A stretch of 64,000 nucleotides of DNA from Diphasiastrum complanatum (lineage: Eukaryota > Streptophyta > Lycopodiopsida > Lycopodiales > Lycopodiaceae). Location of the stretch: NCBI GenBank assembly GCA_029204225.1, contig CM055103.1:40460599-40524598 (forward strand), written 5' to 3'. This document shows positions 1 through 64,000 of the stretch, piece by piece. The translations under genes were made by a program, and so were the position numbers. Numbering within the stretch: position 1 is the first letter of the stretch; every line of letters begins with the position of its first letter. The notes under the pieces are model-generated. The model did not search any database. It was not told the DNA's origin and saw only the letters and a program-made list of their open reading frames with translations.

Positions 1-2566
1 AATCAAGAGGTTTCTTCCCTTGAGGAAGATCCACAAGATCCCAAGTATGATTCTCAATAAGAGCATCATACTCTACTTGCATAGCATCCATCCAACTTTT
101 AGACTTACAAGCATCTTCATAGCATGTTGGCTCATCTAACATTGAAGTAAGAAAGGTGTAAGATGTGAAAGATGATGAGCCTTCCCTTTGATCACCTTGA
201 CCATCATAGGTGAGCCTCAATGGCTCGGATCTTGCCCTTGTAGATCTTCTTGGAGTTCTTGGAGTTCTTGGAGTTCTTGCATCTTGAGGTGGATCCTCAA
301 GTTCTTCTTCACTTGGAAGCTCCTCCTCCATCCTAGTATGATCCTTGGCATCAAGATGATTAGTAGCATTATCATCCAAATCACAAGCATGTCCTTCATA
401 AAAAATAACATCCCTACTCACTATCACCTTGCTAGTGATGGGATTGAAGACTCTATAACCTTTGCTATTATCACCATATCCCACAAAGATGCCTTTGATG
501 GATGTTGCATCATCCTTCCTTCTCTTATCCAAGGATTGGTGTACATAGCAAGTGGATCCAAAAACTTTGAGATCCTTGAGATTGGGCTTCTCTCCAAATA
601 GAGCTTCAAATGGTGTGATTCCTCCAATGGCTTGGTTTGGCAATCTATTGCACAAATAGTTAGCACAAGTTATTGCTTTATCCCAAAATGGTTTGGATAG
701 AGAAGCATCTAGTCTTAAGGCCTTAGCACACTCACAAAGAGATCTATTTCTTCTCTCACTCACTCCATTTTGTTGAGGGGTGTATGGACATGACAACTCC
801 CTCTTTATGCCATTAGAACTACAAAAGTCAATCAACTTATTGGAGATATATTTACCTCCATTATCACTCCTTAATACCTTAATCTTGGTACTAAGTTGAT
901 TTTCTACCAAAGTCTTGAACTTTACAAAAGAATCAAACACCATTGATTTGCTAGACAAGAGGTACATCCAACAAAATCTAGAATAGTCATTAATGAAGAT
1001 TACATAGTACTTGGCACCACCATTAGACTCATGTGAAAAACTATGAACATCCGAATGGATGAGTTCAAGAGGAGAGTTTGATCTTGATGTAGATCTTGAG
1101 AAGGGTAGTTTGTGAGCCTTTGAGAGGCTGCATGCTTCACATCTCTTCTCACACTTTGACAAATGCTTGGGGAGTCTAACTGCAAGCTCCTTTGTAACCA
1201 TAGATTCCATGGCTTTGTAGTTGGGGTGGCCCAACCTTTTGTGCCACAGTTCCACCTTTGATAGCTCCACCTTTGCCAAGTTAACACTCTCCACTACAAT
1301 ATTAGCATCAAGCTTAAACAATCTACCTTGCTTAAAGCCTTTGGCTATACATTCATCATTTCTAAGGATGGAACAAACTCCATGCTTAAATTGTACATCT
1401 AGGCCATTATCCATTAATTGGCCAACACTAAGCAAATTCTTGGTTAACTTAGGAACATAAAGAACATTATCAAGATTCATCCTTTTGGATGATCCCACAT
1501 ACAAGGGAATTGTTCCTATTCCACTTATCTTACATTCTTGACTACTTGCAGTATAGATTGATCTATGTAAGTCATTGTAAGAAAGTAAGGTGGAGAATAT
1601 GTCCTTTTGATATGTCATGTGGGAACTTGCCCCACTATCAATCCACCAAGAATCATTGGTGTTGCTCTTGGATGATGGTGGTTTGTTGGAAACCATCAAG
1701 GATGACTCTTCATCCTCCTCCTCCTCCTGATGTGCAATGTTGCTTTGTTTGCTCTCTTGTGCCTTCTTCTTCTTGAGACGTTCTGATGCAAAATGTCCTT
1801 TCTTTCCATAGAAAAAACATTTGTACTTGGACTTGTCTTTGATCTTGCCCTTTGAGCTTGAAGCCTCATCCTCCTCCTTGGTCTCCTTGAAGTGCTTCTT
1901 CTTGCCATTGGTCTTCTTCTTGATTTTGAATGAGAAATTAGCTTTCTCATCACCATCCTGCAGAGAAATAGCATTCATTCTTGCATTGGTATGCAACATC
2001 CTACACTCTTTAGCTACTAATACACTGTGTAGCTTTTCTATAGTAGGCAAAGTGTCTTGGATTGCAAAGCTTTGGACCAAATTTGTAAAGCCACTCCCTA
2101 GACCATTTAGGACAATCTGAACAAGCTCACTATCTTGAATCTTCTCTCCAATGGAAGCTAACTCCCTATTAAGAGACTTGATTCTTAGCCCATAATCTTT
2201 TGCACTCTCATCACTCCTCTTCATGCTTTGTAGAATCTGATTCCTAAGCATGAGAACCCTCGAAGTGTTACTAGACTCATAGATAGATTTTAAAGATTCC
2301 CAAGCCTCTTAAGCACTCTTACATGATGATACTTCCCTTAAAAGATCATTGCTTACATTCATCTTAATACAGTGAAGTGCAAGCCTAGACCTCTTCTTGT
2401 ATCTCACTAATTCCTGTGCACCTAGAGGTTCATCTTCATCATCTATTAGAAACTCATAAATATCCTGGAGCACCATTAGTGACTCCATCCTCACTTTTCA
2501 AATAGCATAATTGGTAGAATTTAACCTCTCACTAGCTTCTAGAAGGTAGGCTCCCACTGATCCCAT
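1..2566 (-). pseudogene. copia A1 gag-pol polyprotein, broken
   Basis: The start is the ATG at 2564-2566 (MGSVGAYLLEASERLNS). Domains in order on the minus strand are: a UBN2-type gag; a zinc knuckle near 1780-1820; aspartic protease with DSGASSH near 1630; a GAG-pre-integrase LWHKRLGH block near 1230; an integrase core with HSDVH (about 1050), RSDNGG (about 860) and NGVSERRNRS (about 740); and the N-terminal RT region at 1-130. Visible damage includes a TGA in place of the Trp codon after YAI (about 2498), a TAA in the KSA.EAW region (about 2310), and a zinc knuckle in which two ligands are lost (CFFY...SER instead of CFFC...SEC). The product cannot be made from this copy. The frame is otherwise close to that of A2 and A3. 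Confidence 0.88.
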
Positions 2567-3180
2567 CTTACTAGCAAGATTCTACACACAAGATATAGAT
2601 TTGTTTGGACCTGAAACTCACAAAGGTTTCTAACTTGTAGTGTTTCACTCAAATGTTGACTTCTAATCCAACAGATGGATTTGTAATCACAGTTCTATCA
2701 CTCCCTCACAAGCTGGAATGAAGATAAGATGAGATGAAAACTACACTCAAGCAAATCTGGCCAATCTTGGCTATTCTTGGACAAAAAACTGACTCTGTCT
2801 CTCTCATTCACTTTGATGTACTTTCAAGACCTGGTTTCCACTTTAAGAAGGTCTGAAATCAGCCTAGATTAATTAGTTTAAATGAAACAAATTCAAAACT
2901 AATCAATGGCAAGTGATCTTGGCAGCTTATTCTAGGATTTGCACCAAAAATTACATCAAACTGACACCAGATGAATTTTCTATGATCCAATGAATATGGA
3001 TTATTAAATGCTGGTTCAGAGATGCCCACACGTGTGAACAGTACGGATTTTGAACCTGAAAAAGTTTGGGATCAAATCCCCTCACCAAAACCTGGATACC
3101 AGCTCGCCCTTCCAATACTAGCTTTTTGCACCAAAACCTACTAAAACTGGATTAGATTCAAACACAGATCAATGGCATTG
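2567..3180 (-). other. copia A1 untranslated leader
   Basis: This stretch lies between the primer-binding site and the gag ATG. It has no coding signal of its own. It aligns by eye with 52879-53493 (A2) and 61204-61808 (A3), including a conserved CACACGTGTG palindrome near 3027-3036. Confidence 0.7.
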
Positions 3181-3198
3181 TACTTGGCTCTGATACCA
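3181..3198 (-). other. primer-binding site of copia A1
   Basis: The minus strand reads TGGTATCAGAGCCAAGTA directly after the LTR end. This is the usual copia match to the 3' end of initiator tRNA-Met. Confidence 0.85.
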
Positions 3199-3851
3199 TG
3201 TGAAAAGTACAGTACTAAGGACCATAAATGGATCTTTGAATGATCCACAAGGTGATTGTATGCTTGTTAAACAATCTATCAGAAACTAGTCATCTGGAAA
3301 CAAGATCTAGTTTAGCAACTTGATAGGAAACAAGTAGAGACAATCAAAGCATTGATCAATTAGTATAATCCAACTCCACACGTGTGGAAATAAGGCTGTA
3401 GTACGACCTGTAGACAGTGTTTACAAAGTGCCAAAGCTGGGTTTCATTGGAAAAATAGAGTAATGACCATACAATGAGAGGAAACTCGAGTTTCTCCTTG
3501 AGGCTCTAAAAAGTTTCTATCTTCACACTATGGAGAATGGGAATACATAGTAAAACACACTTCCTTTGCAAAGTTAGGTGAGTAGACTCCATTTTCTTGC
3601 CCTAATGTGAAAACCCTAGCCTAGATCCAAGATTCATGCTTGGTAGGTGCATGGTAGGTACAAATCTCATCATAAATCATGGTCTAGATCCTACAAAGTA
3701 GGAATCACTACCAAATAGACACAACCACTCCTCTTGACTCGTGGTAACCTACTTTAGGTGTGTATGTACAAGTGGCACTTTGGCCATTCAAGTAAACAAA
3801 ATGTACAATATTCTATATGGCTAGATTTGCCAATGTAGGCAATTTTTCACA
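3199..3851 (-). repeat. LTR of copia A1 (653 bp)
   Basis: The ends are fixed by the canonical TG...CA and by alignment with the LTR at 52172-52862. It lacks about 28 bp that are present in A2 and A3 near its middle. It holds a perfect CCACACGTGTGG palindrome at 3376-3387. Confidence 0.88.
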
Positions 3852-5437
3852 GCTTCCAATTTCCTTGATAGGGATGTTAGTCCATGGACAAAAGAAGAGT
3901 GGATATGGTCATTTTGCAATGGGATATTGGCCATCTGATCCAAATTTCACAGTGGGGTCACTTGCAAGATGTTTGAGACATTTGGAGCTTCCAAATGAGG
4001 ATGTTAAAGGAGATGTCAATTTTACAGAGGTGCCACAACAAGCCATTTTTGGTAGCCTACTATCAAGAGATGCATACGATATTCATCAAAAGTTGCAAAA
4101 GAACAAAAACAAAGATACTAGAAATGTTAGTGTACAGTTGAGTGTAGAAGAATTTACTTCAGTCGAAAATAGTAATGTAATAACACATGTAGAGGGTTCT
4201 TCTCTACTTGAAATTCCAGGAACTTCTCCACTACAAATTGATAATGCAACAATGAATGTGCAATGCCTTAATCAAGCACAAAATGATAGTTTTAATGCCC
4301 TACCAAGAGTCTTGTTCTTGCAACTTGACAACTGTGGTTCTAAAAATAAAAATCGATATGTTTTTGCATTTCTCTCCCTTCTCACAGCAAGGGGCATATT
4401 TGAGATTGTGCATCTTGGATTCTTAATGGTTGGCCACACACATGAGGATGTTGATGCAATGTTCAGTAGGCTTTCAGAAAGGCTTCGTTCAAATTGCGTG
4501 TTCTCATTTTGCCACCTGATGGATGTCTTTATCGAGAGCTTGTGCTTTTCTCCGGTGCCGTACTTGATGCAAGAGATACCAAACTTCAAAAGCTTTATTG
4601 AAGGGTACATATGTGATGGGACAGATGCATTGGTTGGCCAAAGAAACCTCTACAGTTTCGTTTTTTTGTTAGAGATGGCATTCCTATCATGCAATATATG
4701 ATGAATCCAACAATGAAGACATGGAAACCACAAGAAGGTATACGACTATGGAAGCAAGATCCTGACGGTCATCCTATGCTGCCAAAAGGAGATCCACTTG
4801 CAGTACCACTTCTACAGACTTTCAATGATCAAAATAACATCATGGATGGTTTAAATAAGTACCTTGGTTTTTGGAGAAGGTCTATAGAGAGTAAAAATGT
4901 CAACAGATCATTCAAAAATTTCATTTCTCCTATTATTAAATATTGGGATGACATTACAAATGTGCTTGAGAGTGTCAGTGTCACCAACAACACACAATTG
5001 ATGGATGGTTTTTGGCCAAAAACTAATTGGATGCATGATGATATGGAAGATCGACATGGTGTGGAAGCAGAAAAAAAGACCAATTTGTGCTAGTGTGACC
5101 AAATGAGAATGTCTATCGAATTTGGTTAGGTGATACACTTTCTGATGTTGATCAAGACAAAGATTCACCAAACTATATGAAAGTATTAGTCCAATATTGG
5201 GCTCCAATAGCTAGAGGTAATATTTCTATTGTAGAAAGATACAAGGATTGTTGGACAAAGCAATGGAGAAGCAATCCTTCTGATCCACAACGTTGGGAGC
5301 CAATATCAGTAATAGTATGGAGTTGGAGGCCACGTTGACATCCAAATTTGTTAAAGACTCTGAAAATTCCTTCCAAAGTAATCGAAAGTGCACAAGCAAA
5401 CTTGGCATTAGTGGGTGACATAGACAATGAAGAATAA
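3852..5437 (+). pseudogene. DUF7869-like protein, 5'-truncated and frameshifted
   Basis: The reading contains the block LQLDNCGSKNKNR (about 4318-4355) followed by GHTHEDVDAMFSRLSERLR (about 4432-4490). This pattern is typical of plant and animal proteins annotated as DUF7869. Their acidic DN...H-D arrangement suggests a transposase-like fold, which is an inference. One base appears missing near 4657, which shifts the frame into 4689-5093. A second shift near 5080 and TGA codons at about 5096 (Trp position) and 5336 precede the natural TAA at 5435-5437. The C-terminal part (WLGDTLSDVDQDKDSPNYMK) matches the family's end. The 5' part is cut exactly at the end of the A1 LTR. The apparent ATG at 3817 belongs to that LTR, not to this gene. 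Confidence 0.7.
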
Positions 5438-5799
5438 TTTTTCAAAATTCATATGGAATGTACTATTTGATTGATAAATAATAGCATTGTATTTCCATCA
5501 ATGTGTTTTCTTCGTGTAGCTTCAACAATTGGATTTACAAAAATGCAATAGGTAATTTAAATTTGAAATTTCAGTTAGTTATTCCTTTGGAAAAAAATAG
5601 TTAATTATTGTATTATTAAATATTGCAATTTTATATATCATATTTATACTTAATATGTTATTATATATTATGTCTAGCGATGTGAGCCCTCAAGTTTGCG
5701 GGCAGGCATGCATTTTGGGCGGGCAGGACAGGGTTTTGGGCGGGTGGGCAAAGGGGAGGGCTAAAAATTTGAAAAATAGGAATTTTTTTCTTGGGCAGG
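5438..5799. other. spacer with G-rich gggcgggcagg words
   Basis: The first 240 bases are AT-rich and show no coding signal. From about 5690 there are repeated gggcggg/gggcagg words. The sequence continues across the copia B insertion into 12046-12160, which carries GC-rich inverted words (GGGCAGC...GCTGCCC). It may be the subterminal part of a DNA transposon; no terminal repeat pair could be established. Confidence 0.45.
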
Positions 5800-5804
5800 G
5801 TCAG
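5800..5804. other. target-site duplication GTCAG, left
   Basis: The five bases before the left LTR equal the five after the right LTR (12041-12045). Confidence 0.88.
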
Positions 5805-6541
5805 TGTTGAATTTCACACGTGTGGACTGTCCACTACATGTACTTGTGATCTCCTAAGGTGTGTAGATGCACCAAGATCAAGACTAGATTGAGATTCAAG
5901 ATCAATCTTGAATCCTATGGCAAAAACACACTACTACATGCATTCAATCACTTCCAACTCTCACTCACACGTGTGGGAAATATTCAAAAAATAATCTAAG
6001 TAAAAACAAGCTGCTCTCCTCGAGTAGAGAGAGAAAATGCATCAAGAGCTCTCGGGTAGAGAGAGAAAGCTAGAAATCTAATAACTCACAAAATCCATGA
6101 AATCACCAAATCAATTAACTTCAAAATGAGGAGTACAATGATACTAGTAGGTCCACGAGCTACCACTATGCTTAACTATGATTGGACCATATTTTGTCAC
6201 CTCTTGATCCTATTGGATCATTGATCTATGCACCTCTTAATTCTATTGGACTATATTCAAGCACACCTCAATTTCCTATTGGACCTCACAAGGTTCCACC
6301 TCTATATCCTATTGGACCTCTTGGAATTCATCAAACAAAAACTTTACACTTGTCTACACTCTAATTAGCAAGTGTTTAGCCTCTTACTCTACTTTGGCTC
6401 AATAGTGGCATTACAAGTGGAAATGCATAATTTGCCATCTATGCCAAATTTATTCCTATCAACTTCCTACACCTAGATGCTTGATGTAAATAACATAAGA
6501 CCCCTATATCTAACATAGATAATCTTTTTCAATTCTTCACA
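5805..6541 (-). repeat. copia B 3' LTR (737 bp)
   Basis: It begins TGTTGAATTT and ends CTTCACA, and aligns along its whole length with 11305-12040. It contains two CACACGTGTG palindromes (5815-5824 and 5966-5975). Confidence 0.92.
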
Positions 6542-6556
6542 CTCCTCCTAAAAAAT
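6542..6556 (-). other. polypurine tract of copia B
   Basis: The minus strand reads AATTTTTTAGGAGGAG directly before the 3' LTR. This is the expected place and composition for plus-strand priming. Confidence 0.75.
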
Positions 6557-6559
6557 TAT

Positions 6560-9500
6560 CTATGAAGATTTGAGCATTGATCTTGATATAACTCCAAGAT
6601 TAGATCTATGCTTGATGAAAGCACTTTTGCTCAAAGGCTTGGTGAGTAGATCGGCAATACAAGAGGACGAGTTGACATGCTCCAAATAGATTTCTCCTCC
6701 AATAAGCTTTTCTCTCACAAAATGGTGTGCCACTTCTATGTGCTTGCTTCTTGCATGAAATATGGGATTATTGGCAAGAGCTTGGGCCGAGATGTTATCA
6801 CACTTGATCATTGGTAGATCATCCTCCTTGATGCACTTTAGTTCCATTAATAACCTCTTGATCCAAAGCACTTCTTTGGTAGTTGTAGTGTTTGCTTTGT
6901 ACTTGGCCTCACATGAAGAGAGAGATATAGTATCTTGCTTTTTGGAAAGCCAAGATATTAGATTGCCTCCAAGAAAGATAGTGTATGCACTAATAGACTT
7001 TCGATCCATCTTGTCACTTGCAAAGTCCGAATCCGAGTAGCCAATAATGGATAGATCTTCACTTTTATAGAGTAGACCATAATCACAAGATGAAGATACA
7101 TATCTTAGAATCCTCTTGGCCATCTTCCAATTATGGATATTAGGATCTTGCATAATTTGACTCAATTTGTGCACACAAAAACTAAGATCGGGCCTAGTAA
7201 TGGTAAGCCAAATCAAGGAGCCTACAAGACTCCTAAAAAGTGTGATGTCCTCAAAGGATCTTTCATCACCTTTATTAGGATCTTTTACAATTTGCTCCAT
7301 TGGAGTATCTATGCTCTTAGAATTTTCCATATGGAATTTTTTCAACATAGAGTGAGCATATCTAGATTGGCATATAAAGACATGATTTTCATAAAAATCA
7401 ATTTCTAGGCCTAGGATGTAATGTATCTCTCCTAGATCTTGCATTTTAAACTCACATCCAAGTGCTAGCTTGGTTTCATCAACTAGCTTGATACAACTTC
7501 CACAAAGAATAATGTCATCAACATAAATTAGAAGAATGACAATATTGCTATCAACAAACTTTAGATACATGGAAGGATCATAGTCACTAAGAGTAAATCC
7601 TAGTGAGATAAGAAAAGATTTAAGTCTTGAATACCATGATCTTGGTGCTTGCTTGAGTCCATAAAGACTTTTGAAGAGCAAGCACACTTTGGACTCATCC
7701 TTGATGAATCCTTGAGGTTGTTCCATATAGATCTCCTCCTCAAGATAACCATTTAGAAAAGCATTGGATACATCTAATTGGAACACCTTCCACTTGAAAA
7801 AACAAGCAAGAGAAATAAGAATTCTTATTGTCACCATCTTTGCAATGGGTGCAAAGGTCTCCTCATAATCAAGACCATGGATTTGAGCAAATCCTTTGGC
7901 ACATAATCTTGCTTTATGCTTGTTGATGGTGCCATCATGATTGAACTTGATCCGAAATACCCACTTGCAACCAATCACATGCTTGTTGGAAGGAGGATCC
8001 ACAAGCTCCCAAGTATTGTTGGTGATCAATGCATCATACTCTTGCTTCATGGCATCATACCACTCCTTGGTATTGAGTGCCTCTTGTACATTCTTTGGCT
8101 CTTCATGAGAGACATAAAAAACATAATTAGTGGAATCAAGATCCACTTGTTTGCCTTTGTCAACATATGAGAGCCTCTTAGGCTCGGATCTATCTCTCAT
8201 GGATCTTCTTGGTGAAAAAATCCGAGGAGAGTCTTCTTAAAATCTCGACCCCATCACACCATGATTGTCTTCAAAATCAATAATTGATGATGCATCCATA
8301 GATTTCTTGATCTCGGCCTCTTCAAATGATGAGTGTTGGTCTTCATGAAAGACAACATCTCTACTTTCAATAACTTGAGAAGTAGAGAGTATAAAGACTC
8401 TATAGGCCTTCTTGGTGGATGATATCCAACCATGATCCCTTTGCATGCACTAGGATCTTCCTTCTTCCTTGTTTCCAAGGGAATATGGACAAAGCATAAG
8501 CATCCAAAAACTCTAAGGTGATCAACCTTAGGCTTCTTCAAAAATAAGATTTCATATGGTGACCTTCCTCCAAGAGCTATATGTGGGAGCCTATTGCAAA
8601 GATAATTTGCACAATTAATGGCTTCTCCCCAAAAATCTTTGGGCAAAGATGCCTCAATTCTCATAGATTTTGCACATTCACATAGAGATCTATTCTTTCT
8701 CTCGGCCACTCCATTTTGAGATGGAGAGTAGGCACAAGAAAACTCTCTTTTAATGCCTTCAAGCTCACAAAAATCTTGAAATTTATTGGAGATATATTCA
8801 CCACCTCCATCACTTCTAAGAGCTTTAATCTTGAATGAGAATTGCTTCTCTACATAAGCTTTGAAAATAAGGAAATGATCAAACACCATAGATTTTGAAG
8901 CAAGAAGATATAACCAAGTGAATCTTGTGTAATCATCAATGAAAGTAACAAAACAAGTGGCTCCTCCCTTGCTTGTAGTTGATGAGAAATGCACATCCGA
9001 GTGGATTAACTCCAAAGGATGCTTGCTTTTGATAGAAGATCTTGTAAATGGCTTTTTGTGAGATTTAGCAATAGCACAAGCCTCACAAGGCTTGATCTTC
9101 TTGGAGAATGACTTTGGCAAGCCAATAGCTTTGGATTCTTTGATCATAGAGAGCATGGATTTGTAGTTGGGATGTCCCAACCTCCTATGCCATAATTCCT
9201 CCATAGAGAGCTTGTTCACAAGAGCAACATTACAAGCATTCACATACTCATTTGGATCTAGTTTATAGATGCCACCAAATCTAGATCCTAATGCAAGTAT
9301 CTCATCATTCTTCTTGATAGTGCAAGTATCAACATTGAATTTTAAATCAAGGCCATTATCAAGCAATTGGCCAACACTAATAAGATTCTTGGTAAGCTTA
9401 GGTACATAAAGAACTCTAGAGAGAGAAAGAACTTTAGAGGATGCAAGCTTCAAGGGAATGTTCCCTATGCCTTCAATAGGACATTCAAAATCATTTGTAG

Positions 9501-10548
9501 TGTATATTGATTTCTTCACTCCATCATAAGGTGCAATAGAAGAGAAAGAGTCCTTGGAGCTACACATATGTGAAGAGGCTCCACTATCAATATACCATAG
9601 GCCGTCCTTCTTGAAAGGAGTAGATGAGAAACTAGAGACCATAAGAGATCCCTCTCCATCACTTGCAATAGTGTCTTCCTTCTCATTGGTAATATTGGCT
9701 TGCTTGAGTTGATTCTTCTTTTGGAAGCAATTGGTGGCATAATGACCTTTCTTGCCACAATAAAAGCACTTAATCTTCTTCTTCTTCTTGAGCTTGGATG
9801 ATGAAGCATTAGAGGAATCATCTTCCTCCTCATCTTTGTCTTTGGATTTGACTTTGTCCTTGCTTGAGGATTGTTGATGTTGGTTCTTGCTCCTCTCTTT
9901 GTGCTTATCCTTGGCAAAGAGAGCTTTGCCATCATTATGAGTGAGAGAAAGCTTGTCCATCCTCAAGAGCTTGCACTCTTGTCTTGATTCTTCTGAAATT
10001 AGCACACTTTGGAGAGCCTCCAAACTTGGTAGCTCCTCCTTAATGGCATAGGATTGGACAAGGTTATCAAATTCACTTCTCAAGCCATTGAGAATAACTT
10101 GAACTAGCTCATTTTGATTGATGGAATCACCAATGCAAGCAAGCTCTCTATGAATATCTTTTACTCTCAAAACATAACTAGATGCACTCTCATCACTCTT
10201 TTGGCTACTTTGAAAGATTTGATTCCTAAGAGTAAGAAGCCTAGAGGTATTCTTAGCCTCATAGATAGTCTTGAGACAATCCCAAGCTTCTTTGGCTGTT
10301 GTACAAGTACCTATCTCCCTCAATATCTCATTAGAGACATTCATCTTAATGTAGTGGAGAGCCATCCTAGATCTCTTTTTGTATTTTTGAACCTCTTGAA
10401 GAACTTGTGGTTCTTCTTCAAGGCCAAGAACTATGTCCATCACGTCTTGAAGGATCAAGATGGACTCCATCCTCATTTTCCAAATTGAATAGTTTGAAGT
10501 GGTCAATCTTTCACTTGGTTCCAACAAGGATGAACCCATTGAAGACAT
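6560..10548 (-). pseudogene. copia B gag-pol polyprotein, one frameshift and one stop
   Basis: I chose the ATG at 10546-10548 (MSSMGSSLLEPSERL), which aligns with the family A start; an upstream in-frame ATG lies at 10602. Domains in order are: UBN2 gag; a lysine/serine-rich stretch; the zinc knuckle CFYCGKKGHYATNC (about 9740-9780); protease DSGASSH (about 9580); LWHRRLGHPNY (about 9190); integrase with HSDVH, RSDGGGEY and NGVAERKNRS; RT with YVDDII (about 7500-7520); and RNase H ending in HARSKHIEVAHHFVRE (about 6730-6770). The frame is lost near 8420-8430, where the integrase C-terminus continues in another frame (8237-8446). A TAA at 8237-8239 then precedes the RT part (6560-8200). All catalytic residues looked for are present. 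Confidence 0.88.
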
Positions 10549-11286
10549 TTGAAGTGAAGAAAACTCAAATGATGAACAATAAATGTTGTTACACACTTTC
10601 AATAGGATCCAATAATTGAGTACTATCTCCTCCTATGAAAGATCTTACAACAATTTGTGAATTGATTCTCACTAGCTACTCAAATCTCTCTAAAACAAGA
10701 TCTATTTCACATCAAATGATGGAGTATAGGCAAAGTTAGGATCTAACACTCTTAGCACGTGTGAAATACACTAAAAAACCAAATTTGACTCAAATACAAT
10801 GATATTGCATGAAGCAAAATGGCTAAGATCTCAAAACAGTGCCTAGATCAATATAGATGAGATTGGCAAGCATACAACTGTGATTTTGGATCAACCAAGC
10901 AATCTCTTGACCAAACCAAATGTGTCCACCCAGGTTTAGGTGCCCTACCTAACCCTCTTCAAAAGCTTATAACTTTTGATTGGCTCAACCAAATGGAATG
11001 AAACTGATTGCAACAGAAACTAGACAAAAATAGCTTCAAAACAAGCTATCAAGCAAGATAAATGGATCAAACATGAGAGAGAACTTCCAAACTGAAATTG
11101 GATGTTCCTCACACGTGTCTGAGCACCTGATTCCGTACAGTACCAAGTCAGACCCAATCAATGTCCTTTTGATCTCTTTTGATCCAAGATTGAACAAGAT
11201 AGCTAGGAAAATGGGCCTTGACAACTTCTAGCTCAAGATTAATGAAATTTTTTTCACTTAGATGGATCAAAATGCATGGTAACCTT
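10549..11286 (-). other. copia B untranslated leader
   Basis: Lies between the primer site and gag. No independent gene was seen. CACGTGTG words occur near 10755 and 11110. Confidence 0.7.
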
Positions 11287-11304
11287 AGGTAGGCTTTGAT
11301 ACCA
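11287..11304 (-). other. primer-binding site of copia B
   Basis: The minus strand reads TGGTATCAAAGCCTACCT next to the 5' LTR, a variant of the tRNA-Met primer match. Confidence 0.85.
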
Positions 11305-12040
11305 TGTTGAATTTCACACGTGTGGACTGTCCACTACATGTACTTGTGATCTCCTAAGGTGTGTAGATGCACCAAGATCAAGACTAGATTGAGATTCAAG
11401 ATCAATCTTGAATCCTATGGCAAAAACACACTACTACATGCATTCAATCACTTTCAACTCTCACTCACACGTGTGGGAAGTATTCAAAAAATAATCTAAG
11501 TAAAAACAAGCTGCTCTCCTTGAGTAGAGAGAGAAAATGCATCAAGAGCTCTCGGGTGAGAGAGAAAGCTAGAAATCCAATAACTCACAAAATCCATGAA
11601 ATCACCAAATCAATTAACTTCAAAATGAGGAGTACAATGATACTAGTAGGTCCACGAGCTACCACTATGCTTAACTATGATTGGACCATATTTTGTCACC
11701 TCTTGATCCTATTGGATCATTGATCTATGCACCTCTTAATTCTATTGGACTATATTCAAGCACACCTCAATTTCCTATTGGACCTCACAAGGTTCCACCT
11801 CTATATCCTATTGGACCTCTTGGAATTCATCAAACAAAAACTTTACACTTGTCTACAGTCTAATTAGCAAGTGTTTAGCCTCTTACTCTATTTTGGCTCA
11901 ATAGTGGCATTACAAGTGGAAATGCATAATTTGCCATCTATGCCAAATTTATTCCTATCAACATCCTACACCTAGATGCTTGATGTAAAAAACATAAGAC
12001 CCCTATATCTAACATAGATAATCTTTTTCGATTCTTCACA
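11305..12040 (-). repeat. copia B 5' LTR (736 bp)
   Basis: It is about 99% identical by eye to 5805-6541 and has TG...CA ends. Confidence 0.92.
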
Positions 12041-12045
12041 GTCAG
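12041..12045. other. target-site duplication GTCAG, right
   Basis: Partner of 5800-5804. Confidence 0.88.
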
Positions 12046-12180
12046 GGCTGCCCATGGGGCAGCGCGACCGCTGCCCGAAAAAGAAAACATGAAGGAAAAT
12101 CTCAAAAAAAGGGTCCCGGGCCCAGACAGTGTGAGCAGCCCGGGAACACTATTATTTAAAATTATAGATAATGTATAATA
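12046..12180. other. GC-rich inverted-word segment
   Basis: It holds GGGCAGC-GCGACC-GCTGCCC and the near-palindrome GCTGCCC-ATG-GGGCAGC. It was contiguous with 5690-5799 before copia B inserted. Probable remains of a DNA transposon end, not proven. Confidence 0.45.
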
Positions 12181-12261
12181 TATTATTATTTGTTAGGTTG
12201 TTATTAATTGTAATGTATAAAAATGAAGATCAAAAGTAGAGAAGAAGAAGATTCTGTTTAA

Positions 12262-12705
12262 ACCGACAATCATCCAATGAATGAATAATAAGTTACATAT
12301 CTGATTCATGAAGTAAGATTCACAAATCAAAAATTCTATTGTCCATTAACAATGCTCATACTCTCTTACCACTCAATCAAGTCAATCCCTCAAAAGATTG
12401 CACAAGTCTTAGAATAAAGATAAAAAAGAGAAGATAATCAATCTTCAAAAAACTGTAGGCAAAGAGACTCAGTACAGAAAAGGAGAATAGCCTAAAGCAA
12501 CTATGGTTATAACTTATAATCAATCCAACGAATGAATAATAACATCAAGAACACTATCAAGGCAACATAAACTAAGATTCACAAATAAGAAGAAATTTAA
12601 TTCTAACAAAGCATGATAAACTAAGATACATAACATTAACGGACGAAGTTCATACTCTCATATCACTTAATCAAGTCTCAAAATATTGCACAAGTCTCAA
12701 AATTA
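12262..12705. repeat. diverged tandem duplication, two units of about 250 bp
   Basis: 12262-12415 and 12516-12705 share the ordered blocks atccaatgaatgaataata, taagattcacaaat, cattaac, catactctcttaccactcaatcaag and attgcacaagtct. Units are offset by about 254 bp with clear divergence. No coding signal. Confidence 0.6.
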
Positions 12706-13230
12706 CTAAACATGTCTTTTCTGACCTTTTTTCAGTGTTTTTCCCTTTGACTTGGCTTCTCTTAGAGTCCCATGTTTCCTAGTCCTCTTTGTGAGTAGGC
12801 CAGCCCTATCAAGGGGACCATCCCTCCTGGTAGAAGGCTTCCCCAATGTGGACCACGGTATCTATCTTCGAGCCTATATAGTAGTTGGAAATCTTTGGCA
12901 TAAAGAATGTATAGTGAGCAGAAAGGAATCCTCAAGGAAGAGGCTTTGCTAAATCCTTAGCAGCCTCCTGGACCATGGCTATATTCAGCATTACAATTAC
13001 TGAGCACATGGGCTAATTACTTGTAATAAATGACATATTATATGCATTATCATTTTTGGCAAATCAAATAGGCTTTGGAATCAACATAATTTGAATCTTC
13101 TTCTAAGATAGAAGGTATGCCAATAAAAGCTTCTAAAAAAAAAAGACATTGAGTCTACATTATTGAAGTAACTATGCTTATCAAGTGTGTCAATTACAAA
13201 GTGAGGGAAGTGATATTGGCATGCACTAAA
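12706..13230. other. spacer, nothing recognised
   Basis: Short open stretches occur (for example 12752-12952) but show no family resemblance. Confidence 0.4.
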
Positions 13231-13231
13231 A

Positions 13232-13561
13232 GTGAGGGACTTGATGGTGGCTTTGGAATTTGCATATCTGTGTATTCTCGGGGATTGGCTCACAATCATT
13301 CATAGCAGTAGCTTTGGAGCTAGCTTGGAAAGGTATTTTGTAGTAGAATCTGATATATTTTCTGGAGACATCATCAAACACATTGAAATAAAGTATCATT
13401 TTGTAAGAGATAAAGTACTCAAAAGGGAGATCATTCTAAGTTTTTGCAAAACACAATCTATGGCATTAGACATTTTCAAAAAGGCATTAACGATCAATAA
13501 TCAGAGCAAATTTAGCAAGATGCAGAATTCGAAACATCAATTTTTTCAAGATCCAAATTAA
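13232..13561 (+). pseudogene. copia RNase H C-terminal remnant
   Basis: The last part reads HIEIKYHFVRDKVLKREI, the conserved end of copia RNase H, followed by a FTKAL-like FKKAL. The upstream portion is too diverged to align. A purine run at 13559-13568 and TGTTGGAAC at 13569 follow directly, as expected for a polypurine tract and LTR start. Confidence 0.7.
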
Positions 13562-13568
13562 GGGGAAG

Positions 13569-14120
<552 letters not shown>

Positions 14121-14369
14121 TATTGCAAGGCATTATACTAGCATGTGTTTCACAATAAAGCTTTGGAGATTGTGGGCATTTTAATAAACTGAGAGACGAT
14201 TTTACAGAGCTACAAGAAGGTAAATGAAAGGGGCTACAATTTGCCAATTTATAGACCATGTTGGTGGTTGATTCAAACTCATTTTGTGGACTATATGTGA
14301 CAAAAACTCAAGATAGAAATTGTTGTCTGTAGGATATCTAAAAAGTGAAAAGTTTTACACGTGCGTACT

Positions 14370-14389
14370 CACACACACACACACACACA
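14370..14389. repeat. (CA)10 microsatellite
   Basis: Ten perfect CA units. Confidence 0.9.
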
Positions 14390-16600
14390 TGCTACTCATA
14401 AACACATGAAGTGCATGATCAAAGCTTTAATTTCATACAAGACTTTTTTAAAATACAACATCATGGTTTATTGAGGTGCATATATGCAGTGAAACCAATA
14501 GATAGTTCATTACATTGGATTGATAGATTATGAGGCCTTTTGTGACTATAAAATAATCATTCTCTATAAATCAATTAATCTCTTGATCAAAACCTAGTGA
14601 TCCAAAGCATTTGTTGACGTGGGTCTACCCAAAACTTGGTTGCTTGTAGTATAAAGAGTGCAAGATGGAGCTCTAAATTCTAATGTGTTTCCATTAAGAT
14701 AATCCTCAATCTTTTTCTATCTTTTGGTCAATTCTATCTATTGTTCACTCAATTTTTATACATTGGAAGCAAAGGCCTATGAGAGCTAGGAATAAGTTGA
14801 TTGCTTGACAAAATTGCATGGGATGGGTTAAGATAAAGTGAGCATTGCACATATTAAAAAGGCCAGAGGAAATAGGTGTAGGAATATACATACTCCTAAG
14901 TGATACATATGAGGGCACATCTACGAGGCCCTAATTCCATAATGATTATAGCACCTCTATTGAGAACCTTTTCCGTCAACATGTATTTTGAATATTCTTG
15001 CTCCTTAATGATGGAAAAAATCTGGTTTCCTATTCCTAGTGTTTAAATCCCTCTAGCTTTTATGGCTTTTTTACCTTGAATAATTGCAAACATGACAAGC
15101 AATACGCTTGATAGTTCATTAGATAGCAACCTTCTTTCATATAATTGTTAATTAGCTAAAATCGAAACAGAGCAAATTTCTAACTAGTACAAACCATTAG
15201 TTTGATCATTTTCTACTATATGATGCAGAGAATTTATATTTGCTTATTTGACCAAAGCTCTACAAAATAACTTTTTGATTAATGAAATTTCATAGATCTA
15301 GCCAAAAGACATCAAAATTTTCTTCCTCAATTGACAAAATTTTGCATGTACAGTTTCCACCCAATTTCAACAATTTTTTGAAATGTTCTTCATCAGGAAC
15401 TATGCTTTACTCCAAGTATATTTTTCATCGTGATCAGTACAAACAATCTTGACAAAGGAATGATCTTTCACCAGCCATTGGTGAGAATGGATGTGATGAT
15501 GATACAACACTACAAAGGGTGCGGAAGATGTGATAAAGATGGACTAGTAGATCAGGCATGAAAGGACTCATCATGCTAACTAGCAAATGACATTATGCTG
15601 ATAAATCTTATGAAGAGAACAAAAGTAGACATAGGCAAGATTTGAGGACCATGCAAAAAACGAATCATGTGTTACATAAACGAATTCAACAGGGATCAAC
15701 ACAAAACCAGTGAGACATGACATCTATATGGAAAAATTTATTTCGTGAATTTATCATACCAAAAAAAAACGAACCACCACCAAAATCCAGCAGATTACAA
15801 CAGCATTGCATTGACATATTATGATACCTAAGAGAATGAAACTCGTCCAATGGCTGATGACAGCAAAGGACAACAATAAATTGGATCGATGGTAATGAAA
15901 AAGCATAAATTCTGTTATTGAATTTAACAGACCATAAAGCCAAGGTGTCTGCGATTTAATTACATGTAAAAGCTCTTTCAAAGTCCATGGCTCCATGCAT
16001 TTGAATACATTCCAAAACCATACCATATCTAAACTATTAAACTTAACTTTCAAGCCAGCATTCCTTCTTCTTTTTAAAGATTTTAGGATAATCGTTGCAT
16101 GCAAGGGTCGAAGACATCTTTTGCTGTAAGCAACTTTGAAGAAATGACTGATTGTTGATGGTTTATCATTGGGTATACTGAAGAGAATGCAAGTCACAGA
16201 CCTCTGAAATAATCTTTAGTCCTGATACTGGGAATTCCATTCATAGTTGCCAGAAAACATCATATTTCATCGAATACAGCGTTTGAACGTTTTTGAAAGG
16301 TTTAGATGACCAAAAACACATACTGTACTTTCAATAAGCTCATGACGAATGAAAACACTGTATGCAGGATTTTTCAAACTGTTTTCAGGGCTTTATTCAA
16401 TAAGTTTTTGATCGCGAAAATTGATTGCCTATTGTTATATGTGCAATCTATTTGGCAGTTGCAAGCTAGAAAAGACAAGTACTGCCTGTTCTAGAACTAC
16501 AAACTAGAGAAAACCTGGTCTCTTGTTCAATGCCCATTAAGAAACTTGGAAATGTTGACGGTCTAGCATATTCATCCATATGCACACCTAAAAGCGCCTT
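14390..16600. other. AT-rich spacer
   Basis: No recognisable gene, RNA or transposon motif. An open reading on the minus strand at 15754-16197 has no family resemblance and may lie in the 3' flank of the PPR gene. Confidence 0.4.
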
Positions 16601-17081
16601 TCGTATACTGGTAACTATCATTCCAGTTCAACTACTTCCACAGAGAAAGTAGAAAATATCGGACATCAAATCAAATGAGGCTAAGACCATATAGAACTGA
16701 CTAAGAGGCACCCAAGGCTGCCAAAACAGCTCCAAAATCAAGTCTTTTCACTTTCCAAGAAAGCTAGTGCAGTTGTCTTTTTCACTTAACATCATCAATA
16801 ATTCCCACAGCACCAATCAACAATCTCGTCTCTGACAAGTTTTGAGATGACCTTGGTGATATTGTGAGAGTCCCCACATATTTGAAGCAGATTCTTCTTG
16901 ATGCAGATAGGTGTAGAAGGGGGCATGCTGATCAGCCCAAATGCAATGGCTAGCTTCTAACTGTGTTCACACAAATAATTCTCCTCAACTTCCACGTCAT
17001 GCAGCACAAAGTTCAAATCAAGCGTATATCGTGCCCCCTTCCCCCAACCCAACTTGGTCTCTCCAATTCCGCTCGGATCCC

Positions 17082-18594
17082 CTAGCTTTGTGGATGAGAT
17101 GCATCACCTACAACAAAGTCGTGCACCTGCCTGCCAGCTTCAAACCAGGTGCACCCTGGCATTTTTTTCACACCTGCATCATTCATTTCTTTCGTTATCT
17201 TTGCTACCTCATCGCTCCAGCCAGCTGCTGCATAGATGTTTGAGAGAAGCACATAAGGTGCAGCATCTTCTGGTTGCAACTTCACAACAGAGTCAAAGGC
17301 ACGTCTTCCTATTTCTAAATGGCCATGGTTTCTAGCAGCACCAAGTAAAGTCATCCAAACCAAAGCATTAGGCTGGATTGGCATTTTACTAATAAAGTCT
17401 TCAGCATCAGCCAGATACCCTGCACGGCCGAGAAGATCTACCATACAAGCATAGTGATCAATAGTGGGTATGACATCATCCTCTTTACACATGCAATCAA
17501 AAAGATGTTGACCTTTATCAACTAGGCCAGAATGGCTGCATGCAGATAGAACACTAAGATAGGTCACCTCATCAGGCTTTGTACCTTCCCTTTGCATTTG
17601 CTCCAAAAGTGTGAGAGCCTCCTTGCCAAGCCCTTGCTGTGCATATCCTGCAATCATTGCATTCCATGACACCACGTTTCGTTCATGCATATTGTTGAAC
17701 ACCTCACGTGCATCCTCAATGCGTCCACATTTTGCATACATGTCAACAAGGGTACTCCCTACAATCACATCTGACTCTAAGCAACTTTTAATGATGTCCA
17801 AATGGAGGTGCTTGCCCTGTTCGAGAGCTACAATGCTGGCACATGCTTTTAGGAGAACAACATATGTGACAATGTTGGGCTGCAAACCGTCCTGTTTCAT
17901 TTGCTCATACAGATCCAGAGCATCCTTGCCAAGACCTTGTTGTGCATAACCTGCAATTAATGCTGTCCATGACACCACGTCCCGTTCATGCATGTTGTTG
18001 AACACCTGACGTGCATCCTCTACACACCCACATTTTGCGTACATGTCAACAAGGGTGCTTCCTATAATCACATCTGACTCAAAGCCACTTTTAACAATGT
18101 CCAAATGGAACTTCTTGCCCTCTTCCAGGGCTGGGATTCTGGCACACGCTTTTAGGACAACAATAAATGTGACCTTGTTTGGTTGTATGCCTGTTTGTTG
18201 CATTTGCTTAAAAAGATTGATAGCCTCTTCGCCTTGTCCGTGATTGGCATATGCTGAGATAATAGTAGTCCATGAAAACACATTATGTTCAGGCATTGAG
18301 TCAAATACTTGGCGTGCATCCAACACACTACCACACTTAGCATACATGTTAACAAGGGTGTTCTTGAGGAAAATGTTCGAATGAAGCCCCTGTTGGACTA
18401 TGAAGGAATGCAAGCGCTTGCCCTCCACCAGGGCTCTCCTTCTGGCGCAGTCCTTCAAAAGGCAAGCATAGGCTTTGATTGGGGCCTGAACATTTTGCTG
18501 AACCATAAGCTCCACCATATGCAGTGCCTCTTTTAGTCGTCCCTCCTGACACAGTTTTCTCACATTCACGCCTTTGCCCAAGGAATCAGGCACC
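17082..18594 (-). other. PLS-E PPR array exon of gene 1
   Basis: It is a single exon coding about 504 residues from VPDSLGKG to the stop. Three P-L-S triplets can be counted by their MYAKCG-x-x-x-DAR signatures, each followed by VVSWTALIAGYA-like P motifs. The E region is complete (YVLLSNIYAAAGWSDEVAKI). Confidence 0.9.
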
Positions 18595-20576
18595 CTGTAT
18601 TGATTCATAGAATGACTAGAAAATAACAAATATGAAAAAAAACATTGCACTGGGAAATTTGAAACAGCAACAACAAAGAAGTTTCAGCCTGGAGCTCCAC
18701 AGTCCACACCAGGATAAACCATACCCAGATCTCAACTCACTACCAGATTGTACTCGGCCCAAAGCCATTGTGGCCACTTTTGCTTTAACCCAGGGGGGGT
18801 TTAGCCAACCTTCAATCCATAGACCCTCATGAGTACTCTTATGTTCAAAGTCCGGGTACTTTGGATTTTTCTACATAACAGTACACACACAGATCAGCAG
18901 GAACAATAGCATCAACTTAAAGAGATTGATTACAATAAGCCATTAATCAGCCTCATACACATAGGTAGTACCATTAAAGACTTTTCACCAGGCGCCAGTC
19001 AAAAGCTAAAAAATCAAGAAAATCAAACCAGAAATGTACAGTCTACATCTATCATCTTGGCCTCAGTGTACAAGACATCTTCAAGAGGATTGTCAAGATA
19101 GATGGATAGCTACACCTTAATAAATCTGGTGTCCCACCATTGTGATGGATCCAAGAAAAACTCCTGCCAAAGCTGTTCCACCCTAACTACATTTCCTGTA
19201 TGAGTCACAACATTTGGAAAATATGATTAAGGAATATTGATGTGGCAAGTTTCATAATCTCTACTAGTTCTTTGGTCCCAGGTTCGAGCCTCCCCTTGGA
19301 AACCATGAAGCATAATCTCTACTAGTTCACCTCTCTCCTCAGTCAGACGTGCTGATGGAGAAAAAGAAATGCAAGCAATGAGAAAACAAAGGAGCATACT
19401 AGAGATCTCAGGTGTTGTGAAGCCGGATTGCCCCTGTTCTTGACCTTGTACCATGACAGCTACCCTGACATGCACCAAAGGGGGATGGAACCTGCTATCA
19501 ATCCAAAGTGCCTTCTCTGCACTACTCCTATGTCGGAGGTCCGGAAGTGTCGGATTTCTCTGAAAGCAAACACTGGCTTTAGCCATAGTTAACCTCAAGC
19601 AAATGTATTAAAAAGATCACAACTCTTGAAATAGAATAGAGTGCAATCAGCATAGTTGCATGAGGTACCAAATTGTATAATTTGAGACCAGCTCATGTCT
19701 TGGACTACACAGTAAGTCCATTGAAATGATTGAAGCAGACTGGGCCTTGAACGAACAACGCTAATAGAGCAAGCTGCTGAGGGTTTATCCAGGAAGTGGA
19801 CTGCCAGCAAAATCCTGAGCAAGCAAACTACTAGTTCCCTGGAAAACTAAGATCGAGCGGTGCAAATTGCAAGAAGAATCCCTCACTTGTATAATATAGT
19901 GTTTGAATGAGTGAATTCCGTAGATAGGATGGTGGCAGATTCACCTTGTTAGTCCTATTGTCCCACCACTGCGAAGAATCTGAGAAGAACTCCTCCATAA
20001 GATGCTTTGTCCTCCATGTCTGGCCTCCTGCACTACAAAGAGAGAGAGAGAGGAGAAGAAGATGATCAGACAGAATGTCATTGATGGGTTGGGTGAGAGT
20101 AGTCGGTGGTCAAAGAACTAGCAACATAAATAAATAGCAGATCATGATTCTTAGGGTCATTCTTCAACAACGAAAACCTGCATCCATTAATAAAGGATAG
20201 GAAAACCCATCGACAAAAACCTGCTTTCACTTAAGAAAGGAAGGAAAACCCATCAACAAAAACGTGATTTCACTTAAGAAAGGATGGAAAACCCATCAAA
20301 ATAACTCTGCTTTCACTTAAGAAAGGATGCAAAACCCATCAACAAAAACCTGCTTTCACTCAATAAATGATCGGAAAACCCATTAACAGAGAACCCTGCT
20401 TTCATTGATAAAGAATGGTAAACCCATCAGCATACGGAAGGATGAAACATTGAATCCAAGGTGCAGCACAAGCACCAGCAAGATTAGAAAATGAAGAATA
20501 AGAAGTGGGCACCTTGATGATGTGGATGATTTGGGCTCCAACAAAGGCCCATGCTTCCTGCTGATGCTGCTGCCAT
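17082..20576 (-). CDS. PDF-motif/PPR fusion protein, gene 1 (681 aa, six exons, model)
   Basis: Exons on the minus strand are 20513-20576, 19945-20027, 19400-19559, 19116-19195, 18725-18870 and 17082-18594. Every junction has GT...AG, phases agree, and the sum is 2046 nt with a single stop. The start MAAASAGSMG was chosen because gene 2 has the matching MAAAGGW. Residues about 20-130 hold two PDF motifs of the organellar single-stranded DNA-binding (OSB) type. Residues about 178-680 are a PLS-type PPR array with three MYAKCG S-motifs and an E-type end (PGCTWFEAGRQVHDFVVG), without DYW. PPR-E proteins specify organellar RNA editing sites and OSB PDF motifs bind single strands, so an organellar RNA or DNA role is inferred. 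No OB fold was seen. A separate ATG (MNQYRVPDS) at 18606-18608 could alternatively start a stand-alone PPR protein. Confidence 0.75.
18595..18724 (-). other. 130-bp intron joining PDF and PPR exons (gene 1)
   Basis: Donor GG|GTATGG and acceptor ATACAG|GG keep the frame (RSG-VPDS). A second acceptor TTTTCTAG 13 nt further upstream in transcript order also keeps the frame. Confidence 0.65.
18725..20576 (-). other. PDF-motif exons of gene 1
   Basis: PDF motif 1 is split between exon 2 (WRTKHLMEEFFSDSSQWWDNR) and exon 3 (RNPTLPDLRHRSS...LW). PDF motif 2 is split between exon 4 (LWQEFFLDPSQWWDTRFIK) and exon 5 (KNPKYPDFEHKSTHEGLW, then NPPWVKAKVA). Both interruptions fall at the same place, after the lysine that follows WWDxR, which points to duplication of an exon pair. 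The W-x-E-F-F-x-D-P-x-Q-WWD-x-R plus NP-x-YPDF-x-HK pattern is the OSB PDF motif from family knowledge. Confidence 0.78.
20168..20425. repeat. intronic minisatellite, unit about 43 bp, six copies
   Basis: The unit contains tgctttcacttaagaaagga and aaaacccatcaac with small changes between copies. It fills most of intron 1 of gene 1 (20028-20512), an intron absent from gene 2. Confidence 0.85.
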
Positions 20577-20700
20577 GTCTGCCTGCTTTGGTTTGCTTGG
20601 CTTTAGATGGATGGATCGTATTTCCAGTCCAGAGGATAAAACGAGAACACAAGAAAGGGAGTCATAAATCATAAGAACAAAATTTGGGAATCACCTGGCT

Positions 20701-20785
20701 AATTGTATCATTAATCTTAATCCCTCCTTGGATTCCCAACCTGGCAAATTGTATCACTCATCTTAATCCCTCCTTGAGTCCATTG
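20701..20785. repeat. short tandem duplication
   Basis: The words aattgtatcat.aatcttaat and ccctccttg occur twice, about 45 bp apart. Confidence 0.75.
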
Positions 20786-21229
20786 CAGCAAGGCAACAAC
20801 CCAAAAAGGAGGGTACCTCTGACTCCAAAATCTTAAGGAAATGCTTTTGACCTCTTGAATGTAAGTGTTGTATATATTGACCTCTACTCTTGAGTGTTAT
20901 AACCAAACATCTGGATGATCATGCATGAGACCATTATTTTATTGCGGCCAAAGTCTAGAGGCAATACCTTCCTATAGAAGCAGGCTAGCATGCCCCTAGA
21001 TGCTTGCATCGCACCTAGTCGTGATAGGGAAGGCCCAAGATTGAGGGCCTTCCTTTGTGTAAGGTCCTTCGCTCAATGGTGGCAGTCTGACAACAAGGAA
21101 ATGAAACGTTCTAATGGTGAAAATAAAAAATGATATCATCTCTATTCCAATTACCCATCATATGTAATCTCCGATTAAAGTTTCTACCACATGCGGCATG
21201 GCCCTCATGATGCACACAAATGATCAACA
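20786..21229. other. spacer
   Basis: Nothing recognised. Confidence 0.4.
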
Positions 21230-22045
21230 ATCTGGAAAACAGTAGAAAAATTCTGGTGATAAGGAGATCTGCAACAGATGCAAGAGATTAGGTCACACAG
21301 AAGATAAGTGTTGGTTATATCCAAAGATTGAATACAGGGTCATGCAGCAGTAGACTATTATCAGAATCCCAGAAACAAAAAGGAGCAGAATCGAAGCGAA
21401 CCTTCAAATTCAAACTATGTCGAAGACAAAGCAGAATGCTCCAGAGTAGCAGAAGACAAGACAACAAGGAACTCAGCAGCTTATGTTAGTGCTGATCTAT
21501 GTTGTTCAACAAATTCAAAAACTCGAGAAGTAGTACTTGATTCGGGAGCCACCTCACATTTTGTTTCCTCGAAATAAATATTATCTGAGTACAAAAAGAC
21601 GAACTATTCGAGATTCATTATACTTGGAGACGGTTCTAAGCACGTAGTTGATGGAACTGGTGTATATGGCTGGACACAAATAAGGGTGACAAGAAACTAG
21701 AGGAAGTTCTCATGTCCCTACTCTTGACAAAGATCTTCTATCCGTAGCTAAGATAGTCGATACAGACATGTTAGTAACCTTCACAAAGAACTCCTGTAAA
21801 TTGTTCGATGAAGATTCTGATAACCTAGTTGCTAAAGGCAACAGAGAAGGAAATTTGTATCACTTGAACATTCGAACTTGAATCGAACAAGCGAATCAAA
21901 CTCAAGAATCGACATATATTTTGTGGCACAAGAGGCTATGTCACATGAACATGGAAGCCTTGTACCAAGCCAACAAAAGTCAGAAAATTGAAGGAGTCGA
22001 AATCAAAAGTAGAGATCCAGGGAGATTTGAAGCTTATCATTAACC
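21230..22045 (+). pseudogene. copia C 5' fragment: gag end, protease, GAG-pre-integrase
   Basis: Translated in shifting frames, it shows the zinc knuckle CNRCKRLGHTEDKCW (21267-21317), the protease motif VVLDSGATSHFVSSK (about 21530-21578), and ILWHKRLCHMNMEALYQANK (about 21920-21975). Several stops and frameshifts lie between them. The fragment stops near 22045, and the same element seems to resume at 26128 with its RT end and RNase H. The integrase and most of the RT are gone. Confidence 0.78.
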
Positions 22046-25000
22046 TGTAAGAATCAAAATGTAGTGTTGAACCATGTTAATTCTTCTGTCTAAATCATAG
22101 AATCAGGTGTGGATTTGTGGTATCCATCTGATGGGCATGCCAGTCATCCAAATTAATGGATTCTCCAGTGTTTGGGAGAAAGAGATAATATCCTGTAGTG
22201 ATTATAGGACAGCTAGATGATCAGTGGATCTCTAGAATATCAGACAAGGCGGTTAAGGGTTTTTTGGAAGGAAAAGCTGATGGTATGGGACATCAGTAAT
22301 TTTGGAAAGGGAAATTTAGGACTGTAAAGATCTGATGATCAATGGTGTGTTTTAGTACCTAAACGCGATATGGGAAAAATAAAATTGTTTAATCAAATGT
22401 GGGGTATTTTGGAAATTTTGAGGTTTAATCTAGATCCCAAAGTAGTATCTCATTATTTACAAAATTAGAGGCCCTCAAATCTATTTCTTGCTTATTTAAT
22501 TAATCCTTTACTTCTTACTAGTTTCTCAAATATAAGACATCAGACTGGTTTATATGATTCTTTCCAGCATGAAGTTATTCTTCTGAAAGACTGTTATGTC
22601 ATATAAATTACTACTTATGTGAATAGACTTGGAATTCAGATAAATTCTAAGGTCAAAGTGTTTCAATGTCTTAAACCTTGGATATCTCTGTTGCATAAAT
22701 GGATTTCAGAGGAATGATAGTTCTGTCACTCAGGTTGGAAATATTTGAAGGAAAAGTCATGTTTGTAATTGAATGAATCCTTTAATGGAATGCACTTATT
22801 ATTGACTTTTCTTGGATTTGGATATTTTCATATATCATCTTTCCAGTTAACTTTTATTGAAATTTATAATTTCTTTAAAAGGAGGGGTGAAGTGATGGGA
22901 TAAAATTCTATTTGGGAATCTGTGGATTGAATAGTTTTCGGAAGAGAACCAACTTTGGTATAGAAATGAGATTTGGTCTGAAAGTAATTTCGGATAGATT
23001 CAGAGTAAGATACCGAATTGGAACTTTTCGAAAAAAAGGAATTCTCTAGGGATTGTGTGAACAGTCTGGAATTAGAACAAGTTTGATATTTGAATTATTA
23101 TCTATAAGTAGTATAGTAAAAGGCCAACGGTTACTAATTCCATTTTAATTGGAATAGAAGTAAGTTTGATCAAAATTTAAGTCTGATAGTTTTGTATTGG
23201 GATCAACCTAATCTTAGTTTGAGTACTAGGATCAGAGAGGGGTTGATTGAGTGGAAGAAATTATGCTATTAGAGAAAATTGGATTGGAAAACTGCTGAGA
23301 GAGAATGTTATTTGTCTCAAAGATTCTCGGATATGTTATTTACTCATGAGAAATAGAAAATCTTTTGTAGCTGAGTTACAGGATCTCAGTGAGATATGTG
23401 AGTAACATATGTGGGTTCTGGACGAATCTGCCAGATAAAAATGTGTTTATGTACGGGGTCATAGTGAGATTATTCACATATGTGCATGATTGATCTTGTA
23501 TGAATCTATTGTGTATTCTTGGTTACTAGAGTTATTTGGTGCACTTAACCTAATCGATGAACATAGACATATGATCAAGTATTGTTGGACGAATACTTGT
23601 AGAGTTAACAAATCCTTTTGTGGAAGATTTATGGATTAACTTATGAATGATTTGGATACGGATCTAAATGTGGTGTTATGCTAGTATAATTAAGATTTGC
23701 ACCTAGACATTTGAGATTTCGGAATCATTGGCAATTAACTTGAGTAGTTGATTACTCCAGAATGAAGTTAATTGGTAAAACGATCAGTGTGATGTGGATT
23801 CACCAAAAACTGATAGTTTTTATATTGCTTGTAGGACGCATGATTAGTGACTCATTTGGGTTCATCAGTTAAAATTATCTGCATTGGATATACAGTATTC
23901 TTGGGATAGAGCATTCCTTAGTTAAGGAATAGACTCAGCTCATTAGTGATTGTATCCCAGAGCGCTCAATTGGATAACGAATCATAATGAATCCAAGAAT
24001 AATAACTGAATTGATATTCAGCAGGACTTTGGGTATCTAGATTTGATTCTAGATTGTAATCTAAATTTTTTTGTAGTGGAAGATGATGGTCATTTTGGTA
24101 TGCATTCAATCTTTAATTACCAGTTGTTTATGAAACTTAAATCTTGCACTTCAGTCAAAGAATCTTGGTTGAAGAACATTCCTAAATCCAGTATTTTCCT
24201 TAGTGGAAAGATTTTGGAATGATTCTTACTTTTCTTGAGTTATGTTGGACATATACTCCAGTATGCTGTAAATGATTATGGTTTGGATTCCAGAACAACT
24301 ATGATTCCAGAAAAACTATGATTGACGAATCATATGAATCTAAATATTTATGATTAATGAATCATAAATATATACTTAATTATTTTCAAGGGCTTATAAG
24401 AAATAGTGATGATTCTTAAGTGTGATGATTAATTCTTGATCTATTAATTTGAGTAAGAGTTCGGATTAGTGCTTTGAATCTCTTTACTCCAGTATTTTAA
24501 TTGAGAACCTCTAGATCTTACAGACATTCTCACAAGAAAAGTTATTTTACTTGTGGAGAATTTAGTTTATCTAGTGGATGTTATTCTGCTACAATTTATG
24601 GTCTGCAGATGCTTGAGTACAGTTCTTCATTCGATTGGATCTCCAGTTATTCTAGGAGACAGACAAGTCTATTAAGATGAATGAATGTTATTTTCTTACA
24701 TTTGGTGCTAGAAACATGTGCATTTAACTCAAAAAAGTATCTGGGATACTCAGAGTTGAGTTTTAATCATTCTATATCTTAATGATTCTCCTAGAGATTC
24801 TAGTTAAATGAATTATCATATCTTAGAATTGGATTCTAAGGATAGTTGTACTTGGAAGTTTTTTATGAATTGTCTGCCAGAGTTTGTGGATAATTTTAGA
24901 CTGTAATTATCATTTTTTTCTTTAACTATAATCTCGTAAGTTAGAGAATATTTCACTTAATGGTTCATGTAAGTGTTTACATGAAGGTGATGTTACTAAC

Positions 25001-25245
25001 TTGTGTTGATTGTAACCTTGTTGAGAAAATATATCTCTTAGTGTACTTTTCAAACCAGAGTTTGTAATCCAAAACAGAGATTAACGATTGGAAATAGGTT
25101 TATCTCTGAGTACTTGTTTGATATGAAAGTCAGACTAAGGATAATGATTTTTTCGGCTAATATCGAAAATCAAAGGAACTATTCATGTCCTTCTTTCTTG
25201 TTTTGGGGAGCTTCTAAGAATAGAAGCAATTTAAGGAGGGAAGGA
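22046..25245. other. unassigned AT-rich segment, probably internal part of an LTR element
   Basis: It lies inside copia C and ends at a purine-rich run (25230-25245) followed by an LTR. The plus-strand frames are full of stops, and I could not match any stretch to gag, protease, RT or integrase. One semi-open piece at about 22400-22720 gave no family I recognise. Confidence 0.4.
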
Positions 25246-26127
25246 TGTTATGGCCATATTCGGTTAAGGACCTGGAATAGTCCTAATATGGTAGACCGGC
25301 CCTCCAGTGTTCAAGATTGTTGGTCACGCCGTGATTTGATTCCATGTCAAGGCTAGTTTGTGACTATTTACCTAACTATCATTGGATAGGTACCTAACTA
25401 TGCATAGATGCTAAATTTAGTTAGTTTCCTACTTTCTCCCTTAACTCTATTCACCACTAACACCACCCTCCTTTAACTCTACTCCTCTACACTAACATTC
25501 ATCATGATTTTGGGTGAAGGGAAGGGATAGAAAAGAAGAGGAAGAGAGAAGAGAAGAGAGAAAGAGAGAGAGATGAGATGGAGGTTAGCTCAAATGCTCA
25601 ATGTCATTGCTTATGGAGAAACCTTAACTAATCACAAACAAAAAGCATGGAAGAAATGGAAATAATAAGTAATCACAACAATAGCATAAGCAAGAGTGAT
25701 TAGCAAATGAGGATGATAGAGTCTCCTCCTCTCTATTAAGCATGAAAATAGTGTACAAATGGTGCCTTTTTATAAAATGGGAAAGGCCCTTGCCCCTCAA
25801 TCCTATTGGCTAATAATCACATTGATCATATCCATTCATCTTGGACCCAACTTGATCCAAGGGTCCATAAAAAGTACATTAAACTTCACAAGATTCATGT
25901 GAGTCCCAATTTGGACCCAACTCTAAAAAGTGATCTCTAAGTTTAAAAATGACTTTGGGCCTCTAGTTTTATTTTAATTCCAAGGCCCAAGTCAATTTTA
26001 TTTTATTTACACTTAAGCTTGCATGCTCATTGGGCCATGGGCTTATACACGCAGGATGTCATGCCCTCGCAACACATTTTATTAGTCGAATTTATTTATT
26101 TACACTTTGTTGGGAATACCCCCAACA
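25246..26127 (+). repeat. LTR, 882 bp
   Basis: It starts TGTTATGGCC after a polypurine run and ends ATACCCCCAACA, so it has TG...CA ends. Its right half aligns with 56600-57266, including the agatggaggttagctcaaat and aaaccttaacta blocks. The next base resumes copia C, so this is the right end of the inserted element. Confidence 0.75.
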
Positions 26128-26858
26128 GATGATTGTTATATCTTGCAGACAACACCAGACCTGATATAGCATTTGCAGTATACAGGCTGAGCCAACTTAA
26201 TCAGAACCCAGGATCGTTGCATTGGAAGTTGGCAAAAAGAGTACTACAATATGTTCAGGAAGCGAAAGACTATGGACTATGTTATTCGAAGGAAGCTGGA
26301 TTTTGGATCGAATCTAATAGTGACGCAAGCTGGGCATCCATGAAGGATGATAGCAAAAGTATTTCAGGAGGTTGTACTCTAGTATCTGGCACAGCCATAC
26401 TCTGGATAAGCAAGAAGCAAACAACAGTAGCTCAATCTTCCTGTGAAGCGAAATATGTAGTAGCAGCCAAGATGACAAACGAGCTGATCTGGATCAAACA
26501 GATGTTGGAAGGATTTGATGAATCTATTTCTGAATCTTATGCCTTGTTAATGGATAACACTACAGCAATCTATCTTACAAAAGATCCTGTATTTCAATTG
26601 AAAACGAAGCACATAGCTATCAAGTATCATGTTATTCAGGACTTAGTCGAGAAGAAAATACTGAAGACAGCCTTCATACCCACAGAGGAAATGATAGCTG
26701 ATATCTTTACAAAGCTACTTAGTAAAGCTTTGTTCGAGAAGCAGCGAAGAAGATTGGGGTTAATCCAACTACCCACTTTGAGAGGGAGCTATAGAACACG
26801 TGATCAAACAAATCTTAATTCTACTAACAAAGTGCGCAGTTTACTTGACAAAGGATGA
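26128..26858 (+). pseudogene. copia C 3' fragment: RT end and RNase H
   Basis: Open from 26133 to 26858. It begins LLYLADNTRPDIAFAVYRLS, the end of copia RT, and continues through RNase H with SNSDASWASMKDD, ISKKQTTVAQSSCEAKY, a DNTTAIYLTKDPVF block and TKHIAIKYHVIQD. The C-terminus reads ADIFTKLLSKALF. A purine run GAGAGGGAG follows at about 26780-26789. It is truncated at its left by the element ending at 26127. Confidence 0.85.
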
Positions 26859-26859
26859 G

Positions 26860-27140
26860 AAACGAACGTGAACTCGAAACATTTCTATTCGTGATCAACC
26901 TCGAAGGATTAACGAAATTTATCTTGCTTGAAACTCGAAAGATTCGCAAAACAGTTTCTTGTAGAAGCTCGTGGTTTCTTGTTGTAGCTCGAAAGATTCG
27001 CGAATAGAATCTTGTCACAAAATATTCTGTTTCTTGTTCAAAGCTCATCTGTCGCAAGCAATTTGTGAAACACGAAAATGTCACAATTCTTCTTCAAGCT
27101 CAAAGACTGTCATCTGTCGCGAACAATTCGCGAAACATGA
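26860..27140. repeat. TTCGCGAA-bearing repeated words, possible copia C LTR
   Basis: The words agctcgaaagattcgcgaat, tctgtcgcgaacaattcgcg and ctgtcgcaagcaatttgtg recur with drift. The position just after RNase H suits an LTR promoter region. LTR ends were not found. Confidence 0.45.
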
Positions 27141-29769
27141 AAAGAATTAGTACTATTTTTCCTACACAATCACACTTTTGCTTTCTAGTTCAAAACTTTG
27201 CATTTTGTCTTCTAGCTTATGAGAACCCTTCTGTGATGATTATGGTGATTGCTCACTATGAATCTATCGTTGGTTGATTTACACTACTTATGCTCCTAAA
27301 CTTTTATATTGTTTAGACCTACATAGAGTGTACGTTCGATAAAAATCTTGGTTTTATAAATTGATGTATTTGTATACTTGACCCGATTGTGGCAATTTGT
27401 AGATCTTGTCATTTCCTCCATTCAAAACTAGAGGATGGAGTTAATGTGAAAATTGTTAACTAGCTTTGTTGGTTCCATTTCTCAATTTGGAGAACCAAAT
27501 TAGATTTCAACTTAGACATTTATTTCTTTATGTCAATAAGGCCTAAAAATGTGTGATTACTATTTTACTTTTAAATGTCTATTCTAAACTTAAGACAAAT
27601 TAATAACAAATTGCATAAATCAAAACCTAAACATAAATCCATTGCATAGATAAATTTTCACACATTTCTAGATCTTATTTTCAACTTATTATTTTCTTAT
27701 TATGTTGCAAATGTCTTTCCACAGTGCTAAACTTGTAGGATTCACATAAAGTAAAAATATGACATTTTGACATGGCAAGGGCTTTGTGGTATAAAACCAC
27801 ATCGCCCTTGTTTTCATTTTGTATTTTGAAGAATATACATGTCATGGTCCTCCTTCATTGACATGATCTTCAATTCCTAATCACACATGCAAGCAATGAT
27901 GTGATGTATGTTGAGTTTATATTTCACCTTCAATTCTAACCTTTTTGCATTCAAGACTCCACACATGACAAAAAACACTTATTGTAAAATTAGTAAAAAA
28001 CTTTGGAAGAGCTATTTGTTGTAATCAACAGAAGTTCCACATGCTTCAAAGGTTCCTCAAGTTCAATAACAAAATTTGAATGGTTTTTATCACATCCATC
28101 CATTTTCTTGTCATCTTTTTTTATCATGAGACTTTGTACTATTTTTGTTTTGTTATTGTCATAGATTTATCAACATGGTGCTTTTGTGATCGCTCAAACT
28201 GGGTTCAAGGGAGTTATGTTTTCAATGTTAGTGAACGACAGAATTGTCTTCTCATACATAAACGAAAATACCATCATGATGACAAGGCCTTTATGTTATA
28301 CTACAATGTTGTTTTCCTTTAAACGAAGAAAAGAACCCTGAAATCAAGCTTGGGCTAATAATGAGAAAAGAACCAACGAAGGAAAAGGTTGACAAAAGGA
28401 TAGAAATAATACAAAAAGAATATGTTTTTTCTTGTTTTTTTTGACATTTGTGCTTTGCATTTTCTTTATCCACTTTTCATCATATTGCTATCCAATATTG
28501 TGAGTAGTTTGTTGTCACTCAAGACGTACAATGTTGCGAGTATTTTATGTCATACTGATCAATTACCGCTTATTAGTTTTTGTTGATTATTTTTTTAAAT
28601 ATGTTAGTCCATTTGGACCAATTCAAGCTTCATACGACTAAAAAATTATTTATGAAATTTTCAAAAATGTGGCACCTTCCATGCATTTAATATAAAAGAA
28701 TAAATTAGAGTGGAATGATAAAGCTCAATCCAACTTTGACGGATTTGAAGAAGCCTTAATATCATACATCCTTTATTGGTGCAAGCTAATTTCAACTTAT
28801 ATTCTAAGATAGTAGAGGATGCTAGTGATAGTAGAATAGGGGCACTTTGTATATTAATTGATGGGATAACAACTTGTGAAAGGCTAAAACTAACTAAATA
28901 AAGAGGCACCATATCCTACTTGTGGCAAGGAAATGATGGCAATCATACATTCACTTAACACTAGAATCGTCACAAAATGCGCACAAAAGTGTGCATTTCA
29001 AGCACTTATTCAAAAAATCAGATCTCATAAACTAAGATGAATCACATCAAATCCTTTCACATGCGTGTTCTTCATATATACATTTATCGATTAAAATTTT
29101 TGAGACCTTCCTTTTGAGCAACTTATATGTGAGATATGATGTGTTAAACACATGGGGAGGTACTGATGAAACTTCAATATTTTGATATATGGGACTACAT
29201 TGTTGTGAATTTTACATTCAATTTTTAGTTTGTCTACTCTTAAAAATCCTATATGATTATAAAAACATGCCTAATAAAAAAATTTGAGTTTGTTGAGACA
29301 TCTTGCTTATGTGTTTGTGTTTGTGTAATTCATTCCATTTCATTGAAATTGAGAAGGCATGTAGAGTTGAGAGCTCCTCTTGGATCAAATGATCACATCT
29401 TGTGTCATTCTACCTATTGTATTTGAAAGCTTTACTGAATTCCTTCTATTGGAAAGGCTACATCATCTTTCACAAGTTCCTTGCTTGAGGAGTAGGATGT
29501 TGAGTCCAATGAGTGATTCCAATACAACTGAGGTTCGGTTGTGAATTTATAAAGAGGGAATTGAATGGTCAGCATACATGAGAAAGAGAATGGCTATCTC
29601 TATCATCACAAAATTCCATCATGCGACATTTGGAGAAATTAGTTTGAGCTCCATTGTTAAGCGACCTACTGAAGGGGAGAAATTCAAACATTCTGCAAGC
29701 AGATTAAGAGCTCAGACCATCGCTGCTCTACAGAAGTACACCTGAGTGATAAGTGTATACCTCAAGACC
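27141..29769. other. AT-rich spacer
   Basis: No supported gene or repeat beyond scattered short open frames. Confidence 0.4.
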
Positions 29770-29779
29770 ACACTGGTCT

Positions 29780-30080
29780 TGTCCAGTGCATTCCAGAAGG
29801 CAAATTCTCTGCTATCTACATTGTCAAGAATGTTGTTTGGTCCTCTGCTGTATATCGCATTCCAAAGGGAAAGGTTCTTAGCAAATTCTATTGTCAAAAA
29901 TGTTTTCTGATCCTCTGCTGTCCATTGAGAGGGAAGCTTTTGTGCTATTTACATTATTGAAGAATGTTGTTTGATCCTCTGATGTCCATCACATTCCAGA
30001 GGGAAATGTTTTTGCAGATTCTATAATCAAAAATGTTGTTTGATCCTCTGCTGTCCATCGCATTCCAGAGGGAATGGTTT
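29780..30080. repeat. minisatellite, unit about 65-72 bp, about 4.5 copies
   Basis: Each unit contains gcattccagagggaa, an attctat.atcaaaaatg-like part, and tttgatcctctgctgtccat. Confidence 0.85.
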
Positions 30081-31929
30081 TTGATTGAAAGTAATTTCAT
30101 TGTTTTTCTACAATGTTCTTCACAGATTCAACTTCAGATCTTGGTCCCCTTGCCATAGTGATTGCCACAAGTTAACAACATATGGTTACTATGCTTACTG
30201 TCGAATTGTGACCTGGTATTTGTTTTGCATTATATTAACTGATTTGGTTAAGTATTTTAACATGAGATGGCAGATTGGCACTTTCAAGGGTAGGCAAAGC
30301 TAAACAATGGAATGCTTCCATGATGCATGGCAGCAATTTCAAAATTTCTGAAAATATATTACCGTTTTTCTATTTACATGAGCTACATTACAAAGATTTC
30401 AAATATATGCATTTTGAAAAAACAAAATATAAGCATCTATACACAGGGTCATTAAAGTTTAGAACTCCTCTAATGGTGCTCTACTGTCAAAGCTTCCTTG
30501 AAAGATCCATATGTAAATATTCTATGCATAATCCATTGTAAATCAAGTCCATGCTCTGCTTGCATACCCACTCAAGGTAGTCCACAAATGCTTATTTGCG
30601 TGAACAAATTTTTGTAGCTACATTTTAAGGTACTCATTTACATCAAAGTGCTTGTTCATGACAAGAAAAAAAGGGACAATACCAAAAGCTTTGAGAGTTT
30701 GGAACATGAATAGCCAAAAAGCACTTTAAACAAAAGCCAAAAGAATAGCTAAACACAATTGGTTAAATCAATTAGGCATTTCATGTATCTAGAACTTCAT
30801 AAGGCCATTAGTAGTAAGTACATAGCTAGACGAAAACTTGAAAATGTAGATCCGAAGATACATGCGCAAGGGCAAGTTCAGCATATTTATCAGCAATCAC
30901 TAAGATCTCTTTTTGGGGCTATAGGCATATAAGCTTCATTATTCTATAGTTGTTCTACAGTGCCACACAACAATAAAAAGTGGCGATGAATCAATGATAG
31001 GAAGAACAAAAACAACAGCTATTCAGGTGGAAACCTTTGTAATCAAGGTAAGTGAATCATGGACCATTGATGAAAAGTTTCAAACACACATTGATCCTCT
31101 GTGAACCAAATGAAACAAAAGTGCCAAGTGGTAACCTGTTGTAAAATCTCAAAACATTGGAAAAAACAGTTTGAATGAAAAGTGCATCAATTTTGAATTT
31201 CTTCCCAAGCTCATCTTATTTTCTCAATTTTAACACAATCTCTAATCACAATGCATGCGCACATTGTCCTTCACATACTATGCACACAATACTATGATAG
31301 GTCACAGCATTGAGCAAACTAAAGCTCAAATGAACTTTTGAGCAATAAGAATCCACTCGAATCATAAGTAGCTCTCTGAAGGTTGCCAGTGCATCAAAGT
31401 AATAACCAAAAGCTGATATAAGGAGATAAGTTCTTGACGAGATCAACGCCAATAATTCATGACAAGAAACAAAAGTCTTATAGCATGTTTAACCCGTGCT
31501 AATATCACTATTTAGACAAGCAGATCACAGTAACATCAAGGATGTAGCTTTTGGCCATGCCCACAGTTTATGTCACCTATGATTATTTGTCATTCAAAGA
31601 TGTAGCTTATTACCTTTCCATGCCCACAATAAATGCCCCGCATGAGCATTTTTCACTAGCAGTTAGGTTCAATTTCATCTTCTGACTCATCATCCAGCTG
31701 GTTTACTTGCAAGTCTACTGAGCAATAGATCAGATTTCCTTGAGAAAATCAGTAAAAACAGTTGATAATTTCAGTTCTAGTTGCATTATCATTGCAAAGG
31801 GAAGCGAGATGAAAAATGCACCACTTAATGATGATCACAAACTGTTTATACAAGACTGATCCAGAATCCTTAGCCCACCAAGAACCTAATTACTCTAACA
31901 AACACATCATAATATAATCCAAGGACATT
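30081..31929. other. spacer
   Basis: Nothing recognised. Short open frames on both strands lack family resemblance. Confidence 0.4.
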
Positions 31930-31934
31930 CTAGC

Positions 31935-32249
31935 AAACAAAAACCACTACAATCTGAATTTGCTGAATATCATGCTTCATATCTTGAATCTCCCTTTTCA
32001 TGTCCTGAATAGTAGCATCATACCAAGTATGTCGAAAGCCCCTCCACATTGGAGCGTGTAGCAGGCATAGAACTGAGCTGTGAAACCTGTTCCGAGGTTT
32101 TGGAATCTGAACGTACTGCCCCAAAATGTCATTGAAAAATAAAAAAAAAGATACTTAAAACGGGAATGTGAGTTTGTTAACGGATGGCCATTCCAATCTT
32201 CCCTCCGCCATGGCATGGATCGTCTTTTCTTCCTCCCCTCTTCGATCAT
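31935..32249 (-). CDS. possible small hypothetical gene
   Basis: Two overlapping minus-strand open frames occur. The one at 31930-32124 ends in a short heptad-like stretch (IQDMKREIQDMKHDIQQIQ). Between them lies a T-rich run followed by GGGGCAG, which could be an intron end near 32115. I recognise no family. The evidence is only openness, a plausible acceptor and a charged coiled-coil-like tail; it may equally be spacer. Confidence 0.2.
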
Positions 32250-32449
32250 TGTACCTCTTCAATAGCAAGATGGAAAGATCAACCTGGACATCCGCCCAAA
32301 GACTAGAGCCTTGCTCAGAAACTGGTGCTTCAAGTGTCGCTTCTCACATCTATGCAAGCAGGCGCTTTCTTGGCTATGCAGCTGATCAATCTCAGAGATG
32401 TTGCGTTAATGCAGAGATTTGCATTTAATAAATTGAATACGGAGGATCA

Positions 32450-33357
32450 CATTTGTATTGCTTTTCATAATGCTGATTATCACTCTTCCCTGATACTCCG
32501 CAACAAACACAACTGGTTGTTGAATAATGAGAATTATTTTTGTTGATTTTTTTTTTATTCGTTGATGGTTAAAGGCCTCATCTGGAAGTCTGGAGTTTTA
32601 TAAAAGACCGAAAAAAAAAAATCGTATGTACTTAAAAGAAAAAATTAGGGTCCATTCCGGAATGTTGTTCCGGAACATGTAACTATGGACCTGAGTAACA
32701 GAACGAATGTTTATGGCCAAGCAGAAAATGGAGGATTATTGCTGGACCAGTAAATCTCTACAAAAACTGCTATGAACACGCCTATTAATAAAGCATCACG
32801 TGTGAAACAGAATGGCAGCAAATGATGCATAAAGTCATTTCCAACTAAGAATGGTAATGAACATCAATGATAGCCAGAAAGAGGCGTTACAGATCTCCTA
32901 CAATGAACCACAGTAGAGCCCCCTACAAAAGACTCAATATTGAAAGATGATCAAATGTTACCCAAATAATCTTGCACATGTCTACCAAGTAATGCCATGG
33001 CTTCTGATAATCGAATGCAGTTCCAATCTGGGAAGCTGTGAGCATAAACTATGAATCTCGATTCATCCAACATTTCGAATTGACTCTATATTATAAGCAA
33101 GCGTCTTATTCTAGGTTCTTAATAAAGTCATAGCTATTGCAATACTAAGGAAAATGTAGGAGATCTTATTCTAGGATGTAGATGTCTGAAAATCTTATTA
33201 CAATACATTCAAGCCCCGATACTGAAAAATGGAAACGAAGAAGGAAAATATTTTACTGCAATGAACAAACTAGGTGCGTCTTCGACTTTGATTATGCATC
33301 CCATCTTTCACTACACAGCCCATTACAGCAGCAAATAATATTTAGAAAACATCAACC
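32450..33357. other. spacer and 3' flank of the uL11 gene
   Basis: No coding signal seen. Confidence 0.4.
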
Positions 33358-33816
33358 CTAATCCAATGTGCGTCTTACTTCTATTCCTATAGATCGAGCT
33401 GTGCCCATAATAGACTTGCAAATTGCCTCTAATGACATGTATTGACAATCAGGATCGGACTGCTTTATTTTAGCAATTTCATAGATATGCTTCACTGTCA
33501 CCACCCCGGCTGTCTCATGTGCAGCTCTGCTAGCCCCCAACTGAATTCCTGCTGCCTTCTTGAGGAAATAAGATGTGGAGGGGGACTTGATGGTGAAATC
33601 GAAAGTGTTATCCTTGTATGCGATGACAGTGACAGACATGGGTACCTCTGGCTTGATGTTCTGAGTGCGAGCATTGAAATCCTTGCAGAATGCCATCAGA
33701 TTGAGGCGATGCTGTCCCAAGGCAGGCCCTACTGGCGGAGCCGGCTTGGCTTGGCCCGCATTCACCACCAGGCGGATCAATGCACCGATCTGCTTCTCCT
33801 TCACGCCCTTAGACAT
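33358..33816 (-). CDS. RPL11: mitochondrial-type large-subunit ribosomal protein uL11 (L11)
   Basis: 152 residues, single exon. It holds the L11 N-terminal signature AGQAKPAPPVGPALGQHRLN and LMAFCKDFNART. The C-terminal RNA-binding half is FTIKSPSTSYFLKKAAG, then VTVKHIYEIAKIKQSDPDCQ and SIMGTARSIGIEV. The wording FCKDFNART and the KQ-DP-CQYM block fit the plant mitochondrial form rather than the plastid one. I chose the ATG at 33814-33816 (MSKGVKEKQIGALIRL), matching the usual length; an in-frame ATG 20 codons upstream (33876) would add a short hydrophobic leader that could assist import. uL11 binds 23S-type rRNA at the GTPase-associated centre. It looks intact. Confidence 0.93.
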   Translation of the reverse strand: MSKGVKEKQIGALIRLVVNAGQAKPAPPVGPALGQHRLNLMAFCKDFNARTQNIKPEVPMSVTVIAYKDNTFDFTIKSPSTSYFLKKAAGIQLGASRAAHETAGVVTVKHIYEIAKIKQSDPDCQYMSLEAICKSIMGTARSIGIEVRRTLD

Positions 33817-34077
33817 GCTGCTGCTTCCTCCCTGCACGAAGCTCCACAGCAACGATCCTTTGATCCTGAAAACCAAACCCTAGAAAAGGGTTTATGCTCT
33901 ATGCTCCTTCCAATTCATAGACCCCCTTTTCTTTCCTAACTTGCAATATAACTTGATTTTATTTTTTTGCCGTTTAGTACTTAAATAGTGTTTAGTACTT
34001 AACGTGTACTATTTAGCTCGGGATGTGCTCGGGTTCTCTTTGTATTTTGGAGGTGACTCCAGCAGCGGAATGTGCAT

Positions 34078-34270
34078 CCGCATTTCTCTCTCCTCCGGAA
34101 TCTTCCATTCTCTCTCTAGAATGTGCATTTTCTTCGAAATTTGCCATTCTCTCTCCAAGATGTGCATCCACCTTTCTCTCTGTTACAGAATTCGTCATTC
34201 TCTCTCCACCTAAGCATTCTCTCTTCACACACAATCTGCATTCTCTCTCCACCTAAGCATTCCCTCTTCA
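34078..34270. repeat. CATTCTCTCT short-interval repeats
   Basis: The word cattctctct (or cattccctct) occurs six times between 34106 and 34266, spaced about 20-45 bp, mostly followed by ccaccta, ccaag or tcacac. It lies about 300 bp upstream of the uL11 start on the same side as its promoter. Confidence 0.7.
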
Positions 34271-34291
34271 CCCTCACACCTATCATTACGT

Positions 34292-34368
34292 TGTGGAAGG
34301 CCCGAGGGCCTCAAGCCTTCCGTGTTGGTAGGGGCCCTGCCCTCGGGCAAGGCCAAGGCCTTCCACCA
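34292..34368. repeat. GC-rich inverted repeat
   Basis: tgtggaaggcc near the left and ggccttccaccaca at the right are inverted partners with ccgagggcc/gccctcggg between them. Confidence 0.6.
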
Positions 34369-34369
34369 C

Positions 34370-35398
34370 ACAAAAAGTGGCCAGCTCAATGTGACGACCA
34401 ACAATAAACTACTTTCATGTACTGCTCTAGAAATCTTTCGTGAGTTATCCTCAAAAAGCCTACAGTTTTTAAAGCTTTTCAACTTTTTGAAGAATTTTAC
34501 TCATAACGTTGTCTATATATGATGTTTATATAAAAAATCGTCAAAGATGTTATGGACTAGGTAGCGGGCGTGAGCAGGCCCGCTACCGGCTGTAGCAGGC
34601 AGCCTTCATGCACCGACTGCCTGCTACTAGGTAGTAGGTCTGCTCAAGCCTGCTAACGGGCATAATTGAAGTTTGGGCCTTTCAATTGAAAGGCCCAAAC
34701 TAATATGAGTTTAAACATTTGTGCTCAGATCCAATTAAAATCTGCCACTTGTCCACTATAAGCCCAAACATCAATTATGATACTAGTTATTAATAATATG
34801 GTTATATCATAATGAGTTGCATGTAAAATTTGGTTGGATTTTGAGGAAGTTGAAAAAGTACCCATTTTTATCTCGTTTTAAAGTTGGAAAACACATTAAA
34901 AAGTCAATTTTTTTTCAAAAATGACCATTTTAAAATTTTGAAACTGAATTTTTTTTTAAATGCATGTACAGGTTCAATGCCAAAATTTGGTACAAATTAA
35001 ATTAAACTTGACTAAAAAATAGTCAAAAAAAGGAAAAGTTAAAAAAATTTATAGCGTCCAAAACGACAAAGATCTAGTTAATGGAAGGTCATTTAGAAAT
35101 TAGGAAATGTTTTTATGATACTCTTCAAGGACAGAACTTGATTATGAAAGCATTGCTCGGGAGAACTGGCAAAGTATATGAATGAAACCAACATAATTGA
35201 TTAAAAACCAATATCATAAAATCTTTGACGATTTTTTAATGTAAGCACGCATAGACTGTTATGAACAATAGTCTTCAAAATATCGAGAAGCTTTAAAAAA
35301 TACAAGTTTCTGAGGATAGCTCAAGGGAGATTTTTTGAGCATTGAATGAAAGTACTTTACTGTTGTTAGTCACATTGAGCTTGCCATTTTTTGTTTTT
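34370..35398. repeat. long inverted repeat element, about 1 kb with arms of about 185 bp
   Basis: 34375-34555 and the reverse complement of 35212-35395 share the ordered blocks agctcaatgtgac, tactttcat, ttttaaagctt and aaaaaatcgtcaaagat. No ORF of note lies inside. The centre starts with two GC-rich hairpins (34562-34590 and 34595-34630). It fits a foldback or MITE-like element. Confidence 0.72.
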
Positions 35399-35549
35399 GT
35401 TGTGTTGAATTCCGAGTTAAATAAAACAAGTTAAGGTACAAAAAGGTGTTAGATTTCCTATGCTCAGCCTTAATAAAATCGTCAAGTAATGAGCATCTTA
35501 AAAACGAAAGGCCGGACCTTCACATTTTTCCCCTTTAAAGTTTTTTCCT

Positions 35550-35825
35550 TATGCCTTAAACGATTTAAGGCACCTTTGCATTTTCCGCCTTCCGTGCCTT
35601 CACGAAAAATGCGACACACTGGCCAGAATGACTTAGAAACCATTTCTGGACCACCTTCGCCTTTTTTGCCTCTTTGCAAAAAATGCGACAAAGCGGCTAG
35701 AATGCCTTAATACCATTTGTAGGGCACCTTCGCCTTTTTCGATTTTTTCACTACTTTTAAATCTAATGCACTTTCGCCTTCTTCACTGCCTTCAGTGTAA
35801 GGCACCTTCGGCTTTATTATTTTGT
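35550..35825. repeat. diverged tandem repeat, unit about 85 bp
   Basis: The blocks caccttcgcctt, aaaaaatgcgaca and ggc.agaatg.ctta each recur in order two to three times. Confidence 0.65.
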
Positions 35826-36372
35826 TGTATTGGACAACATAATTCATGTTAGATTGTGGATGTGATTGTATATTATTATTTTTAAGATGGTTGTAGTTGA
35901 TTTTGTTTGATATGATCGACTTTGTGAATTGGAAAAGCTTACTATGATATAGATTTGATATGCACGTCGTATACTTAAATTGCTTAATCTCGAAATGAAT
36001 GCGTTGGAATAGTTACTTTTTTTATTTCTTGACTAGCGTCAATCGTTTGGTAGGAGACTTTACATTGTACCAAAGTTAGTTTGTTACTTTCATCACAACT
36101 TTTTGGAAACTTGTTTTTTTCCTTTGAACTTTTCGAGGAAGAAGGCTTTTTCAAGTTCTAATTGATTGTTAGACAAAATTTTCTTGTTGTCTCTTGCCAA
36201 ATTATTGTCTTCATTCAATCTACAAAACAATTTTAGCACAAGTAGTTGAAATTAACAAGCGTAATCTTTATTTGTAAATAATCACATTTTAGTATTCATA
36301 ATTTGTATTCAAGAGTCTCCACAATAATACAATTAATTTCTAAAGTATCAGTATTCGCAAATTTTGATCTAT

Positions 36373-36440
36373 ATTCACAATGTTCACGATCAGTATTCAC
36401 AATATTCACGATCACTATTCACAACATTCACGATCAATAT
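36373..36440. repeat. short minisatellite, unit about 22 bp, three copies
   Basis: Variants of attcacaatattcacgatca repeat three times. Confidence 0.75.
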
Positions 36441-37039
36441 CTCAAAATATCTGTTTATCAATATTCGCAATTTCAAATCTCACAAACCATCAATAAAGTA
36501 GTCTTCAGGACACATCTAAAAATTCAACCATCTCTTCATCTAATATGGAAGACTTTTTTTGTACGTCCTGCAAAAGAAAACACAATCACAAAATTATAAT
36601 TGAATAAAGATCAAGTATTATTAGAGAGAACTTATTGATCCATTATATCTTTCACAAAAAGAAATAAGTACAATTGTCCACAGCTCAAGGAAAACAAAAA
36701 CAAAACACAATATATGAGCTTTGAACATATTTTGATACTATCTGCTAATGAGACAATCAAGTTGTTGGGAGATGGATGAAAGAAAAAGCCGGAATCAATC
36801 AAGCAAAACAATGCATTCGATTTGGTATTCACCTGAAGCCTGATGGGAAGGAGATAAGGTAGCTAAAGGGTATGCACAAATAATGAGAATTGGTTATGAG
36901 GCCACATGCGCGCTTGTCATCAAGATAAGCTCAACAATTGATCAAATGAAAGTCCTCGCTTCCTCATGGGAAAATAATGGAACCAAGTATGTAGTTGAAA
37001 GGAGTGTTCTTAGCAATAGCACACTATGTAACCAAGAGA

Positions 37040-37640
37040 AGTTACAAGCATGTTCTGATCTATCCCATTTTTCAGCTTCTCAAGAAACTATTCACAATTC
37101 CACACCAAACTTTTGCCATAGTCTACTTCACTCCCATTAAAGATCCTCAGCACACAATCCATTTCCCTCATGAGGTCATCCTTGTTCCAATCAGCAGCAC
37201 ACGCATTAAAATATCTTTGACCCAGCCCAGCAATTGGGATGTGAATCCACATGCTCTACATCTGAAGATCATCTCTTAAGGCAGAGGGTTTCCTTTTCTG
37301 GCTTGGGCCCATACAAATCTGACCAACCCTAATTGCACAGTCTGTGTGAGTCCAGTGAGAGCAAAACTCACACCTGATCCATGTGTTCACATCAAAATCA
37401 AATTTGCTGCAGATCACACACATGCAAGACTTGCAAAATCCGTTCTTTGCAGTGCAAGCATCACAACTGCAGCTGTCCACAGACAGCTGACTCTGGCATG
37501 CCATGTTGCGGCATCTAGCATGGAAAAATATTTCGACAGCGGGAACGCTTGGAGTCCTGTCTTTATAGGCACAAGGATTTCCAGCTGTGTTCGATTTGTC
37601 CACAATAGCAATGCAGGTGACAGATCTGTTCTATTATGTA
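37040..37640 (-). pseudogene. OBERON-like PHD-finger protein, decayed
   Basis: The minus strand reads FFHARCRNMACQSQL, then a cysteine-rich run with CMCVICSKFDFDVNT, WIRCEFCSHWTHTDCAIRVG and ICMGPS. After a frame change near 37285 come FRCRACGFTSQLLGWVKDI, a CAADWNKDDLMREMD part and LRIFNGSEVDYGKSL. This order is that of the plant OBERON/TITANIA PHD proteins, which read histone methylation in meristem control. At least two frame changes (about 37285 and 37225) and an in-frame TAG near 37088 break it. Compared with relatives, the NT-WIRC stretch is two residues short. The upstream part (to about 38070) is Arg/Lys/Glu-rich and may hold the ruined 5' end. Confidence 0.72.
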
Positions 37641-37699
37641 GAAGGCTTTTAAGCCAGAAAACTGCTCTCGCTGGCGAACGCCTCCTGTGCCTGTGAGCA

Positions 37700-38070
37700 T
37701 GTCTCTTCACTCTCCTTTTAGCTCTGAAAGGTATTCCTATGGTTGATATCTCATACAATCTGCCAAAATCCACTCCTCGAGCGACATTGAAGCTGGATCC
37801 TATCCATGTTTGCCACACGATAAACAACCGCTTGCTCAAGCCCCTCGTCTTCCTCCTTTGCTTCTGCATCCTTGTTGGCTCTGGCTCTTGCCTCCTTTGA
37901 TGTGCCTGCATCCTTGGGCCATGTTTCCCTTGAATTGGCCAACTGGCTCTCTCAGAAGGGGAATCCCTGGATCCATGTGCGCCAGAAGCGCTTGCTGGCT
38001 GCTCAGCCAAAGCGCATGCACCTGAAGAAGCCAGCGACGATCAATATTAATGTTGCTTACAAACGGCAAT
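37700..38070 (-). other. possible 5' part of the OBERON-like pseudogene
   Basis: Overlapping open frames with charged, low-complexity composition. No domain was recognised; the assignment rests on position and strand only. Confidence 0.25.
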
Positions 38071-39060
38071 CAACCATAGCTCGCGGCCTGCATCCCACCC
38101 CATGCATTGCACATGCTACACCCAACTTTCACAAGCATGCATGCATGCATCCTATTTCAAACAAAGGTCTTTTGGCATTTTATATTTTAGATGCATGCAT
38201 GATTACTTGCATGTGGGATTGTTCGACCTTTAATTAAGGCCCAAACTTAAAAAATTTGTGTCACCATCACAGCTTGTCTTTAACGTTGACTTTCTTTAAA
38301 ACTCCATTGACCGACTTCAACACATAGTATTGCCTTTGCAAGGCAAGGCCAAAAACATCAACCACCATGAACACTAATCCAAAAAAAATTGTATTTGTCA
38401 TGTACCAAAGCTTGCTCACACAAAATTCCATGGTCCAAGATAAATTTTGGTACTCCATTTCAACTCTATACACTTAATTTTTCCCACAGAGAAAGTACAG
38501 GGATATCAGATACAGTTAGGATAAGATCATATAGGAATTGGACAGCAACATGAGGCAGCCAAGCTGCCAGAGAAATCTAAATCTAAGCCTTCATCCCTTC
38601 CAAGTAAGCCAGTGCAGTTGCCTTTTTCACTTACAATCACCTATAATCCCCATGGGTAACAAAGCCATCCATAAAGTGATGGGCTCAGTTTGCATCCCTT
38701 GCCAACGTGACAATTTTTTAGATGATTTTAGTGGCATTGTGGCAGTCACCACAGATTTAAAGATTCTTTCTTGATGTGGATAGGAATCTTAAGGAGCACG
38801 CTGAGCCCAAAACCAATGGGCAGCACCTCATCTGCATTAACACAAAGCATTCTACATTTCTTGACCCTCCACATCATGTCGCACAAAGTTCAAATCAGGC
38901 ATATACACTACCTCATCAACCCAACCAAGCTATCCACATCGGGCCTGAATCTCCCTGCTTTGTGGATGAGTTGCACCACTTGGGGGGCATGCACCTAGTT
39001 GCCAACTTCAATCCAGCTGCAACCAGGCAATTCTTTCACAACTGAATCATTCATTTCCTT

Positions 39061-41065
39061 TTATCTTTGCTCCCCCATCCCTCCAGCTGCTTCTGCATAG
39101 ATGTTTGACAGAAGCACATAAGGGGCAGCAATTTCTGGTTCCAATTTCACAACACATTCAAAGGCATGTCTTCCTATTTCCACATCACCATGGATTCTAG
39201 CAGCACCGAGCAAAGTCATCCAAATCACAGCATTAGGATGGATTGGCATCTTACGGATGAAGTTCTCAGCATCAGTCAGGCATCCTGCCCGGCTGAGAAG
39301 ATCAACCATACAGATATAGTGATCGATTGTTGGTATGACACCATGATCTTTACACATTGAATCGAAGAGGTGACGACCTTTATCTACTAGGCCACAATGG
39401 CTGCACGCAGATAAAATACTTACATATGTAACCTCATCAGGCTTTATACCTTCCCTTAGCATTTGCTCCCAAAGTGTGAGAGCCTCCTTGCCAAGCCCTT
39501 GCTGGGCATATCCTGCAATCATTGCATTCCATGACACCACATCTCGTTCATGCATGTTGTTGAACACCTGAAGTGCGTCCTCTATGCACCCACATTTTGC
39601 ATACATGTACACAAGGGTGCTCCCTACATTCACATTGGACTCAAAACCACTTTTGATGATGTCTAAATGGACCTGCTTGCCTTGTTCCAGGGCTGCAATG
39701 CTGGCACTTGCTTTCAGGAGAACAAGATAAGTGATCTTGTTGGGCTGCACACTTTCCTGTTTCATTTGCTCATATAGATTAAACGCCTCCTTGCCGAGCC
39801 CATGCTCTGCATATCCTGCAATCATTGCATTCCATGACACAACATCTCGTTCATGCATGTTGTTGAACACCTGACATGATTCCTCTATGCACCCACACTT
39901 TGCATACATGTCAACAAGGGTGCTACCTACAATCAAATCTGACTCAAAGCCACTTCTGATGATGTCTGAATGGAGCTGCTTGCCCAGTTCCAGGGCTGCA
40001 ATGCTGCCACATGCTTTGAGGAGAACAACGTATGTGACAATGTCAGGACGGACACCTTCCTGCTTCATTTGTTCATACAGATCAAGAGCCTCCTTGCCAA
40101 GCCCATGTTGTGCATATCCTGCAATCATCGCATTCCATGACACCACACTCCGTTCATGCATGTTGTTGAACACCTGACGTGCATCCTCTATGCACCCACA
40201 TTTGGCATGCATGTCAATGAGGGTGCTCCCTACAATCACATCTGACTCAAAACCACTTTTGATGATGTCCAAATGGAGCTGCTTGCCCTGTTCCAGAGCT
40301 GCGATGCTGGCACATGCTTTTAGGAGAATAGCATATGTGACAGTGTTGGGCCGCACACCTTCCTCTGTCATTTGCTCATACAGATCAAGAGCCTCCTTAC
40401 CAAACCCTTGCTGTGCATATCCTGCAATAATTGCTGTCCATGAAACCACATTCCGCTCATGCATGTTGTTGAACACTCGATGTGCATCCTCTATACACCC
40501 ACATTTTGCATACATGTCAATAAGGGTGTTCCCTATGGCCACATCTGACTCAAAACCACTTTTGATGACGTCCAGATGGTATTGCTTGCCCTGTTCCAGG
40601 GCTTGGATCCTGGTGCATGCTTTTAGGACAATTGCAAATGTGAACCTATTTGGTGGTAGGCCTGCCTGTTGCATTTGCTGAAAAAGATTGATAGCCTCCT
40701 TACCTTGTCTGTGATCGGCATATGCTGAAATGATAGTAGTCCATGAAAACACATTGTGTTCAGGCATTGAGTCAAATACTTGGCGTGCATCCAACACCCT
40801 AGCGCACTTAGCATACATGTTAATAAGGGTGTTTCCTAAGAAAATGTTTGAATCAAGTCCCCTTTGGACTATAAGGGCATGCACTTGCTTGCCCTCTGCC
40901 AACGCTCTCCTTCTGGTGCACTCTTTCAAAAGGCAAGCATATGTGTCAACTGGAGTTTGAATATTTTGCTGAACCATACACACCACCATACGCAGTGCCT
41001 CTTTTAATTGTCCGTCCTGACAAAGTTTGCTCACATTTTTACCAGTGTCCAAGGAATCAGGCACC
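39061..41065 (-). other. PLS PPR array exon of gene 2
   Basis: About 667 residues. The P-L-S triplets are highly alike (VVSWNAMIAGYAQHGLGKEA and variants), a sign of recent triplet duplication. The E region is truncated after YVLLSNIYAEAAGG. PGCSWIEVGN can still be read downstream in another frame at about 38985-39020. Confidence 0.9.
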
Positions 41066-43050
41066 CTGCATCATGATTCATACAATAATTACGAAAAAAA
41101 GCATGAAAAAACTCGAATTTTTAAGCAACAACAAAGAGATGCTGTAATCTTAGCCTAGAGCTCCGCAGTTCACACCAGGAGTGAAACCATACCCTGATCT
41201 CAATCCACCACCAGATTGCATCTGATCCAATGCCATAGCAGCCAACTTTGCTTTAACCCAGGGAGGGTTCAGCCAACCTTCGACCCACAAACCCTCATGT
41301 GTACGCTTATGTTCAAAGTCTGGGTAATTTGGATTTTTCTACATAACAGTACACACATCAGCAGACATAATACCATCAAGGTAGGGAGAATGACTACAAA
41401 TCAGCCTCATATACCATAGGTAGTACCACTCACTGGGGACCAATCAAAAGTCATTAGCCAAAGAAACTTAAGCAAGAAATAAACAGTCCAAATCAGCGTC
41501 TGGGCTTCAGTTTACAGGTCATCTTCAAAGGCGTTGTTGCTTTGTTAAGATAGATGGATAGCCACACCTTGATAAATCTGTTGTCCCACCACTGCAATGG
41601 ATCGGAGAAAAACTCTTGCCAGAGCTGTTCCACTCTAAGTACTTTTCCTGCATGTCTCATAACAATGGCGAAATATGATTAAGGAATGTTGACGTAGCCA
41701 GCTCAAGCATCTCTGCTAATTCACACCTCTCCAGTCAGGCAATGCTGATGACGACATAGAAATGCCATGCAGTGAGAAAGATTTTTGCCTAAATTCAGTG
41801 GCTAACATTTGCCGAAAGGTTAATATTTAATCACATTGATATTTCATTCAAGACACTCAAGTGCAAAGTAGGTTCAATTGTGCATGAATAAATATGAAAT
41901 TTGCCCAAAAGTTTAGAGCTTATAAATTTTCTATGACCTCATTGGCCAAGTTAATGTAACCATCGACCTCCTTTTTTTTATATTATAAGGTGTATTTTAG
42001 GGATGAGCCAACCTTAGGTAGATGTTGGCTATCTTCTGTGAAGGGTAATTTTCAAGGAACTTTAAGTGAAAATTTTGAATCTTTCCACCATCGTTTGACA
42101 GGCAAATAAGATTTTTGAAGGTGAATGAACAAGCTTGCCCCGGGAAACTATTTCAGATGCAAAACAAAACTTTTAGGTGGGCCAGCTTGTTTTGTAATGA
42201 CCTAAAGGAAAAATTTCATGATCAGACGAGCATAACCGGCGTTCTCTCTGAAGAATCAAAATCTTACCGATAAAACTAAATTTTACCATTTTAAAGATAA
42301 CAAATTCGCTCTATATAGATCAATTGTTTATAGAATAAAACTATCAAGGTGACACTGGTGAGAATAACAAGAAACATACCACAGGTTAAAAACCCGGATT
42401 GCCCTTGTTTCTGACCTTGTACCATGACAGCTAGCGTGGCATGTGCCCAGAGAGAGTTTAGCCTGCTATTGATCCATAGTGCCTTCTCCACAATACTCCT
42501 ATGTTTGAAAGCCGAAAATCTTTGATTTTTCTGGAAAAAAGTATTAGCATCAGGTATATCAATTCAAGCAAATCCACTTAAATGTTCACAACTCTTGGAT
42601 TACAGAAGACTGTAACCAGGAAAGCTCCTAAAGGTGCTAGAATGAACGATCATAGCTCAGCTCAAGTCTTGGACTACAGTGAGTCCATCGCAAAACTTAG
42701 AGCAAGATAGGCCTTGGACCCACAACCCTAATAGAGCAAGCTGGTGAGCTATCTATATGGAAACTGAACTGCCAGCTGAATTCTGAAGCAGACAAAGAAC
42801 TAACCCCCTTAAAAGTAAGATCATGCAGGGCAAATTCAGAGAAAAATGCCTCTCTTGTACCCTACAGTGTGTGAATAAATGAATTCCATAGATAGGGTAG
42901 TGGCAGTTTCACCTTGTTAGTCCTATTATCCCAGCACTGCGAAGGATCTGAGAAGAGCTCTTCCCAATTTTGTTTTGTTCGCCATGATTGGGCACCTTGA
43001 AGATGATTTGGGTTCTCACAAAGGCTTACCCAACCTCCTGCTGCGGCCAT
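39061..43050 (-). CDS. PDF-motif/PPR fusion protein, gene 2 (839 aa, five exons, model)
   Basis: Exons on the minus strand are 42913-43050, 42380-42530, 41568-41647, 41193-41338 and 39061-41065. Phases match gene 1 exon by exon, and the sum of 2520 nt is divisible by three. The first exon corresponds to exons 1 and 2 of gene 1 without an intron. The PPR exon begins VPDSLDTGKN with GTG, and an in-frame TGA lies just upstream, so a stand-alone PPR protein has no ATG at that point. There are five MYAKCG-type S motifs (the third reads MHAKCG), against three in gene 1. PDF motif 1 is worn (QCWDNR, FSAF in place of PDF); motif 2 is intact (NPNYPDFEHK, LWVEGWLNPPWVKAKLA). A 4-bp loss near 39085 ends the protein early in the E region. 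Probable organellar RNA/DNA-binding factor, weakened relative to gene 1. Confidence 0.7.
41066..41192 (-). other. 127-bp intron joining PDF and PPR exons (gene 2)
   Basis: Donor GG|GTATGG and acceptor GATGCAG|GG. The joined codons read RSG-VPDS, the same as in gene 1. Confidence 0.65.
41193..43050 (-). other. PDF-motif exons of gene 2
   Basis: The first halves of the motifs are WEELFSDPSQCWDNRTNK and LWQEFFSDPLQWWDNRFIK. The second halves start KNQRFSAFKHRS and KNPNYPDFEHKR. All four edges coincide with GT/AG at the same residue positions as in gene 1. Confidence 0.78.
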
Positions 43051-43658
43051 ATCTAATCTGCTCTGCTTTGCTTGGCTTGGCTTGCATCTGAGACAGAAAT
43101 CCTTACTGTTTCTACAGCTTGTCAATTGGCGCGTGACTCAGGCGCTGACTGTTGGTGGTGTGATTTCTTGGTCCACTGGTGAAAGTGAAAAGTGAAATAA
43201 CAATCCGTTGAGTTCCGTTCCTTAGCTGTTTGCCTACGTTCTTTTCGAAGCAGCAACGCTGAAACAGTATATGCGTGACTTTGGAGAGTGATGGCAGAAG
43301 AATCGGCTTCATCGCATATCTGTCTTATGTCTTATGTCCGTATCTGCGCTACACTTGCAACAATTCCTTAAAAGGCTAGATTAGGCGCTCTTTTCTGGAT
43401 ATATTGCTGGGAAAGCTTTTCCTCTTCTATCGAGGAGCACTGCTGGTGATGGACTGCGGCCTCTCCCGTTTTTCCTCCTCCGATTCTTAGTACAGATCAT
43501 GTATGAAGACGGTCAATTCTGGCAAAGACATCGGTAGCAGTTGATCCTTCAAAAGAAGCAGCATCACTTGGTTCAGTTTTATCTCCTGCACCAAAGGTTA
43601 CACCTTCAATTTCACTTACACCTTTACAACAACAACAACACCTACCCCTCTATCATGA

Positions 43659-46600
43659 GTGCCTTCTCCCTATCATCAGTGCCTTAGTGCCTTCTCCCTG
43701 GGCATTCCTCGTGTTGTTTTAAAGCTGGGAGGATCTTTACCTGTCAATATGGTTCCTCAAGAATCATCTCATTCTTTGCAACTCTCGGATTTCAATCCTC
43801 TTGCTCGACGTGAAGAAAAGAGACCTGCTTTCCCTTCTAAACATCCTTCTAGTGCTTCCCCTTCATGCACACGTCGTGAAGCCCACCGTGATGTTGTGGA
43901 TTCCTTGCTTGTTTCCTCTAGCCAGGTGGTGCCATACTGTTCGCCCCATCTTCGCCACCAACTTTCTTCCTCTCTTTCAGTTTCTCAGCTTTCTCCTTCC
44001 TCCTCTTCTCGCCCTCGTGCTCCATGTGCAGACTGTGGTCGCCTTTATGTGCAAGGTGTCGGTCTTTCATAACGCTTGCTCTGCTTTTCATCAACAGCTC
44101 GCATTAACCAATGTCGACCTTGCACCTCATCCTGCTCCCACTTCGCCACCTGACTCGGCTTGGACCTAGATTCACTCCCTTGATATTTTGACCGCTTTTC
44201 TTTCACCTAGGTTTCTCTCGTCCTCGTCTTTATGCACACATTCCTTTGCCTTGCGCTTAGACGTCCAGAGAGCTTTGTCCTTACCTTTGTCTCATCTGGC
44301 TTCCAACCCTTCTAATATTGCAGCTTGGCATGCCTTTTTCCTTTTTTCTCTCTGGTGTTTGCCTCTGCCTCCTCGGGGTGGTGATGCTGGTCATAGGGAA
44401 ACTCGCAACAAGATTCGTCGCTTTATGTCAGGAGATTGGGAAAATCTGCAAGAAGAGCATTTTCTTCATTGTCATGCGCTTGCTGCTCAACGGGATTCGA
44501 CTTCAGATGGTGTTTCTATACCTCATGTTCATCATTGGTTGTGTCGTTGTGTTTTACTTGGGCAAGTGGGTGAGTATTCTCGTGCAGCTCGTGCTCTTGC
44601 TCCTACAAGTCCAGCTACTCCTTCTGCTACCGCCCTTTAGGCTTTAAAGCTTCTTCATCCATCGGCAAATGACTCCCTTCTCTCTTTTGTTGAGGACTTT
44701 GAACCTGATTCTGATTTGCAGCTCTTAGAATCTCATTTTCTTAATGCTTTTCTACGTAGCCCTCATATGTCAACTTGGGGTCCTTCTGGTATGGTTTTCG
44801 AACATCTTCACGACTGTTTTTCTCTTGATGACTCTGCTAGCAGGTTTGGTTTGCTCTTTCAAGTTTGCTCTTCCGTAGCATGTGGCCTTATTCTTCTTTC
44901 TATTGCTCGTATTCTTGGTGCTGCTCGTTTGATAGCCTTGGATAAGTCTGGCGGTGAAGTGTGTCCCATTGTTGTTGGAGAGGTTTTATACATATTGGTT
45001 TCTAGTGCTCTTGGTTTTTAGCTTTCTGACAGTTTTCATGACCACATGTTTCCTCATCAATTCATTGTGCTACTCCTGGCGGTTGCGAGACAGTCGTACA
45101 TTCTTTGCTACTACCTTGGATCTTCATCCAGATTGGGTTGTCCTTCAAGTGGATGTTAAAAATGCTTTCAATTCTGTTTCCCGAGGGGCCATTTTCCAAG
45201 AACTTTGTGCGGCTCACGGTCCTCTCGCTAAGCTCATTCTGTTTGTTCACTCTTTTTATTCCATGGATGCGCCTCTATATTTCAGTCATGCTTCTCGCTC
45301 AAGTGATGTTTCGGTTATCCCGTCTGCTGATGGTATCAGACAAGGTGATCCCTTGGGTGGTGTTCTTTTTGCTTTGACGCACTTTCGAGCATTGCGTGCT
45401 TCTTCTGCTGCTTTTCCTTTTTGTTTGTTTTCCTCTATTACTGATGACATGCATATAAGCTCTCTAAGTGTGTTGCTTGGTGTCCTCAGGGCCTCCTTCC
45501 TGAGCTCCCTTTACCTACCGGTTTCAATACTCCGGTTGATGGGATTCGAGCGCTTGGTATTCCTATAAGTTTCTCGGATTTTGTGGCTTCCTCTTTGCGG
45601 GACACTTTGGGCACGCATCTTCGTCACGCTGATTTGCTACCAAAGCTTGGCAACTCTCAAGTTGCTCTAGGGATTCTCACTCAATGCTTCGCTCAACGGC
45701 CAAGTTATATTCTACGGTGTGTTCCTCCCTCTCCTGATGTTTTGGCTTTGCTATAGGATTTCTAATATTACTTTATCAGATATTTTGGGTTGCTCAATGG
45801 GTTCAAAAACCTTTCGTATTCCCAATGGTCAATTCGTTAAGCGACAAGTCTCTCTTCCCGCTTCGTCCGGAGGTGTTGGTCTTACTTGCACAGCTTCTAT
45901 TGCTCCAGCTGCTTTTATGGGAAGTTGGGCCCTTGTTGCCTCTGCACTTATCTCTCGGTTTCAGCAGGACAACAAGCCCATTCTTCTTAATTCAGTAGCT
46001 CATGTGGAAACAGACATTCTTCCTTTCCAACAACATCTTTGTGCGGCCAAGGATCTCATCCCTCCACCTGTGTGAGCTTCTTTGCCTCCCTTTGAGACCT
46101 TGCTTAGCCATCAGCGTTCTCATTTTCAAAAGTATCTTTTGGAACGCTTCCACTCACATACTTTCACTCAGTTTCTCAGTGATTCACCTTCCGATGAGAC
46201 TCAGGCTCGCCTTCTATCTTGTGCAGGCCCGGGTGCTGGTGCTTGGCTTGTTGCGCACCCTGTTGTTCCACACTTGCGCCTTTCTTCAGAGTTGTTTCTC
46301 ACCGCTCTTCGGGTTAGGTTGGGTCTCCCTCATCATGTGCTGGCAGGTTTGACCAAATGTTCCTGTGGTCACCCTCTTGATCCTATTGGCACTCATCTCA
46401 TGCGTTGCCCTTCTGGCGGAGAGCGCACTGCGACTCATGATTCCATTCGTGACATATTGGCATCTATTGCACATGAGTGCAGCTTTCATGTTGTCCAGGA
46501 GCAGACCCACATCTTGTCTGTGTCTAATTCACAGTCGTCTCGACGTCGAGTTGATATTGTCTTTCATGCGAGGGGATTCGCACGCTTGGAGATCTTGTTG

Positions 46601-46878
46601 TTGCTGATCCTTCGCGGCTTGACCTCCTTCGCCATGCTTCAACTACTCAGGGTGCCGCTGCTTCTTATGCAGCTCTAGATAAAGAGAGAAATTATTCACA
46701 TCGCACTCTTGGAGAAGATTTTATTTCTTTTGCTTTGGAAACATATGGGTGCCTGCATAAGAAATTCGATGATTTTCTACCATCTTGTGCAAGTTTTGCA
46801 GTGAAACTCCAAGGACTTGGTGCCTCACCTTTATCTATCATTACGGCTTATTATCGTCAACGAGTTTCTAAGACTTAA
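43659..46878 (+). pseudogene. non-LTR-type reverse transcriptase with C-terminal zinc motif and endonuclease-like region
   Basis: Order on the plus strand: a Ser/Pro-rich N-terminus; a cysteine motif (CADCGRLY, about 44026-44050) where the frame shifts; a region with WGPSGMVFEHL (about 44775-44810); then the RT core LQVDVKNAFNSVSR (about 45138-45180), IRQGDPLGGVLFAL (about 45335-45376) and the catalytic SITDDMHI (about 45436-45459). About 45 residues seem missing after this box; the thumb region resumes as KCVAWCPQGLLPEL. Next come SLPASSGGVGLTCTASIAP and CSCGHPLDPIGTHLMRC (CxC...HxxxC, about 46363-46413). VDIVFHARG follows (about 46547), and after a frame change the end (ALDKERNYSHRTLG...) runs to TAA 46876-46878. 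This order fits endonuclease-bearing R2/Utopia-like retroelements. Stops at 44638, 45019, 45754 and 46073 make it inactive. Confidence 0.72.
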
Positions 46879-47165
46879 CAATGCACTCAGGCACTTGCAA
46901 TACTTTGACGTGCCGTAGTTGCAGGAACGACTGCTTCACAGCTTCCTGCACTACCTAAACTTCCAACTGTCTTAACTAGCGACTTACACCAAGCAGTAGG
47001 CTTTATGTAGATACTCTATGAGATTGTTGCTTTGTTATAGTTGTACAATATCTCAATTCGCCTTATGGCTTTACGCTCTCAACATGCATTCCTTTGTACT
47101 CTGATGGGTTTTCCCATCTTTTATTAATAAAAACAAGAAGTTCTCATTGAGGCTAGGCTGCATCA
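46879..47165 (+). other. 3' tail of the RT element
   Basis: Non-coding. It ends near a ttttattaataaaaacaag A-rich stretch (about 47119-47138) that may mark the element's 3' end. Confidence 0.4.
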
Positions 47166-47329
47166 TAGAAGCATGCCTTCCCACAACCCTTCTAACAACC
47201 CTCTAATGGGCCTGCTCCCACTTACACATTAGCTAAGTGGTAGTTAGATTACTGCTAACTTCTGCAAGTTACCTAACTGGCATTCTTGTTGTCCCACCAA
47301 CTATTATCTATCTCAGTAATGTCGTAACT

Positions 47330-47569
47330 GAGGTGGTGCCCCATCTCACACCCACTATCCCGCTTTCCTTGCATATCATGCAGGAAATCCGCAACATTCT
47401 GGACCTTAACAGATTTCATCTCTGCATTAATTGGAGATCTAGGTCCAAAACCATACATAAGCATAAAAGGACTATAACCTGTATGCTTTCTACTATTGTA
47501 TGCAAACTCAATTAGAGAAATGTAATCTTCCCAATGGGATCGCATGTGAAAAACATATGTCCTCAACAT
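47330..47569 (-). pseudogene. Ty3/gypsy integrase fragment
   Basis: Reads HWEDYISLIEFAYNSRKHTG and SPFMLMYGFGPRSPI, the conserved end of the gypsy integrase core. No other domain of the element remains nearby, so this is an isolated fragment. The glutamate-bearing part upstream is missing. Confidence 0.8.
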
Positions 47570-47759
47570 ATCTAGTCAATGTCCAAGTGGCTTCAACATT
47601 GTTTAGATTGGCAAAAGGTGTAGATTATTGTGCAACCTTAGAGTTCTTTGGGATTTGTAGAAGCATACTGTATCGAGCTATGCGCTAGGTGGTTGGGACA
47701 ATCGATTAACCTTGGGTTCTCACCTCACTTGGCACACAAGAGCGATCATGCAATAATTC

Positions 47760-48323
47760 ATGCAATGTTATAAGCATATGTGGTTTGCTGAACTGTCAAG
47801 CTACCATAAATGGTTGCCACATCTTAATAATCAAACATGTGGGGGCCTTGGCTTTGGATTACTCAATCGCAAGCAAATGCATAGCATTCTACTCCAAGCC
47901 ATTTGTGGCATAAACAAAAGGTTCACAAACATTTCCATTGGTTTCCCGTGATCTTTGAATGATAGACAACTGCTCAGATTATTGAGTTTCTATGACAAAG
48001 CGAGCCGTAGAGAGATGCTCAACAGACCTCTAGTTTTGATCAACGATGGTTTGGGTATATTGCCCCAATATGTTTTGCGTGACTAGGGCTACGTGCAAGC
48101 CCCATGGCTCATGTGCCTTTACGATGGTGAGGGAGAGGGTCGCTTGTCATTGGTACAAAAAAATTATAACAAGGAACATGTTTGTGGTCGTCTTCATATC
48201 GAGCAGGCATTTGGGATATTGAAAGGCACTTGGCATGAGCTATCATCACCAAGCTGTTTGCATGTCAAATTTCTACTCTCTGCTATGAGAGCATGTTGCA
48301 TTCTATTAAAAAGTGGGATTTGA
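47760..48323 (+). pseudogene. PIF/Harbinger (HARBI1-like) transposase remnant
   Basis: One frame, broken by TGA at 47949-47951 and TAG near 48085. It reads SILLQAICGINKRFTNISIG, then LNDRQLLRLLSFYDKA, NRPLVLINDGLGILPQYVL, the GYVQAPWLMCLYDG block, and HIEQAFGILKGTWHEL, which carries the last catalytic glutamate. The D of the preceding D-x-GY motif stands directly before the TAG. Upstream helix-turn-helix parts are not readable. Confidence 0.78.
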
Positions 48324-49030
48324 GGACCTACAAAAATCTACCACGACCTCCATGCATGTGAGCTAGACAAACTCGGATTTTCAACACGTAAGGTTATTTG
48401 TAATTCTGATCTATTTTGTCAAAAAAGTTTAATTTTTTGCAAAAATACTAGTATCTTTCTGCAACCTTCACCGGTCATTCTGAGATTTCCAAATTTAGTA
48501 ATCCTTCATTTTTGAGTTTGGTAAATGTTAGTTCCATCTAAATTGTTCAAAAAATCCATTTAAACTCTTGCCAAGTTGTAAAAGCCTCATTCTTCGCCAA
48601 AAGAACTTTCTCCAATTCTACCACATGTCTATTTTTGTCAAATCCATCTCCAATCAGACGGGTGAAGATTTCAAATTTGTCAGAAACAACCATTTAAGTG
48701 ATTTTTTTATTATTATCTAAAATAACAGTGAAAAACTCACACCAAGTTAACCTTCACCAGTACTATTTTTTAATACTGACCTTACTGATTTAGCTACTAT
48801 TAAATCTGTGAAAAATTCTGAGTTGATAAGACACTGATATCTAAGATTTTTCCATCTTTAGAGTGTATAGTTACTTGATCAAGATTTAATTGAAAAATCT
48901 AGGTCCAATCTCATCTACATAGTTATACTTTACAGATTTACCATTTTTTCTGAAGAAATTCTTAAAAGATGATAGAATCAAATTCAAAACCAGAGGTTTA
49001 GGAACTCCAATCTTGTCCTATCATCAAATG
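48324..49030. other. spacer
   Basis: AT-rich, nothing recognised. Confidence 0.4.
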
Positions 49031-50340
49031 AATCCCTTCTTTAGAGTTGCCAAAGTATAATGGAGTTACAAATCTAGTCAGATTTCTTAAAATCTTTATT
49101 GAATCTTGTGAAGTCTATGGTGAAGTGAACCCAAAAGATAAACTTAAACTTTGTCCTATATCCTTGACTGGTGCTGCGCAAGATTGGTTTTATAATAAGA
49201 CTTGAAAAAATGATCTAATTGGAAAGTAGTTAAAGCTGGACTAATTACGAGGTTTAAACCTATGAAGTTCTTGCAAGATCATTTCCTATTATTAAGTAAA
49301 ATCAAAATGGGAAAAAAAGAGATGGTGCATGATTACATTAAATTTTTCAAGCATCTTCGATCGGAATGTGAACCTGATCTTTTAAATGATGAGACTCTGA
49401 TTATGTGATTTTTGGCTGGATTGCCAAAACTTGTCAGACGTGAGCTCAAATGTCGTGAATAGTACTTGCCATTGTAGCAGGCAATGGATGAAGCTATACA
49501 CGAAGAAGACAAAGATTCAGATGATGAGCTGCATGTTGGAATGTTTCCTTACACTGCATGACTGCATCAACTAATATCAATGCGATAGCCGAATTGATGA
49601 TGGACGAGTTTGAAAAACTTGGCCAGAAGCAGCAGTTGTAGTTGAATAAGATGCAAGCACAGTTTGACGCGAAGCTGAAAACCTTGGAAGAACATCATAC
49701 AAAGATTAAAAAAGGTATTGAGAAGATGTTCAAAGTTTTTCATTGTCATTTGTGCAACTCAAATGGACACGAAACTACTTTTTGTTTGTTTAATTCTCGG
49801 ATTATTCAACAAAAATATCATAAGTATGGTTTTCACGAAGGACCAAAGTGGAAAGCACCAGATGGTGAGGTGCATGGCCTTGGCTTCCTAGAACCGTTAG
49901 ATTCTCACTAAGACAACAAGCATTTCATGCAAACATAATGGAGCCAGAAGCTTCATCGAGCCAAGACCAGTGGAATTATGCTTTAGAGCAAGAGACTGGA
50001 CCTCCAGAGCAATACGCAATCTATGTTGCTACGCAACAACAACAATCTAGACAATGGGCTAGAGTTCCTTTTGGTTGCTTTGGATGTGAAAAAAATCATC
50101 GAATTGCAGAATTTCCAAAGAAGAGCAAATTCACTCCTTTCTAGCGTGAATGCGAATATGGGCATTGCTACAAAGACTGTCCAGCTAGACCAAAGCCGCC
50201 AACTGTAAATGCTCCATTGAATATGATTACGATCAACTCAAGATCAGCAGTTCGTGTTGGAATTCGATGCTCAGCCCCAAATCCATTCAATAATGAGCAT
50301 CCTAAAAAACCAGAAACAGAAGGCTCAAATTTCTGAGCAG
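49031..50340 (+). pseudogene. gypsy-type gag remnant with zinc knuckles
   Basis: Around 49060-49200 the frames give YNGVTNLVRFLKIFIESCE and KLKLCPISLTGAAQDWFYN, typical of retrotransposon gag. A coiled region (MNKMQAQFDAKLKTLEEHH, 49642-49700) precedes CHLCNSNGHETTFC (about 49742-49785), a CX2CX4HX4C knuckle. A second degraded knuckle follows (CFGCEKNHRIAEFP). Many stops occur. No protease or pol was seen. Confidence 0.65.
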
Positions 50341-50560
50341 AGGATTGAAAAAATTCAAGATCAAATTTTCTAGAATTATTTGATACTGGATCGACTCAAA
50401 GAATTCTATTTTTTTGAGTCATTGTACATTTTTCGATACTTGTAAATTTCGATACGGTCAGTCTAAAATCCAATCCAATGACTTCGCGTTGACAGTCCGC
50501 CTACTTTGTACATGCATTAACTATAATGAGACGGTTGTAATCATTGCAACAAAAGGTAGT

Positions 50561-50856
50561 TGTAGATATTTTGTAGGATATCAATCCTAGAATCTTCATC
50601 AAAAAACTTCTTTTGATTATTCGAGTTTCTATAACCAGAGTTATCACTCTCAACGACTGTAAGCTGAAGTTATCCCTTCAAGCATTGTACTCACTGTTTA
50701 ATATTAATCAGAATGCAAATTTTTAGTCTCACTAATGCATCGTTTCATTGTGCATTTGTCTAAATCATTCAATTTGACTATTTTGTTATTGTTTGTCGCG
50801 TTTCCAATCCTACACGCACCCCGAGCTTCTCCTGACTAACCTCTTGATTTCTAACA
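50561..50856 (+). repeat. putative 5' LTR of copia D (296 bp)
   Basis: The right end CTAACA is set by the primer site that follows. The left end TGTAGATATT is the best TG start at a suitable distance and is less certain. Confidence 0.55.
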
Positions 50857-50874
50857 TGGTATCAGAGCGGACAG
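50857..50874 (+). other. primer-binding site of copia D
   Basis: TGGTATCAGAGCGGACAG, complementary in its first part to initiator tRNA-Met. Confidence 0.85.
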
Positions 50875-50893
50875 TTTACTAATTAACATTTCA

Positions 50894-52171
50894 TTGCAGA
50901 TTATCAAGTCTTGTTTCTATCAAGACGTATTTCTAGCAAGGCACATCCAACTGTATCTCGAAATCATTGTTTCTACCAATGATCCCGCTCAACCAGCCAA
51001 GGAACTGTGGGACATCGTTGATGGCACAGAAGTTAAACCTGAAGGTGATGCAGCCACTATCACCAAATGGAGACTGAAAGATGGCAAGGCTTTTGCCATG
51101 ATCACTCTCAACATGAAGGACAATCAAATCAGTCACATAAGAGCTGTTCAGACTACTAAGCATGCATGGGACATCTTAGCAACACTCTACAATATCAGGG
51201 ACGTCTCCTCCAAACTCCATTTGAGGAAGAAATTTTTCACCTTGAGAATGTCTGAAGCAACAAGTGTTTCAAGCCATATCAACACCTTTCAAAATCTTAT
51301 GGAGCAGATGATTGCAACTGGCTCAGTCATTGACGATTTCAAGAGAAGAAGTGACAATCTCTACAAACTCAGCCACTGTTATTCTTCCAATAGTCAAGCT
51401 CTTCACACCTCAACTTTTGAATTATCTAATATGCTTTGGCATTTCAGATTAGGCCCTTTGAACTTCAATAGTATTCAACAAATGTCGAATCAAAAACTAG
51501 TACAAGATATGTCTTCTATCAGGAATCCAACTTCTCCATGTGAAAGCTGTATAATCAGCAAGCATGCTAGAAGTCCTTTCATTTCTGACTCGGTTCATAC
51601 TTCCAAAGGCTTGCTAGATCTTGTACATATTGACATCTGTGGCCCGATGTAGACTGCTTCCAAAGGGGGAGCTCTATACCTCCTAACCTTCATTGATGAC
51701 TTCTCTCGAAGGACTGCAACCTATTTTCTGAAGAACAAATCAGAGGCATTCAAGTTCTTCACATAGTTCAAGGCGTCTGTTGAATATCAGACCCATAGGA
51801 AGATCAAAGCTCTATGCGCAGATGGAGGGGAAGAATTTATCTCCACCGAATTTAAGGAGTTATACAAGGCCAACGAAGTACATCAACAATTCACAACGAG
51901 CTACTCACCTCAGTCCAATGGTATAGCTGAATCAAAGAATCAGACAGTCATTGAAGTGCCAAGAGCATGCTAACCCATGTCTCTCTTCTGAAGAAATTTT
52001 GGGCATAAGTTGTTTCAACAGCTGCCTATCTACAAAATCAATCCATCACCAAAGCCTTGAATGGCAAGACACCTTATGAGGTGTGGACATGATCGAAACC
52101 ATCATTCAAGAATATCAGAGTGTTTGGTTGCGTTGCTTATGCTCAAATCCCTAAAGATCTCAAGAAGAAGT
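50894..52171 (+). pseudogene. copia D gag and integrase, internally deleted
   Basis: Gag (WDILATLYNIRDVSSKLHLR and SSHINTFQNLMEQM) runs to about 51350. It then joins directly to the GAG-pre-integrase block (LWHFRLGPLNFNSIQQM), so the zinc knuckle and protease are missing. Integrase follows with HIDICGPM, CADGGEEFISTEF and SPQSNGIAESKNQ, interrupted by stops at 51650, 51765 and 51973. The frame reads VFGCVAYAQIPKDLKKKL and is cut by the family A LTR at 52172. A further RT piece of the same element appears at 56143-56379. Confidence 0.82.
52167..52171. other. target-site duplication GAAGT, left
   Basis: Equal to 52863-52867 on the other side of the LTR. Confidence 0.8.
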
Positions 52172-52862
52172 TGTGAAAAATTGCCTACATTGGCAAATCT
52201 AGCCATGTAGAATATTGTACATTTTGTCAATATTGTTTGTTGGTTACTTGAATGGCCAAAGTGCCACTTGTACATACACACCTAAAGTAGGTTACCACGA
52301 GTCAAGAGGAGTGGTTGTATCTATTTGGTAGTGATTCCTACTTTGTAGGATCTAGACCATGATTTATGATGAGATTTGTACCTACCATGCACCTACCAAG
52401 CATGACTCTTGGATCTAGGCTAGGGTTTTCACATTAGGGCAAGAAAGTGGAGTCTACTTCCTTATTACATGCTGGATTTTCACCTAACTTTGCAAAGGAA
52501 GTGTGTTTTACTATGTATTTCCATTCTCCATAGTGAGAAGATAGAAACTTTTTGGAGCCTCAAGGAGAAACTCGAGTTTCCTCTCATTGTATGGTGATTA
52601 CTCTATTTTTCCAATGAAACCCAGCTTTGGCACTTTGTAAACACTATCTACGGGCCATACTACAGCCTTATTTCCACATGTGTGGAGTTGGATTAGACTA
52701 TTTGATCAATGCTTTGATTGTCTCTACTTGTTTCCTATCAAGCTGCTAAACTAGATCTTGTTTTCTGATGACTAGTTTCTGATAGATTGTTTAACAAGCA
52801 TACAATCACCTTGTGGATCATTCAAAGATCCATTTATGGTCCTTAGTACTGTACTTTTCACA
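52172..52862 (+). repeat. family A LTR, flanked on both sides by GAAGT (solo-LTR-like)
   Basis: 691 bp, TGTGAAAAAT...TTTTCACA. The five bases on each side are identical, and the target gene copia D resumes for about 11 bp after it (TTGGATGCCAAG continues KKKLDAK). A normal primer site is absent here. Confidence 0.88.
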
Positions 52863-52867
52863 GAAGT
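52863..52867. other. target-site duplication GAAGT, right
   Basis: Partner of 52167-52171. Confidence 0.8.
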
Positions 52868-52878
52868 TGGATGCCAAG

Positions 52879-55800
52879 TACAAGGCCATTGATCTGTGTT
52901 TGAATCTAATCCAGTTTTAGCAGGTTTTGGTGCAAAAAGCTAGTATTGGAAGGGCGAGCTGGTATCCAGGTTTTGGTGAGGGGATTTGATCCCAAACTAT
53001 TTCAGAATCAAAATCCGTACTGTTCACACGTGTGGGCATCTCTGAACCAGCATTTAATAACCCATATTCATTGGATCATAGAAAATTCATATGGTGTCAG
53101 TTTGATGTAATTTTTGGTGCAAATCCTAGGATAAGCTACCAAGATCACTTGCCATTGATTAGTTTTGAATTTGTTTCATGAAAACTAATTAATCTAGGCT
53201 GATTTCAGACCTTCTTAAAGTGGAAACCAGGTCTTGAAAGTACATCAAAGTGAATGAGAGAGATAGAGTCAGTTTTTGTCCAAGAATAGCCAAGATTGGC
53301 AAGATTTGCTTGAGTGTAGTTTTCATCTCATCTTATCTTCATTCCAGCTTGTGAGGGAGTGATAGAACTGTGATTACAAATCCATCTGTTGGATTAGAAG
53401 TCAACATTTGAGTGAAACACTGCAAGTTAGAAACCTTTGTGAGTTTCAGGTCCAAACAAATCTATATCTTGTGTGTAGAATCTTGCTAGTAAGATGGGAT
53501 CAGTGGGAGCCTACCTTCTAGAAGCTAGTGAGAGGTTAAATTCTACCCATTATGCTATTTGGAAAGTGAGGATGGAGTCACTAATGGTGCTCCAGGATCT
53601 TTATGAGTTTCTAATAGATGATGAAGATAAACCTCTAGGTGCACAGGAATTAGTGAGATACAAGAAGAGGTCTAGGCTTGCACTTTACTGTATTAAGATG
53701 AATGTAAGCAATGATCTTTTAAGGGAAGTATCATCATGTAAGAGTGCTAAAGAGGCTTGAGAATCTTTAAAATCTATCTATGAGTCTAGTAACACTTCGA
53801 GGGTTCTCATGCTTAGGAATCAGATTCTACAAAGCATGAAGAGGAGTGATGAGAATGCACAAGATTATGTGCTAAGAATCAAGTCTCTTAATAGGGAGTT
53901 AGCTTCCATTGGAGAGAAGATTCAAGATAGTGAGCTTGTTCAGATTGTCCTAAATGGTCTAGGGAGTGGCTTTACAAATTTGGTCCAAAGCTTTGCAATC
54001 CAAGACACTTTGCCTACTATAGAAAAGCTACACAGTGTATTAGTAGCTGAAGAGTGTAGGATGTTGCATACCAATGCAAGAATGAATGCTATTTCTCTGC
54101 AGGATGGTGATGAGAAAGCTAATTTCTCATTCAAAAGCAAGAAGAAGACGAATGGCAAGAAGAAGCACTTCAAGGAGACCAAGGAGGAGGATGAGGCTTC
54201 AAGCTCAAAGGGCAAGTTCAAAGACAAGTCCAAGTACAAATGTTTTTTCTGTGGAAAGAAAGGACATTTTGCATCAGAATGTCTCAAGAAGAAGAAGGCA
54301 CAAGAGAGCAAACAAAGCAACATTGCACATTACGAGGAAGAGGAGGATGAAGAGTCATCCTTGATGGTTTCCAACAAACCACCATCATCCAAGAGCAACA
54401 CCAATGATTCTTGGTGGATTGATAGTGGGGCAAGTTCCCACATGACATATCAAAAGGACATATTCTCCACCTTACTTTCTTACAATGACTCAAATAGATC
54501 AATCTATACTGCAAGTAGTCAAGAATGTAAGATAAGTGGAATAGGAACAATTCCCTTGTATGTGGGATCATCCAAAAGGATGAATCTAGATAATGTTCCT
54601 TATGTTCCTAAGTTAACCAAGAATTTGCTTAGTGTTGGCCAGTTAATGGATAATGGCCTAGATGTACAATTTAAGCATGGAGTTTGTTCCATCCTTAGAA
54701 ATGATGAATGTATAGCCAAAGGCTTTAAGCAAGGTAGATTATTTAGGCTTGATGCTAATATTGTAGTGGAGAGTGTTAACTTGGCAAAGGTGGAGCTACA
54801 AAGGTGGAACTGTGGCACAAAAGGTTGGGCCACCCCAACTACAAAGCCATGGAATCTATGGCTACAAAGGAGCTTGCAGTTGGACTCCCCAAGCATTTGT
54901 CAAAGTGTGGGAAGAGATGTGAAGCATGCAGCCTCTCAAAGGCTCACAAGCTACCCTTCTCAAGATCTACATCAAGATCAAACTCTCCTCTTGAACTCAT
55001 CCATTCGGATGTTCATAGTTTTTCACATGAGTCTAATGGTGGTGCCAAGTACTATATAATCTTCATTGATGAAATGGTGGTGCCAAGTACTATATAATCT
55101 TCATTGATGACTATTCTAGATTTTGTTGGATGTACCTCTTGTCTAGCAAATCAATGGTGTTTGATTTTTTGGTAAAGTTCAAGACTTTGGTAGAAAATCA
55201 ACTTAGTACCAAGATTAAGGTATTAAGGAGTGATAATGGAGGTGAATATATATCCAATAAGTTGATTGACTTTTGTATTTCTAATGGCATAAAGAGGGAG
55301 TTGTCATGTCCATACACCCCTCAACAAAATGGAGTGAGTGAGAGAAGAAATAGATCTCTTTGTGAGTGTGCTAAGCCCTTAAGGCTAGATGCTTCTCTAT
55401 CCAAACCATTTTGGGTGAAGCAATAACTTGGGCTAACTATTTGTGCAATAGATTGCCAAACCAAGCCATTGGAGGAATCACACCATTTGAAGCTCTATTT
55501 GGAGAGAAGCCCAATCTCAAAGATCTCAAAGTTTTTGGATCCACTTGCTATGTACACCAATCCTTGGATAAGAGAAGGAAGGATGATGCAACATCCATCA
55601 AAGGCATCTTTGTGGGATATGGTGAGAATAGCAAAGGTTATAGAGTCTTCAATCCCATCACTAGCAAGGTGATAGTGAGTAGGGATGTTATTTTTGATGA
55701 AGGACATGCTTGTGATTTGGATGATAATGCTACTAATCATCTTGATGCCAAGGATCATGCTAGGATGGAGGAGGAGCTTCCAAGTGAAGAAGAACTTGAG

Positions 55801-56142
55801 GATCCACCTCAAGATGCAAGAACTCCAAGAACTCCAAGAAGATCTACAAGGGCAAGATCCGAGCCATTGAGGCTCACCTATGATGGTCAAGGTGATCAAA
55901 GGGAAGGCTCATCATCTTTCACATCTTACACCTTTCTTACTTCAGTGTTAGATGAGCCAACATGCTATGAAGATGCTTGTAAGTCTAAAAGTTGGATGGA
56001 TGCTATGCAAGTAGAGTATGATGCTCTTATTGAGAATCATACTTGGCATCTTGTGGATCTTCCTCAAGGGAAGAAACCTCTTGATTGCAAGTGGGTGTTT
56101 AGATTGAAGTATAATCAAGATGGATCAATAAGCAAGCATAAA
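52879..56142 (+). mobile_element. copia family A copy A2, internal part only
   Basis: It starts at the leader, 18 bp inside the normal element (after the lost primer site), and ends in RT at KHKA. Both junctions with copia D carry short shared words (GCCAAG at 52873-52878, AAAGC at 56140-56144). There is no 3' LTR. Confidence 0.82.
53494..56142 (+). pseudogene. copia A2 gag-pol polyprotein, broken
   Basis: ATG at 53494 (MGSVGAYLLEASERLNS). Gag is interrupted by TGA at 53758-53760 in place of Trp. The zinc knuckle CFFCGKKGHFASEC (about 54242-54284) is intact, as is DSGASSHM (about 54421). A missing T near 54796 shifts the frame before LWHKRLGH. A 38-bp tandem duplication (55035-55110) breaks the integrase after FID. 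A missing G near 55410 (FWVKQ for FWGEA) makes a third shift. The integrase core residues RSDNGGEY and NGVSERRNRS are present. RT runs from ENHTWHLVDLPQGKK to KHKA. Confidence 0.85.
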
Positions 56143-56379
56143 GCCTACTACTTCGTGCAGGAACCAAATACAGTTATCTGGTTTCAGAAAATAAATGCAT
56201 ACCTTATTGAGAATGGTTTTATTCCAAACTCAACAGACTCGAATGTCTACTTCAAGTCTGTATCGAATTTTTTCATCATCATCACTCTTTATGTGGATAA
56301 TACACTATTCTTCAGTAACGATTTGAATCTGATGAAGGAAATAAAATGCGCTCTAGCCAAGAAAATTATGGAGATATAA
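56143..56379 (+). pseudogene. copia D RT fragment fused in frame to A2
   Basis: QKINAYLIENGFIPNSTDSN and FFIIITLYVDNTLFFSNDL belong to a copia RT palm unlike family A or B. The catalytic box reads YVDN where YVDD is required. The frame is continuous with A2, giving a chimeric 322-residue open reading (55411-56379). Confidence 0.75.
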
Positions 56380-56460
56380 ATTTTTCTATATTTCGTTAAG
56401 TATTTAGCAAGTTACAAAATTTTGAAGTTGGCAATAAAATTCTGTAAACTTGTCATAAAC
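56370..56460. repeat. direct repeat flanking an LTR-like block, left
   Basis: ggagatata, agcaagtta and tgtaaacttgtcat recur at 57294-57386. Confidence 0.7.
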
Positions 56461-56548
56461 AAAAAAAATTCTAATTTATTTTATGTCCTGTTTGATCTCC
56501 TTTTCTACGACTTTATGTTTTTCTTAATTTTATTTTAGTAGACAAGAT

Positions 56549-57266
56549 TGTAGGGTGTGTAGATATAGTCGATGAGCAGCCCTTCCGCCTGTCAAAGAGG
56601 GTTAGATCACTGGATAGTTACCTAACTATGTCACGATGCTAGTTTTAGATGTTTCCTACTCTTTTTCTTAATACTGCCACCCTTTAACACTACCCTTCCC
56701 TACACTAACCACACACATATCATGATTTAGAGTGAAGGAGGAAGAGAAGAAGAGAAGAGGGAGGGAGAAACAGAGAAGTGAGATGGAGGTTAGCTCAAAT
56801 GCTCAATGTCATTGCTTATGGAAAAACCTTAACTAGCACAAAGCAAAAACATGGAAACTAGAAATAACAAGCAAAATATAACAAGAGCATAAGCAAGAGT
56901 GATTAGCAAATGAGTATGCTTGAGCTCTCAAATTAGTAGTCTCCTCCTCTCTATCAAGCATGAAAATATGATACAAATGGTGTCTTTTTATGAATGGGGA
57001 AGGCCCTTGCCCCTTTTTCCTATTGGCTATTCCAAGGAAGGTGGGATTGAAATCCACACTCTTCATCAAAAGCACAAACTACTCAATGGTGGAGAGAGAA
57101 ACACACTTCACCTACCACCAATTGACTTTGACTAATTAATCAAACTTAGAAACTTAAGTTTTAAGCTTAACTCTGGCCTTCTACTATTATTTTTAATTAC
57201 ATGGCCCAATATTTCTACTAGCTTGATTTTTTATTTATTTACAACATGTTAGGAATACCCCCAACA
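56549..57266 (+). repeat. LTR-like block, 718 bp, related to 25246-26127
   Basis: It shares gatagttacctaactatg, gagatggaggttagctcaaa and the end AATACCCCCAACA with the LTR at 25246-26127; the first part differs. Flanks AAGAT and AGGAT may be an imperfect target duplication. No internal domain is attached, so it is probably a solo LTR. Confidence 0.65.
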
Positions 57267-57293
57267 AGGATTGTAGAGCATTGAAAGGCCTTT

Positions 57294-57386
57294 TTGGAGA
57301 TATAATTTTTTTTACATTTTCGTAAGCAGTGAGCAAGTTATAAATTTTTTAAGTTGTCAAAAAACAATTTTGTAAACTTGTCATTA
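57294..57386. repeat. direct repeat flanking an LTR-like block, right
   Basis: Partner of 56370-56460. Confidence 0.7.
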
Positions 57387-57446
57387 ACCAGAATTCATAA
57401 TAGCCAAGTGAGAGAGACAACCCATTAAATATCTTTAAAAAAAAAA

Positions 57447-58339
<893 letters not shown>

Positions 58340-58802
58340 AGTACAGTACTAAGGACCATAAATGGATCTTTGAATGATCCACAAGGTTGATTGTGTGTTT
58401 GTTAAACAATCTATCAGATACTAGTCATCAGAAAACAAGATCTAGTTTAGCAGCTTGATAGAAAACAAGTAAAGACAATCAGAGCATTGATCAAAAAATA
58501 TAATTTAACTCCACACACGTGAAAATAAGGCTATAGTACGGCCTGTAGACAGTGTTTAGAATGTGCCAAAGCTGGGTTTCATTGGAATCAAAAGCAAACA
58601 CCATACAATAAGAGGAAACTCGAGTTTCTCCTTGAGGTTCCAAAAAGTTTCTATTTCCTCACTATGGAGAATGAGAATACATAGTAAAAGACACTTCCTT
58701 TGCCAAGTTAGGTGAAAATCCAGCATGTAATAAGGAAGTAGACTCAACTTTCTTGCCCTAATGTGAAAACCCTAGCCTAGATCCAAGAGTCATGCTTGGT
58801 AG
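58340..58802 (-). repeat. partial 3' LTR of A3
   Basis: Aligns with A1 LTR positions from GTACAGTACTAAGG to CATGCTTGGTAG. The outer 8 bp and the other end are missing; the inner end abuts the integrase C-terminal region. Confidence 0.85.
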
Positions 58803-61203
58803 AAATGTGTAAGATGTAAAAGATAATGAGCCTTCCCTTTGATCACCTTGACCATCATAGGTGAGCCTCAATGGCTCAAACCTTGCCCTTGTAGATCTTC
58901 TTGGAGTTCTTGGAGTTCTTGCATCTTGAGGTGGATCCTCAAGTTCTTCTTCACTTGGAAGCTCCTCCTCCATCCTAGCATGATCCTTGGCATCAATATG
59001 ATTAGTAGCATTATCATCCAAATCACAAGCATGTCCTTCATCAGAAATAACATCCCTACTCACTATCACCTTGCTAGTGATGGTATTGAAGACTCTATAA
59101 CCTTTGCTATTCTCACCATATCCCACAAAGATGCCTTTGATGGATGTTGCATCATACTTCCTTCTCTTATCCAAGGATTGGTGTACATAGCAAGTGGATC
59201 TAGGAACTTTGAGATCCTTGAGATTGGGCTTCTCTCCAAATAGAGCCTCAAATGGTGTGATTCCTCCAATGGCTTGGTTTGGCAATCTATTGCACAAATA
59301 ATTAGCACAAGTAATTGCTTCACCCCAAAATGGTTTGGATAGAGAAGCATCTAGCCTTAAGGCCTTAGCACACTCACAAAGAGATCTATTTCTTCTCTCA
59401 CTCACTCCATTTTGTTGAGGGGTGTATGGACATGACAACTCCCTCTTTATGCCATTAGAACTACAAAAGTCAATCAACTTATTGGAGATATATTCACTCC
59501 ATTATCACTCCTTAATACCTTAATCTTGGTACTAAGTTGATTTTCTACCAAAGTCTTGAACTTTACAAAAGAATCAAACACCATAGATCTGCTAGACAAG
59601 AGGTACATCCAAAAATATCTAGAATAGTCATCAATGAAGATTACATTATAGTTGGCACCACCATTAGACTCATGTGAAAAGCTATGAACATCCGAATGGA
59701 TGAGTTCAAGAGGAGAGCTTGATCTTGATGTAGATCTTGAAAAGGGTAGTTTGTGAGCCTTTGAGAGGCTACATGCTTCACATATCTTCCCACACTTTGA
59801 CAAATGCTTGGGGAGTCCAACTGCAAGCTCCTTTGCAACCATAGATTCCATGGCTTTGAAGTTGGGGTGGCCCAACCTTTTGTGACACAGTTCTACCTTT
59901 GGTAACTCCACCTTTGCCAAGTTAACACTCTCCACAACAACATTAGCATCAAGCTTAAACAATATACCTTGCTTAAAGCCTTTGGCTATACATTCATCAT
60001 TTTAAAGGATGGAACAAACTCCATGCTTAAATTGTACATCAAGGCCATTATCCATTAGCTGGCCAACACTAAGCAAATTCTTGGTTAACTTAGGAACATA
60101 AAGAACATTATCAAGATTCATCCTTTTGGATGATCCGACATACAATGGAATGGTTCATATTTCACTTATCTTACATTCTTGACTACTTGCAGTATAGATT
60201 GATCTATGTAAATCATTGTAAGAAAGTAAAGTGGAGAAAATGTCCTTTTGATATGTGGGAACTAGCCCCACTATCAATCCACCAAGAATTATTGGTGTTG
60301 CTCTTGGATGATGGTGGTTTGTTGGAAACCATCAAGGATGACTCTTCATCCTCCTCCTCCTCCTGATGTGCAATGTTGCTTTGTTTTCATCTCTTGTGTC
60401 TTCTTTTTCTTGAGACATTCTGATGCAAAATGTCATTTCTTTCCACAGAAAAAACATTTGTATTTGGACTTGTCTTTGATCTTGCCCTTTGAGCTTGAAG
60501 CCTCATCCTCCTCCTTGGTCTCCTTGAAGTGCTTCTTCTTGCCATTGGTCTTCTTCTTGTCTTTGAATGAGAAATTAGCTTTCTCATCACCATCCTGCAG
60601 AGAAATAGCATTCATTCTTGCATTGGTTTGTATCATCCTACACTCTTCAGCCACTAATACACTGTGAAGCTTTTCTATAGTGGGCAAAGTGTCTTGGATT
60701 GCAAAGCTTTGGACCAAATTTGTAAAGTCACTCCCTAGACCATTGAGAACAATCTGAACAAGATCACTATCTTGAATCTTCTCTCCAATGGAGGCTAACT
60801 CCCTAATGAGAGACTTGCTTTTGAGCACATAAACTTGTGCACTCTCATGACTTCTCTTCATGTTTTGCAGAATCTAATTCCTAAGCATGAGAACCCTTGA
60901 AGTGTTACTAGACTCATAGATTGATCTTAGAGATTCCCAAGCCTCTTTAGCACTGGTGCAAGCTGATAATTCTCTCAATAAATCATTGCTTACATTCATC
61001 TTCACACAGTGAAGTGCGGGCCTAGATCTTCTTTTGTATGTAGCTAACTCCTGTGCACCTAGAGGTTCATTTTCATCATCAATAAAAAACTCATAGAGAT
61101 CCTGGAGCACCATGAGTGACTCCATCCTCACTTTTCAAATAGCGTAATTGATAGAATTTAACCTATCACTAGCTTCTAGAAGGTATGCACCAGCAGATCC
61201 CAT
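58803..61203 (-). pseudogene. copia A3 gag-pol polyprotein, broken
   Basis: ATG at 61201-61203 (MGSAGAYLLEASDRLNS). It shares with A1 the TGA after YAI (about 61134). The zinc knuckle is split by TGA (CFFCGKK then HFASEC, about 60450). Protease DSGAS, the LCHKRLGHPN block (59870-59890, W replaced by C), and integrase HSDVH and LRSDNG follow. The frame shifts near 59490 at NGVNISPIS. A second open piece 58758-59477 holds NGVSERRNRS and the integrase C-terminus. Everything from RT onward is deleted. Confidence 0.85.
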
Positions 61204-61808
61204 CCTACTAGTAAGATTCTACACACAAGATATAGATTTCTTTGAACCTGAAACTCACAAAGGTTTCAAACTTGCAGTGTTTCACTCAAATGTTGACTTC
61301 TAACCCAACAGATGGACGTGTAATCACAGTTCTATCACTCTCTCACAAAGTTGGAATGAAGATAAGATGAAGTGAAAACTACTCTCAAGCAAATCTTGCC
61401 AATCTTGGCTATGTTTGGACAATAACTGACTCTATCTCTCTCTTTCACTTTGTACTTTCAAGACCTGGTTTCCACTTTAAGAAGGTCTGAAGTCAGCCTA
61501 GATTAATTAGTTCTCATGAAACAAATTCGAAACTAATTAATGGCAAGTGATCTTGGTAGCTTATCCTAGTATTTGCATTAAAAATTACATCAAATTGATA
61601 CCAGATGAAATTATAGTGATCCAATGAATATGGGATTTTAAATGTTGGTTCAGAGATGCCCACACATGTGAACAGTACGTATTTTGATCCTGAAAAAGTT
61701 TGGGATCAAATCCCCTCACCTAAACCTGGATACCAGCTCGCCCTTCCAATACTAGCTTTTTGCACCAAAACCTGCTAAAACTGGATTAGTTTCAAACATT
61801 GATCAATA
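61204..61808 (-). other. copia A3 untranslated leader
   Basis: Aligns with 2567-3180 and 52879-53493. Non-coding. Confidence 0.7.
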
Positions 61809-61826
61809 GCCTTGTAGCTGATACCA
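61809..61826 (-). other. primer-binding site of A3, damaged
   Basis: The minus strand reads TGGTATCAGCTACAAGGC: the first ten bases are intact, but the GAGCCAAG part is shortened. Confidence 0.7.
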
Positions 61827-62015
61827 TGTTAAAAGTATAGTACTAAGGACCATAAATGGATCTTTGAATGATCCACAAGGTTGATTGTCGTGGTAACCTA
61901 CTTTAGGTGTGAATGTACAAGTGGCACTTTGGCCATTCAAGTAACTTACAACAATATTGACAAAATGTACAATATTCTACATGGCTAGATTTGCCAATGT
62001 AGGCAATTTTTCACA
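61827..62015 (-). repeat. 5' LTR of A3 with large internal deletion (189 bp)
   Basis: Both ends match the family A LTR, but about 460-500 bp are missing between ttgattgt and cgtggtaacc. Confidence 0.85.
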
Positions 62016-62625
62016 CCCTTAACCTTCCTAAGGGGTTTTGACAATCTACGAGTAAACTTTTTGTGAGTTTTGCGAGTTTCACTCTATTGCCTAAATACAA
62101 AAATTGCAATTCATTTTAATGTAAACAAGCATCTTGCTTGTGAGGACCTCAGTGTGAGACAACTTTGGAAGAGACATTGGTTGTCTCCACCATACACTAC
62201 TAATAATCCTCTCCATGTCTCTTGATAGGTGTCATGACATTCTCTAGCATAGGCTGCCTTCTATGGTATTGTGTCCACTTTCATTTTTTCCTTTTTGTCA
62301 CGTATTAAAATTAGCTTTTCATTTTCCAATGTCACAAAAGGCCGTGATGCCATAGCATGAGCCCGTATATCATGTGAATCATTCACAATCATTAAGCTTT
62401 CTCATGTAAAATAAATTGTATAATAATGCAAGTACCAAACTGTGTAGTCTATATGGCCATTCATGTATCAAACCATCACTGTCATGAACAATATCCACTT
62501 TTAAATTATATTTTTGTGGATACATTACAGGTTTGATAAGTTGAAAAGTTCAAATTATAAAATAAAAAAGATATTTTGACACATTTGAGAATCAAATTTA
62601 GAGTAAAAACATTATTTTAGAATAT
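62016..62625. other. spacer
   Basis: AT-rich, nothing recognised. Confidence 0.4.
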
Positions 62626-62628
62626 TTT

Positions 62629-62732
62629 TGCAGCCTCCAAACATAGCGTGTCGACGCGCTAGGCGATTTAGCTACAAGTTTTTTTTTTGGCTGAATCCCT
62701 AGCATGCCGGCGTGCCATCTTTGGAGGCTAAA
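62629..62732. repeat. short imperfect inverted repeat, about 100 bp
   Basis: gcagcctccaaa and tttggaggcta are inverted partners. Inside them gcgtgtcgacgcgctagg faces cctagcatgccggcgtgcc. Confidence 0.6.
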
Positions 62733-64000
62733 AAAAAATTAATTTAAAATTTTCTTAGTTTGGAATTTCATTATGGGATTTTTAACTATGTACCAAACCA
62801 CAATTCTTAACAAAAAACATTCAAGTAGTGGCATTAAAAAAGTAGCACACCATGTAAAATCGTTTTTTGGAATCATGGCAAGAAAGAAACTTGCAAAACT
62901 CGCAAAATGCCAATGCCCCTTCCTAAGTGTTTGCTCCTACTCTATACTGAACTCCTTCCCAATTTGACACTCTATATTGTCATGTGCGAAATCTAAGCTA
63001 ATAGCTATTACAATGGAAGTAAAGCTAAAGCAAGAAAAGTACAAAGCATTCAAGATAACATATCTACACAAGGATCTCCATAGAATCTCAATAGAAATGA
63101 AAGAAAGAGTACATAGCAATGGAAATGAGCATGGATTCATGTAAATAAGGCACATGAGACCTAGCAAAGGAAATCCCTGTAGCTCACACTCACAAGGAGG
63201 AAGCAAGAAGCTCTCACTTGCAAATGAGCCAAAAGATTTACAGATTGATGTCTCTTGCCTAGTTATAGACAATGCTCTCACTTAACTTAACTTAACTATC
63301 TTGAGGGATAGTTAGCCCTCGTTAAGTATTATTTAAACTATATTGGGCCCTTGTTGGCCTATTATCCTTATTAATTACTTTGGAGGGCCTAAAGAGGGAA
63401 CTGCCTTGTTCTTAAGGCTAATAGCTCCTTTTGGGCCTACAAAGCTTACAATGGATATTATATTGCCTTGAAAAGCACTGATGTACTAAAAGTACATGAC
63501 ATATATAGACAATGATCAATTCCTATTCTCATTCAAAATCCAACAAACACCTCTTGATCTTAGATTTGTGTTGACCTCTATCCCCACCAGCATAAGAATT
63601 TCTTCTTAAATTTCTAAAAGCTCTAAATGTTTACTTTAGTTCACCAAGTGAGATGTCGTTTGATTTGACACATTACACCATCAAGCTTAGATTGCCTTGG
63701 AGTGAAGTGATAGTAGAATCTAGCATCCATCACTACAACTTTCCATGGATTTATTCTCATACATAATGGAAGACAAAATTTCAACAAGCTTTGTTGGTAC
63801 AATATGAAGAGTATGAAGGCTCTCGAAAATCAGAGCGGTAGAAAGTGATGAATGTGAAAAATAACAAATTCTAGCTTGGTTGTATCATTAGTAAAAATTT
63901 GGCCTTGGAAAGGGCCCTATAAGGATTGCCATGTAGGATGACAATTTTTTGGAAATGTAAAATACTAAAATAAAGTCTTTTTCTGTCCGCAGTCCTGCCC
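62733..64000. other. spacer to the window end
   Basis: No supported gene. The open frames at 62773-62967 (plus) and 62937-63281 (minus) have no family resemblance. Confidence 0.4.

Follow-up and report, generated by a model that had tools for sequence, protein, structure and literature searches.

OSB-type PDF modules joined to PLS-class PPR arrays in a large and apparently undescribed family of probable organellar editing factors

OSB proteins combine an OB fold with PDF motifs, and the PDF motif of AtOSB1 is described in the review PMC6963530 as sufficient for binding single-stranded DNA. PLS-class PPR editing factors end in E, E+ or DYW motifs, and some PPR proteins of Physcomitrium carry added domains, for which a table note in PMC9459714 names RRM, LAGLIDADG, SMR, NYN, CBS and SAP, with PDF not among the domains of that note. 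A gene of the clubmoss Diphasiastrum complanatum resembles all three. Like OSB proteins, it and its relatives have PDF units with a common core (W, W.D.R, K, PDF.HK, LW, P.W), and one relative, P0084, is labelled Protein OSB3 by its source. However, OSB proteins have an OB-like fold and lack a PPR tract, while the fusions have the PPR tract and no OB fold has been found in them. Like PLS-class editing factors, the fusions have PLS repeats and an E motif, and 49 of the 144 relatives also have an end of DYW type. They differ in their N-terminal PDF modules, and the copy described here is without E+ and DYW. As in the Physcomitrium proteins with added domains, one PPR tract is combined with another module. 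The reading considered probable here is that the gene is a real fusion from a large, ancient and apparently undescribed family. Its members carry one to three PDF modules of the OSB type ahead of a PLS-class PPR tract, about a third of them end in DYW, and they would act as organellar C-to-U editing factors with the PDF part as a single-strand clamp.

The window, i.e. the whole stretch of 64,000 nucleotides that was analysed (C12:40460599-40524598), lies within the 1.74-Gb D. complanatum assembly. On its minus strand, the six exons proposed in the preliminary description were re-derived exactly, with GT/AG edges throughout, consistent phases, 2046 nt and a single stop (Table 1). The closest protein, the public D. 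complanatum model O6H91_12G074900 (P0001), makes the same PDF-to-PPR joint and differs in its first exon, which begins at 20405. An exon 1 with its ATG at 20576 is better supported, since the second gene of this type in the window has an unbroken equivalent of exons 1 and 2, and since P0002 and P0003 start alike, with N-terminal residues similar to those of exon 1. The leader of the window gene is much shorter than the leaders of these two proteins.

Two PDF units are found in the window protein by a PDF profile built from ten units. No Pfam family covers this part at E<=1 among 25 of 26 matches listed, and the identity of the PDF units is therefore based on their OSB homologues. Further downstream, PPR_2 (6.8e-72) and PPR_1 in nine stretches reveal tandem P, L and S repeats, and this call is backed by a helical-repeat model as well as by PLS and PPR designs among the solved relatives. 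The E motif is called by Pfam (2.4e-23; 82.6 bits against a cut-off of 27.3), placing the protein in the E subclass, while only the 14 first residues of E+ are matched, below the Pfam cut-off, and a complete E+ or DYW is absent. The PLS-E class first assigned to the protein thus holds as far as the E motif is concerned, but the E ending is secondary: a broken DYW relic follows the stop, so the window copy is E-type by loss. As its PDF units immediately precede the PPR tract in a single predicted frame, the window gene is a PDF-PPR fusion.

Table 1. Features of the two PDF-PPR genes in the window (positions counted from the first nucleotide of the window).
Feature	Position	Strand	Basis
Exon 1: start codon and short leader (MAAASAGSMGLCWSPNHPHHQ)	20513..20576	-	re-derived exons; matching residues contiguous with exon 2 in second window gene
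Exon 2: PDF unit 1, first half	19945..20027	-	re-derived exons; PDF profile
Exon 3: PDF unit 1, second half (PDL in place of PDF), and inter-unit linker	19400..19559	-	re-derived exons; PDF profile
Exon 4: PDF unit 2, first half (LWQEFFLDPSQWWDTRFIK)	19116..19195	-	re-derived exons; PDF profile
Exon 5: PDF unit 2, second half (KNPKYPDFEHK...), and linker	18725..18870	-	re-derived exons; junction comparison; pooled pN/pS 0.44, 19 loci
Junction intron, 130 nt, GTATGG...ATACAG	18595..18724	-	position and phase kept in paralogues
Exon 6: PLS-type PPR tract and E motif, stop at start of E+	17082..18594	-	re-derived exons; Pfam
DYW deaminase relic, other frame, internal stop; outside the product	16819..17040	-	sequence comparison
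Second PDF-PPR gene: exon 1+2 equivalent in one frame, no intron 1	42913..43050	-	sequence comparison
Second gene: PDF unit 1, second half	42380..42530	-	edges read from sequence
Second gene: PDF unit 2, first half	41568..41647	-	edges read from sequence
Second gene: PDF unit 2, second half; protein 80% identical to exon 5	41193..41338	-	end edge by analogy with exon 5
Second gene: PPR tract to first stop	39061..41061	-	start edge approximate

The PDF and PPR parts had been joined through the 130-bp intron, and the same junction is present in 19 of the 20 junctions examined, window included, where the intron has the same place and phase. In these 19, the donor sits 146 nt into the last PDF exon (the 152 nt counted for L029 reflect a segment that began two codons early), the acceptor is CAG or TAG followed by G, and the spliced frame is open. 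The search covered GGTA donors and CAGG or TAGG acceptors in set ranges, keeping pairs whose frame was open with the expected residues, and returned one pair per locus; none was returned for L046, the twentieth junction, which has lost its acceptor. The donor reads GTATGG in 16 of the 19. Among the 19, L037 duplicates the window gene almost exactly. Since the introns, 114-204 nt long, leave all three remainders (0, 1 and 2) when divided by three (n=19), the fixed frame at the junction is not a by-product of a fixed intron length. Reading through the intron meets a stop in 12 of the 19 and stays open in the other seven. The alternative raised earlier, from 18725 to the acceptor 13 nt upstream (18607), proved to be out of frame; that acceptor instead fits a donor at 18744, giving 2040 nt, and the 18725/18594 junction is favoured because of its conservation across the family.

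An intron between PDF and PPR could also mean that a PDF protein and a PPR protein are encoded by neighbouring genes and were wrongly joined by gene prediction, and L036, one of the 20 loci fetched around PDF matches, does have PDF exons with no PPR tract within the fetched stretch. However, in the other 19 of these loci, which were chosen rather than drawn at random (L029-L036 mainly by open-frame length, the others from genome match lists), a PPR tract follows downstream on the same strand, and the junction phase is kept as described above. In addition, some relatives have the joint in a single frame. At C4:47461309-47463267 and C12:30130832-30132790, residues 130 or 131 to 783 of P0113 match as one stop-free genomic block that starts with the second half of the PDF motif and continues across the PPR repeats up to the DYW end, so no splicing across the joint is needed in that branch. 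Fused models are also found in Sphagnum, Calypogeia and Ceratodon, and the fused protein P0091, with 849 aa, is listed from a contig of 2923 bases. Two wrongly joined genes are hence a very improbable explanation, and the two-gene reading was rejected on the conserved junction and the single-frame relatives. These observations, together with 144 fused relatives, support the original proposal of one polypeptide in which PDF motifs are followed by a PLS-type PPR tract.

Judged by the proteins recovered, the PDF-PPR fusion is a large family and not a one-off. Two protein searches yielded at least 146 proteins in which PDF units are present. Of these, 144 also have PPR Pfam domains, a fused share that is not a fair estimate, as the queries of both searches were PDF regions of fusions and candidate length was limited. 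Among the matches listed, the 144 fusions comprise 110 from D. complanatum, 24 from Sphagnum, five from Calypogeia, one from Ceratodon and four without a species name. With residues 1-185 of the spliced protein as query, 55 proteins were found, namely 54 PPR proteins of D. complanatum and one of the moss Ceratodon. Searching with the PDF part of P0046, a diverged member, led to 176 matches. The best 120 include further D. complanatum proteins, proteins from seven named Sphagnum species and from the liverwort Calypogeia fissa, as well as two proteins of OSB type. These two, P0084 from Mucuna and P0056 from Kingdonia, are the PPR-less proteins among the matches listed. A moss segment used as query led to three proteins from 13 candidates, every one a fusion. 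All 146 proteins contain PDF units detected by the profile, with one unit in 82, two in 54, three in eight, and four and 13 in one protein each when weak partial units are counted. In the D. complanatum genome, the PDF part has 208 matches at E<=10 (those listed all at 2e-14 or better), a lower bound that counts exons and includes near-duplicates. A DYW-type end, assessed by a pattern test, is found in 33 of the 110 fusions of D. complanatum, 12 of 24 in Sphagnum, three of five in Calypogeia, not in the one Ceratodon protein and in one of the four without a species name.

The preliminary description knew of no family with this order of domains, and none came up in searches of open-licence PMC papers or, for Physcomitrium, among the domains that the table note of the PPR overview PMC9459714 names. 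Of the open-licence papers searched, a replication review was the only one to combine the terms PDF motif, OSB and PPR. Within that literature the fusion architecture is apparently undescribed, while both component families are known.

Compared column by column, the fusions share their PDF core with OSB proteins. At fourteen core columns (W, W, D, R, K, P, D, F, H, K, L, W, P, W), agreement reaches 82-100% of the units in each of three groups, namely 142 last and 35 inner units of fusions and 11 OSB units from the two OSB-type proteins. These figures lean high, as fusion units below 60 bits and OSB units below 35 bits are omitted (removing P0054 and P0055). The window protein thus has the PDF motifs of an OSB protein without the OB-like fold that precedes them there. 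This absence, already proposed for the gene, extends to the family: queries with the OB segments of P0084 and P0056 have no match in the window (tblastn, E<=1) or, these two proteins apart, among the 146 (phmmer, E<=1), and hence none in the 144 fusions. No complete stand-alone OSB emerged in D. complanatum. The OB segment of P0084 gave only weak exon matches, at four places in the genome (E 0.6-2.8) and at 3e-4 to 8e-4 against a few fetched loci, lying around C12:26.10-26.12 Mb and elsewhere. In the 8.7 kb following one weak OB match in D. complanatum, nothing significant is found by the PDF profile.

Using AlphaFold2, the structure of P0001 was predicted from a 51-row alignment with a mean pLDDT of 86.4. 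In the model, each PDF unit is predicted to consist of two short strands flanked by a helix on either side, with pLDDT of 78-92 for blocks in residues 101-160 (unit 2), followed by a linker (residues 171-183) below 50 and then the PPR superhelix. The nearest solved structure to the PPR part, in both sequence and fold, is a synthetic PPR-DYW protein with RNA (9kfx). For the PDF unit, no solved structure was found by sequence with P0084 as query (E<=1). The best 50 of 1232 entries in a fold search with the whole model are PPR designs, PPR10, and RNA-polymerase and mitoribosome chains, and the PDF fold is thus not placed by this search.

Codon comparisons among paralogues indicate that the PDF core is under purifying selection. 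Over the 48 codons of the last PDF exon in 19 loci, pooled pN/pS is 0.44 (codon bootstrap 0.28-0.65) by a simple pairwise method, where the exon-picking pattern requires part of the PDF motif and dropped none of the 19 loci. The motif part of this exon has a pN/pS of 0.36 (0.21-0.59) and the linker part 0.66 (0.35-1.23), and exon 5 of the window gene compared with the 18 other loci gives 0.33. With looser picking, the exon of the first PDF half gives 0.23 over 18 loci, a weak value as the pattern selects for conserved positions and takes in inner as well as last units. For the first 78 PPR codons the figure is 0.55, in a set where L039 is out of register. The low constraint on the exon 5 linker, the degenerate unit 1 and the short leader of the window gene would suit a PDF part that is merely a passive passenger, i.e. 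a leftover N-terminal extension that supplies the start and perhaps an import signal and binds no nucleic acid. However, the PDF core is kept across clubmoss, moss and liverwort units, the motif part is constrained, the low value for the first-half exon points the same way but is weak evidence owing to the pattern picking, and several members retain two or three units; a passive extension therefore appears improbable.

In a phylogeny of 70 PDF-to-PPR segments, a window type (22 rows, exclusively from D. complanatum) stands apart from a shared type (47 rows), with SH-aLRT of 99 each. The shared type holds Sphagnum, Calypogeia and D. complanatum proteins and four without a species name, while the Ceratodon protein forms a long branch. 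As this tree contains fused proteins only, with no unfused PPR outgroup and its root unplaced, it is compatible with one fusion event or several, and a tree of single PDF units is too short to resolve the types. Similar linkers (A-MAPGTVQ...FSWN) recur in many proteins of the shared type, and the genomic match of P0113 begins at the same spot inside the PDF motif as the exon 4/5 boundary of the window gene. The similar linkers and this shared boundary favour a fusion that predates the split of the clubmoss, moss and liverwort lineages. It could tentatively be speculated that PDF-PPR-DYW is an ancestral editing-factor architecture of land plants, older than the split of liverworts, mosses and lycophytes and expanded to some 100 or more clubmoss genes, in which the PDF part would clamp single strands regardless of sequence, either RNA or the DNA being transcribed, beside the sequence-reading PPR array.

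PPR arrays lie on RNA with the N-terminus towards the 5' end, and the edited C is acted on by the DYW end. Since the N-terminus of the array points to the 5' end, the PDF units of the fusions would be placed 5' of the PPR footprint. We infer that the members are nucleus-encoded organellar C-to-U editing factors, in which the PPR array would read the RNA target and the PDF modules, by analogy with the biochemistry of OSB1, may grip the RNA 5' of the footprint with little sequence preference. Such a grip could raise affinity or keep the site single-stranded, and may thereby couple single-strand binding to the recognition of editing sites, as first suggested for this gene. The binding reported for PDF motifs in PMC6963530 is to single-stranded DNA, which counts against a clamp on RNA. 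As it is the sole binding reported there, it lends support to a different role, where PDF keeps its OSB function, binds DNA and tethers editing factors to nucleoids or to displaced strands at transcription sites, coupling editing to transcription. This seems unlikely but not negligible, given that the PPR tract itself is of an RNA-recognising protein kind. The editing context of the proposed RNA clamp also deserves attention. According to PMC9316050, in which editing was predicted from start and stop codons only, the plastids of Lycopodiaceae have the fewest predicted sites of the three lycophyte families, and both kinds of editing are predicted, U-to-C being far commoner than C-to-U. With so few sites, mostly U-to-C, a large family of C-to-U factors is not called for in plastids, to which those data are confined.

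Two organelle families seen as separate, one in DNA maintenance and one in RNA editing, are joined in more than 100 proteins from three old plant lineages. Tests become possible for RNA binding by PDF, for its effect on how broad or narrow a set of targets an editing factor accepts, and for a tie between editing and DNA. The PDF unit may also offer a small clamp of about 60 residues for designed PPR proteins.

Having lost its own deaminase, the window copy would depend on a DYW protein acting in trans, unless it is at an early stage of decay. With the DYW end broken, PDF unit 1 degenerate (PDL) and the leader short, organelle import of this copy is uncertain. It is conceivable, though doubtful, that the window gene is a decaying copy while other members of the family work, which is compatible with the fusion family proposed here. 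The broken DYW relic past the stop and the degenerate unit 1 point in this direction, as do the similarly broken E/DYW remnants of the second gene (43050-39061, same strand as the first), which reach 38643, and a further segment of this chromosome, at a distance of about 243 kb, that is 99.06% identical to the first gene over 7952 columns. However, the PPR-E frame is intact and encodes the same residues in that near-duplicate, and the pN/pS of exon 5 against the other loci is low. Moreover, E+-class PPR proteins are reported to depend on a partner, DYW2 (PMC7076377), and a missing DYW end of its own therefore need not mean that the gene has lost its function. Elsewhere in the genome, several close PPR paralogues contain in-frame stops, and together with the lost acceptor of L046 these suggest that many copies of the family decay.

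One D. complanatum member of the family of PDF-PPR fusions, the PDF-PPR-DYW protein P0113 (O6H91_01G141200), was placed within Sphagnum sequences in the tree of PDF-to-PPR segments, with SH-aLRT values of 80-94 on the surrounding branches. P0113 shares 70% identity over 611 residues with P0088, a JGI sequence in the Sphagnum group of the tree, 58% with P0097, another D. complanatum PDF-PPR protein, and at most 65% with other places in the D. complanatum genome. It is possible that P0113 was acquired by horizontal transfer or, alternatively, that it is an orthologue evolving slowly.

Coordinates of PDF-PPR family features and a repeat run in D. complanatum
Feature	Location	Strand
Second PDF-PPR gene	window 38643-43050	minus
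P0113 gene	C1:76534585 and C1:33774780	
L037	C12:40230500-40240000	
L036	C12:35722500-35729500	
GA/CT dinucleotide run	window 13954-14137	

Besides the first PDF-PPR gene, the window contains a second member of its family, in which a single reading frame spans the equivalents of exons 1 and 2 and the E/DYW end is broken. The first gene region also has a copy, locus L037, 99% identical to 14-22 kb of the window and situated ~243 kb apart. Near-identical pairs are common among family members in this assembly, and could reflect recent segmental duplication or uncollapsed haplotypes. Locus L036 carries remnants of PDF exons, and no PPR tract was found within the 4 kb examined downstream of them, making it either a PDF-only or a decayed copy.

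Outside D. complanatum, the protein model of P0056, an OSB-type protein from Kingdonia uniflora, displays 13 PDF unit matches with the OB match situated towards the C-terminus, a module order that would be unusual if the model is right. Finally, the long dinucleotide run in the window has reading frames of Arg-Glu and Leu-Ser.
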